From Gammaproteobacteria bacterium 42_54_T18 (lineage in GTDB: Bacteria > Pseudomonadota > Gammaproteobacteria > Pseudomonadales > Ketobacteraceae): a DNA stretch of 64,000 bases. Positions 1 to 64,000 of the stretch are shown here, in pieces. The position numbers and the translations under genes are program-made. The stretch covers positions 62,001 through 126,000 of the forward strand of contig MAAL01000182.1 of assembly GCA_002163245.1 (NCBI GenBank), given 5' to 3'. Every line of letters starts with the position of its first letter. The first letter of the stretch is position 1. The notes beneath the pieces were generated by a model. It saw only the letters and a list, made by a program, of their open reading frames with translations. It did no database searches and was not told where the DNA came from.

Positions 1-302
1 TCCCTTGCACGCTCCACTTGAGTAACAACAGCACTGGTTCGCCACTCAGTTACTGATACCATCGATAACTGAACCGCAGTTATATTTATCGAGCGGGCCA
101 ATGTGATAGTTTTACTCGCCAGCTCATCATAATAACTGGAAATTACCGACAACCCAGCAGCCTGGCTTCCGGCTCTTAACACAATAGCGGCAGCATTTTT
201 GGCAGATATAGTCAGTTGTTTTGCAACCACCTCCGCATGAAATAACTCTGCAGCGACCGTTGCGGCAGCAATAGTTAGTTTGGTGTGGTCAATCTGTTGC
301 AT
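1..302 (-). CDS. Partial helical protein, possibly chemotaxis-protein-like
   Basis: An open minus-strand frame runs off the left edge of the window, so only the N-terminal ~100 residues are visible. The chosen ATG at 302 has an AAGAGAG-like ribosome site about 7 bases upstream. An in-frame ATG at 356 would add 18 residues but has its purine tract directly against the start codon. The visible part is Ala-rich, with no signal peptide or membrane segment and strong helical character (for example an AAAIVLRAGSQAAG stretch followed by a YYDELASKT helix). It resembles the helical bundles of soluble chemotaxis-type proteins of pseudomonads, but this is recall of pattern, not an alignment. It begins 66 bases (or 12 from the earlier ATG) after the glutaredoxin-like gene and is probably cotranscribed with it. 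Confidence 0.5.
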   Translation of the reverse strand, partial: MQQIDHTKLTIAAATVAAELFHAEVVAKQLTISAKNAAAIVLRAGSQAAGLSVISSYYDELASKTITLARSINITAVQLSMVSVTEWRTSAVVTQVERAR

Positions 303-367
303 TATCGCTCTCTTAACACTGCCATCCTTATTCTCTATTTTTATAGTAGTTGACATCCTCGGGTTTG

Positions 368-628
368 CTATCCATCAGTAAATAAAACCCTATTCACAAA
401 TTCTATTAGGTCATCCTCATTAAATGGCCAACCCAATTCATCTCCTGTTCGTTGTACTTTCAAGACAGGAATACGAACACCATACAGCTCAATTAACTCA
501 TCTGAATCCGCTATATCAATAATAACCTTCTCAAAATAATCAGGGCTTAACGCGGCGTCTATCACCCTCAAAGCCAAATCACAAAGGTGGCACGCAGAGG
601 TACTATAAACACATAGCACTTCTTTCAT
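368..628 (-). CDS. Glutaredoxin-like (DUF836-type) thioredoxin-fold protein
   Basis: An 86-residue single-domain protein with a thioredoxin-like beginning (VLCVYSTSACHLCDLA) carrying a CxxC motif at Cys13 and Cys16. This is followed by a beta strand, an acidic helix and the conserved turn before a proline (GVRIPVL, about residues 50-56), where the cis-Pro of the fold is expected. Length and motif order fit the glutaredoxin/DUF836 family, whose members are presumed dithiol-disulphide oxidoreductases in the cytoplasm; substrates are generally unknown. It lies just upstream of the partial helical gene on the same strand. A strong terminator at 664-726 separates it from the gene at 741-2159. Confidence 0.85.
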   Translation of the reverse strand: MKEVLCVYSTSACHLCDLALRVIDAALSPDYFEKVIIDIADSDELIELYGVRIPVLKVQRTGDELGWPFNEDDLIEFVNRVLFTDG

Positions 629-663
629 TTATCTATCCTCCTGTTCCATAAATAAAAAGTATA

Positions 664-726
664 AATAAAAAACACCCAATAAAAAAGGCAGTATATCACT
701 GCCTTTTTTATTGGGTGTTTTTTATT
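664..726 (-). terminator. Perfect 29-bp inverted-repeat terminator
   Basis: Two perfectly complementary 29-base arms (664-692 and 698-726) surround a 5-base loop. Each arm contains a GC-containing inner stem with an A/T tract and a second outer CACCC/GGGTG stem with another tract. It directly follows the stop codon of the minus-strand gene at 741-2159 and so ends that transcript. Because the arms are symmetric it would also work in the other direction. Confidence 0.9.
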
Positions 727-740
727 GTCTAATATCGCTA

Positions 741-2159
741 TCAACCTAGAATGCTATCAATGAACCCCTTAAAAGCATCATGTATTTGCACACCCGTTGC
801 ATCACTATCTTTTTCTCCCGTACCCTCACCTATCGCACCCTGTGACTCAGCATCATTTACTGGAATCATCTCAGATAATAGGTCACTAAAAAGTGCTTGT
901 TGATTACTGGGCTTGTTAGGATTATCTAATAATACATCATGTGACGCTAATACCTGAGCGGAAAATTCAGACAAGCGATCCATAATGCTCTGTAATGGAT
1001 TGCCACCACCGTCTCCTCCCTGCTCAGATTCAGCAACCTCTCTGTAAGTTTGCGCTACAGCAACGACTTCGCTATGGGTCATGTTCACCGCAAACGCTGC
1101 AAGCTCGTCGGAATCATAACCTACAGCCAATGCCTGCTCAAAGGCTTCACCGACATTCCCTGAATAGAACGAATCGGCAATGTCATTAACTTGTACAAAT
1201 AAATCATTTAACGCTGCCAACTCACCTTCATCCAAGTCACCCTCAACAGAGAAAGAGATATCATAATAGCTACTTTGCGTTAATTCAAACCCTGATATAG
1301 AACCTCGCGGGGTCACTTGCGACCCAGAACTGAAATCCAGGCTCTCTCCTGCTCCAACATGGATAGTCACCTTATCTCCGTCCTGAGTAACCACCTCCAT
1401 ATCAAATTGGTTGTCTTGACTAAAAAACAATGCATTTGATTGTGCAGCATACCGCTCATTGCCTTTAGATACTGAAGAGAACGCCCTTTCAATGTCCAGC
1501 GCCTTCTCTGTAACACGCTCGCTTGCTGAGGCACTAACATTTGTCGAAACACCACTGGCAATCGTCGCATCTGAATCGTCTGAACCAAACAACAACTTTT
1601 CTAGTCCGCTCATTCGCTCATCAAGCAATGACACTGTTTCGAAAAACGTATCTTTCACTTCGCCATCAAACATATCCAGAGCAGTAATGACTTCTTTGGC
1701 TTCTCTCAAGCCTTGCTCAAGGCCTTTCATTGCCTGACCAAACATTGATTGCAGTTCTTCTTCGCTTGCGCCATTTGCCCGCTCAGCCTCTATTCGAGAC
1801 TCAATAAACCCCATAATCCTATCTGTCACGGCTTCGGGTGAAAAATCATCCGAAGAAAAGCCTGTGTCCGATGCCGCAGGCGCCAATAGTTCTGCGGCCT
1901 CCGATTTAACCAAGGCCATTTGTGCATCCATTTTACTTTTCAGTTCATGTTCAACTGTTTTTTGAGCGGTATGCACATCCTGAACCGTAAACCGCTGAAT
2001 GGAGGATGCATGAGCAGAAAACGCGGCCCGGCCTGTAACAATGTGATCACTGTTACCTGGGCCCGTACCTACCCCTTTATCTGCTATTGCATCAAAAGAG
2101 CGACCATTCCCCCCTTGCAAGGGGGACTGAGAATGAAGTAATTGTCCAAGCGATATCAT
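741..2159 (-). CDS. DUF5610-like protein of unknown function
   Basis: A 472-residue acidic, Ser/Ala-rich soluble protein without signal peptide or membrane segment. I place the start at the ATG at 2159 (MISLGQLL...), which has a GAGAA ribosome site; an upstream extension would add unconvincing residues. Residues ~90-200 are highly charged and helical. Residues ~235-395 form a more conserved-looking module with the pattern LSVEGDLDEGELAALNDLFVQVNDIADSFYSG..., which I recognise as typical of DUF5610 proteins of gammaproteobacteria. Their function is unknown. The C-terminus is polar and ends with a short helix. A 16-bp palindrome (2110-2125) lies within the N-terminal codons. Confidence 0.6.
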   Translation of the reverse strand: MISLGQLLHSQSPLQGGNGRSFDAIADKGVGTGPGNSDHIVTGRAAFSAHASSIQRFTVQDVHTAQKTVEHELKSKMDAQMALVKSEAAELLAPAASDTGFSSDDFSPEAVTDRIMGFIESRIEAERANGASEEELQSMFGQAMKGLEQGLREAKEVITALDMFDGEVKDTFFETVSLLDERMSGLEKLLFGSDDSDATIASGVSTNVSASASERVTEKALDIERAFSSVSKGNERYAAQSNALFFSQDNQFDMEVVTQDGDKVTIHVGAGESLDFSSGSQVTPRGSISGFELTQSSYYDISFSVEGDLDEGELAALNDLFVQVNDIADSFYSGNVGEAFEQALAVGYDSDELAAFAVNMTHSEVVAVAQTYREVAESEQGGDGGGNPLQSIMDRLSEFSAQVLASHDVLLDNPNKPSNQQALFSDLLSEMIPVNDAESQGAIGEGTGEKDSDATGVQIHDAFKGFIDSILG

Positions 2160-2490
2160 AATAATGTTCTCGCAAGTGAGATGAGGAGGATAATGCTGCC
2201 AGAGCTTTAGCAAAGCTTACTATTTTTTGACTTTCCAAAAGTCGTGACTCTATTAAAGACTACTATCGGCAACTTTCCGTCATTCTTTAGTATTTAGGGA
2301 TAATTTTTTCTTCCTCTATCGGAGAGCAGCCCTATCAAGGGGTGCAGCATTTGCTGACAACATGGCAAGAAAGTCGCATAAGCCTATTATTAGTCCATAA
2401 TGTTATTATAGCGTAGTTGTACTCCATCAATGTATGACGCCGCTATATGCAATAAAAGGTAGTGAAGTAAAACAAAGAGATTTTTTTCCT
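2160..2490. other. Divergent intergenic region
   Basis: The 331 bases between two divergently transcribed genes must hold both promoters. The only structure I see is a short AGCTTT-AGC-AAAGCT hairpin (2203-2217) near the DUF5610-like gene. No small open frame with a convincing ribosome site was found. Confidence 0.4.
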
Positions 2491-4005
2491 ATGAGCCAGG
2501 TTGAACTACTTATTTTCGTTTTCGCCCAGGTGGCGTGCTTTTTTGTCGCAGCAGTGGTGATTTTAGCACTATTGCTACGCCGTCAAAAAAAGTCCATCTC
2601 CCGACTACAGCTAATGCTGGCGGGTTACCAAGAGGAAGCCAGTGGCGAGACACTGATCAAGCAACTACAACTTGCGATTGATGACACGACAGCTCATTGC
2701 GCCCAAGAAACCATAACGTTACGTCCCGAAGCTACCGCAGAAGATCAGGCTGTTTCACTGCGATATGCGGCTCTAACCTACGAGTTGCGTTTGTTGCAAT
2801 CCAATAACGGTGAAGTCACTCCGTGGCGAACCATTATTCAACCCTACACCGAACTTGCAAAATTATATTACGACCACATCCAATCCATCCCCGACAAAGT
2901 AAAGGTCAAATTCAAGGGGCAAATGGCAGATATGGACAAAGAACACCAACGACTTGAAGGTAACATCAAACAACTGAGTGGTGATTTAAAACAGCTCTCA
3001 CCAATCCAAGATTTTTTTAATCAAGGATTTGACGACACTGCATCAAAAAATGATATTGAATTAAGCCTCCATAACTCACTCGTTGCATTATGCGATACCG
3101 TTGAACACGCTGAAGGTCTAAGGGAAGTAGTTTACCTTATTCATGAAGCCTATTACGATCACGGTAATTCCACATCTGAAAGCACAACTATTCAACCAAC
3201 CCAAGCCCCTCCGCCAAGCGCAGAGCCTGGTAAACATACCGTTGCTCTCAACAACATCATTACTGAACAAAACAAGCTAATCCATAACTTGCGAACCCAA
3301 CTTATCCAAACAGATGAGCTTGAAGGGGGTAGCGAGTTGATGGCTCACCTTGATGTTCTTGAGCAAAATTTTAAAGCCGCTCAAATCCAAATCGGTCAAC
3401 TCGAAGCACAACTTAAAGAAGCTATAGAAAATGCCGGAGCAGATAGTAGTGAAGGCGGCCAAGACGATGATCATGAGTATTCCCAAAATGAGATGTTTGA
3501 ATTAATAGAGCAATTCACCGAGGAAAGTGCGGAGATGGTAGAACGACTGCACATGCTTCAAAACCAGAACAAAAAATATAGCAAAGAAAATGATGACTTA
3601 CGAGAGCAACTGGAAACAACCACTGAACCAGGTGACGACGGGGAAGAAGCTAAACCTTTAGTCGCAGGGTTACAAATGAAGCTTGAATCGCAAAACAACG
3701 AGATATTACAGCTACAAAAAGAATTTAAAGACGTAGAAGATAAGTACTTAGCATTATACGAAGAAACCATGGCAGACATGATAGGCATGTCTCCAACCGA
3801 CACTGAAACACAAGAAAATGCCAATACAACGTCCAATACAAGTGCCGAAGATATCGTCACAGACAGCTCCGACATTGATGATCTTCTAGCGAATGCCAAT
3901 AACAGCAAACCGAATAATAACGATAAAGAAAGCGAAAATATTGTTACCGACACATCAGACATTGACGACATTCTTGCAAGTGCCAATCTAGACAAAAAAT
4001 CGTAG
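2491..4005 (+). CDS. Membrane-anchored coiled-coil protein with duplicated C-terminal motif
   Basis: I do not recognise the family. From the ATG at 2491 the product is 504 residues; an upstream ATG at 2434 would put 19 polar residues in front of the membrane helix. A single hydrophobic segment (residues ~5-28) is followed by basic residues, suggesting an inner-membrane anchor with the rest in the cytoplasm. Residues ~150-440 contain long Gln/Glu/Leu-rich heptad-like stretches, broken by a Pro-rich linker (TQAPPPSAEPGK). The last ~55 residues carry two copies of a motif of the form IVTD-S/T-SDIDD-L/I-LA-N/S-AN, separated by an Asn-rich spacer. The motif recalls the short acidic DIDxLL peptides at the ends of flagellar switch proteins, but I do not claim homology. 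It converges on the next coiled-coil gene. Confidence 0.75.
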   Translation: MSQVELLIFVFAQVACFFVAAVVILALLLRRQKKSISRLQLMLAGYQEEASGETLIKQLQLAIDDTTAHCAQETITLRPEATAEDQAVSLRYAALTYELRLLQSNNGEVTPWRTIIQPYTELAKLYYDHIQSIPDKVKVKFKGQMADMDKEHQRLEGNIKQLSGDLKQLSPIQDFFNQGFDDTASKNDIELSLHNSLVALCDTVEHAEGLREVVYLIHEAYYDHGNSTSESTTIQPTQAPPPSAEPGKHTVALNNIITEQNKLIHNLRTQLIQTDELEGGSELMAHLDVLEQNFKAAQIQIGQLEAQLKEAIENAGADSSEGGQDDDHEYSQNEMFELIEQFTEESAEMVERLHMLQNQNKKYSKENDDLREQLETTTEPGDDGEEAKPLVAGLQMKLESQNNEILQLQKEFKDVEDKYLALYEETMADMIGMSPTDTETQENANTTSNTSAEDIVTDSSDIDDLLANANNSKPNNNDKESENIVTDTSDIDDILASANLDKKS

Positions 4006-4041
4006 TGGCACCTACCCTATTACGCCTAACATCTCTACACG

Positions 4042-5652
4042 TTACCTTTTTATCGTCGCCGCAACCCGGCTGATATTTTTCACAAACCCAGGGTCAATTA
4101 ACTCATCTTTGTTCATTAAAATAGTCATCGCATCTTCAACTTTCTTCATGATACCACTCAATTTTATGCTCTTCGGATCTCCTGGCGCGACACCTAACGT
4201 CGTTCGTAGCTCAACGCCAAAGTTCTGCATCACACGACTACTAATTAACTTATTCTTATTCAAGTTTGCATCTAGCCTTGCAAACACATCATTGCTACGC
4301 AGAATTAGCTGTTCCATTTGTTTTTTCTGTCGTTCTGCCCCACCAGCTAGCACAATTAAGTTCAAACTCGCTGCAGCACCTTGCATCAACGTTCCAAGGT
4401 TATCCTTAAGCCGCCCGCATTTCTCTACGTCGTTGATAGGCATACCTTCCGCCATCAATGCACATTCGCCTTCAAAAATAAAATAATTGGTTTTATCACT
4501 GGCAATTTTACCTTTTGATTCCATTGTGGTGAATCGTTCTTCAACATCACTGGGTACATTGCCTTGATTAAAGTAGATGTACTCACGACCAACCTTTACC
4601 CTAAGCGTAGGGTTAACCCCATATGTTCCGACTGACCTAACCACTTCATTACCCAATTTATCCAACGAACCACAACGAAAACCGGTCAACATAAACAAAA
4701 TAACAATACCTAAATCAGAATTAGCCATAAATGCATTATAAGCTGCATCAGAGGTAGACTCTAATTCACGCTCTAAGCCTGAAACCCGAAGCTGGAGTGA
4801 CTCCATATCACCTGCCACCGTTTCCACGACACGTCGCTCTACGCTTTCAGCCATTTGGCTATCAATATCCGCCGACTTATCATCAGCATTCTCTCCAGCC
4901 GCGCTGATGTCTTTTTGCTCGCCACTCTGAGTCACCTGCGATCTCTGTGCTGCATCAAGTGCAATTTTAAGTTGCAGGTTTTCTTCAGACATATTTTCCA
5001 AACGGCTCCGCAATGACTGCATTTCTTCAAGCATTTCTTTCGATGGTCCACCATCTGAGCTCTTGTCATTTAGCGCTTTAACATAATTCTTTTCACGTTT
5101 TGCATATTCTTTTATTGTTTTCTCTAACTGACTGATCACGTTGCGTTGAATATTGGCAACATCCCCAGAACCATCATATTGTGACCGGTGATCATGTACT
5201 TCATTCTCATCGTTACGAATACTGTCAACTTCTCTCGAAATCTTGTCATTCAATTCAAAAAAGAATTTCCTAAAACGCTCCGAATTATCTAGACGTTCAC
5301 GATAAATCTGCATCAGGGCGTCCACCCGATTATCTTGCACATTGGCGTCCATGCTTTGTACAAATTTTTCATGGGTGGAATACGCTAATACAATCGGTTG
5401 AATACGCGCTCGAATAATGCGCCAAAAATTGGGATCTTCGGGGTTAAATGGCAAAGCAGAACGTTCTGCCTGTAAGAAGTTACATCGCAACACAGCCACT
5501 TGATTATCCATCACATCGTCAGGATCCAGCAACAGTGTATCCTCGACACCCAAACCTGTCATACGCTGCTTGGTATAATCAATACTTTCATTAATGTAAT
5601 CGATAGCCGGAAGCCTGCCCTGAAAACGCAGTTTCCTATCAAAAGAATTCAT
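4042..5652 (-). CDS. Large coiled-coil protein of unknown function
   Basis: A 536-residue soluble protein that I cannot assign to a family. Residues 1-150 look globular, with a conserved-looking FLQAERSALPFNPEDPNFWRIIRARIQP segment. Residues ~165-320 are coiled-coil (EKTIKEYAKREKNYVKALNDK, MLEEMQSLRSRLENM) with a Ser/Gln-rich break. Residues ~320-536 form a second globular region with a mix of strands and helices. No enzymatic motif, signal peptide or membrane helix is evident. It follows rlmKL on the same strand after 87 bases and could be read through from it. The length and intact frame over 1.6 kb support a real gene. Confidence 0.75.
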   Translation of the reverse strand: MNSFDRKLRFQGRLPAIDYINESIDYTKQRMTGLGVEDTLLLDPDDVMDNQVAVLRCNFLQAERSALPFNPEDPNFWRIIRARIQPIVLAYSTHEKFVQSMDANVQDNRVDALMQIYRERLDNSERFRKFFFELNDKISREVDSIRNDENEVHDHRSQYDGSGDVANIQRNVISQLEKTIKEYAKREKNYVKALNDKSSDGGPSKEMLEEMQSLRSRLENMSEENLQLKIALDAAQRSQVTQSGEQKDISAAGENADDKSADIDSQMAESVERRVVETVAGDMESLQLRVSGLERELESTSDAAYNAFMANSDLGIVILFMLTGFRCGSLDKLGNEVVRSVGTYGVNPTLRVKVGREYIYFNQGNVPSDVEERFTTMESKGKIASDKTNYFIFEGECALMAEGMPINDVEKCGRLKDNLGTLMQGAAASLNLIVLAGGAERQKKQMEQLILRSNDVFARLDANLNKNKLISSRVMQNFGVELRTTLGVAPGDPKSIKLSGIMKKVEDAMTILMNKDELIDPGFVKNISRVAATIKR

Positions 5653-5739
5653 CTACTAAGCCTATTGGTTCTTTTTGACCTCTTTTCAATAGCTTAGCAG
5701 ATGATACGAATAGCGCCCGTACCGCTACCCATCTACACC

Positions 5740-7899
5740 TCAGAGATGCTCAATTAACCAACAACGGTGGATAGGTTTTCCTCGATCGAAGTCTAAACCA
5801 ATACTCAACTTAGTAATTTCTTCAACCTTAAAATTCCTGCTAACCCTTTCATCTAATTCAAATTTTCGATAGTTGTTAGAGAAAACCAAGGTACCACCAT
5901 GCTCCAAACGTTTCATCGCCAGTTCAATTAAGCGCAGGTGGTCATCCTGGATATCCATATGTTTCCCCATTTTCTTCGAATTTGAAAATGTAGGGGGATC
6001 CATAAAAATCAAATCATACTGTTCTTGGCATTTCATTAACCAAATACCGCAATCAGCCCGCTCAATTTTGTGAGCTTCTTCTGAAAACCCATTCAGTAAT
6101 AAGTTCGATCGAGCCCAATCTACATAGGTATTCGACATGTCCACCGTTGTTGTGTGTTTTGCACCACCCCAGGCAGCATGTACAGATGCTGTTCCCGTAT
6201 AAGCGTACAGATTCAAAAAGCGCTTACCTTTCGCATTCTGCTGAACCCACAAGCGCATAGGACGATGATCCAAGAACAACCCTGTATCTAAATAATCATG
6301 GAAATTCAGCAATAGGCGCGGCCCATGTTCGGCTACTTCATATAACTTTGAGTCACTATTAAGCTTCTGATATTGTGTTTTACCCTTCTGCTTAGAACGG
6401 GTTTTCACAAACACGTAACGTTTATTCACCCCAAATGTTGCTGACAATGCATCTACGGCAATAGATAACCGATGCGCAGCTTTCTTTTCATCAATGGTTT
6501 TTGGGGCTTTATACTCTTGAACATGGAAATAGCCATCATACCAATCAACTGCAACGTTATATTCCGGCATATCTGCATCGTACAAACGATAACTGGCAAT
6601 GTCGTTTTTCTTAATCCACTTCGCAAGTTTACGAAAGTTCTTTTTCAAACGATTGGAGAAATCAGCCCCCTCACCTTCCACAGAAGCATCTCTTAAGGAT
6701 AATGCATGAGCGATAGGTAGTATTGCCTTAGTGTCGACAGGCACGTTGGAGAGCCTTAAATAGCACCGTATAGGCCCATTATATAAACGTATTGTTTCTA
6801 ACTGCTCTAAGCCCATGGTATCGAGGAACTCAATACCGTTACTAATGATTGCCGTTTTCCAGCCCGCACAATGCTGCCCAAAGGTTCTCCCCATACAACG
6901 ATAAAGGTACATCAACTGATCGCCTTGCCCTAAACGCTCGCCATAGGGGGGGTTACATAGAATAACCCCAGACTCAGCATCGTTCTTAGGCAAGGTAAAT
7001 TGCGCAAGCTCACGTCGTTCGATATGTATTTTTCCAAACAACCCAGCTCTTTGGACATTATTGATCGCTACTCGCACAACTTCTTTATCTGCATCATAAC
7101 CACGTAATGCTGGCCAAGCCTTTGACATGCCCAATGTGCGTCGCTCTTGAGCCTCTTTCTGCAACGATTGCCAAAGCTCTTCGTCATGCTGCTTCCAGCG
7201 CTGGAAACCAAAATAATCACGACCTAACCCTGGCGCTATATCTCCAATCACCATAGCTGCTTCAACAAGCAGCGTGCCCGAACCACACATAGGATCAACT
7301 ATCTGACCAACCCCCTCACTATTCACCCCAGCAGCGGCAACAACTGCTGCTGCCAGTGTTTCTTTTAGAGGCGCCTGCCCAGCTTCAGTTCGATAACCCC
7401 GTAAATGCAACGGGGCACCAGAGAAATCAATACTGATAGTTGCTTTGCCGGCGGCGCGAAACAAAAATATCATCACATCTGGTCGCGTCTTCTGAATGGA
7501 AGGGCGCTGCTTTTGGTTGCGCGTAAAACGATCAACTATCGCATCTTTGAGTTTTAGCGCTAAATAATGGCTATTCTCTTTCTCATCTTGCGCTACTGCA
7601 CACTGCACTGCCATGGTGCCATTTTCATCAATATGATCACTCCAAGGCAACATGGTGGCTTGCTCATAGAGGTCATCACTATCGCCTGCCGAAAAATGTG
7701 ACAGAGTTCTCAAAACGCGAGATCCAAGTCGGCTCCAAAGGCAAAGCCGATAAGCGGTTTCGAGATCCGCCAGACAGTGGACGGCACCGGGTACTACCTC
7801 ACACTTTTGCCCTCCAAGCGTCTGAATTTCTTCTAATAATAAATTTTCAACCCCTCCTGCGCAGGTGACAACGTAAGGGTTTAATGAGGCGGTAGACAT
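5740..7899 (-). CDS. rlmL: Bifunctional 23S rRNA methyltransferase RlmKL
   Basis: A 719-residue fused enzyme of the RlmKL (YcbY) family, which makes m2G2445 and m7G2069 in 23S rRNA during 50S assembly. The N-terminal ~160 residues contain the THUMP RNA-binding region. The first methyltransferase half (RlmL) has an SAM-binding region with IVDPMCGSGTLLVEAA and the catalytic N316-P-P-Y319. The second half (RlmK) has LNLYAYTGTASVHAA for SAM binding and D634-P-P-T637. The length matches the usual ~700 residues. The gene is divergent from rmf, a pairing seen in many gammaproteobacteria, and both products act on the ribosome. Confidence 0.97.
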   Translation of the reverse strand: MSTASLNPYVVTCAGGVENLLLEEIQTLGGQKCEVVPGAVHCLADLETAYRLCLWSRLGSRVLRTLSHFSAGDSDDLYEQATMLPWSDHIDENGTMAVQCAVAQDEKENSHYLALKLKDAIVDRFTRNQKQRPSIQKTRPDVMIFLFRAAGKATISIDFSGAPLHLRGYRTEAGQAPLKETLAAAVVAAAGVNSEGVGQIVDPMCGSGTLLVEAAMVIGDIAPGLGRDYFGFQRWKQHDEELWQSLQKEAQERRTLGMSKAWPALRGYDADKEVVRVAINNVQRAGLFGKIHIERRELAQFTLPKNDAESGVILCNPPYGERLGQGDQLMYLYRCMGRTFGQHCAGWKTAIISNGIEFLDTMGLEQLETIRLYNGPIRCYLRLSNVPVDTKAILPIAHALSLRDASVEGEGADFSNRLKKNFRKLAKWIKKNDIASYRLYDADMPEYNVAVDWYDGYFHVQEYKAPKTIDEKKAAHRLSIAVDALSATFGVNKRYVFVKTRSKQKGKTQYQKLNSDSKLYEVAEHGPRLLLNFHDYLDTGLFLDHRPMRLWVQQNAKGKRFLNLYAYTGTASVHAAWGGAKHTTTVDMSNTYVDWARSNLLLNGFSEEAHKIERADCGIWLMKCQEQYDLIFMDPPTFSNSKKMGKHMDIQDDHLRLIELAMKRLEHGGTLVFSNNYRKFELDERVSRNFKVEEITKLSIGLDFDRGKPIHRCWLIEHL

Positions 7900-8396
7900 A
7901 GCATTTCCTAGCTTTCATCAGCATAACGCTGGGGTTAATTCAATATTTTTCAAACAGTTATATCGTATATTACGACTTTTTACGGCGTTTTTTGTCTATT
8001 CCAAGCAATACTATAAAAATCGGTTTTTTATGCTTTTTTATTAGAAGACAAAGCATCAAAAATTCGATATTTATATAGTGTCTCCCAAACAAACACATCA
8101 CAGGAGGTTAGCAGGAGCGTTTGCAAACTGTCACGGTTTTAAGCCATTGTGTTTTTTACTGTTTAAGTTTCTGGCGTAAAGTTTAATTGTAGTTACTCTT
8201 AATTGTACGCGTTACAACAAACGTTATAACGCACGCTTTGATAAGCACTTAAAAAGAGTATTTTAACGTAGTTATAAAAGTAGTTATGAAACATGTTTGT
8301 TAAACATGTTTCATAACAATTAATCATCACTATTACTCGTTGCAATTTTACAGTTATTGCACTGAAACACAGCAGCAATAACGAGGACACCGTTTT
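7900..8396. other. Long rlmKL-rmf divergent intergenic region
   Basis: About 500 bases without a credible coding frame separate the divergent rlmKL and rmf genes. The region is AT-rich with several poly-T runs. Its most notable element is the perfect inverted repeat listed separately at 8283-8317, which lies in the likely rmf leader. Promoters for both genes must be here, but I could not pick a single convincing -35/-10 pair. Confidence 0.5.
8283..8317 (+). promoter_or_regulatory. Perfect inverted repeat upstream of rmf
   Basis: Two 16-base arms, GTTATGAAACATGTTT and its exact complement, flank a 3-base spacer about 80 bases before the rmf start codon. Each arm contains the palindrome AAACATGTTT, so the element is also a pair of tandem palindromes. 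It could be a double operator for a dimeric regulator or a strong hairpin in the rmf mRNA leader. There is no T-run directly after it, so a simple terminator is less likely. Confidence 0.65.
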
Positions 8397-8603
8397 ATGA
8401 GAAGACAGAAGCGAGACAAGTCTAATCGCGCTTACTCCCGCGGACACAGTGCCGGACTACAGGGAAAGTCAAAAGAACAATGCCCATACACAGATGTTAC
8501 AACTCGACAATTTTGGTTAAATGGTTGGCGCGATGGGCGAACCGACCAATGGCAAGGCTTTACCGGCGTTTCCGGTATTCATAAAATTGCAAATATCGGA
8601 TAA
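8397..8603 (+). CDS. rmf: Ribosome modulation factor
   Basis: A 68-residue basic protein. Residues 1-47 closely follow E. coli RMF in order and spacing: MRRQKRDKSNRAYSRGHSAG, then GKSKEQCPY and WLNGWRDGR. RMF binds the 30S subunit near the anti-Shine-Dalgarno region and drives 70S ribosomes into inactive 100S dimers in stationary phase or starvation. The start ATG follows a GAGG ribosome site. The protein is about 13 residues longer than the E. coli form, with a C-terminal tail ending in HKIANIG. A rho-independent terminator lies at 8785-8813, about 180 bases downstream, leaving an unusually long 3' untranslated region. Confidence 0.96.
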   Translation: MRRQKRDKSNRAYSRGHSAGLQGKSKEQCPYTDVTTRQFWLNGWRDGRTDQWQGFTGVSGIHKIANIG

Positions 8604-8784
8604 TTCAGATTTCAGCGATTTTCGCCTGTGCAACCTTTCCCCCTTCGTGGCTTGATTGGTGCACCGGACTCGATTAAACCGAATAGGGCACGCGTTAGTT
8701 CTATAGAGGATAGAATGAATGCCCACAGCAAACTATATAACGGATGGCGTATTGTCACCCCGTAGGGCTTCGAGCCTGAAATAC

Positions 8785-8813
8785 AAGGCAACTTCAGGCG
8801 AAGTTGCCTTTTT
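8785..8813 (+). terminator. Rho-independent terminator after rmf
   Basis: An 11-bp perfect stem (AAGGCAACTTC and complement, loop AGGC) is followed by five T residues in total (8809-8813). It lies on the rmf side and ends the rmf transcript. It is about 40 bases before the stop codon of pyrD, which is on the opposite strand. Confidence 0.9.
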
Positions 8814-8854
8814 CAGTTTATAACCCCGGCATTCTTAGATTCGAGCCCTATTAT

Positions 8855-9874
8855 TTACGAATGTCTTGCCAAACGCTTCGCGGACTCACGGATCAAATCT
8901 GGCCCTTCATAGATAAAACCCGTATATATTTGTACTAAACTAGCCCCAGCATCTATTTTTTCCTGTGCATCATTTGCAGTTGTGATACCCCCCACACCAA
9001 TAATTGGCAACGTCCCATCCAGGTGTTTTGCTAACTCTCTGATCACTGCTGTTGATTTCGCCTTTACCGGTGCTCCACTCAAGCCACCTTGTTCATTCCC
9101 ATGCGACAAGTGAGAAACCCCGTCTCTATCAAGCGTTGTATTAGTAGCAATGACGGCATCAATGTTATTAGTAATCAGCTGCTTAGCAATCATTTCGATT
9201 TCATTGATCTCTAGATCAGGAGCAATCTTGACCGCTAATGGTACTTTTTTACCATGTTTTGCTTCTAGTTTTTGCTGCTCGTTTTTAAGATTGCTCAAAA
9301 GGTGGTCCAATGACTCACCGTATTGCAACTTACGTAATCCGGGTGTATTTGGGGATGATATATTAATCACTATATAACTGGCTAATGGGTAAGCTTTTCG
9401 CAAACAGATAAGATAATCATCCAGTGCATCTTCAACTGGAGTATCAAAATTTTTGCCTATATTGATGCCCAAGACACCATTGTATTTACTCTTTTTCACC
9501 TGGCGTACAAGGTGATCAATCCCCTTGTTGTTAAATCCCATTCGATTAATGATCGCTTGCTTTTCAGGTATCCGGAATAAACGTGGCGAAGGATTGCCAG
9601 ACTGAGGTCTTGGAGTCACTGTGCCAATTTCAATAAAACCAAACCCTAGCGCTGCCAATCCGTCGATATGATCACCGTCTTTATCAAGCCCAGCCGCCAA
9701 TCCAACTGAGTTTGCAAAAGATAGCCCCATCACCTCTACCGGTGCATACACCGACGGAAAAAGTGTTTGAGTTACATTGAGGCGCCCTGCTGCTGAAATA
9801 GCATCAAGAGATATATAATGGGACATTTCAGGGGGCAAGCAAAATAGCGCCTTACGGGCCATTGAATACAACAT
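8855..9874 (-). CDS. pyrD: Dihydroorotate dehydrogenase (quinone), class 2
   Basis: A 339-residue enzyme that oxidises dihydroorotate to orotate in pyrimidine synthesis, passing electrons to the quinone pool at the inner membrane. The ATG at 9874 gives [16 protein letters not shown]..., matching the amphipathic N-terminal helix of class 2 enzymes. A longer frame would need an upstream TTG or ATG and adds an implausible basic stretch. Visible landmarks are the FMN-binding [14 protein letters not shown], the [17 protein letters not shown] loop, the active-site [11 protein letters not shown] with the catalytic Ser nearby, and the C-terminal [26 protein letters not shown] phosphate-binding segment. 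A hairpin-like TTGCTA/TAGCAA pair lies just upstream. Confidence 0.97.
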
Positions 9875-10079
9875 AAAATCAGATTCCCGGCGCCTCATTT
9901 CCAAGTTGCTATTTTATAGCAACTGCTTGAAGCAGCTAAATTGATTAGTGGACATGGGTTGTCATGCAGGTGGTGCAAATGAATTGGCGCGGATTATACA
10001 TGAAAATGGCTGTATAAGAGCGAGATAACTGCCAAAAGTTTTGGGGGCGATTAGAGCCGACAAAACGGTCATTCACACA

Positions 10080-10301
10080 CTAATTCAGCCGCTTTATCTC
10101 TTTGAACTTATTATTTTCATCAAAATAGATAGCAAATGTACCCTGCACGCCATCATGGGTAACAAAAGGGCGTAAAATATTTGCTGGAAAGTGCACCATT
10201 TTGCCGTCAATGGATTCTGCTGCCACCATTTTCACTGAACCGTTATACCATGACAAATAATCATCATGGCTAATGTGCAATGATACAATTAAATGTGACA
10301 T
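10080..10301 (-). CDS. DUF2835 family protein
   Basis: A 73-residue protein starting at the ATG at 10301 (MSHLIVSLHISHDDYLSWYNG...). A longer frame reads back into gdhB and is rejected, because the conserved family begins at this methionine. The GKMVHFPANILRPFVTHDGVQGTFAIYFD segment is characteristic of DUF2835, a small single-domain family of unknown function. The gene starts 33 bases after the gdhB stop codon on the same strand. This position is commonly seen in pseudomonads and suggests cotranscription with gdhB. Confidence 0.88.
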   Translation of the reverse strand: MSHLIVSLHISHDDYLSWYNGSVKMVAAESIDGKMVHFPANILRPFVTHDGVQGTFAIYFDENNKFKEIKRLN

Positions 10302-10333
10302 ATTAGGGCAAAAAACACAGTAAAGAGACCATG

Positions 10334-13300
10334 CTAAAGCCCCCCTGCACACGAGTCTTCCACGTGTAATGTGGTTTGCGCAATATCCATTAGCTCCCGC
10401 AGTGCAACACCATACATTGAAAATTCTTTCACATCGGTAGCTTTGAATTCCGCAACCATCATTTTCCAACGGCCTATCAATGTTTCATGTTGCTCTAGCC
10501 ACTTATCCATTCTTTCTTCAACAGAATGGGCCTTAACGGGTAAATTAAGTACTCCCACTGTTAACGTTCGCTGCTGCCAATCCAAGTCATCTCGGTAAGC
10601 CTCTCGTGCTAACGCTTGCCAGTGGTTTTCTACGGCGAGCTGATTGATTTCTTCGGTAAACCAAAATAAATCTAACTGAGTGCCAATGGCAAAATACGTT
10701 GCTGCCACTTCCGGGATCGGTTTGTTGGTAATTTCTGCCGCCTGGATAATGCCCAACACAGGCAACATACTGTCCGCTCCAGCTATAAACGTTGCCAATG
10801 CTGATGGAACGCCCTCCTCCACAAATTGATTATGACGTTTTTCCCAGGTTTCTCGACGAGGCCCTCGTAACACAGAGGGTAAGCTTTCAGCTATCATTTT
10901 CACTCCAGGCTGAAAACGCTTAATAACTTCTGCTACATTAACGCCACAACGGTTGTTCCTTAAAAACCAACGAGTAGCACGTCGAATTAAACGTATCAAC
11001 ATGCGCATCATTTCCATTTGATGCTCTGCACTAACTTTATGATCTAGACCTTCAATTTGTTGCCACCACGACTCCAAACCAAACACATCGCGAGCGGCAA
11101 TAAACGCCATAGCGATATCCGGTATATCTGATCCTGCGGCATCCTTCATTCGATGAACAAATGTAATACCCATGTAATTAACCATGCTGTTAGCAACCTG
11201 TGTTGCTATGATTTGATCACGCAATTTGTGCTCATAGACCTGGGTTTTATATTCTTGTGTCAAAATCTTAGGAAATGCCGTTTCAATCTCTTGGCTAATA
11301 TATGAATCTTTGGGTACACCTGAATCTGCCAAGACTTCCTTCAACATTGCTTTTGTATAGGATAACAAGGTAGATAATTCTGGTCTGACTAACCCTTTCC
11401 CATTAACAATACGATCGTGCAATTCATCATCATTGGGAATAAATTCAATTTCTCGATCGAGCCGACCTTCTGTCACCAAACTATGAATATAACGTTTATA
11501 CTCACCCATTCGATAAACAGATTCAGTTTTAGAAATACTTAACGATTGCACTTGTCGATAGTTATTCTGCAATACTAGGTCCGATACTTCATCTGTCATG
11601 TCAATCAATAGTAAATTCCGCTGTTTAACCGTCATGTCTCCATTGGCAACAACATCATTTAATAAAATTTTGATATTAACTTCGTGATCTGAGCAATCGA
11701 CCCCACCTGCATTGTCAATAAAATCCGAATTAGACAATCCTCCAGACAAGCCATACTCAATCCGGCCAAGTTGCGTCCACCCGAGGTTACCTCCTTCCCC
11801 AATAACTTTCGCACGCATTTCAGAGCCATTAATTCGCAAAGAATCATTGGCTTTATCACCAGCATCAGCATGCTGTTCACCACAACTTTTTACGTAGGTA
11901 CCAATACCTCCATTCCACACCAAATCAACAGGGGCTTTAAGTAATGCTGAAATAAGATCCGTTGGTGTTAGCGTGTCCTCTTTTATTGAAAATCGATCTT
12001 TCATCTGCTGTGTGATAGTAATGGATTTTGCCGAACGAGAAATAATTGAGCCACCACTAGAAATCAACTCTGCACTATAATCAGCCCAAGTCGAACGAGG
12101 CAATGCAAACAACCGTTCCCGCTCTATAAAACTTTTTTCCGGATCAGGATTCGGATCGACAAAAATATGTAAATGATTAAATGCCGCCACCAGCTTTGTA
12201 AAACGGGAACGCAACAAGCCATTCCCAAATACATCTCCCGACATATCGCCTATACCCAATACAGTAAAAGGTTCTGTTTGTACATCCCGCCCCATTTCTC
12301 GAAAATGTCGCTGCACCGAAACCCAGGCCCCACGAGCAGTGATACCCATTTTTTTATGGTCATACCCGACACTGCCACCTGACGCAAACGCATCACCTAA
12401 CCAGAAATTATATTCATTAGCTATTTCATTGGCGATATCAGAAAATGTTGCCGTCCCCTTATCCGCGGCCACCACCAAATAAGTATCATCCTCATCTTTT
12501 CTAACCACGCTTTTCGGCGGCACAACGGTACCATCCACTAAATTATCAGTGATATCTAGTAACCCTTTAATAAAGGTTCTATAGCAATAGATCACTTCTG
12601 CCATAGTCTCTTCTCGACTGGCATTCTTCGGCAATTTTTTAGCGACAAACCCACCTTTTGCACCAACAGGAACAATCACGGCATTCTTTACTTGCTGCGC
12701 CTTAACTAGCCCTAACACCTCAGTTCGATAATCTTCCATTCGATCTGACCAGCGTAATCCGCCTCGCGCAACTTTACCACCACGTAAATGCACACCTTCA
12801 ATTCGAGGGGAATATACGAAAATCTCAAACATCGGTAACGGTTTAGGTAAATCAGGTATCATCGCCGGCGCAAATTTTAAAGAAATATAATCCTTCGATT
12901 CTCCATGTTCATTTAACTGAAAAAAGTTGGTACGTAATGTGGCTGCGAGCATGTCAAGATAACGTCGTAGAATACGATCTTCATCTAAACTTTCGACATT
13001 ATCAAGTGCATCCGAAATATCGCCAGTTAAGTTTGTTTCATAAATATCACTATCTTCTGAATCCACTTTAAAACGGGCGTTAAATAGTTCAACTAATAAA
13101 CGGGTAATATTTGGCTGATTGACCAGTGCATCTTTAATATATCGTTGACTGAAAGAAAAACCTGATTGCTTAAAAAAGCGAGCATACGCTCTTAACATCG
13201 CAACTGAACGCCACCCCAAACCTACCGCTAAAACCAAACGATTAAAGCTATCGTTCTCTGCCGCACCATGCCAGATTTGATAAAATGCTACTTGAAATTG

Positions 13301-15190
13301 CTTCTTAACTTTATCAAGTTCAATAACCGTATGATTGTCGCCATAACGCACACTAAAATCATAAACGGACACGCGATCGCCGTTTTTTTCCCGTATATGA
13401 TATGGCCGCCCACCTAACACACGAAAACCTAAATTTTCCAACATAGGTAATACATCAGAAAGGGGGATATCACCACCAAGCCTAAATATCTTAAAACGTA
13501 ATGCATGTGAGTCCTCTTCTAGCGCCCGATAAAACGACACAGAAAGCTCCCTATCCTCTCCCAACGTTTCCATATGCTCTATATCAGAAACAGCTGTTCG
13601 TGTTGTAAAATCATTTCTATACGCGATAGAAAAAGCATCCATATATTTTGAGTGCAACGCGCTCGCACGCTCTTCGCCATGACTTTCAATAAGAGTTTCA
13701 TACAGCCGGTCTGCCCATGAGCGAGCCAGATCAACAAGTCGAGTTTCTATTTCATGAGCATCAATATCAATAATACTGCCTTCATTAACACGTATTACAA
13801 TATACAAACGCGCCAATGTTGACTCAGTAAAATAAGTATTAAACTCCAAGTCTTGAGCATCAACGTACTCACATAAAACCTCCTGGAATTTTTTCCGTAG
13901 TGCTGTTGAAAAACCCTCTCTTGGCGTATAAATCAAACAAGAGATAAATCGTCCATACTGACCTTTTCGCACAAACAACCGTAAACGTCGGCGTTCTTGA
14001 ATTTGTAAAATCCCCACTGCGATCGTTAACAGTTCCTTGGTTGACGTTTGAAAAAGCTCTTCACGGGGAAAGGTTTCAAGAATTTGAAAAAGGCGTTTCC
14101 CATCATGGCTATTGGGCGTCAAACCTGAACCAAGCAATACATCTTCTATTTTTCGTCCAATAATGGGGAAATCACGAGGGCTATTATTAAAAACCCTCGA
14201 TGTGTACAAACCCAACAATCGATACTCGCCAATCACATGACCACTTTTATCGAACTTACGAATCGAAACAAAATCCATATATACCGGACGATGTAACCGG
14301 GATTTCGTTCCCGACTTGGCAAATACCAACAAACGCTCCCCCAGTAACAAAGGGCCGCCGTTGTCTTCCATCAAATCAATGTTCGGGTTTGATCTACAAA
14401 TACCCTTAGCTGAACCTTCAACTGCTTCTAGATATTTCTGCCCCCCTTGATCCAACACACGATATTCTTTTAAACCCAAAAAAGTAAAATGATTATTGAC
14501 CAACCACTTTAAAAATGCAGTTGCCTCATCAAGTGTCAATTCCTCTACCGACCCTGGACAGTTTAACCCCATCGAAATTTCGGAAATTCGACCTAGCATG
14601 GATTGAAAGTCACATACTGCAAGCTCCAGTTCCTCCAAAATCGAATACAAAGCGTCAATGATGCTATGAATCGTATCTTCATTACTCTGTCGGTCAATCT
14701 CAATGTGCATTAAGCATTCATTAACACATTCACCCGAGGATTCAGCGAACGTCACACCATCCAACTTCCCCTTCTCATCACGAGCCACACAAAATGCCGC
14801 GTTAGTGACGGAGTGGATTGAAATATCCCGCTGCGTAAACTCCATCATCATGGACTCAACAACAAAGGCTCTATCTGGGGCTAAAATCTCGACAATCGTG
14901 TGGGTTCCTTGCCAACCATGATCTTCAAATTTCGGATTGAAAACACGAATTTTGGGCTTACCAGGAGCTCTATGCTGCATAAAATCCCATAATGCAACCG
15001 TTGCACCATACAAATCTTCAATGCGTTTTGTGGCAAGTTCGTCCAAAGGTGCTGCAGCATAGAAATACCGTGAAAAGTCGATAACTGATTCCACCTGGCT
15101 CTTATCAGCACGATCAAAACGGTCCCGTACTTTGTCTGCCAATTTCCCTAAAATCACCTCGTAATCTTCACCCAATGAAAGATTAACCAT
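10334..15190 (-). CDS. gdhB: NAD-specific glutamate dehydrogenase, large (L_1600-type)
   Basis: A 1618-residue catabolic glutamate dehydrogenase of the very large class found in pseudomonads and relatives. It deaminates glutamate to 2-oxoglutarate with NAD, feeding amino-acid carbon into the TCA cycle. The start is the ATG at 15190, eight bases after a GAGG; a GTG three codons earlier is possible. The N-terminal ~700 residues contain ACT-like regulatory modules. The catalytic core is near residues 800-1200, with KVARGGLRWSDRMEDYRTEVLGLVKAQQVKN, VGAKGGFV, and the nucleotide-binding region around VIGEGGNLGWTQLGRIEY. The C-terminal ~450 residues are helical. The family is allosterically regulated in other bacteria. 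The DUF2835 gene follows. Confidence 0.97.
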   Translation of the reverse strand: MVNLSLGEDYEVILGKLADKVRDRFDRADKSQVESVIDFSRYFYAAAPLDELATKRIEDLYGATVALWDFMQHRAPGKPKIRVFNPKFEDHGWQGTHTIVEILAPDRAFVVESMMMEFTQRDISIHSVTNAAFCVARDEKGKLDGVTFAESSGECVNECLMHIEIDRQSNEDTIHSIIDALYSILEELELAVCDFQSMLGRISEISMGLNCPGSVEELTLDEATAFLKWLVNNHFTFLGLKEYRVLDQGGQKYLEAVEGSAKGICRSNPNIDLMEDNGGPLLLGERLLVFAKSGTKSRLHRPVYMDFVSIRKFDKSGHVIGEYRLLGLYTSRVFNNSPRDFPIIGRKIEDVLLGSGLTPNSHDGKRLFQILETFPREELFQTSTKELLTIAVGILQIQERRRLRLFVRKGQYGRFISCLIYTPREGFSTALRKKFQEVLCEYVDAQDLEFNTYFTESTLARLYIVIRVNEGSIIDIDAHEIETRLVDLARSWADRLYETLIESHGEERASALHSKYMDAFSIAYRNDFTTRTAVSDIEHMETLGEDRELSVSFYRALEEDSHALRFKIFRLGGDIPLSDVLPMLENLGFRVLGGRPYHIREKNGDRVSVYDFSVRYGDNHTVIELDKVKKQFQVAFYQIWHGAAENDSFNRLVLAVGLGWRSVAMLRAYARFFKQSGFSFSQRYIKDALVNQPNITRLLVELFNARFKVDSEDSDIYETNLTGDISDALDNVESLDEDRILRRYLDMLAATLRTNFFQLNEHGESKDYISLKFAPAMIPDLPKPLPMFEIFVYSPRIEGVHLRGGKVARGGLRWSDRMEDYRTEVLGLVKAQQVKNAVIVPVGAKGGFVAKKLPKNASREETMAEVIYCYRTFIKGLLDITDNLVDGTVVPPKSVVRKDEDDTYLVVAADKGTATFSDIANEIANEYNFWLGDAFASGGSVGYDHKKMGITARGAWVSVQRHFREMGRDVQTEPFTVLGIGDMSGDVFGNGLLRSRFTKLVAAFNHLHIFVDPNPDPEKSFIERERLFALPRSTWADYSAELISSGGSIISRSAKSITITQQMKDRFSIKEDTLTPTDLISALLKAPVDLVWNGGIGTYVKSCGEQHADAGDKANDSLRINGSEMRAKVIGEGGNLGWTQLGRIEYGLSGGLSNSDFIDNAGGVDCSDHEVNIKILLNDVVANGDMTVKQRNLLLIDMTDEVSDLVLQNNYRQVQSLSISKTESVYRMGEYKRYIHSLVTEGRLDREIEFIPNDDELHDRIVNGKGLVRPELSTLLSYTKAMLKEVLADSGVPKDSYISQEIETAFPKILTQEYKTQVYEHKLRDQIIATQVANSMVNYMGITFVHRMKDAAGSDIPDIAMAFIAARDVFGLESWWQQIEGLDHKVSAEHQMEMMRMLIRLIRRATRWFLRNNRCGVNVAEVIKRFQPGVKMIAESLPSVLRGPRRETWEKRHNQFVEEGVPSALATFIAGADSMLPVLGIIQAAEITNKPIPEVAATYFAIGTQLDLFWFTEEINQLAVENHWQALAREAYRDDLDWQQRTLTVGVLNLPVKAHSVEERMDKWLEQHETLIGRWKMMVAEFKATDVKEFSMYGVALRELMDIAQTTLHVEDSCAGGL

Positions 15191-15507
15191 GCCTAACACC
15201 TCGCCCTATATCCATTTGATATTTCTGATCGAATTTCAACCTTTGCGTAATCAAAAACCTAAATTCATTCGCTCATCTAAAAAGATTAGTTCACACCCTC
15301 GTTTTTTGGTATAACTTATTGCCTTTACACGGAAAACCTCTTTTATGTGCCCCTCTATCCCTTCATATTTTTGGATATTTAGGAAGCTTTTATGGAACTA
15401 ATAGAAAGACCTTTGGCCATATAGTAATTCACCGTAGGACAAGGCATAATCAGTCCTAAAAACAATACCTAAAACAACAAGATAAAGATCGTTGGAGTGC
15501 AGTATTC
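15191..15507. other. Divergent region between gdhB and the MoxR operon
   Basis: About 317 AT-rich bases lie between the divergent gdhB and MoxR genes, so both promoters should be here. I saw no long inverted repeat, RNA gene or small coding frame with a good ribosome site. The leader in front of the MoxR gene seems long. Confidence 0.4.
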
Positions 15508-16491
15508 ATGTCTGATCGCGCCGCTATTCAAGCGTTAAAGGAATATTTATCAGAGCAGATCATTGGCCAAGAACACCTGCTAGACCGGCTACTTATCGCT
15601 TTACTGGCTAACGGCCATCTACTGGTGGAGGGCGCACCTGGCCTGGCCAAGACCAAGGCAATTAACGCATTATCTCAAGGTATTGAAGGCGACTTCCATC
15701 GCATTCAATTTACCCCTGATCTATTACCAGCCGATGTCACCGGTACAGAAATTTACCGTCCTCAAGATAGTAGCTTTGTCTTTCAGAAAGGGCCTATCTT
15801 CCATAACTTGGTGCTTGCCGACGAGATCAACCGCGCACCTGCCAAGGTCCAATCAGCGCTACTTGAGGCTATGGCTGAACGACAAGTGAGTGTTGGTGCA
15901 AACAGCCACCCCTTACCAGACTTATTTATGGTAATGGCCACACAAAACCCCATTGAACAAGAAGGCACCTATCAACTGCCTGAAGCACAACTTGACCGCT
16001 TTTTAATGCACGTCACGATTGGTTACCCTGATAGTAATTCAGAAAAGAAAATCCTCCAGCTAGCGCGCATGGAAGCTTTATCCTCTCGGGATAAACGCCC
16101 CGATGAAGCAACTCATCGCATTAAGCACCATATTACCCAAGAGCAAATATTCAGTGCCCGAGACGACATCCTGCACTTACACATGATTCCATCAATCGAA
16201 GAGTATATCGTTCAACTCACCATGGCCTCTCGTAACCCATTAGCCTACGGTGATGATCTAGCCGGCTGGATTGAATATGGAGTGAGCCCACGTGGAACTA
16301 TTGGCTTAGATTCTTGTGCTCGTGCTCATGCATGGCTCAACGATCGTGATTTTGTTACACCGGAAGACGTTCAAGCTATTGCTCATGATGTCCTTAGACA
16401 TCGTATAGGCCTAACATTTGAAGCCGAAGCAAAAGGCGTCACTACCGACCATATTATTGATGAACTATTGGACCGGGTTGCTGCTCCATAA
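15508..16491 (+). CDS. MoxR-family AAA+ ATPase
   Basis: A 327-residue ATPase with Walker A GAPGLAKT (residues 42-49), Walker B with LVLADEINRA (D105-E106), sensor 1 in the MATQNPIEQEGTYQLPEAQLDRF block, and a C-terminal helical lid ending in a VTPEDVQAIAHDVLRHR segment. MoxR ATPases act as chaperone-like partners of VWA-domain proteins. This is the first gene of a six-gene operon (MoxR, DUF58, DUF4381, two VWA proteins, BatD-like) whose later members overlap at start and stop codons. The operon resembles the Bat (Bacteroides aerotolerance) locus, linked to envelope or stress functions in other bacteria. Confidence 0.95.
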   Translation: MSDRAAIQALKEYLSEQIIGQEHLLDRLLIALLANGHLLVEGAPGLAKTKAINALSQGIEGDFHRIQFTPDLLPADVTGTEIYRPQDSSFVFQKGPIFHNLVLADEINRAPAKVQSALLEAMAERQVSVGANSHPLPDLFMVMATQNPIEQEGTYQLPEAQLDRFLMHVTIGYPDSNSEKKILQLARMEALSSRDKRPDEATHRIKHHITQEQIFSARDDILHLHMIPSIEEYIVQLTMASRNPLAYGDDLAGWIEYGVSPRGTIGLDSCARAHAWLNDRDFVTPEDVQAIAHDVLRHRIGLTFEAEAKGVTTDHIIDELLDRVAAP

Positions 16492-16553
16492 AGCATTGAT
16501 AGCAGAACCTTGAACATAATTCAGTAGACAGAATATGGCAGGATAATAGACCA

Positions 16554-17558
16554 ATGACACCACCAGCCTCGATTAATGGCTCAACACAGTTTGTACTTAA
16601 AGAACGTGAAGATCTATCTCAGTACACCGGGGTATATGTCTCCATGAACGAGCTAATTGGGTTGCAAGCGAGCCACGCCAAACTGGATTTATCTGGACAG
16701 AAAAAATCCCTCGCGATAATGGCCGGGGCACATCGTTCCTCTTTTAGAGGTCGAGGCATCGACTTTGACGAAGTTCGCATGTACGCCCCTGGTGATGACA
16801 TTCGTCATATCGACTGGCGGGTAACCGCTCGCACCGGAAAAACTCACACAAAGCTTTATCATGAAGAGCGGGAACGCCCTATATATTTAGTCATTGACCA
16901 ACGCCAATCTATGTTTTTTGGTACCCAGGATGCGTTTAAATCTGTTGTCGCCGCTCGTACTGCTGCCTATTTAGCCTGGGCTGCGAAAGATCACGGTGAC
17001 AGAATTGGTGGTTTTTTATTCAACGACACCCATGTTCACGAAGTTCGCCCCAAAGAAGGCAAGCGCGGCATTCAGCAGTTATTTCGATTACTTATCCAGT
17101 TTAATCAAACACTTTCAGCCAACAATCCAGGGGCTAGTGGCTCACGATCCTCCATTACAACGGCTATCGAAGGGTTACACCAAGTTGTAAAACCTGGGAG
17201 TTTGGTATTTATCATTAGTGACTTCCAAGGGTTTGATGACATTACATTGCAACATTTATCCCTCGTTGCAAAACACAGCGATATGGTTGCAGCACACATT
17301 AGTGACCCAATGGAACAACGCCTGCCAGCGACGGGGAGTTATGGATTCACCGACGGTATACGCAGCATAAAGTTAAATACTAACAATCATGACCTTCGAA
17401 AGCGTTTTCGCACTCGCTTTATTGAGCAGCACCAGCGTGTCAAAGAGCAACTTACCAGAATTGGTGTTCCAACAATTGATATCAACACAGGGCAAAGTGT
17501 ATCTACTGCACTGGCGGAAGCATTGGGTATGAAATCTAGAAAAAGGAAAAAGCGTTGA
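16554..17558 (+). CDS. DUF58 domain protein (MoxR/Bat operon)
   Basis: A 334-residue protein with the hallmark DUF58 motif YAPGDDIRHIDWRVTARTGKTHTKLYHEE (about residues 78-106), followed by a VWA-like Rossmann half (PIYLVIDQRQSMFFG, then LVFIISDFQGFDD). There is no membrane helix, so it is probably cytoplasmic, unlike many DUF58 proteins that carry two N-terminal helices. It is predicted to work with the MoxR ATPase, 62 bases upstream. The C-terminus is strongly basic (SRKRKKR). Its TGA overlaps the TTG start of the next gene. Confidence 0.92.
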   Translation: MTPPASINGSTQFVLKEREDLSQYTGVYVSMNELIGLQASHAKLDLSGQKKSLAIMAGAHRSSFRGRGIDFDEVRMYAPGDDIRHIDWRVTARTGKTHTKLYHEERERPIYLVIDQRQSMFFGTQDAFKSVVAARTAAYLAWAAKDHGDRIGGFLFNDTHVHEVRPKEGKRGIQQLFRLLIQFNQTLSANNPGASGSRSSITTAIEGLHQVVKPGSLVFIISDFQGFDDITLQHLSLVAKHSDMVAAHISDPMEQRLPATGSYGFTDGIRSIKLNTNNHDLRKRFRTRFIEQHQRVKEQLTRIGVPTIDINTGQSVSTALAEALGMKSRKRKKR

Positions 17559-18028
17559 ACCCTAGTGATTCATTAAGCCAATTAGCGGACATTCATTTAC
17601 CTCCTACAATCTCGCAATGGCCACCCGCTTACGGTTGGTGGTTATTAGCATGTGCACTACTTATCCTAATCGCCGTGGGTATACGTTGGCTTCTTATTAG
17701 TCATCGCAAGAAACAATACAAAGTAGAAGCAACTTCAGTTCTGAACAATATTAAGCAACAGTTTCAATCTGACAATAACAATCTCGCCGCACTGGAAGCC
17801 ATCAACAGCTTACTCAAACAAACCTGTATGACACACTATGGACGCCATGAAACAGCAGGGCTAAGTGGCGATGCATGGCTTGCTTTCTTAGACAACACGG
17901 GTAACACAAAGGACTTCTCCAAAGGCCCTGGTCGTAGTTTAACCTACACCCTATACACCCCAAACCCCGTCGCTCCAGTCGAGGAATTAATCGAAATCAC
18001 AAAAAAATGGATCACCAAACAACCATGA
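17555..18028 (+). CDS. DUF4381 domain membrane protein
   Basis: A 157-residue protein with one membrane helix (YGWWLLACALLILIAVGIRWLLI, about residues 26-48) and a cytoplasmic helical tail including TCMTHYGRHETAGLSGDAWLAFLD, typical of the DUF4381 family. The start is a TTG overlapping the TGA of the DUF58 gene (TTGA), with an AAGGA ribosome site about 9 bases before it. No ATG fits better. DUF4381 proteins occur almost only within MoxR/VWA operons and are thought to be structural partners of the VWA proteins. The stop overlaps the next start as ATGA. Confidence 0.85.
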   Translation: MNPSDSLSQLADIHLPPTISQWPPAYGWWLLACALLILIAVGIRWLLISHRKKQYKVEATSVLNNIKQQFQSDNNNLAALEAINSLLKQTCMTHYGRHETAGLSGDAWLAFLDNTGNTKDFSKGPGRSLTYTLYTPNPVAPVEELIEITKKWITKQP

Positions 18029-19107
18029 TCATATTTGAGTGGATATGGGTGTGGATACTATTCCCCCTACCATGGCTATTTAAATGGATACTCCCTAGAG
18101 CAGCCAACGCTGATCAAGCCGTATTACGCGTGCCTTTTTTTAGCAATGTTAAGGAGCTTAGCGATAAGAAACTACTAGAGAGCAATAGTAAACCACTTAA
18201 ATATCGCTTCTTCCTTTTTCTTATGTGGTTATTACTACTCACTGCCGCCGCTGGGCCACGCTATATAGGTGAACCTGTTGTTATACGTGCAGAAGCTAGG
18301 GACCTAATGATGGCGGTTGACGTATCCGGTAGTATGCGCCAGCAAGATTTACGAGTAAAAGGCGAACAAGTAGATCGACTAGAGGCAGTGAAAAGTGTTT
18401 TACATGGCTTTATTGAAGAACGCTCAACGGATCGTATGGGACTTATTCTTTTCGGTAGCAACGCCTATTTACAAACTCCGCTCACTTTTGACAAAAAAAC
18501 ACTTCGCATATTGTTAGACGAAGCTCAAATTGGCATCGCCGGTCGCCAAACAGCCATAGGTGATGCGATTGGCCTTGCGTTAAAACGCCTAAAAGATCGT
18601 CCGGCAGAAAGTAAAGTTCTCATCTTACTCACAGACGGAGCCAATACCGCCGGTGAAATCCCCCCTGTGCAAGCAGCTAAACTTGCCGCAGAGAAACAAC
18701 TTAAGATATATACCGTTGGTGTTGGTGCAGACGAAATGGTAACACCTGGGATATTTGGTAGCAGCTTTGGCTCTCGTCGAATCAACCCTTCTATCGACCT
18801 TGATGAAGATACTCTGCGCGCGATTGCAGAATTAACCGGTGGACAATATTTTCGAGCTCGAAACACGGAAGAGTTACGACATATTTATGACTTGTTGGAT
18901 GATTTAGAACCAACAGAAGCAGACCCCGAAATATTCAGGCCTATTCAATCCCTTTATTATTGGCCCTTAGGAATAGTCATGGTCTTAACCTTTCTCATGG
19001 CAGCCTATTCTATTTTTCAAACGGCGTGGAAGAACCAAAAAACTGCAGCAATGGGCAAAGCACCAGCCACATCATCAACTACACAAGCATCAAGGCAGAA
19101 CGTCTAG
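18025..19107 (+). CDS. VWA-domain membrane protein, BatA-like
   Basis: A 360-residue protein with two N-terminal membrane segments (IFEWIWVWILFPLPWLF and FFLFLMWLLLLTAAAG), a von Willebrand factor A domain, and a C-terminal membrane helix near residue 315 (YWPLGIVMVLTFLMAAYSI). The MIDAS metal site is D99-V-S101-G-S103, with the later TDG motif in LILLTDGANTAG. I chose the ATG at 18025, which makes the ATGA overlap; an ATG six codons earlier is possible. VWA domains bind protein partners through Mg. In the Bat context this protein likely forms a membrane complex with the following VWA/TPR and BatD-like proteins. Confidence 0.93.
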   Translation: MIIFEWIWVWILFPLPWLFKWILPRAANADQAVLRVPFFSNVKELSDKKLLESNSKPLKYRFFLFLMWLLLLTAAAGPRYIGEPVVIRAEARDLMMAVDVSGSMRQQDLRVKGEQVDRLEAVKSVLHGFIEERSTDRMGLILFGSNAYLQTPLTFDKKTLRILLDEAQIGIAGRQTAIGDAIGLALKRLKDRPAESKVLILLTDGANTAGEIPPVQAAKLAAEKQLKIYTVGVGADEMVTPGIFGSSFGSRRINPSIDLDEDTLRAIAELTGGQYFRARNTEELRHIYDLLDDLEPTEADPEIFRPIQSLYYWPLGIVMVLTFLMAAYSIFQTAWKNQKTAAMGKAPATSSTTQASRQNV

Positions 19108-21017
19108 TGGACCCCGCATTATCACACGTTACTTTGTTCCACTTTATTCGACCTTGGTTTCTGCTGTCGCTGATCCCAGCGGTACTGCTATTTATTTTTC
19201 TGTGGTTAAGGAAGCCTAACTACGGATCCTGGCATCATGTTATATCGCCTCACTTGCTACCGCATTTATTACAGGGAACCGTAAAACAACAAGGAAAGTT
19301 TCCTTTAGTGTTATTACTCGTTAGCTGGATCATTGCAAGCTTTGCTCTGGCTGGTCCAACCTGGTCGAAACTGCCACAAACCGTACAGAAAAAAATCAAT
19401 GCAAAAGTTATTCTCCTGGATTTGTCACTTTCCATGCTCGCTCAGGACCTCAACCCATCTCGACTCACCCGAGCCCAACACAAACTTAGTGACATTTTGG
19501 ATCAAAGCAAAGAAGGTCTCACAGGTCTCATTACCTATGCAGGTACCAGTCATGTTGTATCTCCCCTAACCGATGATACCCACACTATACTCAGCATGGT
19601 GACCTCGTTGTCTCCGGAAATAATGCCCATAAAAGGCAGTGACCCCATTGCAGCCATAGAAAAAGCCACACAATTATTGCAACAAGCAGGTATTACCGAA
19701 GGACAGATATTGTTAATCACTGACGATGTGCCTGCGGATTTTGTTGGAAAAGTTAATCAATTTCTTAACCCGACATTAACGCCTGTATCAATTTTTGCCA
19801 TCGGCACCAGCGAAGGCGCGCCTATACCATTATCCAAAGGATCATTTGTTAAAGACAGAAATGGCGCAATTGTTGTACCAAAACTCAATATCCCGCGCCT
19901 TAAAGCTTCCGCCAAAGCGCTCAATGGTCGTTTTTCCACATTAAGTAGTGATGATGAAGACATCAACTACTTGTTAGGAAATACCAGCCGACTACTAAAC
20001 GATGAAATGAAAGACACCGATAGAGATTTTGATACGTGGAATGAACACGGACTATTTTTGGTTCTACTACTTCTCCCTCTGGCCGCAATGGGTTACCGAA
20101 AGGGCTGGTTAAGTTTATTTATACTCCCCTCGTTAACATTATTACTTGCTGCGACACCTCAATCATCTGAGGCCGGCACTTGGGATGACCTATGGACGAC
20201 AAAGGATCAGCAAGGGCAACAAGCATGGAAAAACAAGCAGATGGAAGAAGCCTCTGAACTGTTTAATGACCCTGAATGGAAAGCAAGCGCCCAGTACAAA
20301 AAGGGGGATTACCAAGGCAGCTCAGATACGTTAAAACAACATATCACAACCAAGGCTGGGAACACCGCAGACAATCACTACAACTTAGGTAATGCACTAG
20401 CCAAACAGCAAGATTTTGCTAGTGCTCTTGATGCTTACGAACAAGCCTTAAAGCTTAATCCCGACATGGAAGATGCGAAAAAAAATCAAGCCGTTGTCAA
20501 ACAAATAGAAAAACAACAAGAAGAACAGCAAGGTGATGGCGAGGACAAAGACGGTGAGCCGAAAGACAGTGATGACAAGGATAACGGCGATCAGCAGCAA
20601 GATAAGAATGATTCTGATCAACAAGGGGAAGACGAACAAGATAGCGAGAGTCAAAAGAGCGAACAAGATAGCCAAGATCAATCAGACCAAAAGAAAAATA
20701 CTGATGATCAGGAATCGGATTCAGATAGCGACCAAGAACAACAGTCACAGCAACAATCAGAACAAGATAACGATGAAGAAAAAGAAAATCCACAGTCGCA
20801 ATCGAAAGAAGACAAAAATAACGATGAAGACAACACCAAAGAACAACAAGGCACTGCGGCAGATATTCATGAAAGTAATTTAAACAAAGAAGATCAACAA
20901 GCATTAGAGCAATGGTTACGAAGGATCCCCGATGACCCAGGTGGATTATTGCGACGAAAGTTCTCCCAAGAATCCAAACTACGACGAAACCAGCCAGTTG
21001 AGAATAAACAATGGTAG
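19107..21017 (+). CDS. VWA and TPR protein, BatB/BatC-like fusion
   Basis: A 636-residue protein starting at a GTG that shares one base with the preceding TAG. Upstream in-frame codons belong to the previous gene. Order: two N-terminal membrane helices (residues ~15-34 and ~65-83), a VWA domain with MIDAS D105-L-S-L-S-M110, two further hydrophobic segments (residues ~312-350), then TPR-like repeats (NHYNLGNALAKQQDFASALDAYEQALKLNP). After that comes a ~125-residue Asp/Gln/Glu/Ser-rich low-complexity stretch, and a conserved end with DQQALEQWLRRIPDDPGGLLRRKF. This architecture joins BatB and BatC functions in one chain. The acidic region generates long spurious frames on other strands. Confidence 0.92.
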   Translation: MDPALSHVTLFHFIRPWFLLSLIPAVLLFIFLWLRKPNYGSWHHVISPHLLPHLLQGTVKQQGKFPLVLLLVSWIIASFALAGPTWSKLPQTVQKKINAKVILLDLSLSMLAQDLNPSRLTRAQHKLSDILDQSKEGLTGLITYAGTSHVVSPLTDDTHTILSMVTSLSPEIMPIKGSDPIAAIEKATQLLQQAGITEGQILLITDDVPADFVGKVNQFLNPTLTPVSIFAIGTSEGAPIPLSKGSFVKDRNGAIVVPKLNIPRLKASAKALNGRFSTLSSDDEDINYLLGNTSRLLNDEMKDTDRDFDTWNEHGLFLVLLLLPLAAMGYRKGWLSLFILPSLTLLLAATPQSSEAGTWDDLWTTKDQQGQQAWKNKQMEEASELFNDPEWKASAQYKKGDYQGSSDTLKQHITTKAGNTADNHYNLGNALAKQQDFASALDAYEQALKLNPDMEDAKKNQAVVKQIEKQQEEQQGDGEDKDGEPKDSDDKDNGDQQQDKNDSDQQGEDEQDSESQKSEQDSQDQSDQKKNTDDQESDSDSDQEQQSQQQSEQDNDEEKENPQSQSKEDKNNDEDNTKEQQGTAADIHESNLNKEDQQALEQWLRRIPDDPGGLLRRKFSQESKLRRNQPVENKQW

Positions 21018-22741
21018 CCCGATTACTACATTTTAGTATGTTTATTGCGCTTTTAATGCCAATGACTACCGCCAACGCACTGAACTTTACAGCTTCGGTT
21101 GACACCCACAGAGTAGCTGCGGGTAACTCTTTTCAGTTGATTCTAAAAGCTGACGAGCAAGCCTTCAACAAACAACCCAACTTAGCCGTAATAAAGCAAG
21201 ATTTTGATATTTTACGAAACAATCAATCGAATCAAGTAAAAATAATTAATGGGCAAATTACATCTGAAACCCAGTGGAAACTTACCCTTTTACCTAAATC
21301 TGAAGGGTATTTGGTAATCCCGCCAATAAGCTATGGCAATAAAAAAACCAAAGCTATTACCATTAAAGTAACCAAAGCATCAAAATCTTCTTCACCCCAG
21401 ACATCACAGCTTATCTTTCTTGATGCTTCCTCGGATAAAAAAGAGGTCTATGTTCAAGAACAAATCCTATTCTATCTCCGAGTCTACCAACGTTCACAAC
21501 TGGCGAACGCCTCTCTCAGTAAACCAGACATTGAAAACACGGTTATTGAAAGCTTGGGGGAAGGTCGATCCTACACAGCTCAACATAACGGCTTCACCTA
21601 TGATGTTATCGAATACCGCTTTGCTATTTACCCTCAAAAAAGCGGCAAACTAATTATACCTCCATCAGTCTTAAGTGGCTCTATAGCGAGTAGCACACAA
21701 CGCTTTCGCTTTGACCCCTTTGGAAATGCAGGAAAACCCATACGCAGAAAATCACAAGAAATTTCCGTGATGGTAAAACCCATACCTGCATCTTACCCAA
21801 AAAACGTGCCCTGGCTACCTGCACATAACCTATCACTAAAAGAGGCTTGGTCACCAACCCCACCTGCTTTTGCTGTAGGTGAACCAGTAACACGTACCGT
21901 CACACTCAATGCCACAGGGGTAGCGTCATCATTACTGCCGCCACTACCCGTCCCAAACAGTGACGATATTAAAGTCTACCCTGATCAACCTTCCTACCAC
22001 TCAATTGCAGGAAGCGATGGTATCATGAGCGAAAGAACGGAATCGTACGCAATTATCCCGACAAAAGGCGGTGATATCCAACTGCCAGCACTTAATGTTC
22101 ACTGGTGGAATACCAATACTGACACACTTGAAATAGCCAGTATTGCCACACAACATATCAACGTTACAGGTTCTCAGCGTCACCACCAAACTGACTCAAT
22201 GGTTAACGCGCCCCCTCCCACAATCAACAGCGATGATGTCGCCCCTTCTTCCGTCGCCGAGTCACAACCTTCAACCAACGGTACCTGGACATGGATTGCA
22301 ATCGCGGCAATATCATTGTGGATCCTCACGACTATTGCATTAATTTGGTCACTAAAGCGCACTAAAATTGCAACCGTCACTGAAGATGTCCTAGCCACAT
22401 CACAGTTTTCATCACAAAAACTAAAAGAAAATCACCAACAATTTACCAAAGCCTGTAAGGCCAAAGAACCAAGGCGCACCGAAAAATATTTTGCCTTATG
22501 GACAGCACAGCTATTACAAGACCGTTCAATTCGTTCTTCTGCCGCCGTCCTGAACAGCCTTGAGGATGAAGCCTTAACAAAAGCTATAAATGACCTTCAG
22601 GCTGTATTATATAGAAGTAAGCCCCTTGACGAATGGGACAATCTATCACTATTGGATGCTAGCGGTAAAATTGAAAAAATCATCGCCAGTCAAAACACAC
22701 ATTCGAATGCGCTAGTTGATTTACACCCTAACCTTTCTTAG
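21011..22741 (+). CDS. BatD-like protein with signal peptide
   Basis: A 576-residue protein beginning 7 bases inside the preceding gene. It has an N-terminal signal peptide (LLHFSMFIALLMPMTTANA, cleavage near residue 23), a large periplasmic beta-rich region with BatD/oxygen-tolerance features (VDTHRVAAGNSFQLILKAD, then EQILFYLRVYQRS), and a late membrane helix (WTWIAIAAISLWILTTIALIWSL, about residue 430). A ~120-residue cytoplasmic tail follows. It closes the MoxR/Bat operon. In other bacteria loss of Bat proteins affects growth under stress, but the substrate of the complex is not known. Confidence 0.9.
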   Translation: MVARLLHFSMFIALLMPMTTANALNFTASVDTHRVAAGNSFQLILKADEQAFNKQPNLAVIKQDFDILRNNQSNQVKIINGQITSETQWKLTLLPKSEGYLVIPPISYGNKKTKAITIKVTKASKSSSPQTSQLIFLDASSDKKEVYVQEQILFYLRVYQRSQLANASLSKPDIENTVIESLGEGRSYTAQHNGFTYDVIEYRFAIYPQKSGKLIIPPSVLSGSIASSTQRFRFDPFGNAGKPIRRKSQEISVMVKPIPASYPKNVPWLPAHNLSLKEAWSPTPPAFAVGEPVTRTVTLNATGVASSLLPPLPVPNSDDIKVYPDQPSYHSIAGSDGIMSERTESYAIIPTKGGDIQLPALNVHWWNTNTDTLEIASIATQHINVTGSQRHHQTDSMVNAPPPTINSDDVAPSSVAESQPSTNGTWTWIAIAAISLWILTTIALIWSLKRTKIATVTEDVLATSQFSSQKLKENHQQFTKACKAKEPRRTEKYFALWTAQLLQDRSIRSSAAVLNSLEDEALTKAINDLQAVLYRSKPLDEWDNLSLLDASGKIEKIIASQNTHSNALVDLHPNLS

Positions 22742-22752
22742 AAGCAGCCCAC

Positions 22753-23180
22753 CTAATTTAGAATAATCTGATTTAGCGCATCCAGTTGATACTGCTGCGC
22801 TAAATTTTGCAATCGTTTACTAAAACCAGAAAAATCACCATCCATCACTTCAATTTCTTTTGCAATCTTTCGCACCTTGGACATATTTCCTTTACGCTGT
22901 GCAATCGCCAAATAGAATTACCATATCTTCAATCGTAAGTTCACGGCTAATAACAGGGGCTGAATAGCTGCCATATTCAATATCAAGCTCTAAATGTTTT
23001 GCCAAGCAATAAAGAAGGTCTCGGTCATGTATAGGTCAAGGGAAAGAATATATTTTGTTGCCTGCAAACCACCAATACGTGAATTTGCTGTCTCATCAAC
23101 AGGAAGGTTTAATTCAAAATAAAAACAACTACCCTTCCCAATCTCACTTTCAACCTTTAACTCCCCCCCCAATCGGCACC
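22753..23180 (-). pseudogene. Decayed 3' end of a sensor histidine kinase gene
   Basis: Read on the minus strand, the region starts with the last part of a HATPase domain (LGGELKVESEIGKGSCFYFELNLP) and continues into a helical C-terminus typical of large hybrid or multidomain kinases (LLYCLAKHLELDIEYGSYSAPVISRELTIEDMVI, then YLAIAQRKGNMSKVRKIAKEIE...LNQIILN, stop at 22753). These pieces lie in different frames. One extra base near 22915 separates VI from YLAIAQ, and a second shift lies near 23030. No sensor, dimerisation or first ATP-binding boxes precede it. The fragment ends at the palindromic terminator of the MMPL operon, so most of the gene has been deleted. Confidence 0.8.
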
Positions 23181-23206
23181 TATTAGAGTTCGAGTTTCAA
23201 CACACA

Positions 23207-23260
23207 AAAAGCAGACATAAAAAAAGCCAGAATATTCTGGCTTTTTTTATGTCTGCTTTT
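23207..23260 (-). terminator. 54-bp perfect palindromic terminator
   Basis: Two exact 27-base complementary halves meet without a spacer (centre AATATT). As at 664-726, an inner GC stem (AGCCAG/CTGGCT) is flanked by A/T tracts and then an outer stem (GCAGACAT/ATGTCTGC). It starts 12 bases after the stop codon of the MMPL transporter gene and ends that operon. By symmetry it can also stop transcription arriving from the batD side. Confidence 0.92.
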
Positions 23261-23272
23261 CTATTGGTCCTA

Positions 23273-25678
23273 TCAAATAGCGTTATCTTTACGCTGCTTC
23301 TTGCCCACTAAGAAATCTGCAATCGCAGGTAATAGCCAAATCGCTCCAATCATATTCCAAACAAACATAAAGGTAAGCAAGATCCCCATATCCGCCTGGA
23401 ATTTAATGTCTGAAAAGATCCATGTTCCAACACCAAATCCTAAGGTAATACCTGTAAATACAACAGATTTACCAGTAACTCGAAGCGTTTCAAAATAAGC
23501 ATCCTGCAGGTCTAACCCTCTTTCAATGTGATAATGCATTTTGGCATAAATATAAATACCATAATCCACCCCAATACCAACGCCCAATGCAATCACTGGC
23601 AAGGTCGCAACCTTCACACCAATACCCATTATCGTCATCAGTGCTTCACACAAAATCGAGGTCAAAAGTAACGGTAAAACAATGCACACTACAGGGCGCC
23701 ATGAGCGGAATGTAATGAACACCATCACACATACCACTAAATAAACCAGCGTTAACATCGTCACTTCAGCTTTCGCTATCGTTTGATTCGTCGCAGCTTC
23801 CACACCAGCATTCCCCGAAGCCAACACAAATGTCGCTACATCTGGATCATTATTTTTAGCTGCAAAGTCTGCAACGGCAGTCACTGCTCTTTCCAGAGTT
23901 TCTGCTTTATGATCGTCTAAGAACAAAATAACCGGAGCTAAGCTACAACTTAAGTTCATCAACCCACCAGGTAAATTACCAATAGAGTTGTTTAAGATAT
24001 CTTGGATCTTTGATAACTCACGCCACTTAAGGCTACCTTCGTTATAGCCGGTGATCACAAGTTTGGACACCGAAACCAATGACAGCGACGACTGAACGCC
24101 TTTCACATTTTCCATATGCCACATAAATCTATCAATGGAACTCATTGCTCCATAACTCGTACAACTATCCTCTGGTGTCTCCACCATCACTACCAGTACA
24201 TCAGCACTTACGGAATAATGGTCAGTGATAAATCGATCATCTATATTATACTGCGAGTCCGGTCGAAGCTCTGGTGCACCAGCGTCAAGATCACCAACTT
24301 TCAAATCTTGTTTGATGTTAATACCAATACCAGCAAAAACTAGCGCAACAATGATAGAAATAGCAGCTATCTTTGGATCTGCAAACGCCGATAATTTCAC
24401 CCAAATTAGAGGCGGATTTTCTTGTTTACGCAACACTGACGCAATTGCTGCTTTACTCACGCCTATATAAGACAACACGATGGGCACAAATACGAGTTTC
24501 GTTAATATGATTGTTGCAACACCTACACTGGCAGTAATTGCAAGCTCACGAATAACACCAATATCAATAAACCATAGGGTTACAAACCCAATCGCATCAC
24601 TCGCCAACGCCAAAATCCCTGGAATATATAATGCTCTAAATGCGCCTGAAGCTGCGACAAAACTATCATCACCATTCGCTGATCTGACCGTCATTTCGTT
24701 AATAATTTGTACGCCGTGACTTACTGCAATCGCAAACACCAAAAAGGGCACCAACATAGAATAAGGGTCAATGCCAAACTGTATCGGTTCAAGACTTGGA
24801 AATCGTTCCACAAATGCTGGCCACCCGTCAGAGGTTCGAATACCTGCCATCCAGCCATGCAGTAAACTGACAATACCTAGCTGCCACACAACAGCAAAAA
24901 CCGAACCCACAACAACAGTTACAGAGCTTTTCCAACACTTCGTATCAAACAGCAACAAGATCGTTGTAATAAGAATTGTGATAAGGAAAAATCCGGCAAC
25001 ACCTTTGGCCCCATCAATCAAATCTCCAACTTTCTTAGCAAATCCAATAATATGAATCTTAATATCATCATTTTGAAATCGTTCTCGGATTTTTTCTTCT
25101 AAATCTTTTGATAACCGGGTGTAATTGAGTTTTTCCCCTTTACTTTCATCAAGATCCAACAATGGCACATAAACAATCGCGGATTTAAAGTCATCCGCGA
25201 CTAGACGCCCGACCTGTCCCGACTTTAATACATTTTGCTGCATCGTAGCTATTGCTTTGTCGGAGCCATCGTAGGTTGGTGGCACAACTTCTCCACCAAT
25301 AAACCCTTCTTCAGTTACTTCTACCCACCGTACATTGGGGGTCCACAATGATTTAACCTTAGATTTATCAACACCCTGAAGATAAAAAACCTCATCGGTC
25401 ACGTCTTTTAAAACCTGTAAAAATTCCTTCGTAAAAATATCACCTTTTGTTGTCGCTACAGCAATACGAAGATCATTACCCAGACTGAGATCATCCTTGT
25501 GTTTAAATAGATTCTGAATATATTCGTGCTTTAATGGCACCATTTTTTTCAAACTGGTATCCATTGTGATATGCACGGCATTAAATCCCAAAAAAACCGT
25601 TACAAACGTAAATACAACCAGAATAGGTATCCGGTATGTAAAAAGGACTCGCTCAAAAATTGATGCTTTTTCTGACAT
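23273..25678 (-). CDS. MMPL/RND-family transporter
   Basis: An 801-residue membrane protein of the RND superfamily, MMPL/sterol-sensing-like branch. It has an N-terminal helix (residues ~13-31), a periplasmic loop of ~200 residues, a block of five to six helices (~230-400) with VFAIAVSHGVQIINEMT, a second loop, and a matching C-terminal block (~630-790) with the characteristic IALGVGIGVDYGIYIYAKM. Such proteins use the proton gradient to move hydrophobic molecules or lipids. It is the last gene of an operon with DUF1329 and YCF48-like genes, 72 bases after the latter. That grouping recurs in lipid- or steroid-using proteobacteria. The substrate cannot be told from sequence. Confidence 0.93.
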   Translation of the reverse strand: MSEKASIFERVLFTYRIPILVVFTFVTVFLGFNAVHITMDTSLKKMVPLKHEYIQNLFKHKDDLSLGNDLRIAVATTKGDIFTKEFLQVLKDVTDEVFYLQGVDKSKVKSLWTPNVRWVEVTEEGFIGGEVVPPTYDGSDKAIATMQQNVLKSGQVGRLVADDFKSAIVYVPLLDLDESKGEKLNYTRLSKDLEEKIRERFQNDDIKIHIIGFAKKVGDLIDGAKGVAGFFLITILITTILLLFDTKCWKSSVTVVVGSVFAVVWQLGIVSLLHGWMAGIRTSDGWPAFVERFPSLEPIQFGIDPYSMLVPFLVFAIAVSHGVQIINEMTVRSANGDDSFVAASGAFRALYIPGILALASDAIGFVTLWFIDIGVIRELAITASVGVATIILTKLVFVPIVLSYIGVSKAAIASVLRKQENPPLIWVKLSAFADPKIAAISIIVALVFAGIGINIKQDLKVGDLDAGAPELRPDSQYNIDDRFITDHYSVSADVLVVMVETPEDSCTSYGAMSSIDRFMWHMENVKGVQSSLSLVSVSKLVITGYNEGSLKWRELSKIQDILNNSIGNLPGGLMNLSCSLAPVILFLDDHKAETLERAVTAVADFAAKNNDPDVATFVLASGNAGVEAATNQTIAKAEVTMLTLVYLVVCVMVFITFRSWRPVVCIVLPLLLTSILCEALMTIMGIGVKVATLPVIALGVGIGVDYGIYIYAKMHYHIERGLDLQDAYFETLRVTGKSVVFTGITLGFGVGTWIFSDIKFQADMGILLTFMFVWNMIGAIWLLPAIADFLVGKKQRKDNAI

Positions 25679-25750
25679 AGTAGTAATTAACCCTAATACC
25701 TATAAATAAATACAACTGTTATTTTCAATATAGCGCGAACAACTCAACGC

Positions 25751-26884
25751 TTAATCCATGCCTACAAGGGATTTATTGGGTGTTGCAAGCTTTACCCCTC
25801 CCTGCCCCACCAGTATCAACTTGTTTTTGTCGGTTCTGACAATTCCTGCAATTGAGTTCCTGTCATCTGTTACTTGTTTCACAAAACTATTACCATCATC
25901 TTTGCTAAACATCATCACGCCGCCATTACCCACTAAGATAACTCCACGATCGCCATATAATGTACCGGCCATCAGCCCATTTTGATTTTCGGTCTCTATC
26001 TCACGCCAATTATCGCCGCGATCAGACGTTCTAAAAATATGACCTTGCAAACCAAACATTGTCATTTCATTTAACCCTGGACCTACGACCATACCAAAAA
26101 ACGAACCATCATAAGGGCTAGTTAATACATCCCAATTTTCTCCACCATTGCTAGAGCGAAACAGCACGCCTTTTTCACCGGCTACGTAAACGAGACTGCC
26201 ATCGAGAGAGTAAATAGCATTTAGGTGCCAGCCATCAATATTCCCTAGTCGCTTTGACCAATCATGCCAAGTTTGCCCTGCATCTGAGGTATGAAGAAAG
26301 TACCCATATGCACCGATAGCAAAACCTTCCTTTTCGTTTTTAAACCATACATCCAATAGAGGTGAACCGGACCGATCAATCGCATAAAGGTCTTCATCAG
26401 ACACTTCACTTTCAACATCTGTACCATCATCATAACCAGCAGGCAAAAAAGGCGCTCCATATTGGAAATCCCAACTATCACCACCATCTTTGGTATGTAA
26501 TATCACCGCTTCATGACCAACAGCCCAACCCAAATCAGAACTAGCAAAATAAACAGCCGTTATCAGGTTCTGCGTAGGTACTTTTGCCTGTTTCCAACTT
26601 TTACCATCATCCCTAGAGACTAAGATATGCCCACGAGCACCTACTACCACCAGTTTCCCATTAATGTTAACCGCATCAACAAGCAGGGACCCGGCTGCTT
26701 TCATAGACATTACGGAATAACGAGTTTCTAGTTTATCCTTATCGTTTGCTACCGCAACGGACATTCCAAAAGATAACGTACTTAAGAGCACACCAAACAG
26801 CCCCCGCAGCCACAATGTGTGCAGGGTTACCTGCTTACGTTTCGAGAGTGCTAATAATGTTGTTTTTTGCATAAAAAGAACCAT
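25751..26884 (-). CDS. YCF48-like beta-propeller protein
   Basis: A 377-residue exported protein with a hydrophobic signal near residues 28-47 and repeated BNR/YCF48 units of the form GxxGxIxxSxDxGxSW (GARGHILVSRDDGKSWKQA, GHEAVILHTKDGGDSWDF, GAYGYFLHTSDAGQTWHDW, GEKGVLFRSSNGGENWD, GLQGHIFRTSDRGDNWRE). This gives a predicted beta-propeller in the periplasm. Plant and cyanobacterial YCF48 helps photosystem II assembly, but bacterial relatives in MMPL/DUF1329 operons have no photosynthetic role. The start at 26884 follows GGAAG closely; an ATG four codons later is possible. The gap to the preceding DUF1329 gene is 22 bases. Confidence 0.9.
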   Translation of the reverse strand: MVLFMQKTTLLALSKRKQVTLHTLWLRGLFGVLLSTLSFGMSVAVANDKDKLETRYSVMSMKAAGSLLVDAVNINGKLVVVGARGHILVSRDDGKSWKQAKVPTQNLITAVYFASSDLGWAVGHEAVILHTKDGGDSWDFQYGAPFLPAGYDDGTDVESEVSDEDLYAIDRSGSPLLDVWFKNEKEGFAIGAYGYFLHTSDAGQTWHDWSKRLGNIDGWHLNAIYSLDGSLVYVAGEKGVLFRSSNGGENWDVLTSPYDGSFFGMVVGPGLNEMTMFGLQGHIFRTSDRGDNWREIETENQNGLMAGTLYGDRGVILVGNGGVMMFSKDDGNSFVKQVTDDRNSIAGIVRTDKNKLILVGQGGVKLATPNKSLVGMD

Positions 26885-26906
26885 TTTCTTCCAATTTTAA
26901 TACGTG

Positions 26907-28298
26907 TTATCGCCCGCGTCGTCGCAAAGCAGCAGGTTTGAAATATCGTTTTGACGGGGCTTTATCTTTAAATGTCAGGGAGTTTTCCTCTTCACTATCA
27001 AGAAATGCAACATAGTATCTTTCTGTTACTAAGTCATGATAAACATCCAATGCAGTCCATAACACAGGGACCTCATAGTAGTTCATTAGATGTGAAACCG
27101 TTATACGCCACAAGTCTCCTCTTGAATCATATTGGTCAACCAATGCAATTCCCCAGCTATCCTCATCAATGTAAAATGTTCTACGTCCATAAACGTGACG
27201 AATGTTTTTCTTAACTTTTGCTTCTATTACCCATACGCGATGTAACTCATAGCGGGTATGGGCAGGATTAACATGTCCCGGTTGCAACAGATCATCATAC
27301 TTTAGATTAGGGTCATCAAGCGCATAGTTATTATAAGGAATAATCATTTCCTTCTTACCAACAAATGTCCAATCATAACGATCTGGCGCCCCATTATAAA
27401 GATCCACATCATCTGCCGTAATCAAACCATCTGCCGCTGCAACTGGCATATCATAAGCAAGATTTGGCGCTTTTCGAACACGTCGCTGACCAGAATTATA
27501 CCCCCACGCTTGTCTCGCCCCTTTAAGTTGGTCCATGGTTTCATGAACCAAAATCGCGCCGCCTGCTAAACGTGCTGGCCGTTTAGTGAAAGCTAGGTAG
27601 TAAAACAAGCGATTATCTAAACTCTTAAAATCACCATCTTCATGATAAAACAAAAAATCTATCTCTTGCTGACTAGTGACCAGAGAATAAGCGCCACTTT
27701 TCTGAACAGCAACTTCAGATGACCGGCGGATAACATAGACACCACGCCAACGTGTCATGTGATTCCACAAGATCATCAATGGGTTCACATCACCTTTAGC
27801 ATCATAAGGGAGAGGGAATGGCACTCCACCATATGCATTTAGAATACCTGCTCCCGCATTTGCTAGTTCAGCAGTTACCGCGTTCTTCGCTATATTGTCA
27901 TATATTCTTTGGGGAGCTGATGCGCTACGATGCGTTGGATAAACAGGAATATAAAAAGTCTCAGGATACTTTTTTAGTAGCCCCTTCAACCCTTCACTCA
28001 ATTTATCTGCATGAATATGCATGTTACTGGCAGTAATTTTATAAAGCAGTTTGTCGGCTTTATAGGGGTTCGGGTGATGTTGGCCGCGGCTCGTATAGGT
28101 TGCAGGAATGTCTTTTTCAGTTATGCCCCCAGTCCACGCAGGAATAGTGCCTTTTTTATTTCCTTTTCGTTCTGCCCCGTAAGGTGTTAATTCTTTCGTC
28201 AAACGACTTGCATCTTTCTTTGAAACTTTAGCATTTACACTAGGCACAACCAGGGAAAGTACGACCAGCACTACTACCCAATGACATTTTCTTAGCAT
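26907..28298 (-). CDS. DUF1329 family exported protein
   Basis: A 463-residue protein with a clear signal peptide (HWVVVLVVLSLVVPSVNA). The ATG at 28298 has an AAGGAG site 8 bases upstream, better than the TTG two codons earlier. The family marks are present: LTPYGAERKGNKKGTIPAWTGGI near the N-terminus, MLWNHMTRWRGVYVIRR-like and FYYLAFTKRPARLAGGAILVHE segments in the middle, and the ALVDQYDSRGDLWRI region near the end. The DUF1329 fold is considered related to lipoprotein-sorting LolA/LolB proteins, suggesting binding of a hydrophobic ligand in the periplasm. It is the first gene of the operon and probably passes material to or from the MMPL pump. Confidence 0.93.
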   Translation of the reverse strand: MLRKCHWVVVLVVLSLVVPSVNAKVSKKDASRLTKELTPYGAERKGNKKGTIPAWTGGITEKDIPATYTSRGQHHPNPYKADKLLYKITASNMHIHADKLSEGLKGLLKKYPETFYIPVYPTHRSASAPQRIYDNIAKNAVTAELANAGAGILNAYGGVPFPLPYDAKGDVNPLMILWNHMTRWRGVYVIRRSSEVAVQKSGAYSLVTSQQEIDFLFYHEDGDFKSLDNRLFYYLAFTKRPARLAGGAILVHETMDQLKGARQAWGYNSGQRRVRKAPNLAYDMPVAAADGLITADDVDLYNGAPDRYDWTFVGKKEMIIPYNNYALDDPNLKYDDLLQPGHVNPAHTRYELHRVWVIEAKVKKNIRHVYGRRTFYIDEDSWGIALVDQYDSRGDLWRITVSHLMNYYEVPVLWTALDVYHDLVTERYYVAFLDSEEENSLTFKDKAPSKRYFKPAALRRRGR

Positions 28299-28339
28299 TA
28301 CCAAGGCTCCTTAGCCGGTACAAAAAAAGTGAAGGCACA

Positions 28340-28380
28340 CCTAACCTAAGAGTATAGGCGACTCTCGGAAATTGGTTAGG
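28340..28380 (-). promoter_or_regulatory. Nested inverted repeats in the DUF1329 leader
   Basis: CCTAACC (28340-28346) pairs with GGTTAGG (28374-28380) and encloses AGAGT/ACTCT arms around a 7-base loop (28349-28365). The structure ends 41 bases before the start codon, so it would lie in the mRNA leader or form an operator. No regulator is evident nearby. Confidence 0.4.
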
Positions 28381-28610
28381 GAATTTATCTGAAGATGTTT
28401 TTTCAGAGTAATTAAAATAAACCCACGTACGAATCGGCGCAGAATTTATACAACTGTTTGAACGGATGCAAATTCTTTATCGCTATAAAAAATGGCTTTA
28501 TTAAAGCGTTTTTTTCACCGACCTATTTTATAATTATAATCAATCACTTAGGGGAAGCATGACTGGAGGGACATTGTACGACGTGTAGAGCTGTAACAAA
28601 ACTAAACGAA

Positions 28611-28642
28611 AGGGGCGTTCTTCTACACATAAGAACGCCCCT
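28611..28642 (-). terminator. Terminator after pepN
   Basis: Perfect 12-bp stem AGGGGCGTTCTT and complement with an 8-base loop. In the minus direction it is followed by a T-rich stretch broken by single bases. It lies 53 bases beyond the pepN stop codon. Confidence 0.85.
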
Positions 28643-28694
28643 ATAACAATGCAGCTATTTCAATAACAGCTTTAACTACCGTCTTAATAACAAG

Positions 28695-31397
28695 CTAAGC
28701 AAGGCTTTTTGAAACAACCTCATAAACATCAGGGGACAGCTGAGTCTGCAAAATCCTCTCCAATTCTTTTTGCATCAACGTTGCATAATCAGGGTGGTAT
28801 TTTTTCCACCGGCTCATAATGCCACTTAACCGAGCTGCAACCTGTGGATTCACCATGTTTAATTGAATAATACGATCTGCCAAAAACTGATAACCAGAAC
28901 CATCCTTTTTATGGAAATTCACCAAATTACCATTACAAAAGCCTCCAATTAAGGCTCTCACTTTGTTCGGATTGGTAAGCTCAAAAGCCTCATGGGCCAT
29001 CAATGCTTCAACACGACTCAATCCACCAGTTTGTGGTGCGCTCGCCTGAACCATAAACCATTGATCCACCACCAGTGCCTCACCTTTCCACTGAGTATAA
29101 AACTGGTCAATAACACGCTCACGATAGTCTGATCCAGAATGCACTATCGCATGAAATGCAGCGGCCTGATCTGACATATTTGCAGCTTTCTGATACTGAT
29201 CAAAACACAAAGAATCAGCAGCAGAATACTCTCCCGCTGATTCATCAAGCGTCATCAAATAACTCAAACAAGCATTCCGTAAACCTCGCTGAGCTATCGC
29301 CTCTGCACTGAACACATACTTTGGCTCTAGGGGTATCGATTGGTATACCTCCATCAATCTAGGCTGTAAATATTCCGCCAAGTCTTTCCGCAAAAAAGCC
29401 CTAACCTGGTAAATAGCTCCGGGGTCAACCTGAGCACTTATTTCTGCCAAATACGCCTCTGAGGGTAATGACAACATACGTGTAACCATCGCCTTATCTG
29501 TGCCCTCCCTCATTACACCATCTAATAATGATCCGTAGGCATGCTTTAACACTTCACTCCCAACCAGCGGCACCTCATCCTTGCTCGACTCGATCATCGC
29601 CAGCATCGTGTTTACAGCCAATTGTTGCCCTGCAGACCAACGATTAAAACCATCACTATCGTTCGACATCAAAAATGCCAATTCCTCATTCGACTGTTGA
29701 TGTTCCAATTTTACTGGCGCAGAAAAACCCCTTAATACCGACGGGGTTGGACTAGACATAATATTGCTAAAACAGAAGGATTGCTCTTTCTCAGTTAACG
29801 ACAATACTAATGACGAAGATTCTCCAACGGCCTGTACACCGTCCTCAATGTGTAGAGGCAAGTCATTACCATCTGAATCTAACAATCCAAAACCCACGGG
29901 AATTTGTAATGGCGTTTTGTTCGTTTGTCCTGGAGAGTCAGGGGTTCTTTGCGTCAACGTTAATGTATAGGTCGAGTCGGCCTCATCATAGCACCCTGAT
30001 ACCCCCACAACGGGAGTTCCAGCTTGCCTATACCATTCTTTAAAGTGAGTAAGGTCAACGCTGTTTGCGGCTTCCATAGCTGCAACAAAATCATCGCACG
30101 TTGCAGCCTCACCATCATGACGCTCAAAATACAAGTCACTACCACTACGAAATCCATCGGCACCCATCAAGGTATGAAGCATTCGTACCACTTCAGCCCC
30201 TTTTTCATAAATAGTGACCGTATAAAAATTATTAATTTCAATATAACTTTCAGGGCGAATTGGGTGTGCCATTGGACCCGCATCTTCAGCAAATTGTACT
30301 GTGCGTAACAAATTGACATCTTCTACTCGCTTCACGGGTCTCGACCCCATATCCGCAGAAAACTCCTGATCACGAAAAACCGTAAACCCCTCTTTCAGGC
30401 TTAACTGGAACCAGTCCCTGCAGGTAACACGATTACCACTCCAATTATGAAAATACTCGTGAGCAATTACCGCTTCAACACGCTGGAACCCTGCATCCGT
30501 TGTTGTCGCTGGATGTGCCAACACACAAGAGGTATTAAATATGTTGAGACCTTTGTTCTCCATTGCCCCCATATTAAAGTGCGATACCGCAACAATCATA
30601 TAGATATCAAGATCGTATTCACGACCATATACGTCCTCATCCCACTTCATTGAGCGCTTGAGTGAGTCCATTGCATGATCGCACTTATCCAAATCATGAG
30701 GCTCAACAAAAATTTGCAGGTCAATCGTACGCCCCGTCATGGTCACAAAAGTGTCTTTTAACACACTTAAATCACCCGCGACCAAAGCAAAGAGGTAACA
30801 AGGTTTCTTAAATGGATCTACCCATTTCACCCAATGCCGTCCAGACTCATCACTAGATGGATCTTCACCACGTTCCATTGGGTTACCGTTAGACAATAGT
30901 ATGGGGTACTGAGCCTTATCGGCTACCACTGTGGTGGTAAACAAACTCATCACATCTGGCCGATCGAGATAATATGTGATTTTTCTAAACCCTTCCGCCT
31001 CACATTGCGTGCAATACATTCCCTTAGAAAGATACAACCCTTCTAACGAGGTATTTTCCTGAGGCTTAAGGCGTGTTTTAATTTCTAAAGTAAACGTCTC
31101 TGGTACACCCGTGATTTGAAGCGTCTCGCCTTCTATTTGATACTGTTCTGGTAGTAATAACCTGCCGTCAATGCATAAGCTCTGTAAAGCAAGATCAGCC
31201 CCCACAAGTTCCAGTACGGAATCTTTCACTGTAGACTCTGTATTTTTATACATCGCCAACGTCGCAGTGACATCGGTATGACTTGCATACAACTCAAAAA
31301 CCAGATCTGTTGTCGTAATAAGGTATGCAGGCACTTGATAATTGGCAAGCTGAATGGCTTCTGGAGTACTTTGCAAATCAGGGGAGGCATTAACCAT
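28695..31397 (-). CDS. pepN: Aminopeptidase N
   Basis: A 900-residue M1-family zinc metallopeptidase that removes N-terminal residues from peptides in the cytoplasm. It shows the substrate-binding exopeptidase motif GAMEN (residues 277-281) and the zinc site HEYFH (H313, E314, H317) with the following helix carrying the distal glutamate (KEGFTVFRDQEF). The length fits the ~870-900 residues of proteobacterial PepN. The start ATG follows an AGGAAA site. The DUF1315 gene lies 18 bases upstream in the same direction, an arrangement seen in pseudomonads. Confidence 0.97.
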   Translation of the reverse strand: MVNASPDLQSTPEAIQLANYQVPAYLITTTDLVFELYASHTDVTATLAMYKNTESTVKDSVLELVGADLALQSLCIDGRLLLPEQYQIEGETLQITGVPETFTLEIKTRLKPQENTSLEGLYLSKGMYCTQCEAEGFRKITYYLDRPDVMSLFTTTVVADKAQYPILLSNGNPMERGEDPSSDESGRHWVKWVDPFKKPCYLFALVAGDLSVLKDTFVTMTGRTIDLQIFVEPHDLDKCDHAMDSLKRSMKWDEDVYGREYDLDIYMIVAVSHFNMGAMENKGLNIFNTSCVLAHPATTTDAGFQRVEAVIAHEYFHNWSGNRVTCRDWFQLSLKEGFTVFRDQEFSADMGSRPVKRVEDVNLLRTVQFAEDAGPMAHPIRPESYIEINNFYTVTIYEKGAEVVRMLHTLMGADGFRSGSDLYFERHDGEAATCDDFVAAMEAANSVDLTHFKEWYRQAGTPVVGVSGCYDEADSTYTLTLTQRTPDSPGQTNKTPLQIPVGFGLLDSDGNDLPLHIEDGVQAVGESSSLVLSLTEKEQSFCFSNIMSSPTPSVLRGFSAPVKLEHQQSNEELAFLMSNDSDGFNRWSAGQQLAVNTMLAMIESSKDEVPLVGSEVLKHAYGSLLDGVMREGTDKAMVTRMLSLPSEAYLAEISAQVDPGAIYQVRAFLRKDLAEYLQPRLMEVYQSIPLEPKYVFSAEAIAQRGLRNACLSYLMTLDESAGEYSAADSLCFDQYQKAANMSDQAAAFHAIVHSGSDYRERVIDQFYTQWKGEALVVDQWFMVQASAPQTGGLSRVEALMAHEAFELTNPNKVRALIGGFCNGNLVNFHKKDGSGYQFLADRIIQLNMVNPQVAARLSGIMSRWKKYHPDYATLMQKELERILQTQLSPDVYEVVSKSLA

Positions 31398-31415
31398 TGA
31401 TATTTCCTAAGATGA

Positions 31416-31700
31416 TTATTTCAAATTTTCTGGGGGAAGGATTTTAACGGGGCTAACATCGGCTTCATGATCATGTGTTTCACACACGTCACCTTCTTCT
31501 TTTGGGCCTTTATCAATTTGCCCTATTCTCTCGTCTTCCGACAAGTATTTAGCATCATACGCAATCACTGCTTGCATGCACTGCTCTCGCTGCTCTTTCG
31601 TTAGGCGCGCGCCGTCAGGCCACTTTCCAAGTTCCACTGCTCGCTTTAAGTTTTGGTACGCATCTGGGGTTATGGTATTGATTAAGTCGTCGAATTGCAT
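31416..31700 (-). CDS. DUF1315 (YeaC-like) protein
   Basis: A 94-residue soluble protein. The first ~65 residues (MQFDDLINTITPDAYQNLKRAVELGKWPDGARLTKEQREQCMQAVIAYDAKYL) match the pattern of the YeaC/DUF1315 family, small proteins of unknown function that often sit beside pepN. The C-terminal third is acidic and has a Cys-x-x-x-His-Asp-His run (CETHDHEAD). It probably shares a transcript with pepN. Confidence 0.85.
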   Translation of the reverse strand: MQFDDLINTITPDAYQNLKRAVELGKWPDGARLTKEQREQCMQAVIAYDAKYLSEDERIGQIDKGPKEEGDVCETHDHEADVSPVKILPPENLK

Positions 31701-31807
31701 GAAGTGTATCTCGTAAAATAAAAACCATAGTATACGTTATTTGATTACATTATTTCGGCTTGAATCATGCGCCACCCTACCCCTCAATTCAAACCAACAA
31801 TGGCATT

Positions 31808-33667
31808 TCAGAAAACGCCATTCTCCGTATTGATCAACAGCCATTCGGCCAATTCATCGGGGGGCATTGGCCGGCTAACGGCGTAACCCTGACATTGTAA
31901 TTCAGGTACTCTTTTCAAAATGTACAGCTGCTGCTCTGTTTCAACACCTTTAGCGACCACTTTTACACCTAATCCAGAGGCAAACCGCGTCACCCCCTCA
32001 ATAAAAGCGACTTCTTTAGGGTTGCTTGCAATACGGTCAGCAAAGGTTTTTGCCAATTTTATCTTTTTCACAGACAAACGCTGTAAATACATTAGCGACA
32101 AACGACTTAACCCGAAATCATCAATGCAAATTTGCACTCCCAAAGAGCTCAATTCCCCAACAATAGAACAGGCTTGGTCTATATCTCGAGCCAGCGCGTA
32201 TTCTTTAATTTCAAGCTCTACAAACTCTGGCTTTAAGCGCGATGTCTTAATCGCCTCTCCCAACCAGCTCAATAAGCTAGTATCAATAAATTGAGACAAA
32301 CTTAAATTAATCGATACGGTGACATTCAGTAAACCTTTACTATGTAATTTCCGAATATCTCGACAAGCTTTCGTTACCATCTGCTGACCGATAACTGTCA
32401 TCTGCCCTGACTTTTCTGCCAACGCTATAAACTCTGAAGGTTCAACAACACCTAAATCTGGATCCAGCCACCTACACAAAGCCTCAAAACCCAACAGCCC
32501 CCCTGATTCCGCATTTACGACAGGCTGATAGTAAATTTCTAAAGTTTCACGCTCCACAACATCACTGAGTTTCGCAACCATATCCAGCGACTGTCGCAGA
32601 TCATCCTCATCACCCTGAGCAATGCCTGCTGGTGAGAACGCCTGACCATTAAAGGCAGCTACGCCATCCGGCCGAGCACCAACACGACCAATCAATTCTG
32701 TGGTAATTAAGTTGGCTTTTGCCATTAGGTTATAACTATACTCCAGCGCACTCACCACTGCATTATAGTGACTAACCAAATCGGTTAACTCATCCTCACC
32801 CTGAAGCTTAACCCGCTTGCCATAGTCTTGTGCTGCTCCAATATCATGGGCTTGCTGCACAAAGTCTCTTAAACGATCCACCATTAATCGACGAACGAAC
32901 AACCAGATCAATAAAGCGCCAATCACTCCGACACACCAAATCCCCACCAGCATCCACGGAATCCCACGATAGCTTGGCGAGCTTTGATCATCAATCCAAA
33001 CATTAATAGGTGCGGTAATAAGCCCTTTCAATTCACTCTTTGCCCGAATATTACCTTCTGACGGCAGCGGCTCAGCAACACCATCCAGGCTCGCTTCAAA
33101 TTCATAAATAGCGTTTAACTCACCAAATAACGACTTTAGAAAATAGCCTGCCACAAAATACCGGACACCTTGGTCATTGTTGCCAACCTTTTCTACCGTG
33201 AGATATAGGGGTTCTCTCTGCCAATATCCTACCCCTGTGGTCTGCCAACGTAACCCTGCAACCTGATTAAATAACACTCCATCCAAGTCCCGCAACGGCT
33301 GGCTGTTTTGGGCCATTAGCTCATCCGGTTGAAACCGACCAATCACATGCCCTCCCCCCGTCAATACGTAAAGAAAGTCTAGATCATGCTTTACACCAAG
33401 CATATCTAACAAACCCTCTCTTATCGCAGCATCACCCTGACTTGTACCTAGGTCTGCATAAGTTGAAGAAAGCGTTTTAACCGTCGTTACTGCATCACGC
33501 TCCGCCGCTATAACGACGGATGAGAACGCCTGGCTCATTAATTCCTGGATACGCATCTCAGCAACACTTTCTCGCTTATCCTGTAATTGCCATTGCAGGG
33601 TAAACACCACAATGAACACGATAAGTATGCAAAAAGACACTAGAAAAGCCCGAAAGCGCAACGTCAT
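31808..33667 (-). CDS. Membrane EAL-domain protein, catalytically degenerate
   Basis: A 619-residue protein with two membrane helices (residues ~8-26 and ~235-257) framing a periplasmic sensor of ~205 residues. A HAMP-like linker and a C-terminal EAL domain (from ~365) follow, without a GGDEF domain. EAL itself is present at E395, as are the later D516-D517 pair and the NLS and EIKE motifs. However, loop 6 reads DDFGLSRLSL instead of DDFGTGYSSL, the Asp of the KID motif is Ala539, and the Glu of AEGVE is Lys573. These positions bind metal or position loop 6 in active phosphodiesterases. It is probably a c-di-GMP sensor or a non-catalytic regulator. It follows the metallophosphoesterase gene by 22 bases. 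Confidence 0.85.
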   Translation of the reverse strand: MTLRFRAFLVSFCILIVFIVVFTLQWQLQDKRESVAEMRIQELMSQAFSSVVIAAERDAVTTVKTLSSTYADLGTSQGDAAIREGLLDMLGVKHDLDFLYVLTGGGHVIGRFQPDELMAQNSQPLRDLDGVLFNQVAGLRWQTTGVGYWQREPLYLTVEKVGNNDQGVRYFVAGYFLKSLFGELNAIYEFEASLDGVAEPLPSEGNIRAKSELKGLITAPINVWIDDQSSPSYRGIPWMLVGIWCVGVIGALLIWLFVRRLMVDRLRDFVQQAHDIGAAQDYGKRVKLQGEDELTDLVSHYNAVVSALEYSYNLMAKANLITTELIGRVGARPDGVAAFNGQAFSPAGIAQGDEDDLRQSLDMVAKLSDVVERETLEIYYQPVVNAESGGLLGFEALCRWLDPDLGVVEPSEFIALAEKSGQMTVIGQQMVTKACRDIRKLHSKGLLNVTVSINLSLSQFIDTSLLSWLGEAIKTSRLKPEFVELEIKEYALARDIDQACSIVGELSSLGVQICIDDFGLSRLSLMYLQRLSVKKIKLAKTFADRIASNPKEVAFIEGVTRFASGLGVKVVAKGVETEQQLYILKRVPELQCQGYAVSRPMPPDELAEWLLINTENGVF

Positions 33668-33689
33668 TATTTATTCAACCCAATCCATG

Positions 33690-34652
33690 TCAATCCAGCC
33701 CTTCATTAACCCAAACTAACTTTGATACATCCAGTCCGATATCACCATCATCAAACCGGTATGCAACGAGCTTGCCCTGTTTCACCGCGCTGTAATCCAA
33801 ACACGCAATATTGGAACAAATCAGCCGCGGCTTACCCTGCCTCCAATAATGGCCTACAAACAAGGGTTTTTCATCTTTCTGATAGCAAACCAACTGATTT
33901 TTTTCTTCTGCGGTTAGTAACTGATGCTCCACGGGTTCCGGCAAGCGGTCTGGCTGAAATATGACATCATCGTAGGTCTTTGGGCTTCGTGCCCAAAACT
34001 TAGTACGAAACCTGTGCCTTACAACACCATCCCTACCCGTCAAGGTAAGCCCGTCGGGTAACACTAAATCAGTACCCCTAAGTAAACGCTCTACAATTCT
34101 GTTCTCTGTTGTTGCCCAAACAATTGATTGCTGTAAAAAATTTTCATCCGCAAAGCACTGCGAAGACGCCACTTCTGTCAATTGATCTATTTTAGACTGA
34201 TCCCAACAAGCATGAACGACACGAAAGCCATCAAATTCCAAGTATATTGGTAAGGTTTTAAACCACTGTAACGCCTGCTGCCATTCAGCCTGATAGTGTT
34301 TGAATTGATCCAGTGATGCGCTCAACAATCCTCGAAGCTTCTCTTTGCGTAGCTGGTTTAGGTTCTCTGCGCCCAACAAACCGTATATCAACGCATTATA
34401 TTCATGATTTCCTAATACCGCATACGCATTCCCTGCTTCAACCATTGATTTCGCAATAGAAACAACCTCACGGATGTCCGGTCCTCGATCAATAAGATCA
34501 CCAAGAAAAATCACTTTACGCGACGAATGAGAATAAACGGAGTCGACCTCTTCATAACCAAGCTTTGCCAACAATCGATGCAGCATATCCGCACAACCAT
34601 GGATATCACCAATCACATCATATCCTGAAGCATGTGACGATAATCGATTCAC
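33690..34652 (-). CDS. Calcineurin-like metallophosphoesterase
   Basis: A 320-residue phosphoesterase of the PPP/ApaH-like type with the metal-binding signatures GDIHG (15-19), GDLIDRG (51-57) and GNHE (81-84), and later histidines in VGHYWRQGKP. Candidate substrates include diadenosine polyphosphates or phosphoproteins. The protein is longer than ApaH, and I leave the substrate open. The start ATG overlaps the nadK stop (ATGA), so the two are translationally coupled. Confidence 0.9.
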   Translation of the reverse strand: MNRLSSHASGYDVIGDIHGCADMLHRLLAKLGYEEVDSVYSHSSRKVIFLGDLIDRGPDIREVVSIAKSMVEAGNAYAVLGNHEYNALIYGLLGAENLNQLRKEKLRGLLSASLDQFKHYQAEWQQALQWFKTLPIYLEFDGFRVVHACWDQSKIDQLTEVASSQCFADENFLQQSIVWATTENRIVERLLRGTDLVLPDGLTLTGRDGVVRHRFRTKFWARSPKTYDDVIFQPDRLPEPVEHQLLTAEEKNQLVCYQKDEKPLFVGHYWRQGKPRLICSNIACLDYSAVKQGKLVAYRFDDGDIGLDVSKLVWVNEGLD

Positions 34653-35533
34653 AGCACTTCACTCCACCCTAGCTTCGAGCGACAGCTTTCATAAAAACTG
34701 TGATTTAGTGGATGTAACAATTTCATCTTGTGAGATTTCTTTCGTACATACAATACATCCCCTGGCTCAACAGAAATATCCCCTTGTCCATCACTAGTTA
34801 ACCGAGGGCTACACTCATTATTTTTACTAACGACTATTTTTATTTCGCTGTTACCCCCAACAACCAAAGGACGGCTACTCAGCGTATGAGGAAACATTGG
34901 TACAAGCACAATTGCATCCAGATTGGGGTGCATTATTGGACCACCTCCTGATAATGCATATGCAGTAGAGCCCGTTGGCGTAGAAATAATGATACCGTCA
35001 GAGCGCTGGCAGTAAACAAACTGCCCTTCGATAAACAACTCAAACTCCAACATAGTAATCGAACTTCCGGAATGAAACACCACATCATTTAATGCGCTGC
35101 TTTCACCTATAGGTCTACCATCCCTTACAACCTCGGCCTCCAATAAGAAGCGTTCCTCTAACAAATACTGGCCATTCAATACCTCAGTCACCAAGGTGTT
35201 GATATTTTGTGGTGATATATCGGTCAAAAAACCAAGCCGACCTCGATTGATACCTAACAAAGAAACCCTTGAACGGGCAAAATCCCTTGCGGCGCCTAAT
35301 AAACACCCATCCCCACCCACAACAATGATAAGATCACAAATCTCCCCCATCATTTTTCGACTACCTTTTTGATGGTTATCACCAGGTAAAATCGTTGCCG
35401 TATTTTCTTCAATAACAATTGAGAGACCATGCTTATCTAGCAATTCAATAAGCTGATGAAGTGATTCACCCACCAACTCGCTCCCCATCCTGCCAATCAA
35501 ACCAATGGTACGAAACTGCTCTTTTGCTTGCAT
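34649..35533 (-). CDS. nadK: NAD kinase
   Basis: A 294-residue enzyme that phosphorylates NAD to NADP with ATP, the only route to NADP in bacteria. The diagnostic GGDG is at residues 73-76 (VVGGDGCLLGAARDF). It is followed by LLGINRGRLGFLTDI, the NDVVFHSG segment that binds the adenine ribose, and the conserved YCQRSDGIIISTPTGSTAYALSGGGPI block. Length is typical. It leads a minus-strand group with the metallophosphoesterase and the EAL protein. The coiled-coil gene upstream is 93 bases away. Confidence 0.97.
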   Translation of the reverse strand: MQAKEQFRTIGLIGRMGSELVGESLHQLIELLDKHGLSIVIEENTATILPGDNHQKGSRKMMGEICDLIIVVGGDGCLLGAARDFARSRVSLLGINRGRLGFLTDISPQNINTLVTEVLNGQYLLEERFLLEAEVVRDGRPIGESSALNDVVFHSGSSITMLEFELFIEGQFVYCQRSDGIIISTPTGSTAYALSGGGPIMHPNLDAIVLVPMFPHTLSSRPLVVGGNSEIKIVVSKNNECSPRLTSDGQGDISVEPGDVLYVRKKSHKMKLLHPLNHSFYESCRSKLGWSEVL

Positions 35534-35626
35534 GTTATATGCCTTGAGTAAACGAAGCGCATGAGTGTAACACCAATGCCGTCATCTCTAAAAACACCCT
35601 GATAAATCCAATCCTTTTATAGAGTG

Positions 35627-37171
35627 TTATTTATTAACTGCGCCAAAACTTACTATATTGCCAGCACCATTGTGCGGCTTATGTTTATCGCAACGATCCG
35701 AATCACCAAGAACAAATTGACTAGGCACATCAACCCTTCCCACTTTACAGTCACAATTTTTATCCTTAGTTAATGACTGTTTACACGTAGGTCGCTCGTA
35801 GTGCCCTAACCATATTTTGTAATGCTCTATAGATACTAAACACTTATCTGCAGCATAACTAATGGGGTCATCCATATATTCAGGCATGCTCGCTAATGGG
35901 ATTGAGATATGCCCTGCCCCAGGGTGAAAAGCAATAAAACTGACACCAAGGCCTTCCAGGCGCTCTAAAAACTTATCACCTCCATCATTCACCAAGCGAA
36001 GTTTATCTTTACGCAAATCACAAAGTTCCTCGCGCAACTGCTTAGCAACTTCATGTCGATACATTAATTCCATATTACGTAATTCGATATCTTCTTTTAA
36101 TTTAGCAGTCTCTTCAGTAACGCGTTCTTCAAGCATATTTTGATATTGTGCTTTAAGCTCATCCAGCTGCTCGTTTTTACTTGCCTCCGCTTGCCTCGAC
36201 TCAATAGCCGATGCCTTTTTTAATGCATCCAACTGTTTACGCTGTGCCTCATTTTGCTCCCGCAACGCCATATTTTGACTATGTAATGACTCATGCTGAC
36301 TCTTTAAGCGCGCCACCTCGATTTCCGACTGCTGTAAACGCTTTCCATAATCTAGTTTTAAGGCCGCAATATTATGCTGCATTTCGGTTTGCAGGGTTTT
36401 AATATGCAGCCGTTGAGCTTTCAGTAAACTCGCAATTTTTCCTCGATGCTCAGACTCAAGCGCTTGAAGCTGGCTATCCATCAACCCAAAATCATCACCT
36501 CCACTAGACATCAAATCCAATGTTGGTGGTAATGTTGCTTGAGGGTGCGCCTGAGACGGCCGGGCTTGCCTTTGGGGCGCTGATCCTGTCAGGTCACCCG
36601 TCGGCAATGAAATATCTGATGCAAACGCACCGTATGGATCAGCAGCTGGCGGCGGGGCCGCTGCTACCCCCCAATTGCTCTGCTGAGCACCTGCAAGCAT
36701 TGACTGCGGGGCAGGGTCTGGAGTATTTGACGACTGGGGAATACACAACTTATTCTTTTTTGCTGTATCTCTGATTCGAATAAACGTATTGCTGGCTGGG
36801 GACATGTCCGGGTCCCACATGTCTGCATGATGCCAGGCTACAGAGCACTGACTTTTGCAGGAAAGCCGAATAGGGCCAGCCCCAAGGTTTGGCCCAGCAC
36901 CGGCTGTTTCCGCTAAATGTCGCAACGGTAAATTCCAGGACTTACTTGCAAACCCTTGCCGATCAAAACCAATCGTAAATAGCACGCATGACTCTACCTG
37001 CAGCGCACTATTAATCACAATAAACGCTGAATTAATGGTGTCGCCGGCAAACTCATTCAACCCAACAACACCATCAAGAATCGCTTCAAATTCGGTGTAC
37101 ATCATTTCTTTGCAGATGCCGTTTTCACCAAAACAGAAAATCGCCTCTACTGACGCCCGTGTATCGACCAT
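35627..37171 (-). CDS. Coiled-coil protein with N-terminal globular domain and Cys-rich tail
   Basis: A 514-residue soluble protein of unknown function. Residues ~1-135 form a compact domain with several Cys (FCFGENGICKEMM, LSCKSQCSVAWHHADMW). A Pro/Gln/Ala-rich linker follows. Residues ~235-395 are an almost uninterrupted coiled coil (KSQHESLHSQNMALREQNEAQRKQLDALKKA...). The C-terminal ~115 residues end in a possible metal site with Cys-x9-Cys-x-Cys and a later Cys-x2-His pair, in a segment running from TCKQSLTKDKNCDCK to DRCDKHK. It lies upstream of nadK on the same strand. Confidence 0.75.
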   Translation of the reverse strand: MVDTRASVEAIFCFGENGICKEMMYTEFEAILDGVVGLNEFAGDTINSAFIVINSALQVESCVLFTIGFDRQGFASKSWNLPLRHLAETAGAGPNLGAGPIRLSCKSQCSVAWHHADMWDPDMSPASNTFIRIRDTAKKNKLCIPQSSNTPDPAPQSMLAGAQQSNWGVAAAPPPAADPYGAFASDISLPTGDLTGSAPQRQARPSQAHPQATLPPTLDLMSSGGDDFGLMDSQLQALESEHRGKIASLLKAQRLHIKTLQTEMQHNIAALKLDYGKRLQQSEIEVARLKSQHESLHSQNMALREQNEAQRKQLDALKKASAIESRQAEASKNEQLDELKAQYQNMLEERVTEETAKLKEDIELRNMELMYRHEVAKQLREELCDLRKDKLRLVNDGGDKFLERLEGLGVSFIAFHPGAGHISIPLASMPEYMDDPISYAADKCLVSIEHYKIWLGHYERPTCKQSLTKDKNCDCKVGRVDVPSQFVLGDSDRCDKHKPHNGAGNIVSFGAVNK

Positions 37172-37477
37172 GCTTTACTAACTCTCAACTCACCAGTTCG
37201 CACTAGTGGCATTTTATAATTTTAATAAGGGTACTATAACTAATACATTGTAGTTAAGGATAGACGATTTGGATGTGATGATATTGGCAATTCACCCTTG
37301 ATTAAGGATTCGCCAACAAATTCTTTCAATTATTGAATACTACGCACACATTAGGGGGATCATGGAGACAAAAGGGAATTGATAATTGTCAAAAGCCCCC
37401 CTAAACAGATGGCAAAACAAACTATATACTTATTGCCTGTAATAACCCTCCCTCTCACATGACAGTAAGACTTCTTT
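37172..37477. other. Divergent region upstream of the AraC-type gene
   Basis: About 306 bases that must carry promoters for the divergent coiled-coil and AraC-type genes. The visible structure is the long-range inverted repeat listed at 37351-37404. Nothing else is supported. Confidence 0.4.
37351..37404 (+). promoter_or_regulatory. Nested inverted repeat upstream of AraC-type gene
   Basis: TTAGGGGG (37351-37358) and CCCCCTAA (37397-37404) are complementary over a 38-base spacer. The spacer contains an imperfect palindrome TTGATAATTGTCAA. The element lies 73 bases before the start codon of the regulator and may be an autoregulatory operator or a leader hairpin. Confidence 0.35.
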
Positions 37478-38491
37478 ATGAAAATCGGTGATACAACAGC
37501 CAGCTATATTCAATATTTACTTGATATTGTGACATCACACGGCACCCCAAAAGAAGAACTACTTGCGGCTATTGGGCTTAACCCCAAGGAACTAGAGGAC
37601 GGAGACAATAGAGTGGACCTAGCCTACCTAATGAGGCTAGGATACCATGCTATAAAGATCACTAAAGAGCCTGCCGTAGGGCTAATTGCAGGTAAAACAA
37701 GTAGCATTACACGCTTTGGCTTACCTGGGCTCGGAGCAATGACATCCCCTAACCTAGGAGAGGCACTACAAGTTATCATCCATTACGAAGCCATTTACGG
37801 TCGCTGCTACCGAGGGGCATCACGCATCAGTACAATCAATAACACTCCCCACGTAGAATTTTATTCCATTGCCCCCTATAACGATTACACCTATTTTGTG
37901 GTTGATGCTGTACTGAGTGGCTGGAGTAACGCAATCGAATGGTTAACCGGCAGAACCGACCTTGTAGCCAGCTCACACTTTGAATTCCCAACCCCTCTTT
38001 ATTATGAGCAGTACAAGAAAGCCTTTTCCTGTCCCGTATTTTTTTCTCAAGAGAAAAATGAGCTTATATTAACCGAAGGTGCACTATCAGCACTTTCGCT
38101 ACATTCAAACCCCTCTTTACACGAACAACTTATTATTCAATGTGACCAGGCTTTAATCCAGGTATCTCAAGCTGACAGCCACAAAAACAAGGTACTGAAA
38201 GTTTTGGGGACAATGCTACATGGGAAAACACCGTCCATCGAAGATGTAGCCCAACAACTCGGCATGCCCACCTGGACACTGAGAAGAAAACTAAAAGATG
38301 AAAATACATCTTACCAAACACTGGTCGACGAGATGCGCAAAGATGTCGCATTAAGCTATATGAAAAACACGGAGCTTTCTTTTGGAGAAATCTCCTACTT
38401 ATTAGGTTTCTCAACACCAGGTGCTTTTCAGCGAGCATTTAAGCGCTGGTCAGGTATAACACCAGGCGAATACAGAAAATCCCTTAAGTAG
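37478..38491 (+). CDS. AraC-family transcriptional regulator
   Basis: A 337-residue regulator. The N-terminal ~190 residues match the arabinose-binding-like domain found in OruR/ArgR-type AraC proteins (LLDIVTSHGTPKEELLAAIGLNP, LGALTSPNLGEAL-like region). The last ~100 residues carry the two helix-turn-helix motifs (PSIEDVAQQLGMPTWTLRRKLKDE and LSFGEISYLLGFSTPGAFQRAFKRWSGITPGEYR). The target is unclear. The gene has no obvious metabolic partner, with tRNA genes downstream on the other strand. Confidence 0.92.
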   Translation: MKIGDTTASYIQYLLDIVTSHGTPKEELLAAIGLNPKELEDGDNRVDLAYLMRLGYHAIKITKEPAVGLIAGKTSSITRFGLPGLGAMTSPNLGEALQVIIHYEAIYGRCYRGASRISTINNTPHVEFYSIAPYNDYTYFVVDAVLSGWSNAIEWLTGRTDLVASSHFEFPTPLYYEQYKKAFSCPVFFSQEKNELILTEGALSALSLHSNPSLHEQLIIQCDQALIQVSQADSHKNKVLKVLGTMLHGKTPSIEDVAQQLGMPTWTLRRKLKDENTSYQTLVDEMRKDVALSYMKNTELSFGEISYLLGFSTPGAFQRAFKRWSGITPGEYRKSLK

Positions 38492-38636
38492 GATCTATAA
38501 AAACTGGACTACAGGGAACAAGACACAAAGACGCGAACAATATCTTTTTAAGGAAAGCGCATTAAGAGTAAAAAAGGAATATTATTTGAAGTACAGATGA
38601 GGTATTCAAGATCCAGAGAAAAGCATAAAGAAAAAG

Positions 38637-38713
38637 TGGCGGAGCGGACGGGACTCGAACCCGCGACCACCGGCGTGACAGGCCGGTATTCTAACCAACT
38701 GAACTACCGCTCC
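38637..38713 (-). tRNA. tRNA-Asp (GTC), copy 1
   Basis: A 77-base cloverleaf on the minus strand with encoded CCA: acceptor GGAGCGG/CCGCTCC, D arm with TAGTTCAGTTGGTTAGA, anticodon loop CCTGTCACG giving GTC, and T arm GTTCGAGTC. It lies 25 bases downstream of tRNA-Val(TAC) and is transcribed with it. The mature sequence is identical to copy 2 at 40313-40389. Confidence 0.98.
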
Positions 38714-38738
38714 ACTTTTACTTCTTTCGCTCTTCTTC

Positions 38739-38814
38739 TGGTGGGTGGTACAGGGTTCGAACCTGTGACCCTCGCCTTGTAAGGGCGATGCTCTCCCAAC
38801 TGAGCTAACCACCC
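38739..38814 (-). tRNA. tRNA-Val (TAC), copy 1
   Basis: A 76-base cloverleaf on the minus strand with encoded CCA: acceptor GGGTGGT, D arm AGCTCAGTTGGGAGAGC, anticodon loop CTTACAA giving TAC, and T arm GGTTCGAAC. It is the first gene of the Val-Asp operon, preceded by a strong promoter at 38829-38856. Confidence 0.98.
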
Positions 38815-38828
38815 GAGAAGAGCTGCGT

Positions 38829-38856
38829 ATTCTACGGATTTTTTTCGTTGTGTCAA
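38829..38856 (-). promoter_or_regulatory. Sigma-70 promoter of tRNA operon copy 1
   Basis: On the minus strand TTGACA (38851-38856) and TAGAAT (38829-38834) are separated by 16 bases, ending 14 bases before tRNA-Val. The -35 is a perfect consensus. The same hexamers and spacing occur in front of copy 2. Confidence 0.85.
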
Positions 38857-39093
38857 ACAGTTAGCAACGTTTTTTTAATTTTTTATCTGCCGAGAAAATA
38901 TCGCATCCCAACTTCCACACCACCCTTATTGCTTTCTGCCATAGCGCCAATTCCTATTATTAACACGCTCCATTACACCCACTCACTTCCACCTTCCAAG
39001 GCAGCCAGCCACTTCCTTTAAAAAACACCCTTTGATGGCTACACTTTATACAATCCAAACGATCCACATCGCACAAATGGAAGCCACACATCA

Positions 39094-40200
39094 ATGCCAG
39101 ACCAAATCAAAGTGCTACTTGTCGAACACGAGGAACAAGATATTGCATTGCTGGAGCAAATGTTGAGAAATGGCTACATTGTCAGCAGCCTCGATGATAG
39201 CAGCAACATCATCAAGCGAGCTGCCACCATACACCCCGACATTGCCATTATTAACCCTACAATGCAGGGCCTTCCAACAAAGATCTTATGCTCTAAGCTA
39301 AAGTCGCTACAGCCTCCCTGTCACGTACTATTTCTATCCTCAGACAACTCCACAGAATCATGTGCTCGCGCCTATGCACACGGTGCCGACGACTACTTAC
39401 TAAAACCCTTCAACCCAATAGAAGTGCACGAGAAAATTCAAGTATCCGTTCAAAATATCGAAACCCAAAAGAAACTCATAAAAGCCAGCGATACCGCCCG
39501 TACCGCCATAGAAAACAGCTTTGAACTAGGCACCATTATTACCTTTATGGAAGCAATTGGCGGCTGCGAGGACTTTGATGAGCTGAGCGTGGCATTTTTT
39601 AAGGCTATTGAGGATTTTGAGGTCAACCTATCATTACAAATTCGGGCCAGCGATGGCGCACTGAACTTTCGGTGCGCTAACGACTCTCTTGAAGCTGTAA
39701 TTCTGGGTGAATTTAAGGGCAACGCTAAAATCATCGAGCACGCCAACAAAATTGTCATTCACCATGACAAAATCTCCGTACTACTTAAAGACCTCCCTCC
39801 TTGCGACTCGATGAAATACGGCCGCTTAAAAGATCACACCAACATCATGGTAAATTCAGCCGGCGCGAGAATTATTAGCCTAGATCTTCAATTGGAACTA
39901 ACTGAACGCAAAGAGCAAGACATAGAGCAAATATTAGAAAAAGCCGAGAAAATCAAAAACCTGTTCAAAACCACCTATACAGAACACCAGAAAACAACAA
40001 ACACACGCATAACAGCGTTTGAACAACAGATGGAGAGTATTTTTATTTCACTATCACTGGATTACCAACAAGAGGAATTGCTTTTAAAGTCAATGCATTC
40101 ATTACTTTCTGAATTCTCTGACTCCACAACCCTACAAAGAATGATGAATAAAAACCTCGATGAACTTCTATCGAATATGAACCAGCTACAAGGTGACTAG
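39094..40200 (+). CDS. Pseudo-receiver signalling protein
   Basis: A 368-residue protein with an N-terminal receiver-like domain (residues 5-125). The fold marks are there (KVLLVEHEEQD, LKPF with its conserved Lys), but the phospho-acceptor Asp is Asn54 (IINPTMQG) and the acidic pair is Glu-His. It is therefore unlikely to be phosphorylated in the usual way. Residues ~130-290 form a domain I do not recognise. Residues ~265-368 are mainly helical and coiled-coil (EQDIEQILEKAEKIKNLFKTTY). There is no DNA-binding, GGDEF or EAL output. The gene lies between two copies of the tRNA Val-Asp operon, on the opposite strand to them. Confidence 0.8.
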   Translation: MPDQIKVLLVEHEEQDIALLEQMLRNGYIVSSLDDSSNIIKRAATIHPDIAIINPTMQGLPTKILCSKLKSLQPPCHVLFLSSDNSTESCARAYAHGADDYLLKPFNPIEVHEKIQVSVQNIETQKKLIKASDTARTAIENSFELGTIITFMEAIGGCEDFDELSVAFFKAIEDFEVNLSLQIRASDGALNFRCANDSLEAVILGEFKGNAKIIEHANKIVIHHDKISVLLKDLPPCDSMKYGRLKDHTNIMVNSAGARIISLDLQLELTERKEQDIEQILEKAEKIKNLFKTTYTEHQKTTNTRITAFEQQMESIFISLSLDYQQEELLLKSMHSLLSEFSDSTTLQRMMNKNLDELLSNMNQLQGD

Positions 40201-40312
40201 TGCTTATCAATATCTGAGTAGACACACGAAATCAACGAGAGTAAATATACTTAATTGGCTTTTAGGATTTCGGAATTGAATCATGCAGGACGCATATAAA
40301 ACAATGTACAAG

Positions 40313-40389
40313 TGGCGGAGCGGACGGGACTCGAACCCGCGACCACCGGCGTGACAGGCCGGTATTCTAACCAACTGAACTACCGCTCC
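40313..40389 (-). tRNA. tRNA-Asp (GTC), copy 2
   Basis: Same 77-base sequence and anticodon GTC as copy 1. It is 18 bases downstream of tRNA-Val copy 2 on the minus strand. The spacer between the two tRNAs differs in length and sequence from copy 1. Confidence 0.98.
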
Positions 40390-40407
40390 ACTTGTGCATT
40401 TTCTTCA

Positions 40408-40483
40408 TGGTGGGTGGTACAGGGTTCGAACCTGTGACCCTCGCCTTGTAAGGGCGATGCTCTCCCAACTGAGCTAACCACCC
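40408..40483 (-). tRNA. tRNA-Val (TAC), copy 2
   Basis: Same 76-base sequence and anticodon TAC as copy 1. The ~22 bases upstream (AGAAGAGCTGCGTATTCTAC in plus orientation) are shared with copy 1, including the -10 hexamer. Confidence 0.98.
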
Positions 40484-40497
40484 CAGAAGAGCTGCGT

Positions 40498-40525
40498 ATT
40501 CTACGGTTTTCTTACTCACTGTCAA
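40498..40525 (-). promoter_or_regulatory. Sigma-70 promoter of tRNA operon copy 2
   Basis: TTGACA (40520-40525) and TAGAAT (40498-40503) on the minus strand with a 16-base spacer. The spacer differs from copy 1 in its 5' half, so the duplication is not recent or the promoters have diverged. Confidence 0.85.
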
Positions 40526-40541
40526 ACACTAAATCATTTTT

Positions 40542-40733
40542 TTATTTCTGCGCCATCAACTGATCGATTTTGGCTTTCGCCTCGTCCATTGTATAGGTGC
40601 CTGATTCCAGAGATCCATCGGGGTGAGACACCAAATAGTGATGTATAACAAACCCATAGCTCTCTGGGTTTATCTCCCCCTCTTCCAATATCACGTAACC
40701 TTTGTCCCCATAGGGGTAACCGTTTGCAATCAT
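40542..40733 (-). CDS. Small hypothetical protein, 63 residues
   Basis: From the ATG at 40733 the product is MIANGYPYGDKGYVILEEGEINPESYGFVIHHYLVSHPDGSLES... followed by an amphipathic helix (MDEAKAKIDQLMAQK). A longer frame would add 26 Leu/Arg-rich residues and overlap the region next to the terminator, which is unlikely. I do not recognise a family. The Tyr/Gly-rich strands and helix look like a folded small domain. It precedes the tRNA operon on the same strand and ends 17 bases before the -35 box of copy 2. Confidence 0.55.
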   Translation of the reverse strand: MIANGYPYGDKGYVILEEGEINPESYGFVIHHYLVSHPDGSLESGTYTMDEAKAKIDQLMAQK

Positions 40734-40790
40734 AATAACTTCAAGTCTCACTTCCAATTTTCGCCATTGTAAACGCATCAACGAGCACAA

Positions 40791-40832
40791 ACAAAAAAGA
40801 CTGCTTACCATGCAGTAAGCAGCCTTTTTTGT
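40791..40832 (-). terminator. Terminator after TetR regulator
   Basis: 18-base arms (40791-40808 and 40815-40832) with one mismatch and a 6-base loop: A-tract, CTGCTTAC stem and T-tract. It lies 19 bases beyond the stop codon of the minus-strand TetR gene. The A-tract on the other side makes it potentially bidirectional. Confidence 0.88.
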
Positions 40833-40851
40833 ACAACCGTAACGGCGAGTT

Positions 40852-41535
40852 CTAACCAGCCATCAAAGCTGGCTCATGGGTGGCCTCAGGTGCATTTACA
40901 ATGGCAGCGCTTATTACCGCAACCACGGCATCGCTATGCACTAACACCTGCTCTGGAGTCTCAGGATCAACCTGATACAGCGCCCTCATCAGTGGAGCTA
41001 AAGAAAAAAACTGAGATGCAGTCGCTGTAATCAACAACATAAGCTGAGGGAACGGCATATCTTTCAACCAGCCCTCTTGAACACCCTCTTGAAATACCTC
41101 TTTGAACTGGCCTAGTAGCGGCGTCATCCAGTCATTTACCAGCCAATGCAAACGATCGGACTCTTGAGCCCCTTCGCGCATCACAAACTGCCCAAACTCA
41201 GGATATTTTGCAGAAAACGCAACGTAATGGCGAATAACCTCCATTAGATAACGCTTTTTATCGTTGCGAGGAATCTCACCAATCGCTGACGCAAACTCCT
41301 CATTAAAACGCCCAAACAACCGCGTAACCGTTGCCTTCCAGAGCGCCTCTTTATTTTTGAAATGATAGTGAATTAATGGCTGGGTAATACCCGCCACCTT
41401 TGCAATTTGAGTTGTTGATACGCCCTCAAAACCACGCATAGCGAATAAGGAAAGTGCCGCGGACAAAATCCTATCTCGTGCGTCAGGCCCCTTTTCAGGA
41501 GTTAATGAAGGGGTTGCAGGATCAGTTGCATTCAT
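40852..41535 (-). CDS. TetR-family transcriptional regulator
   Basis: A 227-residue regulator. I use the ATG at 41535 (MNATDPATPSL...), which has an AGGGTGG ribosome site; a longer frame adds 36 unrelated residues. The helix-turn-helix is in residues ~22-70 (RDRILSAALSLFAMRGFEGVSTTQIAKVAGITQPLIHYHFKNKEALW). The rest is the helical ligand and dimer domain, with a FGQFVMREGAQESDRLHWLV segment typical of many TetR proteins. No gene is obviously under its control. The 490-base region upstream may hold its own operator. Confidence 0.92.
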   Translation of the reverse strand: MNATDPATPSLTPEKGPDARDRILSAALSLFAMRGFEGVSTTQIAKVAGITQPLIHYHFKNKEALWKATVTRLFGRFNEEFASAIGEIPRNDKKRYLMEVIRHYVAFSAKYPEFGQFVMREGAQESDRLHWLVNDWMTPLLGQFKEVFQEGVQEGWLKDMPFPQLMLLITATASQFFSLAPLMRALYQVDPETPEQVLVHSDAVVAVISAAIVNAPEATHEPALMAG

Positions 41536-42024
41536 TGTAAGCCACCCTAAATTTTTATTGTTGTTAGGGACACTCTGAAATGAAGCTTTACACGGTAAAC
41601 CATCAGACAAATTCAAGACCATAGTACCAACTAGAACACCCAACTAGATGTCTAAAGATAACTGGTATCTTCCTCATTGACCGACCTGCTTATATGCAAG
41701 CTTTCTTATTATTACAAAGCACCCAATTTAAAATATAAAAAGCAAACCCATGTCTCATCCATCGCTCAACGCCACCGTTTTTTTATATACGTTTTCACGC
41801 ACTCTTTTGGTGATCGATGAACTAAGCCCAACAAGATGGACACTTTCTGTTCACTGAGAGCAATCCTGACATTTTATAGACATATACACAAGGGCTAGTC
41901 TTGTATTAAACGTTCATTTTTTTTCGAAACCCTGATGGTTATTGACCCTAGGGCCAAAATTAACTCGGGTTTCTTTGTGCCAAATGGAACAAAACCCCAA
42001 TGGGATTAACCAATTATGTTCGTT
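41536..42024. other. Long intergenic region between two TetR genes
   Basis: About 490 bases without a supported gene. It contains a direct repeat CCAACTAGA at 41627-41635 and 41640-41648 (13-base period), 92 bases upstream of the TetR start, which could be an operator. A 35-codon plus-strand frame near 41752 lacks a ribosome site. No clear terminator for atuR was found. Confidence 0.4.
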
Positions 42025-42630
42025 TTAGCACTTTCCCTTTAAAACCAATGAGAGTGACTTTTCGGCTAAGGCAGATATATCTAATGCTCCACCCGGCTTG
42101 TACCAGAAATTAGACCAACCTAATGCTCCAGTAATAAAACGACGCAATATAAAGGTATCAACATCTTCTTCGATTAACCCTGCCTCCTTGGCATCATCGA
42201 AGACATTCAGCCACATTTGTTCATAAACCTCGCGTAATTCCAAAATTTCTTGCTGACTTTCCGGTTTCAAGCTGCGCCATTCATAAATAAGTACCGCCAT
42301 GGCTTCACCGGTTTCGCCATTAACGGATTGAAGCTCTGACTTCATCAATGCCAATACTTTTCCGCGAATGTCTTTAGCGTTCTTAAGCTCTTGTTCCATT
42401 CTTTCGGTATTAAAACGAATCACTTCGATCATCACATTCCGCAAAATTTCTTCTTTGGTTTTAAAATGATGAAAAATACTACCCGACTGCATACCAACCG
42501 CCTGAGCCAGATCCCTTACCGTGGCCCGTTCAAACCCCTTTTTCTGAAATAAATGCGCTGCTGCGGCAAGGATCCTCCCCCTAGGGGTGTCTTCCATTCC
42601 AGCCAGTAAACTGTTCGCTTTTGTACCCAT
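42025..42630 (-). CDS. atuR: TetR-family repressor of terpene utilisation, AtuR-like
   Basis: A 201-residue TetR regulator divergent from atuA, the position of AtuR in Pseudomonas. The ATG at 42630 is preferred over a TTG seven codons earlier. The DNA-binding part is RGRILAAAAHLFQKKGFERATVRDLAQAVGMQSGSIFHHFKTKEEIL. In P. aeruginosa AtuR represses the atu operon by binding two inverted repeats between atuR and atuA. Two inverted repeats are present here in the same interval (42670-42698 and 42727-42744). Assignment rests on position, operators and domain type, not on alignment. Confidence 0.8.
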   Translation of the reverse strand: MGTKANSLLAGMEDTPRGRILAAAAHLFQKKGFERATVRDLAQAVGMQSGSIFHHFKTKEEILRNVMIEVIRFNTERMEQELKNAKDIRGKVLALMKSELQSVNGETGEAMAVLIYEWRSLKPESQQEILELREVYEQMWLNVFDDAKEAGLIEEDVDTFILRRFITGALGWSNFWYKPGGALDISALAEKSLSLVLKGKC

Positions 42631-42669
42631 AATGCCCGTAACCACCTTCAATCCACCTTAATTCGTCGT

Positions 42670-42698
42670 AAGTTTATCAGAATTCCCCTGATAAACTT
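42670..42698. promoter_or_regulatory. Candidate AtuR operator 1
   Basis: Perfect 11-bp arms AAGTTTATCAG and CTGATAAACTT around a 7-base spacer, 40 bases from the atuR start and in the atuR-atuA interval. It may overlap the atuR promoter. Its sequence differs from operator 2. Confidence 0.6.
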
Positions 42699-42726
42699 TT
42701 AAAAAAACAGAATCATAGCTTTACAA

Positions 42727-42744
42727 ACCAAGCGCTTGCTTGGT
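42727..42744. promoter_or_regulatory. Candidate AtuR operator 2
   Basis: ACCAAGC and GCTTGGT arms with a 4-base GCTT centre. This form is typical of operators bound by TetR repressors of acyl-CoA catabolism. It lies 122 bases before the atuA start. Confidence 0.65.
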
Positions 42745-42865
42745 AGCTTTATAGGCCTAGCTTAAACCAAACAACACTGATGGGCTAGTCATAATTTGGC
42801 GCGGTGTATACCTTGAGTAAATTGAGTGTATATGTAAGTAAGAATGAGAGATAAGTAGAAGACCT

Positions 42866-44683
42866 ATGAATCAAACATCATCAACAAAAAGCGCTATTCG
42901 CATTGGATGCGCTTCTGCATTTTGGGGTGATACCGAAACAGCGGCACAACAATTGGTAACTCAGGCTGACATTGATTACCTGGTTTTTGACTACCTGGCT
43001 GAAGTCACCATGTCGATTATGGCTGGGGCTAGAATGAAAAACCCCGACGCAGGATTTGCCACTGATTTTGTAACCCATGTAATGGCACCCCTTCTTCAGG
43101 ATATTGCTAAGAAAAAAATTAAAGTGATCAGCAATGCTGGTGGGGTAAATCCAATCGCATGCGGAAAGGCTATTCAAAAGCTAGTTGATGCTGCAGGGTT
43201 AAACCTATCCGTAGCCGTCGTCACAGGTGATGACTTACTGGAAAATCAATCCTCAGTACAGCACCCAGTTACAGAAATGTTCGATGGCTCTCCACTCCCT
43301 TCTACACTGATCAGCATGAATGCCTATTTGGGAGCACCCGGTATTTTAAACGCCCTAGAAGTGGGGGCAGACATTGTGATCACTGGCCGAGTAGTAGACA
43401 GCGCCGTTGTTCTGGCTCCACTAATGTATGAATTCGGCTGGTCAACGACAGATTACGATAAACTAGCACAAGGCAGCCTGGCGGGGCATATTATAGAATG
43501 CGGTGCTCAGTGTACTGGCGGAAACTTCACAGATTGGGAATCAGTGCCTGACTTTCACAACATGGGTTTTCCTATCATTGAGTGTTTTAGCGACGGCAGT
43601 TTTATTACCACAAAACCGGAAAACACCGGTGGGTTAGTCAGCACCGCCACCGTCGCAGAGCAGCTTGTTTATGAAATTGGCGACCCAAGAGCTTACTACC
43701 TACCTGACGTCATTTGTGACTTCACTGGTGTCACATTAGAACAAAAAGCACCAAATCAAGTATTGGTCAGCGGCGCCAAAGGCCTCCCACCCACAGACAC
43801 ATACAAAGTTTCTGCTACCTACCCCGACGGATTCCGTATCACCGGTAGTTTTATGATGGGTGGAATTAATGCGAAGAAAAAAGCCGAGGTTGTTAGCACC
43901 GCAATACTTAAAAAAGTCAGCGGCCTGTTTGAGCAACGCAATATCGCACCCTTCACTGAAGTATCCGTAGACATTCTTGGGACAGAAACAACTTACGGGA
44001 AGAATGCCAGCCCGCTCAATACACGCGAAGTCATCGTTAAAATTGCAGCGACTCATGCTGATAAAAAAGCCCTGGTTCTATTTTCAAAAGAAATCGCCCA
44101 AGCCAGCACAAGCATGGCCCCAGGCTTAACAGGACTAATTGGTGGGCGGCCTAAAGTATCTCCCGTAATCCGACTATTTTCTTTTTTACAATCCAAAAAA
44201 GATCTTGGCGTTTTTGTTCAATATGAGAACAAAACACGCTCTACTACCATTGATTCATCAAATAACTTCGACCTCCGAGCAATAGAACCTCAACGACCTT
44301 TAAACACCGCAACACCAGCGACGGTTCAAACGGTACCCTTGATTAAATTAGCCTATGCTAGAAGTGGTGACAAAGGTAATCACAGTAACATCGGCGTCAT
44401 TGCTCGCCACCCAAGTTTTTTACCCGCAATTGCAGCGGCATTAACCGAAAGTAATGTTGCCAATTACATGCAACACGTATTAGACGAAGAACACAGCACT
44501 GTCACTCGCTGGTTCTTACCTGGGATTCACGCAATGAACTTTCTATTAGAAAATGCATTAGGGGGTGGCGGAATTGCCAGCTTAAGAAGCGACCCACAAG
44601 GTAAAGCATTCGCCCAGCAATTATTAGAATTCCCAGTTCCAATATCTCAAACCATTGCCGATCAATTAACAATAGGAAATTAA
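42866..44683 (+). CDS. atuA: Acyclic terpene utilisation protein AtuA
   Basis: A 605-residue protein of the AtuA (DUF1446) family, required for growth on citronellol and geraniol in Pseudomonas, though its reaction is not known. The N-terminal ~450 residues contain the family core ([79 protein letters not shown]). The C-terminal ~110 residues carry the second conserved module ([25 protein letters not shown]). AGAAG precedes the ATG. It is the first gene of the atu operon and starts 4 bases before atuB. Confidence 0.95.
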
Positions 44684-44687
44684 CTGT

Positions 44688-45560
44688 ATGGGATATTCAT
44701 CCGTACTACGCCCTGACATTTTTAATGACCATAACATGGTAGTTACTGGCGGAGGCAGCGGCATTGGTCGGTGTTCTGCTCATGAGCTTGCCGCTCTTGG
44801 AGCACATGTTGTCATCATTGGACGTAAGCCAGAAAAATTAAAAACCGTTGTTGCAGAAATCATCGAGGATGGTGGTTCTGCAAGCTATTACACCTGCGAC
44901 ATTCGCGATGAAGACAAAGTGCGAGAAACGGTTAGCACCATTATAAAAGAGCACGGTCCAATTCACGGCCTCGTCAATAATGCTGGCGGGCAATATCCTG
45001 CGCCTTTGGCTGCAATCAATAAAAAAGGATGGGATGCCGTTATTGCCACCAATTTAACCGGTGGCTTTTTAATGGCTAGAGAAGTATTCACCCAATGTAT
45101 GAACACCCGAGGCGGCTCCATCGTTAATATTGTTGCCGACATGTGGGGCGGGATGCCTGGAATGGGACATTCAGGTGCTGCTCGAGCAGGCATGGTTAAC
45201 TTGACACAAACCGCTGCCGTTGAATGGGGGCCTTGTGGTGTCAGAGTTAACGCCGTTGCTCCAGGCTGGATTATGTCCAGCGGATTAGATACCTATGATG
45301 AATTCACCAAACAAACCATTAAAGGGTTAAAACACCACGTACCACTACAGAGATTGGCAACAGAAGCAGAAGTAAGCTCTGTTATTAGTTTCTTACTCTG
45401 TGACGGCTCTGCATTCATCAATGGGGACACCATAAAAATTGATGGAGGTGCACCGCTAGGTGGCTCCAACTTCCCTCTTCCCAAAACCAAACCATCCAAA
45501 ATGTATAACGGCTTTCACCGTTACTCCATACCTGAAGTCCTTAAAGATGATTTCGAATAA
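44688..45560 (+). CDS. atuB: Short-chain dehydrogenase/reductase AtuB
   Basis: A 290-residue SDR with the nucleotide site TGGGSGIGR near the N-terminus, NNAGG and a VNAVAPGWI segment. The usual YxxxK catalytic pair is replaced by S162-G-A-A-R166, within GMGHSGAARAGMVNLTQ. This pattern recalls the 2,4-dienoyl-CoA reductase branch (HAGxAKAG), which uses a different Tyr, though here even the Lys is Arg. AtuB is thought to act on an unsaturated acyl-CoA or terpenoid intermediate. It is tightly packed between atuA (4 bases) and atuC (15 bases). Confidence 0.9.
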   Translation: MGYSSVLRPDIFNDHNMVVTGGGSGIGRCSAHELAALGAHVVIIGRKPEKLKTVVAEIIEDGGSASYYTCDIRDEDKVRETVSTIIKEHGPIHGLVNNAGGQYPAPLAAINKKGWDAVIATNLTGGFLMAREVFTQCMNTRGGSIVNIVADMWGGMPGMGHSGAARAGMVNLTQTAAVEWGPCGVRVNAVAPGWIMSSGLDTYDEFTKQTIKGLKHHVPLQRLATEAEVSSVISFLLCDGSAFINGDTIKIDGGAPLGGSNFPLPKTKPSKMYNGFHRYSIPEVLKDDFE

Positions 45561-45575
45561 AAAACGGATACCACT

Positions 45576-47192
45576 ATGCCTGTTATAGAATCGACAATCG
45601 ATACCAACTCTGAGCAATTCAAAGCTAGCCAAACGTTTATGTTAGGGCTTATTGAAGAATTTAGGGGCATTGAACAAAAAGTTATCGCTCGAGCAGAAAA
45701 AGCTATTCCAAAATTTGAAAAGCGCGGCCAAATACTACCGCGCAAAAGAATTGAAAGTTTACTTGATCCAGGGTCCCCATTTCTTGAGTTATTACCCCTT
45801 GCAGGATACAAAATGCACGATGATAAAGACGGCAGCGAAGCTGGCGGTGGTCTTATCTCGGGCATTGGTTATGTACAGGGAATTCGTTGTCTAATTAACG
45901 CCAGCAACAGTGCAATTAAAGGTGGAACCATTTCACCTGCTGGCTTAAGAAAAAGCTTGCGACTACAAGAAATTGCCCTCGAAAATAAGCTACCTATTAT
46001 CACTCTCGCCGAAAGTGGCGGTGCGAACTTAAATCATGCAGGCGAGATTTTTGTTGAAGGTGCCAGAGCTTTTGCCAATCAAGCTCGAATGTCTGCTGCT
46101 GGCATTCCTCAAATTACCGTTGTTCATGGTAACGCTACTGCCGGTGGCGCCTACCAGCCAGGTTTATCGGATTACATTATTGTTGTGCGCAACAAAACAA
46201 AAATGTTTCTTGCTGGCCCACCACTATTAAAAGCAGCAACAGGGGAGATTGCGACAGATGAAGAACTCGGCGGCGCAGAGCTTCATGCTCAAGAGGCAGG
46301 AACTGCAGAGTATCTCGCAGAAAATGACAACGATGCCATACGTATTGCCCGTGAAATTATGGGAAAAATCCCATGGAATGATCGAATGCCTGAACGAAAA
46401 GATAAGGCATTTAACGAACCCAAATACTCAACGGAAGAATTGTTAGGGGTTATCCCAACGGACCTAAAAACACCTTACGATTGCCGAGAAATCATTGCAC
46501 GTATTGCTGATGACTCCGACTTTCTAGATTTTAAAGAAAACTATGACAGCGGCACTGTCTGCGGCTGGTTAAAAATTGAGGGCTATTCTGCAGGTTTTAT
46601 TGGCAACAACGGTCCAATCACAACAGCAGGCGCCACAAAAGCAGCGCAATTTATCCAGCTATGCGACCAAAGCCAAACACCATTGTTCTTTTTTCATAAC
46701 ACCACAGGTTTCTTGGTGGGGACTGAACCTGAGAAAAACGGCATCATCAAACACGGATCAAAAATGATTCAGGCCGTAGCCAATGCGCGCGTACCAAAAT
46801 TCACCATTGTTGTCGGTGGATCCTATGGAGCAGGTAACTACGCGATGTGTGGTCGCGGTTTAGATCCACGCTTCATCTTCGCATGGCCAAACAACAAAAC
46901 CGCTGTTATGGGTGGCGCTCAAGCAGGAAAAGTACTGCGCATTGTCGCGGAGCAAAAGCAACGCAGCATGGGTATGGAGCCTAACGAAGAGGTTCTGGAT
47001 ATGTTAGAGCAAAGCACGGCCATTAACTTGGACAGGCAGTCTACTGCATTGTATGGCACCGCTCAGCTTTGGGACGACGGTATTATCGACCCAAGAGAAA
47101 CACGCAATATCCTTGCGTATTTAATGAGTACTGTACGCGATGCAGAACAGAGACAATTACAACCAAACTCCTTTGGAGTTGCCCGACTTTGA
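45576..47192 (+). CDS. atuC: Geranyl-CoA carboxylase beta subunit AtuC
   Basis: A 538-residue carboxyltransferase of the acyl-CoA carboxylase beta family (relative of methylcrotonyl-CoA carboxylase). It transfers CO2 from carboxybiotin on AtuF to cis-geranyl-CoA. Visible landmarks are GGGLISGIGYVQGIRCLINASNSAIKGGTISPAG, the oxyanion region AESGGANLNHAGEIF, the VHGNATAGGAYQPGLSDY stretch, and the C-terminal GGSYGAGNYAMCGRGLDPRFIFAWPNNKTAVMGGAQAG. Placement in the atu operon separates it from the leucine (Liu) carboxylase, which would sit with liu genes. The gap to atuD is 88 bases. Confidence 0.93.
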   Translation: MPVIESTIDTNSEQFKASQTFMLGLIEEFRGIEQKVIARAEKAIPKFEKRGQILPRKRIESLLDPGSPFLELLPLAGYKMHDDKDGSEAGGGLISGIGYVQGIRCLINASNSAIKGGTISPAGLRKSLRLQEIALENKLPIITLAESGGANLNHAGEIFVEGARAFANQARMSAAGIPQITVVHGNATAGGAYQPGLSDYIIVVRNKTKMFLAGPPLLKAATGEIATDEELGGAELHAQEAGTAEYLAENDNDAIRIAREIMGKIPWNDRMPERKDKAFNEPKYSTEELLGVIPTDLKTPYDCREIIARIADDSDFLDFKENYDSGTVCGWLKIEGYSAGFIGNNGPITTAGATKAAQFIQLCDQSQTPLFFFHNTTGFLVGTEPEKNGIIKHGSKMIQAVANARVPKFTIVVGGSYGAGNYAMCGRGLDPRFIFAWPNNKTAVMGGAQAGKVLRIVAEQKQRSMGMEPNEEVLDMLEQSTAINLDRQSTALYGTAQLWDDGIIDPRETRNILAYLMSTVRDAEQRQLQPNSFGVARL

Positions 47193-47233
47193 TCTCCCTA
47201 ACATCCGCATAGGCACTGTAATAAGTACACTAT

Positions 47234-47258
47234 AAATTTGACCACTTAAATTTGACCA
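47234..47258 (+). repeat. Short tandem repeat between atuC and atuD
   Basis: AAATTTGACCA occurs at 47234-47244 and 47248-47258 (14-base period), in the only sizeable gap within the atu operon. It may be chance or an internal regulatory site for atuD. Confidence 0.35.
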
Positions 47259-47280
47259 ATAGCATTGGGGAATAACCATC

Positions 47281-48450
47281 ATGATGTTTACACCAGAACA
47301 TGAAGAACTACGTCGCACAGTTCGCAATTTTGTAGAAAAAGAAATCAACCCTTATGTTCCTGAATGGGAAAAGAACGGCCCTTTCCCTGCTCATGAATTA
47401 TTTAAAAAAATGGGTGACCTGGGTTTACTTGGTGTTACCAAACCAGAACAATACGGCGGAATGAATCTCGATTACTCATATGGACTAGTGGTTGCAGAAG
47501 AATTAGGGAGCGCAAAATGCGGCGGTGTACCTTTGGCAATTGGTGTTCAAACAGACATGGCAACACCCGCATTGGCACGTTTTGGCAGTGAAGAGCTTTG
47601 TAAGCAGTTCTTAGCGCCATCCATTGCCGGTGACATGGTTGCAGCTATTGCCGTCAGCGAACCTGGTGCAGGTTCTGACGTTGCAGCGATTAAAACCCGC
47701 GCCGAAAAGCAAGGGGATGATTACGTCATCAATGGCACCAAAATGTGGATCACCAATTCAACACAAGCCGATTATTTCTGTTTGCTTGCCAATACCGGTG
47801 ATGGTCCAAAACATTCCAACAAATCCTTGATTGTTGTTCCCGCCGACGCTAAAGGAATAGAAGTATCAAAACCACTCGATAAAATTGGCATGCGCTCTTC
47901 TGATACTGCTCAGGTATTTTTTGACAATGTCAAAGTGCCTCAGAAAAACCTCATTGGTATGGAAGGCCAAGGGTTTATGATTCAAATGATGCAATTCCAA
48001 GAGGAACGTATGTGGGGTGCAGCAAATGCTGTAGGTGGTATGCAACTTGCTATTGAGAAAACGATTGAATACTGCCGCGAACGTGAAACATTTGGTCAAC
48101 CATTAATAAACAACCAGTCAATTCATTTTCGTTTAGCAGAGTTGCAAACTGAGCTTGAAGCCCTTAAATCTTTGGTATATCGCACTTGCGAATTATATAT
48201 CGGCAACGGCAACCCACAAAAAACCCTTGAGTTAGCATCAATGTGCAAACTCAAAGCTGGCCGCTTATTGCGCGAGGTTGCCGACTCATGTTTACAGTAT
48301 TGGGGGGGGATGGGTTACATGATGGACAACCCTGTTAGCCAAATGTACAGAGATGGACGCTTAGCCTCGATTGGTGGAGGTGCCGATGAAATAATGCTCG
48401 GTATCATCTGTAAAACTATGGACATTTTGCCTAGTAAAAAGAAAGGGTAA
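47281..48450 (+). CDS. atuD: Citronellyl-CoA dehydrogenase AtuD
   Basis: A 389-residue acyl-CoA dehydrogenase. Flavin and substrate motifs are present: VSEPGAGSDVAAIKTRAEK, MWITNSTQADYF, FGQPLINNQSIHFRLAELQTEL, and the C-terminal MYRDGRLASIGGGADEIM. The catalytic Glu of medium-chain enzymes (YEGT) is Gly366 here. A Glu (E242 in FQEERMW) sits at the helix-G position used by isovaleryl-CoA dehydrogenase-type enzymes, which suits a branched substrate. In the pathway it oxidises citronellyl-CoA to geranyl-CoA before carboxylation. atuE begins 5 bases after its stop. Confidence 0.92.
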   Translation: MMFTPEHEELRRTVRNFVEKEINPYVPEWEKNGPFPAHELFKKMGDLGLLGVTKPEQYGGMNLDYSYGLVVAEELGSAKCGGVPLAIGVQTDMATPALARFGSEELCKQFLAPSIAGDMVAAIAVSEPGAGSDVAAIKTRAEKQGDDYVINGTKMWITNSTQADYFCLLANTGDGPKHSNKSLIVVPADAKGIEVSKPLDKIGMRSSDTAQVFFDNVKVPQKNLIGMEGQGFMIQMMQFQEERMWGAANAVGGMQLAIEKTIEYCRERETFGQPLINNQSIHFRLAELQTELEALKSLVYRTCELYIGNGNPQKTLELASMCKLKAGRLLREVADSCLQYWGGMGYMMDNPVSQMYRDGRLASIGGGADEIMLGIICKTMDILPSKKKG

Positions 48451-48455
48451 GCACC

Positions 48456-49283
48456 ATGTCAGAAAACCAACTACCTCAAACAGACACTTTATTACTTGAG
48501 CAACGGGATCATGCGCTATTCATCACCTTAAATCGCCCAAAATGTCGAAACGCAATGAGCCTCACCATGGTCAACGAACTGATGGCCGTATTTGAAGCCA
48601 TCAAAGGCAATCTTGATATTCGAGCTGTTGTATTACGAGGCGCAGAAAATCATTTCTGCGCTGGGGGCGATATAAAAGATATGGCGGGTGCGCGAATGCA
48701 AATCCAACCGGCCATTGATGAAGGTAAAGCCAACCCTTTTACAGAACTTAATCGACAATTTGGTCGTATGATCACGCTAGCAAACCAAGCGCCACAAGTT
48801 GTTATTGCCGTACTTGAAGGTGCAGTATTAGGCGGTGGTTTTGGTTTAGCCTGTGTTTCCGACGTTGCTATCGCGAAACAGGATGCTCAATTCGGTTTAC
48901 CAGAAACTGGTCTCGGCATTATCCCTGCACAAATTGCTCCCTTTGTTGTTACTCGTGTAGGACTAACACAAGCGCGACGTTTGACCTTATTGGGGGCTCG
49001 TTTTAACGGTGATGAAGCTTACCGTTTAGGCATTGCTCATTATGTATGCGATACAAATGAAACCTTGGAACAACAACTTTCTGATGTGTTATCACAAGTT
49101 AAACGTTGTGCCCCATTGGCTAATCGAGCAACCAAAGAATTAATTCTTAATGTTGGTAATACTGACATGGAAGCCTTACTCGACCAAGCAGCTGCCGACT
49201 TTGCTGCTGCAGTGCAAAGCCCCGAAGGCTCAGAAGGCACCATGGCCTTTATCCAAAAACGTCTACCGACGTGGGCCAACTAA
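48456..49283 (+). CDS. atuE: Isohexenylglutaconyl-CoA hydratase AtuE
   Basis: A 275-residue crotonase-fold hydratase. It has the CoA/oxyanion segments ENHFCAGGDIKDMAGARM (oxyanion hole) and EGAVLGGGFGLACVSDVAIAKQDAQFGLPETGLGIIPAQIAPF, with the catalytic Glu pair expected in the latter block. It is expected to hydrate the isohexenylglutaconyl-CoA formed by AtuC/AtuF. The role is inferred from operon position, since the crotonase fold alone cannot specify substrate. It ends 49 bases before atuF. Confidence 0.9.
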   Translation: MSENQLPQTDTLLLEQRDHALFITLNRPKCRNAMSLTMVNELMAVFEAIKGNLDIRAVVLRGAENHFCAGGDIKDMAGARMQIQPAIDEGKANPFTELNRQFGRMITLANQAPQVVIAVLEGAVLGGGFGLACVSDVAIAKQDAQFGLPETGLGIIPAQIAPFVVTRVGLTQARRLTLLGARFNGDEAYRLGIAHYVCDTNETLEQQLSDVLSQVKRCAPLANRATKELILNVGNTDMEALLDQAAADFAAAVQSPEGSEGTMAFIQKRLPTWAN

Positions 49284-49332
49284 AAGCTGCCGTTTTAGAT
49301 AGAGGCAAAAACATTATTTAATGGAGATAAAA

Positions 49333-51336
49333 ATGGCAACATTTTCCAAAATCCTTATCGCTAACCGTGGCGAAATTGCAGTTAGAGTCATGCAAACAGC
49401 CCAACGCCTGGGTTATCGAACGGTTGCATTATACAGTGATGCGGATGCGAACGCTCGCCACGTACGTGTCGCTGACGAAGCGGTACATATCGGTTCATCA
49501 GTGGTTTCTGAGTCCTACCTTTGTGTTGATAAAATTTTAGCGGCAGCCGAGCTTACCGGAGCCGATGCGATTCACCCAGGTTATGGGTTTCTCTCAGAAA
49601 ATGCCGAATTTGCAGATATTTGCAAAACAAAGGGAATTACTTTTATTGGGCCTTCAAGTTCCGCCATCACATTGATGGGTTCCAAACGCCAATCAAAGAT
49701 TGAAATGCAGGACGCTGGTGTTCCTTGCATCCCTGGTTACCAAGGAGAAGACCAATCCATTGATTTTCTCGCAGCTCAAGCCAAAGAAATCGGTACTCCA
49801 TTAATGGTCAAAGCCTCTGCTGGTGGCGGCGGCCGGGGCATGCGTTTTGTTTCGGATTTTGAGGATATAGAACAAACGATAAAATCTGCCCGCAGTGAAG
49901 CTGAGAATGCTTTCGGTAGCGGAGAGTTGATTCTAGAGCGTGCAGTATTAAACCCTCGCCATGTAGAGATTCAAGTTTTCGGGGATTCACAAGGCAACAT
50001 TATTTATTTAGGAGAGAGAGATTGCTCTGTTCAGCGTCGCCACCAAAAAGTCGTTGAAGAAGCCCCCTCCCCTGCGGTAAACGAAGAACTACGGCAGCGC
50101 ATGGGAGAGGCCGCTGTGTTGGCCGCCAAATCCTGTAATTATGTTGGGGCTGGCACAGTTGAATTTTTGCTGGCTGATAATGGCGAATTTTATTTTCTAG
50201 AGATGAACACTCGCCTGCAAGTGGAGCACCCTGTCACTGAACTTATAACCGGTTTGGATTTGGTGGAATGGCAATTAGTAGTAGCGGCAGGACACCCCTT
50301 GCCGCTCACCCAAGAACAAGTCACCCTCACCGGTCACGCAATGGAAGTTCGCCTTTACGCCGAAGACCCAGCAAATCAATTTATGCCACAAACCGGCCCT
50401 GTATATCGATGGATAACACCGCTGGATCGCAACACCCACTCTGATGCACGTATCGATCATGGCATTCAGCAAGGTTGTGATGTCTCACCATTCTATGACC
50501 CAATGCTCGCAAAAATCATTGTTTGTGGAAAAGACCGTCAAGAAGCGATTCGAAAATTGCGTCGTGCTGTTGAAGATACCGTGCTATTTGGTGTTCATAC
50601 CAATAAATGGTTTTTACAAAACATTATTAGCCACCCTCACTTTATTGCAGGTGACGCGACGACTGCATTCATACAAGAGCAGTTTGCAAAAGACGAAAGC
50701 CTTTCACCCTATCAGCCCAGCACACAAGAATTAGCGTTAGCTGCCGCATTATTTCACCACCAGCCTGATGCATCAAGCACACAACAACGCGACCGTTTAA
50801 AGGGCTGGCACAGCTCAAATTCATTATCACGCCCTATTACATTTGCATTAGCAGATGACAATGCAAAGTTAGAACTATCGCCAACCGAAAACACTAACGA
50901 ATACAGTGTCGTCGGTATAGATGATGAAACCCATAATATTTCTATCATCGATACCAACAACGGTTTTGCGACATACGTATTTAACGGTGTGAAGCACAGC
51001 ACGGCTTATACCATTCAAGATGATACGGTTTATATCGACACTGGAAAGCATAGCTTCGGGCTAACAGAAATTACTCACCAACCTCCCGCTAGTTCCGACA
51101 GTGCTGGGTCAGGAAGAATTACCGCCCCGATGGACGGAGCAGTAATTGATATACTATGTAGTGAAGGGGAAGCAGTATCTATTGGACAAACCTTGGCGGT
51201 GGTAGAGGCCATGAAGATGGAACACCAGATCAAAGCAGACTGCGACGGTTTGATAGGCAACATTTCGGTGGCTATTGGCGATCAAGTGAAAATCCGCCAG
51301 CTATTGATTCAAATAGAAACGCCCACTGAAGACTAG
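49333..51336 (+). CDS. atuF: Geranyl-CoA carboxylase alpha (biotin) subunit AtuF
   Basis: A 667-residue biotin-dependent carboxylase subunit. I use the ATG at 49333 with an ideal GGAGAT site, rather than the ATG four codons earlier. It holds a biotin carboxylase part (KILIANRGEIAVRVMQTAQRLGY, ATP-grasp with KASAGGGGRGMRFV and EMNTRLQVEHPVTE, to ~residue 450), a linker, and a biotinyl domain with K628 in VVEAMKMEHQI. It charges biotin with bicarbonate and ATP and pairs with AtuC. A terminator follows at 51339-51362. Confidence 0.95.
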   Translation: MATFSKILIANRGEIAVRVMQTAQRLGYRTVALYSDADANARHVRVADEAVHIGSSVVSESYLCVDKILAAAELTGADAIHPGYGFLSENAEFADICKTKGITFIGPSSSAITLMGSKRQSKIEMQDAGVPCIPGYQGEDQSIDFLAAQAKEIGTPLMVKASAGGGGRGMRFVSDFEDIEQTIKSARSEAENAFGSGELILERAVLNPRHVEIQVFGDSQGNIIYLGERDCSVQRRHQKVVEEAPSPAVNEELRQRMGEAAVLAAKSCNYVGAGTVEFLLADNGEFYFLEMNTRLQVEHPVTELITGLDLVEWQLVVAAGHPLPLTQEQVTLTGHAMEVRLYAEDPANQFMPQTGPVYRWITPLDRNTHSDARIDHGIQQGCDVSPFYDPMLAKIIVCGKDRQEAIRKLRRAVEDTVLFGVHTNKWFLQNIISHPHFIAGDATTAFIQEQFAKDESLSPYQPSTQELALAAALFHHQPDASSTQQRDRLKGWHSSNSLSRPITFALADDNAKLELSPTENTNEYSVVGIDDETHNISIIDTNNGFATYVFNGVKHSTAYTIQDDTVYIDTGKHSFGLTEITHQPPASSDSAGSGRITAPMDGAVIDILCSEGEAVSIGQTLAVVEAMKMEHQIKADCDGLIGNISVAIGDQVKIRQLLIQIETPTED

Positions 51337-51338
51337 AG

Positions 51339-51362
51339 AATAAGGGCCTTTGTGCCCTTATT
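51339..51362 (+). terminator. Terminator after atuF
   Basis: AATAAGGGC and complement with a 6-base loop, starting 3 bases after the atuF stop, with a short T-run (TTT). It suggests that atuA-F is one transcript, with the synthetase gene downstream transcribed separately. Confidence 0.7.
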
Positions 51363-51699
51363 TCATACGAGTTTTTCCTACAACAACCTAGTAAGCCGTG
51401 CGATATCTACATTATGTATCTTTATTCAGTCCCTGAAGACATTTCTGACCGCTATTCACTTGCATGGCTGGCCACATATGGGTATGTTACACCTTGTAAA
51501 AATTTTGTAAAAAGTGGATAACAACGAAAACTCTGTTTCGTATAGCATTCGAACGGACCTGATCAAAAAGCAACCGCAAGCATTCAATTTACACTTAAAT
51601 GCGTTCTCGAGCCGCTAGGCACTCGTGCATTGCTTTACTCGTTCCACTCACAAATAATTTCTTTCAACCTGAACAATTTAGGATAGCCTTGGGGGTTCC
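51363..51699. other. Intergenic region before the acyl-CoA synthetase gene
   Basis: About 340 bases. It is long enough to hold an independent promoter for the synthetase gene. I saw no long inverted repeat like the two operators upstream of atuA and no coding frame with a ribosome site. Confidence 0.4.
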
Positions 51700-53538
51700 A
51701 TGAGCAGCAGTAATACAGACATGATTACGTGGGGTATGATGATGAAAAAAGTTCCTTCCATCGTGAAGGGGCTTCCGAGTATCGTCAAAGGATTAAAAAT
51801 TTCCAACATTTCCGATCCGACGCAACCATGTGGCCTAGGCTGGGCGTTTGAACAAGCCGCGCAACGTAACCCTAGAGGCTCAGCATTACTTTATGAAAAT
51901 GTTCGCTTCACCTATGATGAAGTCAACCAGTGGTCAAACCGCATTGCCCACCACCTGATTAGCCAAGGTATACAAAAAGGTGACGTGGTTGGTATTTTGA
52001 TTGAAAACCGTCCAGAGTTGCTAGTTAACGTATTAGCCGTCGCCAAAGTTGGCGCTGTCTGTGCGATGATTAATACCTCCCAAACCCATAAAGTCTTGAT
52101 CCACAGCTTTAACCTCGTCAAACCAAAAGCCGTTATCGTTGGTGAAGAGCTCACAACCATTTATGACGAAGTTCGCGCTGATATAAATATCGACGACAGC
52201 CAGACATTTTTTGTAGCGGATACCGATACTACAAAAGACCCCGGCACTGCACCAAAGGGGTATGTAAACCTTACTACCGAATCAGCTAGTAGCCCTACTC
52301 ACAATCCAGATACAACAAACAAGATCTACATGAACGATTCTTGTTTTTACATCTATACATCGGGAACTACAGGGTTACCAAAAGCAGGAATATTCAAACA
52401 CGGTCGCTGGATGAAATCATACGGTGGCTTTGGTATCACCTCGTTAAAGATGACACCTAAAGATGTCATGTACTCAACCCTACCGCTATACCATGCAACT
52501 GGACTTGTCGTTTGTTGGGGATCAGCTATTGCTGGGGCATCAGGTTTTGCCATTCGTCGTAAATTCTCTGCAAGTAACTTCTGGAAAGACACTCGAAAAT
52601 TTAATGCCACTGCGATTGGTTATGTAGGCGAGTTATGTCGTTATCTTATGGATCAACCAGAGAGGTCTGATGATTCTGACAACCCCGTTGTTAAAATGGT
52701 AGGTAATGGATTGCGCCCAGGCGTTTGGATGCCTTTTAAGCGTCGCTTTAACGTAAGCCACGTCTGTGAACTTTATGCTGCAAGTGATGGTAATATCGGT
52801 TTCACCAATATCTTTAACTTCGACAACACCGTTGGTTTCTCTCCAATCCCTTGGTCATTAGTACAATATGATAAAGAGAATGATAAGCCATATTATAATG
52901 CCGACGGTTTTATGAAAAAGGCAGAAAAAGGTGGCCAAGGTTTATTGCTTTCCAAAATCGATGATAAGTCACCTCTAGATGGTTACACCGACCCAGAAAA
53001 AACAAAAAAAGTTATCTTTCAGGATGTATTTGAAAAGGGCGACCGCTACTTTAACACTGGCGACCTATTAAGAGATATCGGATTTGGTCACGTTCAGTTT
53101 GTTGACCGTCTAGGTGATACTTATCGCTGGAAAGGTGAGAACGTATCCACTACCGAAGTGGAAAATCTGATGACTCGACACCCTCAAATTTCTGAGGCTG
53201 TTGCTTACGGTGTTGAAATACCAAACACCAATGGTCGTGCTGGCATGGCGTCAATAACACCTTCTGTTCCTGTTGAAGCATTAGACTTTAAAGATTTATT
53301 ATCTTTTGCTAAAAGTGAAATGCCTATCTATGCAGTACCCTTATTCCTTCGTGTAAAAGTGCAAATGGAAACAACAGGCACCTTTAAGTATCAAAAGACA
53401 AACCTTAAAGATGAAGCATTTGACCCAAGTAAAACAAGTGGTGAAGCTATTTACGCATGGTTACCAGGCACAGAGGAATATGTACCTGTTACTGATGAAA
53501 TACTAAGTAATATTAATAATGGTAAATATCGTTATTAA
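51700..53538 (+). CDS. atuH: Long-chain acyl-CoA synthetase, AtuH-like
   Basis: A 612-residue ANL-family ligase with the AMP-binding signature YIYTSGTTGLPKAG (residues 217-230). It also has the later NTGDLLRDIGFGHVQFVDRLGDTYRWKGENVSTTEVE block, which includes the hinge Asp and Arg. It resembles the FATP/very-long-chain synthetase branch, the type found as AtuH at the end of the Pseudomonas atu cluster. It would activate terpenoid or fatty acids with CoA. It is separated from atuF by a terminator and ~360 bases, so the symbol is tentative. Its start is the ATG at 51700. Confidence 0.85.
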   Translation: MSSSNTDMITWGMMMKKVPSIVKGLPSIVKGLKISNISDPTQPCGLGWAFEQAAQRNPRGSALLYENVRFTYDEVNQWSNRIAHHLISQGIQKGDVVGILIENRPELLVNVLAVAKVGAVCAMINTSQTHKVLIHSFNLVKPKAVIVGEELTTIYDEVRADINIDDSQTFFVADTDTTKDPGTAPKGYVNLTTESASSPTHNPDTTNKIYMNDSCFYIYTSGTTGLPKAGIFKHGRWMKSYGGFGITSLKMTPKDVMYSTLPLYHATGLVVCWGSAIAGASGFAIRRKFSASNFWKDTRKFNATAIGYVGELCRYLMDQPERSDDSDNPVVKMVGNGLRPGVWMPFKRRFNVSHVCELYAASDGNIGFTNIFNFDNTVGFSPIPWSLVQYDKENDKPYYNADGFMKKAEKGGQGLLLSKIDDKSPLDGYTDPEKTKKVIFQDVFEKGDRYFNTGDLLRDIGFGHVQFVDRLGDTYRWKGENVSTTEVENLMTRHPQISEAVAYGVEIPNTNGRAGMASITPSVPVEALDFKDLLSFAKSEMPIYAVPLFLRVKVQMETTGTFKYQKTNLKDEAFDPSKTSGEAIYAWLPGTEEYVPVTDEILSNINNGKYRY

Positions 53539-53557
53539 TACGTAATCTGTTTAAATT

Positions 53558-53590
53558 AAGGCCGATAGAATCATTCTATCGGCCTTTTTT
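53558..53590 (+). terminator. Terminator after acyl-CoA synthetase
   Basis: Fourteen-base arms (53558-53571 and 53573-53586) with a single-base centre, followed by a run of T. It clearly ends the synthetase transcript. Confidence 0.93.
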
Positions 53591-53625
53591 GTATAAGGTT
53601 TTCCAGCAAAGGATTAAGATACGTC

Positions 53626-53994
53626 ATGGACAAGCAAGATATCGTCGCAAGACGAGGTATCGCAGAGCTAGCCTTAAAAGGATTTTTTGACATTGCTCAC
53701 CGCTGGAAACTCAGCCGACAAGATGCAATGACACTGCTTGGCCTTACGGCAACATCAACCTATGCCAATTGGAAGAATGGAAAAACAGGCACACTTCCTC
53801 GCGACACGTTAGAACGAATTTCATATCTGCTTAATATTGACGACGTTTTTAAAAAGACAAATCCCAACATCCAAAGCAATACCACCCATATGCTACATAC
53901 TCCGCACCCCGAGCTTCACTATGAATCACCTCTCGATCGAATGCTGCAAGGAAATGTTGCTGATATTTATGTAGTACAACAAATAGTGCAATAA
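53626..53994 (+). CDS. Xre/MbcA-ParS-like antitoxin homologue (orphan)
   Basis: A 122-residue protein with an N-terminal Xre-type helix-turn-helix (LALKGFFDIAHRWKLSRQDAMTLLGLTATSTYANWKNGKTGTLPRDTLERISYLLNI). It ends in the short toxin-binding-like module SPLDRMLQGNVADIYVVQQIV of MbcA/ParS antitoxins. Those antitoxins are normally followed by a RES-domain toxin gene. None is present; the next gene is on the opposite strand and ends 14 bases away. It may act alone as a DNA-binding regulator or be what remains of a toxin-antitoxin pair. AAGGATT precedes the ATG. Confidence 0.8.
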   Translation: MDKQDIVARRGIAELALKGFFDIAHRWKLSRQDAMTLLGLTATSTYANWKNGKTGTLPRDTLERISYLLNIDDVFKKTNPNIQSNTTHMLHTPHPELHYESPLDRMLQGNVADIYVVQQIVQ

Positions 53995-54008
53995 TTTAGT
54001 ACAATAAT

Positions 54009-54731
54009 TCACCCCGCGGAATGAACACTTATACCCACCTCTGCCTCTTTTGCAGGGCCATCAACAACAATTGATTCAGCAAACCCAAAAAAAGCTAACA
54101 ACTCTTCATTGCGCATGGTTTTAGTCACTTTTTTAATCACCGTTTTTGCTCCAGAGCTCACAGCATCATTTGCCAAGCGGGCAATTTTCTCAGACAAATA
54201 TCCCAACTTCATCATTTCAATCGGTCGTTCAAAATAACTTTCAATTGCAACATCCACCAAATCACACAAGGCAATTGAGAACTCTTTTACCACCAAATGC
54301 GGCTCGGTATCTCGACCATTGCTCACTACCTCGGTAATACGTTGATGTAGCTCATCAGGTAACACTACGGCAATATAGGTAGGCAGATCACTGCCCTCTT
54401 GTGGCTTTAACAACATCGAATCTATGTAATCTGCCAACGGTACCAACTCATTATTAGGAAGCTTCCCCAGCACCTTTTTAAGTGCAAGTTTAATTGTCTT
54501 TTTGATGGCCGCCACACCACCTAATACAACCTTCTTCCCCATTGGGTTTAGATCAATCATCTCAACAGGGTTCAAAAAATATGCATCCATACATTCATCG
54601 GAAAACAGCTCTAGCAAACGAACAATGTCAGGAGCCAACGCTCGAGAAGGTGATGCCGCTAATTCTGCAACAAAGGATTCATTCAGGCATCGCAGGGATT
54701 CCGAGGCAGCAAAGGCCGTATAGTAGGTCAA
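54009..54731 (-). CDS. Hypothetical protein with an internal duplication
   Basis: A 240-residue protein of unknown family. The start is a TTG at 54731 with a GGAG site 9 bases upstream. Residues ~46-110 and ~165-230 look like two copies of one unit: ECMDAYFLNPVEMIDL...KKTIKLALKKVLGKLPNNELVPLADYIDSML against VAIESYFERPIEMMKL...KTVIKKVTKTMRNEELLAFFGFAESIV. Both units are helical with a YF-x2-P-x-EM signature. There is no signal peptide or membrane segment. It is divergent from the esterase gene. Confidence 0.75.
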   Translation of the reverse strand: MTYYTAFAASESLRCLNESFVAELAASPSRALAPDIVRLLELFSDECMDAYFLNPVEMIDLNPMGKKVVLGGVAAIKKTIKLALKKVLGKLPNNELVPLADYIDSMLLKPQEGSDLPTYIAVVLPDELHQRITEVVSNGRDTEPHLVVKEFSIALCDLVDVAIESYFERPIEMMKLGYLSEKIARLANDAVSSGAKTVIKKVTKTMRNEELLAFFGFAESIVVDGPAKEAEVGISVHSAG

Positions 54732-54976
54732 TGTGATTACTCCTTTTCAATCTAATTCAATGCAACACAGCGCCTGTGTTAATGAAGCCTATTTAACCAC
54801 CATAGACCACTAAGCACTATGACAGCAGAGCCAACCAATCGAGCTCTATAAGCAATCAAACTCTCCCCACCACATAAAAACGCACCAAAACAACCCATTT
54901 ATTGTGTCAATTTCATGTCATTTCTCCGCATAGCTGCTATAAATCTATGTATGTACTACAAAAATAAGGAAAAAGT

Positions 54977-56308
54977 ATGCTGCAAGGTTACGTACATCCA
55001 GATTTCGGCAAAGTCGCAGATTTATTACGTAACCAGATTCCCCGCAACAAACCTGGCGGTGCAGCACTAACGGTTTACCACAGGGGGCAATGTGTCGTCG
55101 ACATCTGGGGCGGCACTCGCAACAAGGATGGTGACGCCTGGCAATCAGACACACTAGCCATGTCTTTTTCGACAACAAAAGGGGTTGCCTCTACCCTTTT
55201 ACATATTCTTGTCGATCAAGGCCTTCTCGATTACAACGACCCCGTTTCAAAGCATTGGCCCGAATTTGCCCAAAAAGGCAAAAAAGATATTACGGTACGT
55301 CAGCTACTCTGTCACGAAGCCGGATTATTTCACATTAGAGACATGATCGAAGATGCGGAACAAATGCTCGACTGGGATTTTATGATAGGTGCAATTGAGC
55401 GCTCGCGTCCTGTACACACCCCAGGCCAACACAATGGTTATCATGCCCTAACATATGGGTGGCTTATTGGTGAGTTGATTCACCGAGTCACCAATAAGCC
55501 ATTTGAACAAGTCTTATCAGAAAAGTTATCAAAACCCTTAGGTCTTGATGGATTATTTGTTGGCATGCCACCGGAACAAAACAAGCGCCGCGCGCACCTT
55601 ATCAATAGCATTGGAGGTGAACGCACCGGAAAGCAGGTTGAACGTATACTTCAACGAAATGCACTGAAAGCAATTACCCAAGGATTGAAGTTAGCCAACA
55701 TCGACCTAGACCAAACGATCTCGGCACTAATCCCCCGAGGCATGCTGTATCTGGATTTAAACCACTCTGATATCGCAAATGCCTGCATACCCGCAATGAA
55801 CGGCATGTTCACATCCCGCTCTCTAGCAAAGGTTTACGCAATGCTCGCCAATGGCGGTGAAATTGATGGCACACGCATTCTCTCTCGAGCAGCCGTACAA
55901 AACATGATGCAAATTCAAAATCGAGATCCAGGTAAAGTCATCCCCTTACCGATGCACTGGCGACTCGGTTACCATCGAGTCTTCGCCCTGGGTTCCAGTA
56001 CACAGCAATGTTTTGGCCATTTTGGTTTTGGCGGGTCAGGCGCCTGGGCAGATCCCATCCGAGATATTTCGATTGGTTTAACCCTCAACAGCGGTGTTGG
56101 ATCCCCTTTTGGGGACACCCGCATCGTTAACATTTCGTCTGCTATTTTAAAATGTGCAGATCAGCGTTACCGTGTTGCGGATGCAGAAGAAATCAAAGGT
56201 GTTGGTCCTTTTTTCCCCAAAGAAAAGCTATCTGGTTACCATGCAGCCAAAAAAATGGTCAACGGCGTACTCCCTCGACGCCGTCGAAACGATTTCGCAC
56301 TACAATAA
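54977..56308 (+). CDS. Beta-lactamase-fold serine hydrolase (class VIII esterase-like)
   Basis: A 443-residue serine hydrolase of the beta-lactamase/EstB family. The catalytic S65-x-x-K68 is in SFSTTKGV, the Tyr of the second motif is in GYHALTYGWL (Y155), and the third conserved segment is HFGFGGSGAWADP near the C-terminus. No signal peptide is seen, so it is probably cytoplasmic. Such enzymes hydrolyse esters, sometimes beta-lactams. Substrate cannot be inferred. It lies alone, with no obvious operon partner. Confidence 0.9.
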   Translation: MLQGYVHPDFGKVADLLRNQIPRNKPGGAALTVYHRGQCVVDIWGGTRNKDGDAWQSDTLAMSFSTTKGVASTLLHILVDQGLLDYNDPVSKHWPEFAQKGKKDITVRQLLCHEAGLFHIRDMIEDAEQMLDWDFMIGAIERSRPVHTPGQHNGYHALTYGWLIGELIHRVTNKPFEQVLSEKLSKPLGLDGLFVGMPPEQNKRRAHLINSIGGERTGKQVERILQRNALKAITQGLKLANIDLDQTISALIPRGMLYLDLNHSDIANACIPAMNGMFTSRSLAKVYAMLANGGEIDGTRILSRAAVQNMMQIQNRDPGKVIPLPMHWRLGYHRVFALGSSTQQCFGHFGFGGSGAWADPIRDISIGLTLNSGVGSPFGDTRIVNISSAILKCADQRYRVADAEEIKGVGPFFPKEKLSGYHAAKKMVNGVLPRRRRNDFALQ

Positions 56309-56629
56309 AGTAAATTGATCGCTAAACGTCAATACAATGAACGTAATTAGGGTTTTTATTCTAATTTTTCTCCGTAATATTGCCTACAGTAAAGCCTGTG
56401 TTGTCCGCCAGAAGTTATGGTGATAAAGCGCGCATTGTAAGCAGTATGGCGGTAGTTTTGTATCACGGAAATGTCATATTTCTCTGTTAGATTACCTCTC
56501 GTAGTACGAAGTACGCACACTGAAGGGTACCTCTGTGAAGAGCTCCCGCAGCACACCATAGTGGCGAGATTGTCTTTACCGAGTGTTTTTTATTTTATTA
56601 GCAATTTATGATCAGTAATCGAGGGAATT
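56309..56629. other. Intergenic region upstream of the phasin-like gene
   Basis: About 321 bases. It has an AT-rich stretch near 56345 and a small TACGAAGTA-type palindrome near 56502, but no gene or clear RNA structure. Likely the leader and promoter of the phasin-like gene. Confidence 0.4.
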
Positions 56630-57022
56630 ATGATGACGGAAATCTCAGATCGCGTAAAAGAGCAACTTGAGCAATTTAACACTACACTTGACCAAGTGAT
56701 CAATGCATCACGTGGCCTTTACCTATTGATTAAAGAAGAAAGCAACAAGCAGTTCAATGAACTTGTTGAAGCCGGTGAAGCTCAAAAAGCTGCCGAAGCA
56801 GAAGGTGCAGAATCATTGTTAGCACAGCTAACAAAAGATGTTTCTGGACCGTTTGAAGATGTGAAAGGTTCTATTAGCTCTATTCGTAGCGCTTCTTTAG
56901 GTTTTATTGCAAAAGCTAAAGAGTCTAGCGAACAAACCTTCAGTGACCTTATTGAAAAAGGTCAAACTGAAGAAACTGAAGAAACTGAAGAAACTGAAGA
57001 AACAGCTGAGGCAGCTGAATAA
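56630..57022 (+). CDS. Phasin-like small helical protein
   Basis: A 130-residue mostly helical protein resembling short phasins (granule-associated proteins). It has a helical N-terminus (KEQLEQFNTTLDQVINASRGLYLLIKEESNKQFNELVEAGE) and a second helix (SISSIRSASLGFIAKAKESSEQTFSDLIEKG). The Thr-Glu tail comes from a 9-base tandem repeat (56966-57001). Phasins coat polyhydroxyalkanoate granules, but no PHA synthase gene is in the window, so the role is tentative. GAGGG precedes the ATG, and a terminator follows at 57045-57077. Confidence 0.65.
   Translation: MMTEISDRVKEQLEQFNTTLDQVINASRGLYLLIKEESNKQFNELVEAGEAQKAAEAEGAESLLAQLTKDVSGPFEDVKGSISSIRSASLGFIAKAKESSEQTFSDLIEKGQTEETEETEETEETAEAAE
56966..57001 (+). 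repeat. Four tandem copies of a 9-base repeat in the phasin-like gene
   Basis: ACTGAAGAA repeated four times in frame, giving a Thr-Glu-Glu tract. Copies are identical, so the tract may vary in number between strains without breaking the frame. Confidence 0.9.
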
Positions 57023-57044
57023 ATAACGCCATTTAGATCGTTTT

Positions 57045-57077
57045 AAAAGGAGCCACGTAATTTACGTGTCTCCTTTT
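57045..57077 (+). terminator. Terminator after phasin-like gene
   Basis: Sixteen-base arms (AAAAGGAGCCACGTAA and near-complement) with one mismatch and a T-run. Clear rho-independent type. Confidence 0.9.
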
Positions 57078-57250
57078 TTTATGCTTTTAAACTGCTTTTT
57101 CATTTGTCTTCATCTCCATCTAACGACCCTCGCCTATTTGCCCGCCACAGAATTTGCCTACATTGTGTACGTTTTCCATTAAATCCTGTAAAATCCAAAA
57201 ACGAAACGATTGTTCACTATTTTAAGACATTGATTTAACAGGATTCACCC

Positions 57251-58453
57251 ATGAAAGAAACACTTAACCACAACGCCCCCGTGATCTGGGTCACAACGTT
57301 AATGTTCAGTATAACATTTCTGATAGCGGCGATTGGTGTACCTGTTTATGGGGCAACTCAGGGCTTTGACCCCTCACAATGGCTTATGATGTTAGCCACC
57401 GTAGCCCTTTGTGGCATATCCGTTACCGCGGGTTACCATCGGCTTTGGTCCCACAATGCCTACACTGCCCATTTTTTAGTGCGCCTCTTCTTTGCTTTTT
57501 GGGGCACTCACTCTTTACAAAACAGCGTACTTATATGGGCTTCTGGCCATCGCCGTCACCATCGGCATATCGATAATAACGACAAAGATCCATATTCTAT
57601 AAAACGAGGTTTTTGGTTTGCTCACATCGGCTGGATGTTGCGAGCTTACCCAAGTGGAGAAGAGGACTTCTCAAACGTGAGAGATCTAAAGAAAGACCCC
57701 ATTGTTGCCTTCCAACACAAATACTATATGTTACTAGCGCTTTCTAGCAATATTCTATTACCACTGGTACTCGGTGTCATTCATGGCGATATCGTAGGTA
57801 CAATGCTACTTGTTGGCGTCTTACGTATTGTCATTACACATCACACCACATTTTTCATAAACAGCCTTGCTCATATGTGGGGAAAACAACCATACACCAA
57901 CACCAATACCGCTAAAGACAGCCCACTTGTTGCACTTATCACCTATGGGGAGGGTTACCACAACTTCCACCACCATTTCCAAACTGATTATCGAAACGGT
58001 GTTCGTTGGTGGCAATTTGACCCTACAAAATGGCTCATTTGCGGCCTTTCCTGGATAGGCCTTGCGAGTAATTTACGTCGAGTACCGACCTTTAAAATAC
58101 GTGAAGCTCAGATAAAGATGCAATTTAGCCAAGCGAGCCAACAGTTAGAATCCAGCCATTTAGCGAACCTTGAAGCATGGAAGTCCTCATTAGAAAAAGA
58201 ATATGATGAATTTCTTGCCACTCTTTCAGAATGGACTTCATTACGTGCTGAATGGTACCAAACTAAACGACAGTCGTTACAAGATGCGCTGCAAGATGCA
58301 TTACAAGGAAAAAAAGGGGCACTTCAATTTAAGTGGGAATTCGCCGCAGTAACAACCCGTTTTAAAGAAATGGAATACTCGTTAAAAATGCAACAGAAAC
58401 GCCTTAAGCTTTACACCTTAAACTTTCAAGCCGCCGGGCTTCAAATGGCTTAA
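57251..58453 (+). CDS. Acyl-CoA desaturase (delta-9 type)
   Basis: A 400-residue integral membrane di-iron desaturase. The three histidine boxes are H63-R-L-W-S-H68, H100-R-R-H-H104 and H237-N-F-H-H241, with hydrophobic helices between them (residues ~12-60, ~75-95, ~155-200). It introduces a double bond into saturated acyl chains, adjusting membrane fluidity. The C-terminal ~115 residues, after the desaturase core, form a charged coiled-coil extension (NLEAWKSSLEKEYDEFLATLSEWTSLRAEWYQTKRQ...) that is unusual for this family. Convergent with the two GGDEF genes. Confidence 0.93.
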   Translation: MKETLNHNAPVIWVTTLMFSITFLIAAIGVPVYGATQGFDPSQWLMMLATVALCGISVTAGYHRLWSHNAYTAHFLVRLFFAFWGTHSLQNSVLIWASGHRRHHRHIDNNDKDPYSIKRGFWFAHIGWMLRAYPSGEEDFSNVRDLKKDPIVAFQHKYYMLLALSSNILLPLVLGVIHGDIVGTMLLVGVLRIVITHHTTFFINSLAHMWGKQPYTNTNTAKDSPLVALITYGEGYHNFHHHFQTDYRNGVRWWQFDPTKWLICGLSWIGLASNLRRVPTFKIREAQIKMQFSQASQQLESSHLANLEAWKSSLEKEYDEFLATLSEWTSLRAEWYQTKRQSLQDALQDALQGKKGALQFKWEFAAVTTRFKEMEYSLKMQQKRLKLYTLNFQAAGLQMA

Positions 58454-58508
58454 AGCTAGCGGCGAGGAAGTAATATATCCAGGCCTAGGGCTCCATCACT
58501 AGAAGGCT

Positions 58509-60386
58509 CTAGGCCACAACCACACGATTTCGACCTTGACCTTTTGCTTTATACAACGCTCCGTCAGCCTCTCCTATCAACATCTCCGGCGTCGCCGTCT
58601 CACTGATTTCCGGCCAGCCAGCAATCCCGACACTTATTGTCACTTTCACTGACTCATTTTCAAAGCCCAAATGCTCAACACTTTTTCGGATTTTTTCTGC
58701 CAATGCCTGCGCCGCTAATACCGGAGTGTTTGGCAATAACACAACAAACTCTTCGCCGCCGTAACGGCACACCGCATCAATCGGCCAGGTAACCACATCC
58801 TGAATAGCTTCAGCAACCGCTCGCAAACACTCATCACCAACAAGATGCCCGTACTGATCATTCAATAATTTAAAATCATCAATATCCATCATTAACAATG
58901 CTATAGGATTAGCATTATCTCGAGTCATGCCTACTTCTCTTTCAATCATTTCATTAAAGTAGCGTCGATTACGAACTCCCGTCAATCCATCGATGATTGA
59001 CATAGATTTCAGCTTAGCATTTGCTTTTGATAATTGAGTCATTGCATCATTTATTTCTTTGGTGCGTTCATCCACTTTTTCCGCTAGCTGCTTTTCCGCT
59101 TTTTCATGCGCGTGAAGTACATCTTTTTGCGCTGCAACAACGCGCCGCTGAAATGTCAAAGCCAGCTCTTTCGCCTGAATACGCTCAATCCGTTCTCTAT
59201 TTATCCGATCCGTCAAACCAAAGGACAGTAAAGCCACCTCAAAAGAAAGCGCAAACTGCGAGAAGTATTCTGTTAAGAAGTTTCTAGGGGCCAAACCTAA
59301 TTTATTCAATGACCACGCCACGATTGCGGACAACACTACGACCCAAGCAATGGAAAAATAAGAGGCCTCGCGCACACCTTTAACCCAAAGAATAACCCCC
59401 AGCACCATGAAATACGCACAACCTATCAAGGCCATGGCAATAGCAATCTGAATACTGTATTGGTAGTCAATCAAGGGAACTAGCGCAGCGCCAAACAGGG
59501 CCGTTCCACCAACTACTTGCAATATTTTGTACAGTAGCTCGTCGTTAGCTTTAACGTTCAAAAAGCCATCCGCAAATAACGCTCCGCATACTATCGACAT
59601 CAATATAAACCACGACACACACTTTGATTGAAACCCAGCATTCTCAGGCCACAAGTACTGATACCCCGTACCTTGAATGCTGGCGACAGCACAAGAGAAA
59701 GTAATAACATAAGCAACAAAATACAGGTAGCTTTTATCTCTTACTCCCACGTATACACAAAGATTATATGCAGCCATTATAAACATAATGCCAAAGAACA
59801 CACCCTGCCCAACCATCCAGTCAAAATCATTAATCAAATAATCCCGCTCATTACCTAGATACAGCGGCAACTGTAATGCACTGGTGGTCTGCACCCGAAT
59901 AAGGTAAACCGCATCGGTTCCTGCAGCCTGCTCTATCGGGACTAAAAAATTTCGATGCGGTATAATACGTTTGGAAAATTCTTGTAAATCTCCCACATGA
60001 GCAACCGGCCACGGTCTCCCCCTATCGATAACCTGATAAATTTTTATATCATCTAACAATGGGTATTCCATACCCAACACACCCGTAAATTTAGTGGCCA
60101 TATCATTTTTCATTGCCACCCGAAACCAATAAGTTGACTGAGTAAACCCTAAATTCAATTCCGTCTCTCGGTTCTCTATCCAACGCAAATCATCAAATGA
60201 CCGGTACACATCATCAGCAGACCAAACAGATTCTTTATCCTCTACAAATGATAGATATTGGGACAAATTCTCATTACCTGAAAAACGGCTGAGCACCAAT
60301 TCAGCTCGACTCGACATACTAACAAGACAAATAGCAACCATAAGAACAAGTGAAATTCGATGAGATATTCTATTAAACCAACTCAT
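58509..60386 (-). CDS. 7TMR-DISM diguanylate cyclase, downstream paralogue
   Basis: A 625-residue membrane protein. It has a signal peptide (residues ~8-27), a periplasmic 7TMR-DISM extracellular domain (ESVWSADDVYRSFDDLRW...STYWFRVAMKNDM), seven membrane helices (~200-395), a coiled-coil linker, and a GGDEF domain with G543-G-E-E-F547, the active form for making c-di-GMP. The inhibitory RxxD motif is W-P-I-D here, so product inhibition at the I-site is not expected. I start at the ATG at 60386, which overlaps the upstream stop as ATGA. It is a close paralogue of the gene before it. Confidence 0.93.
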   Translation of the reverse strand: MSWFNRISHRISLVLMVAICLVSMSSRAELVLSRFSGNENLSQYLSFVEDKESVWSADDVYRSFDDLRWIENRETELNLGFTQSTYWFRVAMKNDMATKFTGVLGMEYPLLDDIKIYQVIDRGRPWPVAHVGDLQEFSKRIIPHRNFLVPIEQAAGTDAVYLIRVQTTSALQLPLYLGNERDYLINDFDWMVGQGVFFGIMFIMAAYNLCVYVGVRDKSYLYFVAYVITFSCAVASIQGTGYQYLWPENAGFQSKCVSWFILMSIVCGALFADGFLNVKANDELLYKILQVVGGTALFGAALVPLIDYQYSIQIAIAMALIGCAYFMVLGVILWVKGVREASYFSIAWVVVLSAIVAWSLNKLGLAPRNFLTEYFSQFALSFEVALLSFGLTDRINRERIERIQAKELALTFQRRVVAAQKDVLHAHEKAEKQLAEKVDERTKEINDAMTQLSKANAKLKSMSIIDGLTGVRNRRYFNEMIEREVGMTRDNANPIALLMMDIDDFKLLNDQYGHLVGDECLRAVAEAIQDVVTWPIDAVCRYGGEEFVVLLPNTPVLAAQALAEKIRKSVEHLGFENESVKVTISVGIAGWPEISETATPEMLIGEADGALYKAKGQGRNRVVVA

Positions 60387-62281
60387 GCCACACACACCTG
60401 ATTTCTACCACTGCCCTTCGCTCGATACAAAGCTTCATCCGCCTTTGCAATTAATTTTTCTGGGGTGTCGTTATCAGTAACCGGGTTCAATGATGCGATA
60501 CCAATACTAACAGTGGCGTTTAGCGATTTTCCCCCAATGTCCCACACCCTGGATTCAACCTGTGATCGAATTTTTTCTGCTAACAGCTGCCCGCCATCCA
60601 TCGCTGTTTTTGGCAATAGAACAACAAATTCCTCCCCCCCATACCGAGCCACGCCATCGGTGGGCCACTTAACAGTATCGTTGATAACTGAGGCTATGGC
60701 TCTTAAGCACTCATCACCGCACAAATGTCCATGTTCATCATTTAAGTTTTTAAAATGATCAATATCCAACATCATCAATGTCATCGGACTCTCGCTTTCT
60801 CGGCATTTTTGAAATTCTTTCAATATCATTAAATCAAAGTAACGTCGATTACGAACTCCCGTAAGGCCATCTATCGTAGATATTTCCTTCAGCTTCCTGT
60901 TTGCAATAGACAAATCTTCCAGGGCAGACTCTAACTCAAAAGTGCGCTCTTTTACTCGTCCAGTTAATTGCTCTTCTGCTTTTTTATGAGCCTCAACAGA
61001 CTGTTGATGTGCAAGGCGAGCTTCTCTCTCCTGATGTATAGCTTCATCTTGTGCCGTCAGTTTTTCATTTCGCTCACGGTTAATTTGATCGGCAAGAGCC
61101 AATGACAATAAGGTTACCTCTATCGCAGCTCCTACCTGCCCCATATTTTCTGTCCATACATTTCTTGGTAAAAAGCCCAATTTGTTTAGCGCAAGCACTA
61201 AAATGCTAACAATAAATACGCTCCATGCTACCGTGTAATATTTTGCTTCTTTATGGCCGTAGGAGCTGATGATAATTCCTGCAGACATACAATATATTCC
61301 GATCGCTATAACCAACATCACGGCGATACGAATAGAGAGAGAATACGGTAGTAAGAAAGCAAGAAAACTTGCAGCAACAATGGACATCACTATCAACGTA
61401 GCCGTTTTATGCAAACGCTCCGAACGCTGCTCTAGACTTAAGAATCTATCGGTAAATACCACAACAGCAAGAGTCGCGAATAAGATGCTATACACTGGAG
61501 CTCGATCCTGAAGCAATAAACTATCCGCCCAAACATACTGAAACCCTAACCCTTGTATAGACGCCATTACACCAGCGAATCCAACGACATAACATACGTA
61601 GAAAAAATAACTTACATCCCTAATCGCCACGAATACAAACAAATTGTACAGTGCCATAATTAGCATGATCCCGTAAAAAACGCCCTGCAGCATTAACCAG
61701 TCGGCATCTGCCTGATAAAATGCCTGATCCTCCCAGATTACAATAGGCAACTGTGTTGCACTTCCCGTTTCAACCCGGATATAAACATAAAAAGATTCAT
61801 GTGCCGGCATCACCAATGGAATTAAGAAGTTACGATGAGGTATTACTCTTTGGCCAAACGCCTTTGAATCACCCAGTAAATAATCTGGCATCGCTTTCTT
61901 CTCATTAGCGGCAGATAATAGGTATACATCAATAAAATCTAACAATGGGTAGCCAAGTTCCAACAATCCAGAGAAACGATCATTGCTCGCATTTGATAAC
62001 TTGAAACGAAACCAGTATGCGGAAGAAGAAAAACCGAAGTTAGGCACATTTTTTATGCTTTTTATCCAACGCTCCGATAAACCAGGTTCTCTCACATCAT
62101 CTAATGAGTATCCACCTATTGCGTCCTCTAAATACTCCAGTGATGCTCCAATACTGAGAGAGCGTGTATCACTTTGAAGCTCCACTTCAAACTGAACGTC
62201 GGCAGCATATACATTAATTCCAGCAAAGCAAAACCCAATCAACCAAGTCCAGCATAAAACCACACGTACTCTGTATGACAT
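60383..62281 (-). CDS. 7TMR-DISM diguanylate cyclase, upstream paralogue
   Basis: A 632-residue protein of the same design as its downstream partner: signal peptide (LCWTWLIGFCFAGINVYA), periplasmic DISM domain (LSERWIKSIKNVPNFGFSSSAYWFRFKL), seven-helix block, coiled coil and GGDEF with G548-G-E-E-F552. The RxxD site reads W-P-T-D. The two genes share order and many exact segments (VIPHRNFL, RYGGEEFVVLLP, DGLTGVRNRRYF), indicating tandem duplication. It is first in the pair and sits ~340 bases from a divergent lipoprotein gene. Confidence 0.93.
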   Translation of the reverse strand: MSYRVRVVLCWTWLIGFCFAGINVYAADVQFEVELQSDTRSLSIGASLEYLEDAIGGYSLDDVREPGLSERWIKSIKNVPNFGFSSSAYWFRFKLSNASNDRFSGLLELGYPLLDFIDVYLLSAANEKKAMPDYLLGDSKAFGQRVIPHRNFLIPLVMPAHESFYVYIRVETGSATQLPIVIWEDQAFYQADADWLMLQGVFYGIMLIMALYNLFVFVAIRDVSYFFYVCYVVGFAGVMASIQGLGFQYVWADSLLLQDRAPVYSILFATLAVVVFTDRFLSLEQRSERLHKTATLIVMSIVAASFLAFLLPYSLSIRIAVMLVIAIGIYCMSAGIIISSYGHKEAKYYTVAWSVFIVSILVLALNKLGFLPRNVWTENMGQVGAAIEVTLLSLALADQINRERNEKLTAQDEAIHQEREARLAHQQSVEAHKKAEEQLTGRVKERTFELESALEDLSIANRKLKEISTIDGLTGVRNRRYFDLMILKEFQKCRESESPMTLMMLDIDHFKNLNDEHGHLCGDECLRAIASVINDTVKWPTDGVARYGGEEFVVLLPKTAMDGGQLLAEKIRSQVESRVWDIGGKSLNATVSIGIASLNPVTDNDTPEKLIAKADEALYRAKGSGRNQVCVA

Positions 62282-62623
62282 TAAAGTGTCTCTAATTTAG
62301 ATCATTATATTTCTGAAATGGCTCTTATTTACCGAAACTTTACCGTGTAATTTCCGGAAAAACGTTTCAGAAGAAATTTACTGAGCCAATGAAGCAGATA
62401 GCCAGGAAAATCTTGTTAGGTTGTATTTTAAGCGATTGATAGTTAACGCTTTTACCTTTTCCTATAGGACAAAGGGATTTTCCTTATACCTTTACAAGGT
62501 AGACGAAGTTCAATTTTTGGTCAAAGTTGTTCGGCATTTTGACCAATTTCTTTTGCAAAAAAACTGTGGACTGTGGCAAACTCAAGCTCACAAACAAAAA
62601 CAATAAGAATAGAGTGTATAACA
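62282..62623. other. Divergent region between GGDEF pair and lipoprotein
   Basis: About 342 bases, AT-rich, carrying promoters for both directions. No inverted repeat or RNA gene stands out. Longer plus-strand frames here lack ribosome sites and overlap the lipoprotein frame. Confidence 0.4.
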
Positions 62624-63025
62624 ATGAAAAAATGCTTGTTTATTATGCTTTTAGCCGTCGTTCTAACTGCCTGCTCTTCCACAGGTCAGTCATCGTCAAG
62701 GTCACACTTTCAACCCGCGATAAGCCATATGAGCTCTGGCAAGGCGCGCATTACCTTTGTACGTAATCGAAATGACAATAGCGTCCCTATCATTACCGCA
62801 GTATCAATTGATGACTGGGTTGTAGCAACATTAGGTCCGGGGGAGAAAACCACATTAGAAGTCGACGCTGGCTTACGCCATGTAGGCCTGAAAGGTAAAA
62901 GCACCCCTATGACATTAAAACCCGCTAGAGATTACTTTTTCTACATTGAATTAAATAAAGAAGGCACTCAGTACGAATTACACTCAGTGCTTAAATCAAC
63001 AACAGTACGCCTTCATAATTCATAA
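62624..63025 (+). CDS. Small outer-membrane-type lipoprotein
   Basis: A 133-residue lipoprotein. From the ATG at 62624, MKKCLFIMLLAVVLTACSS gives a signal peptide with lipobox LTAC and the lipidated C17; a longer frame from 62573 would hide it. The mature part has beta-rich segments (RITFVRNRNDNSVPIITAVSIDDWVVATLGPGEKTTLEVDAG) resembling DUF2846-like carbohydrate-binding-fold lipoproteins, though I am unsure of that. The residue after Cys17 is Ser, not Asp, favouring outer-membrane sorting. Confidence 0.85.
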   Translation: MKKCLFIMLLAVVLTACSSTGQSSSRSHFQPAISHMSSGKARITFVRNRNDNSVPIITAVSIDDWVVATLGPGEKTTLEVDAGLRHVGLKGKSTPMTLKPARDYFFYIELNKEGTQYELHSVLKSTTVRLHNS

Positions 63026-63175
63026 GGTTCCCTCTTAAGTAGAGAGATCAGACGACCTCAATTACGCCCTCTTGTATTGCCAATATAAACTCTGTACTAT
63101 CCATCGCACTATTTTATCTCGGCGCTACCGTACCCAAGCGCCACCGTATACCGAGCGAATTACCGAGGCTATATC

Positions 63176-63343
63176 ATGAGTAACCCAATCAAAGAAGATC
63201 TTGAATACATTCAAAAAGGCCTGTTTAAAATGGGTCGTAATCGAATCGCAGCTCTTCCCGTTCACACAACCTGGGAAATGATTGACGAGATGGAAAAACG
63301 CATTGCAGACGTTATCGCACAGCTCGATTCTGTAGAGAAATAA
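63176..63343 (+). CDS. 55-residue helical protein
   Basis: A short frame starting at an ATG with a CGAGG ribosome site 8-9 bases upstream. The product MSNPIKEDLEYIQKGLFKMGRNRIAALPVHTTWEMIDEMEKRIADVIAQLDSVEK is mainly amphipathic helix with an ALPV turn. I do not recognise a family. Support comes from the ribosome site, helical regularity and the following hairpin. Confidence 0.65.
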   Translation: MSNPIKEDLEYIQKGLFKMGRNRIAALPVHTTWEMIDEMEKRIADVIAQLDSVEK

Positions 63344-63363
63344 TAGCATTCGCTATTATTTCT
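63336..63363 (+). terminator. AT-rich convergent hairpin
   Basis: AGAAATAATAG and complement with a 6-base loop, overlapping the stops of the two convergent genes. The stem is weak in GC, so its strength as a terminator is uncertain. Confidence 0.5.
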
Positions 63364-64000
63364 TCTCCCTCACATAGTTCTCCTTCCGACCCAACCTTTT
63401 CAACACATCTGCCAGCGCCTCTGCTCCGTCCTGCATATCTACGAAATAGGTCTTTTTCTGTTCCTCTTTTGTTAACGGCTCTTCCTCGCCTGCCTGTTGC
63501 TCCATTATAAAAACATTCGCTTCTGATGCGTCATCCTTTGCCTGCTCTCTATGCATCAATCTCTGACGAAGGGTCTTTACACTTAATTGACAAGATACTA
63601 TATGGACAACACAGCCTTTACCTTCGGCTAAGCTGAAAAAAAGTTGTCTCACACCCATATGCAGAAACGTACTATCCAGAACTACGTTAATTCTTTCCTC
63701 TAACAACAAACTGACAATATCCCGCAATCGCTCAAATGTCCGCGTTGTCGCTAAAGGTGTATAAATATCGACCCCCTTCTGTTTGCTTGATTCAAGCTCC
63801 TGAAGCCCAAACAACCTCTTTCGCTCAACATCTGCTCTTAGGTGAACCCCAGGCCAGCGGCGTGACAGATACCTTGCAGCGGTCGTTTTTCCAGTACCTG
63901 ACACACCATGTGTCATAATTAAACTCGGTGTCGCTGCCTGAACATAAGACATGGCTAAATCAATATAACAACGATAAGCCTCTAACACGGCAGACTTATC
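63356..64000 (-). CDS. P-loop kinase, C-terminal part of a gene cut by the window edge
   Basis: The frame stays open to the end of the window, so the 5' end is missing. The visible ~214 residues carry a Walker A GVSGTGKTT, the segment LRADVERKRLFGL, and VVLDSTFL, then a DASEANVFIMEQQ tail. These match the C-terminal AAA/zeta-like kinase half of two-domain proteins that have an aminoglycoside-phosphotransferase-like N-terminal half. The upstream residues (YRCYIDLAMSYV) fit the linker of such fusions. A GTG at 63988 would make a shorter start, but I consider it internal. Confidence 0.75.
   Translation of the reverse strand, partial: DKSAVLEAYRCYIDLAMSYVQAATPSLIMTHGVSGTGKTTAARYLSRRWPGVHLRADVERKRLFGLQELESSKQKGVDIYTPLATTRTFERLRDIVSLLLEERINVVLDSTFLHMGVRQLFFSLAEGKGCVVHIVSCQLSVKTLRQRLMHREQAKDDASEANVFIMEQQAGEEEPLTKEEQKKTYFVDMQDGAEALADVLKRLGRKENYVREKK

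Follow-up and report, generated by a model that had tools for sequence, protein, structure and literature searches.

Among the closest described counterparts of the locus analysed here is the atuRABCDEFGH cluster of Pseudomonas aeruginosa and P. citronellolis, with which it shares a divergent atuR, the gene order ABCDEF, an AtuC of the geranyl-CoA carboxylase (GCC) type with Gly162, AtuE and an identical 13-bp AtuR site. Unlike that cluster, the operon described below has no atuG, is followed after a 363-bp gap by a ligase of another subclade, has one exact operator copy in the window where Pseudomonas loci such as L156-L158 have an exact inverted pair, and lies in a genome with scattered, putatively co-regulated genes. 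According to the available text of PMC4847356, the Atu pathway of Thauera linaloolentis 47Lol is active although its atu genes do not form one compact operon and include no clear atuB or atuG; this organism splits the core genes and adds a linalool isomerase and geoAB, whereas the core operon is whole in our case. Closer in layout are the atu clusters of Alcanivorax and Alloalcanivorax, which have in common with it the order R-ABCDEF-gap-ligase without atuG.

The window, i.e. the whole stretch of 64,000 nucleotides analysed from Gammaproteobacteria bacterium 42_54_T18, contains atuR divergent from atuABCDEF, in that sequence, and then a hairpin, the gap and an acyl-CoA ligase gene (Table 1). 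All eight ORFs of the cluster are uninterrupted and fall into the expected families in profile searches. An earlier note had described a Pseudomonas-type cluster with atuR divergent and A to F following, and the ORFs, the families and the comparison of loci bear this out. It was also right that atuG is absent from the cluster: the gene does not follow immediately 3' of atuF, since no ORF of at least 100 aa lies between atuF and the ligase.

Table 1. Predicted features of the atu cluster, in coordinates of the window.
Feature	Coordinates	Strand	Basis
atuR, TetR-family repressor	42025..42651	-	PF00440/PF17932; recognition helix GMQSGSIFHHF
AtuR operator ACCAAGCGCTTGCTTGGT, 18-bp palindrome including the mapped 13-bp site CCAAGCGCTTGCT	42727..42744	.	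Site letters from the available text of PMC9973270
atuA	42866..44683	+	PF07287 500 bits, PF23544
atuB, short-chain dehydrogenase (SDR)	44688..45560	+	PF13561; 65-90% identity to same-place AtuB of Alcanivorax-like loci
atuC, geranyl-CoA carboxylase beta subunit	45576..47192	+	Gly162, without 3-residue insertion; PDB score; tree
atuD, citronellyl-CoA dehydrogenase-like (acyl-CoA dehydrogenase)	47281..48450	+	PF00441/02770/02771
atuE, isohexenylglutaconyl-CoA hydratase, crotonase	48456..49283	+	PDB matches
atuF, alpha subunit of geranyl-CoA carboxylase (BC and BCCP; biotin motif AMKMEH)	49321..51336	+	PF00289/02786/02785/00364
Hairpin 3' of atuF, weak U-tract	51340..51361	+	-14 kcal/mol, z -3.3
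Acyl-CoA ligase in atuH place, PRK08279 family	51700..53538	+	NF006134 above cut-off; tree
Strong intrinsic terminator 3' of ligase	53558..53586	+	13-bp stem, then T-run

The same note had singled out this layout, which we do not regard as unusual: atuG is lacking, and a gap precedes the ligase, in each of the 21 Alcanivorax-like loci that extend beyond atuF (a count that includes L039). The mapped 13-mer also lies between atuR and atuA in 22/22 loci of this group. Two Pseudomonas loci (L059 and L061) carry neither atuG nor a window-type ligase 3' of atuF; the Pseudomonas gene orders compared here are those of Pseudomonadaceae genomes rather than of P. aeruginosa PAO1 itself. As atuG is absent from these two loci and from the 21 Alcanivorax-like ones, scored per locus with 60% query coverage at an identity of ≥42% (a setting that would overlook a more divergent SDR), it is not required for this kind of cluster. 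Judged by gene order, the layout of the window is normal for its lineage, as in Alcanivorax. The missing atuG could be read as a sign of decay, the lineage having lost atuG and a co-transcribed atuH and using the cluster on preformed terpenoid acids only, and AtuA and AtuF are indeed less conserved relative to L039 (73-74%) than AtuB, AtuC and AtuD (90-92%). We consider such a remnant very improbable: every ORF is intact, the layout is kept throughout the 21 loci, and an AtuG-like SDR stands behind an exact operator both on contig C6 of the same genome and in Alcanivorax hongdengensis (L324).

The region 3' of atuF agrees in part with its first description as a terminator and about 360 bases followed by a detached atuH. 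The gap measures 363 bp, but the U-tract of the hairpin is poor, and the terminator scan did not call it; the strong terminator is the one located 3' of the ligase. No sigma-70-like promoter was found by the scan on the + strand of the gap. Direct control of the ligase by AtuR was considered and rejected, the gap containing no match to the 18-mer operator within 6 mismatches. The gene after the gap does encode an acyl-CoA ligase (PRK08279, 877 bits for a cut-off of 625), but it does not group with Pseudomonas atuH: it clusters (support 0.98) with Pseudomonas ligases remote from atu, at 65-72% identity, and falls outside the AtuH clade (48-52% identity), in a tree that omitted hits below 70% coverage or 40% identity and in which the window protein is present twice and several ligases appear under two locus identifiers. 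The Alcanivorax and Alloalcanivorax ligases, L039 aside, fall in another subclade, with 53-56% identity to the window ligase. The place 3' of atuF thus holds different ligase subclades, and caution is therefore needed in naming the gene found there atuH. In P. aeruginosa, atuH/fadD5 makes little or no contribution on citronellate and geranate, according to the available text of PMC3667196.

GCC can be distinguished from methylcrotonyl-CoA carboxylase (MCC) by a glycine at position 162 and the absence of a 3-residue insertion, a rule given in the accessible part of PMC4673880. The window AtuC keeps Gly162 and lacks the insertion, and scores 881 bits against the geranyl-CoA carboxylase 5IKL versus 488 bits against the MCC 3U9R. 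In a tree from which hits below 85% coverage were excluded (and where L017 and L019 repeat the C26 and C165 copies), it groups with 5IKL (support 0.83), with MCC and the genome's own LiuB outside (0.96). PDB score, Gly162 and tree together identify AtuC as a predicted geranyl-CoA carboxylase subunit and rule out a leucine-pathway carboxylase; a grouping of AtuC with MCC, which the earlier note had named as the result that would speak against it, does not appear in the tree. AtuF is 54-59% identical to Pseudomonas AtuF, and AtuD 66-92% identical to its counterparts in the corresponding position of Alcanivorax-like and Pseudomonas loci. The two best PDB matches of AtuE are 4K3W (332 bits) and 4ZU2 (321 bits), the latter annotated in the PDB as a putative isohexenylglutaconyl-CoA hydratase; the third reaches 116 bits.

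These proteins bear on whether the operon serves C10 terpenes or branched compounds of another kind, for instance longer isoprenoid acids or quorum signals of the DSF type. The atu-like dmgABCDEFGH cluster of Pseudomonas nitroreducens HS-18, 79-91% similar to atu, acts in DSF degradation (PMC9973270, available text), and many of the relatives found are Alcanivorax. Moreover, two additional GCC-like clusters (AtuA/C/F) in the genome carry a serine at position 162, so that paralogues may divide substrates; these clusters could also act on the substrate alongside the window operon or in its place. The glycine of the window AtuC and its position next to the solved geranyl-CoA carboxylase nevertheless argue against another substrate, and AtuE and the operator fit the Pseudomonas acyclic terpene system. 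We regard a substrate other than C10 terpenes as unlikely.

The recognition helix of AtuR is nearly identical to that of Pseudomonas AtuR (GIQSGSIFHHF), and the mapped 13-mer CCAAGCGCTTGCT occurs exactly at 42728, between atuR and atuA. Four exact copies are present in the whole genome: in the window cluster, at the AtuG-like reductase, at an acyl-CoA dehydrogenase and at the gene of a beta-keto acid cleavage enzyme (BKACE). With one mismatch allowed, there are 20 matches, versus 2 for the reversed pattern. The 13-mer alone also matches unrelated genes at several loci of other genomes, and only the longer palindrome is therefore specific. The 18-mer has 92 occurrences in 56 of the 293 genomes of the order, and its reversed control none. 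In another of the site searches, G015 and G001 have identical site coordinates and are the same genome, so that its 59 matches stand for 57 distinct ones. In a neighbour survey covering 72 loci, with naming references that included genes first met at this genome's own sites, 63/63 sites have atuR/A, atuR/B, atuR/D, acyl-CoA dehydrogenase, AtuG-like SDR, BKACE or ligase genes at most 450 bp away. The sites on C6 (SDR) and C60 (BKACE) are identical, letter by letter, to the atuA operator; that on C97 (acyl-CoA dehydrogenase) corresponds to its 16-bp core and not to the full 18-mer.

The copies at the BKACE, SDR and acyl-CoA dehydrogenase genes might be read by another TetR, in which case there would be no AtuR regulon. 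TetR paralogues do exist, one near the BKACE gene on C60 and one on C26 with a recognition helix (GMKAGSIFYHF) fairly similar to that of AtuR, and a congener (G003, 91% complete) has the operator before its SDR with no detected AtuA. The TetR near BKACE, however, has a differing helix (GIAQPSFYTHF), no 13-mer occurs in the 20 kb that include the C26 cluster, and the C6 and C60 sites match the atuA operator without exception; control by another TetR is thus quite improbable. An ORF on C165 was also considered as a TetR, and excluded for having no NCBIfam match. We propose, from the operator copies, a small AtuR regulon that would extend beyond one cluster.

Contig C60 of the same genome carries LiuABCD-type genes (LiuB has MCC as top PDB match, 898 bits), and C117 an HMG-CoA lyase (PRK05692, 321 bits for a cut-off of 246). 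The SDR on C6 is AtuG-like, with 57% identity to Pseudomonas AtuG, and only putatively orthologous to it; the 20 kb around a second relative on C54 (49% identity) lack the 13-mer. Liu-type genes and an AtuG-like reductase, whose counterparts were noted at first as missing, are thus outside the cluster and yet present in the genome, and the suggestion that missing parts are kept elsewhere is supported. In other genomes partners of these kinds can be part of the operon: in Spongiibacter pelagi (G487) and G250 the atu operon includes an AtuG-like SDR, and in G408 and G298 it ends with an acyl-CoA dehydrogenase.

Citramalate lyase breaks the type of bond that AtuA is proposed to cleave, with release of acetate. 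The window AtuA matches PF07287 above its cut-off, and the only PDB fold match of its predicted model at E ≤0.001 is citramalate lyase subunit A (9EVF; Z 31.6 over 418 residues, 16% identity). Matches of rank 2 and lower were set aside; in one search they span only about residues 321-434. This subunit, CmlA (9ERQ/9EVF), belongs to the AtuA family by its PDB name, and the title of 9EVF mentions ADP. Residues R175, D178, E270 and K314 of the window AtuA align, as judged by eye, with identical residues of CmlA. The CmlA substrate is small and free, whereas that of AtuA would be a CoA thioester, and, unlike CmlA, the window AtuA bears a fused C-terminal PF23544 domain. The lyase role of AtuA is termed speculated in the available text of PMC9973270, and our literature search found nothing linking AtuA to citramalate. 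AtuA homologues close liu operons in S. pelagi (L086/L389) and G411, and adjoin carboxylase and hydratase genes in Marinoscillum, Desulfosporosinus and SURF_67, where no HMG-CoA lyase scores above the cut-off. AtuA as a general substitute for HMG-CoA lyase was only partly supported, as 7 of 10 genomes tested, S. pelagi included, possess that enzyme.

It is highly probable that the core of a pathway for citronellyl/geranyl-type acids, under AtuR control, is encoded in the window, with the remaining genes scattered. The sequence provides gene content, operators, the carboxylase selectivity residue and the predicted AtuA fold; for substrates, induction and catalytic steps we infer the following. 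AtuR would repress from the 18-bp palindrome until a pathway intermediate relieves repression. A ligase would form the CoA ester, AtuD would convert citronellyl-CoA into geranyl-CoA, AtuC/AtuF would carboxylate the beta-methyl group, AtuE would hydrate the product and AtuA would release acetate. Two rounds of beta-oxidation would then yield 3-methylcrotonyl-CoA, passed to the Liu enzymes.

The BKACE gene on C60 belongs to PF05853 (284 bits for a cut-off of 24.8), and its closest solved relative by sequence among BKACE/DUF849 enzymes is 2Y7D (122 bits). It falls under the cut-off of every NCBIfam model that it matches (e.g. Kce, 196 versus 382 bits) and was assigned to none of the named classes (Kce, 3-oxoadipate, 3,5-dioxohexanoate); its substrate is therefore probably not among them. 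The exact operator is present at BKACE in four genomes from three families; two of these genomes (G408 and G298) yielded no AtuA in whole-genome searches with PF07287 only. BKACE may therefore act in an AtuA-independent route. We tentatively suggest, as a possibility somewhat short of an even chance, that in some lineages an HMG-CoA-lyase-style cut would convert 3-hydroxy-3-isohexenylglutaryl-CoA into acetyl-CoA and free 7-methyl-3-oxo-6-octenoate, from which, together with acetyl-CoA, the AtuR-controlled BKACE would produce acetoacetate and 5-methyl-4-hexenoyl-CoA. This would be the sole route in G408 and G298, and one of two in the window organism and its congener. In G298, an acetoacetate-CoA ligase gene is divergent from BKACE across the operator, and its product would activate the acetoacetate. 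Among the matches listed in our literature search, none connected BKACE with terpene degradation.

With the layout explained, the interest of the locus lies in the proposed regulon, a small and checkable one to which tracing the operator leads from a single cluster of normal layout. It makes two questions testable, namely what AtuA does and how genomes with other atu genes can be without it. For the first, the solved AtuA-family citramalate lyase supplies both a fold and a reaction to examine. For the second, the operator-linked BKACE is a candidate substitute for AtuA where genomes keep the rest of the atu operon and, if true, the AtuA-independent branch would be an undescribed part of acyclic terpene degradation.

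All eight genes of the atu cluster in the window are intact, and their order, atuR followed by atuA to atuF and a synthetase, is the one that an earlier note had read from the sequence. The gap between atuF and the ligase measures 363 bp, in agreement with the roughly 360 bases of that note. It opens with a hairpin (-14 kcal/mol, z -3.3) where a terminator had been placed, but the U-tract is poor; a strong terminator lies directly 3′ of the ligase. Upstream, a tRNA gene pair is duplicated with its flanks, the copies being spaced by 1.67 kb with a response-regulator gene between them.

Features of the window and of related loci in the same genome (identity is to the nearest relative, the congeneric locus L039, unless stated otherwise)
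Feature	Contig or locus	Coordinates	Assignment	Identity
tRNA pair, copy 1	window	38627-38874		89-93% between copies
tRNA pair, copy 2	window	40303-40543		89-93% between copies
Exact 13-mer, copy 1	window	42728	atu cluster; CCAAGCGCTTGCT within ACCAAGCGCTTGCTTGGT	
Exact 13-mer, copy 2	C6		about 65 bp upstream of AtuG-like SDR	
Exact 13-mer, copy 3	C97		45 bp upstream of acyl-CoA dehydrogenase	
Exact 13-mer, copy 4	C60		between BKACE (PF05853) and carboxymuconolactone-decarboxylase-family gene	
AtuR	window		TetR family	about 80%
AtuA	window	42866-44683	PF07287 + PF23544	just 73-74%
AtuB	window		SDR	89-92%
AtuC	window		carboxyltransferase	89-92%
AtuD	window		acyl-CoA dehydrogenase	89-92%
AtuE	window		crotonase	about 80%
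AtuF	window	49321-51336	biotin carboxylase + BCCP	just 73-74%
Ligase after atuF	window		PRK08279, 877 bits (cut-off 625)	89-92%
AtuA-AtuF-AtuC cluster	C26, L017	9831-18187	Ser at position 162	57-59% to window AtuC/AtuF
AtuA-AtuF-AtuC cluster	C165, L019	7289-17545	Ser at position 162	57-59% to window AtuC/AtuF

A scan with AtuA as query gave 69 named loci, 22 of which form an Alcanivorax-like group (L039-L058, L066 and L072). With L041, which is cut short, set aside, all 21 others show the order R-A-B-C-D-E-F-gap-ligase, and atuG was found in none of them. The absence of atuG and the detached ligase were therefore correctly described but are no oddity: judged by gene order, the layout is an ordinary one, explained as the Alcanivorax type. 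Neither atuG nor a ligase of the window type was found 3′ of atuF in Pseudomonas sp. UMAB-08 (L059) and P. viridiflava (L061). From Pseudomonadaceae, 20 regions that surround a homologue of the ligase were fetched: an atuG-atuH pair is present in 12 (11 adjoining atuF, one at a contig end), and the other eight have the ligase without atu genes.

The window ligase does not group with Pseudomonas atuH, with which it shares 48-52% identity. Instead it forms a group (support 0.98) with Pseudomonas ligases to which it is 65-72% identical, and no atu genes were found around the six of these whose neighbourhoods were viewed. The position 3′ of atuF is thus occupied by different ligase subclades. This fits the P. 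aeruginosa data in PMC3667196, where fadD5/atuH makes a minimal contribution, if any, on citronellate and geranate, and fadD4 is almost solely responsible.

By three tests, PDB match, residue rule and tree, the window AtuC is assigned as a geranyl-CoA carboxylase (GCC) subunit. Its top PDB chain is 5IKL, geranyl-CoA carboxylase beta (881 bits, against 488 for the 3-methylcrotonyl-CoA carboxylase (MCC) chain 3U9R). In PMC4673880 GCC and MCC are told apart by Gly162 in the former against Phe191 in the latter, and by a 3-residue insertion in MCC; the window AtuC has Gly at position 162 and lacks the insertion. Two Alcanivorax-like loci, L053 and L058, have Ala there. In a tree of 58 entries AtuC clusters with 5IKL in a clade of 40 (support 0.83), outside which fall MCC and the genome's own LiuB (support 0.96), so that the placement with MCC that the earlier note had considered was not found. 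One of the two leading PDB matches of AtuE is 4ZU2, a putative isohexenylglutaconyl-CoA hydratase. The top PDB matches of AtuF are MCC alpha chains, and no GCC alpha chain was found among the best 60 listed; AtuF is named because of its place and its 54-59% identity to Pseudomonas AtuF. The two further AtuA-AtuF-AtuC clusters of this genome have their own dehydrogenases and hydratases. Fourteen other genomes of the family were searched for AtuA: 11 have one copy, two have none and one, fragmented, gave two partial matches.

The earlier suggestion that missing parts are kept elsewhere in the genome is supported. Liu-type genes lie on contig C60, where LiuB (top PDB match MCC, 898 bits) has as neighbours genes resembling LiuA, LiuC and LiuD and one for a subunit of a 3-oxoacid CoA-transferase; C117 carries an HMG-CoA lyase (321 bits, cut-off 246). 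Pseudomonas AtuG as query found an AtuG-like SDR on C6 (57%) and, on C54, a second relative at 49%; of the 77 matches, the third-ranked reached 66 bits. A short AtuA homologue closes the leucine-type (liu) operon in L385 (genome G411) and L389/L086 (Spongiibacter pelagi), at the place where HMG-CoA lyase might be expected.

The mapped AtuR site is quoted in PMC9973270 as a pair of inverted repeats of 13 bp, AGCAAGCGCTTGG and CCAAGCGCTTGCT. Of the 13-mer present in the window, the whole genome holds four exact copies, and 20 matches with at most one mismatch against two for the reversed pattern. Three of the four exact sites share an identical 18-mer, for which about 0.0002 copies are expected by chance in this genome. 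Among 293 genomes of the order, 56 carry the 18-mer, with 92 occurrences in all (reversed control, 0). We surveyed 63 sites in 72 loci; beyond the family there are 69 sites, of which 40 were fetched. A pathway-type gene lies within 450 bp at 63/63, by a reference list that included genes first met at this genome's sites and in which dehydrogenases and ligases are broad families. The neighbours are atuR/atuA (31 sites, and two more at a single other divergon), atuR/atuB (3), atuR/atuD (2), acyl-CoA dehydrogenase (18), AtuG-like SDR (2), BKACE, the beta-keto acid cleavage enzyme (4), and a ligase (1). The 13-mer is less specific, several viewed sites lying within unrelated genes. Some of these neighbours also belong to atu operons: the AtuG-like SDR lies within the operon in Spongiibacter pelagi (G487) and G250, the acyl-CoA dehydrogenase closes it in G408 and G298, and in Acinetobacter guerrae (L060) atuR adjoins an acyl-CoA dehydrogenase bearing the 13-mer. 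A predicted AtuR regulon, into which the idea of parts kept elsewhere can be sharpened, is supported by these operator sequences. In four Pseudomonadaceae genomes (L256-L258, L261) the 13-mer, as part of GCCAAGCGCTTGCTTGGC, is flanked on one side by a gene for an acyl-CoA ligase and on the other by a gene of 640 aa (DUF1302 in L257); this points to an AtuR-type connection with another Pseudomonas ligase.

BKACE is found at an exact operator in four genomes of three families: the window's own, where its start was placed at an internal Met because the longest ORF overlaps the site, the congener G001 (the genome of L039), G408 and G298. Of 16 chosen genomes, a PF07287 search found AtuA in all but two. 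These are G408 (a single contig, 100% complete) and G298 (99% complete), whose clusters read R-B-C-D-E-F-dehydrogenase without atuA; in the 12 genomes of the set that are not among the four with operator-linked BKACE, every exact 18-mer was viewed and none adjoins BKACE. Together with an acetoacetate-CoA ligase across the operator from BKACE in G298 (829 bits, cut-off 521), this led us to propose, tentatively and as somewhat less probable than its opposite, an AtuA-independent terpene branch. An HMG-CoA-lyase-type cut would be followed by AtuR-controlled BKACE acting on the free keto acid, alone in G408 and G298. Against the branch, the association of AtuA absence with operator-linked BKACE gives only p about 0.05 in a hand-made Fisher test on this chosen set, AtuA is also present in two of the four BKACE genomes, and the gene across the operator is a peptidase in G408 and a carboxymuconolactone-decarboxylase relative in the window's genome. 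Moreover G240, of the genus of G408, has a cluster without atuA, only a short AtuA relative outside it, and its sole exact 18-mer at atu.

A single-sequence search with AtuA found no PDB chain. A model built from a 53-sequence alignment (mean pLDDT 93) had one Foldseek match at E ≤0.001, 9EVF (E 6e-21), titled citramalate lyase with ADP and pyruvate; in VIA-align it scored Z 31.6 across 418 residues, with 9.8 for the row that follows. A profile search led to the same protein (9ERQ/9EVF, E 2.7e-12), named AtuA-family protein and CmlA, in which, by eye on the profile alignment, AtuA R175, D178, C212, Y269, E270 and K314 face identical letters. Citramalate lyase acts on HO-C(R)-CH2-COO- and sets acetate free, and the bond broken in the proposed AtuA step is of the same kind. 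The AtuA reaction is taken here as listed in PMC4847356. A common fold is not proof of activity. With the layout explained, the remaining interest of the cluster lies in this likely AtuA chemistry and in the link to BKACE.
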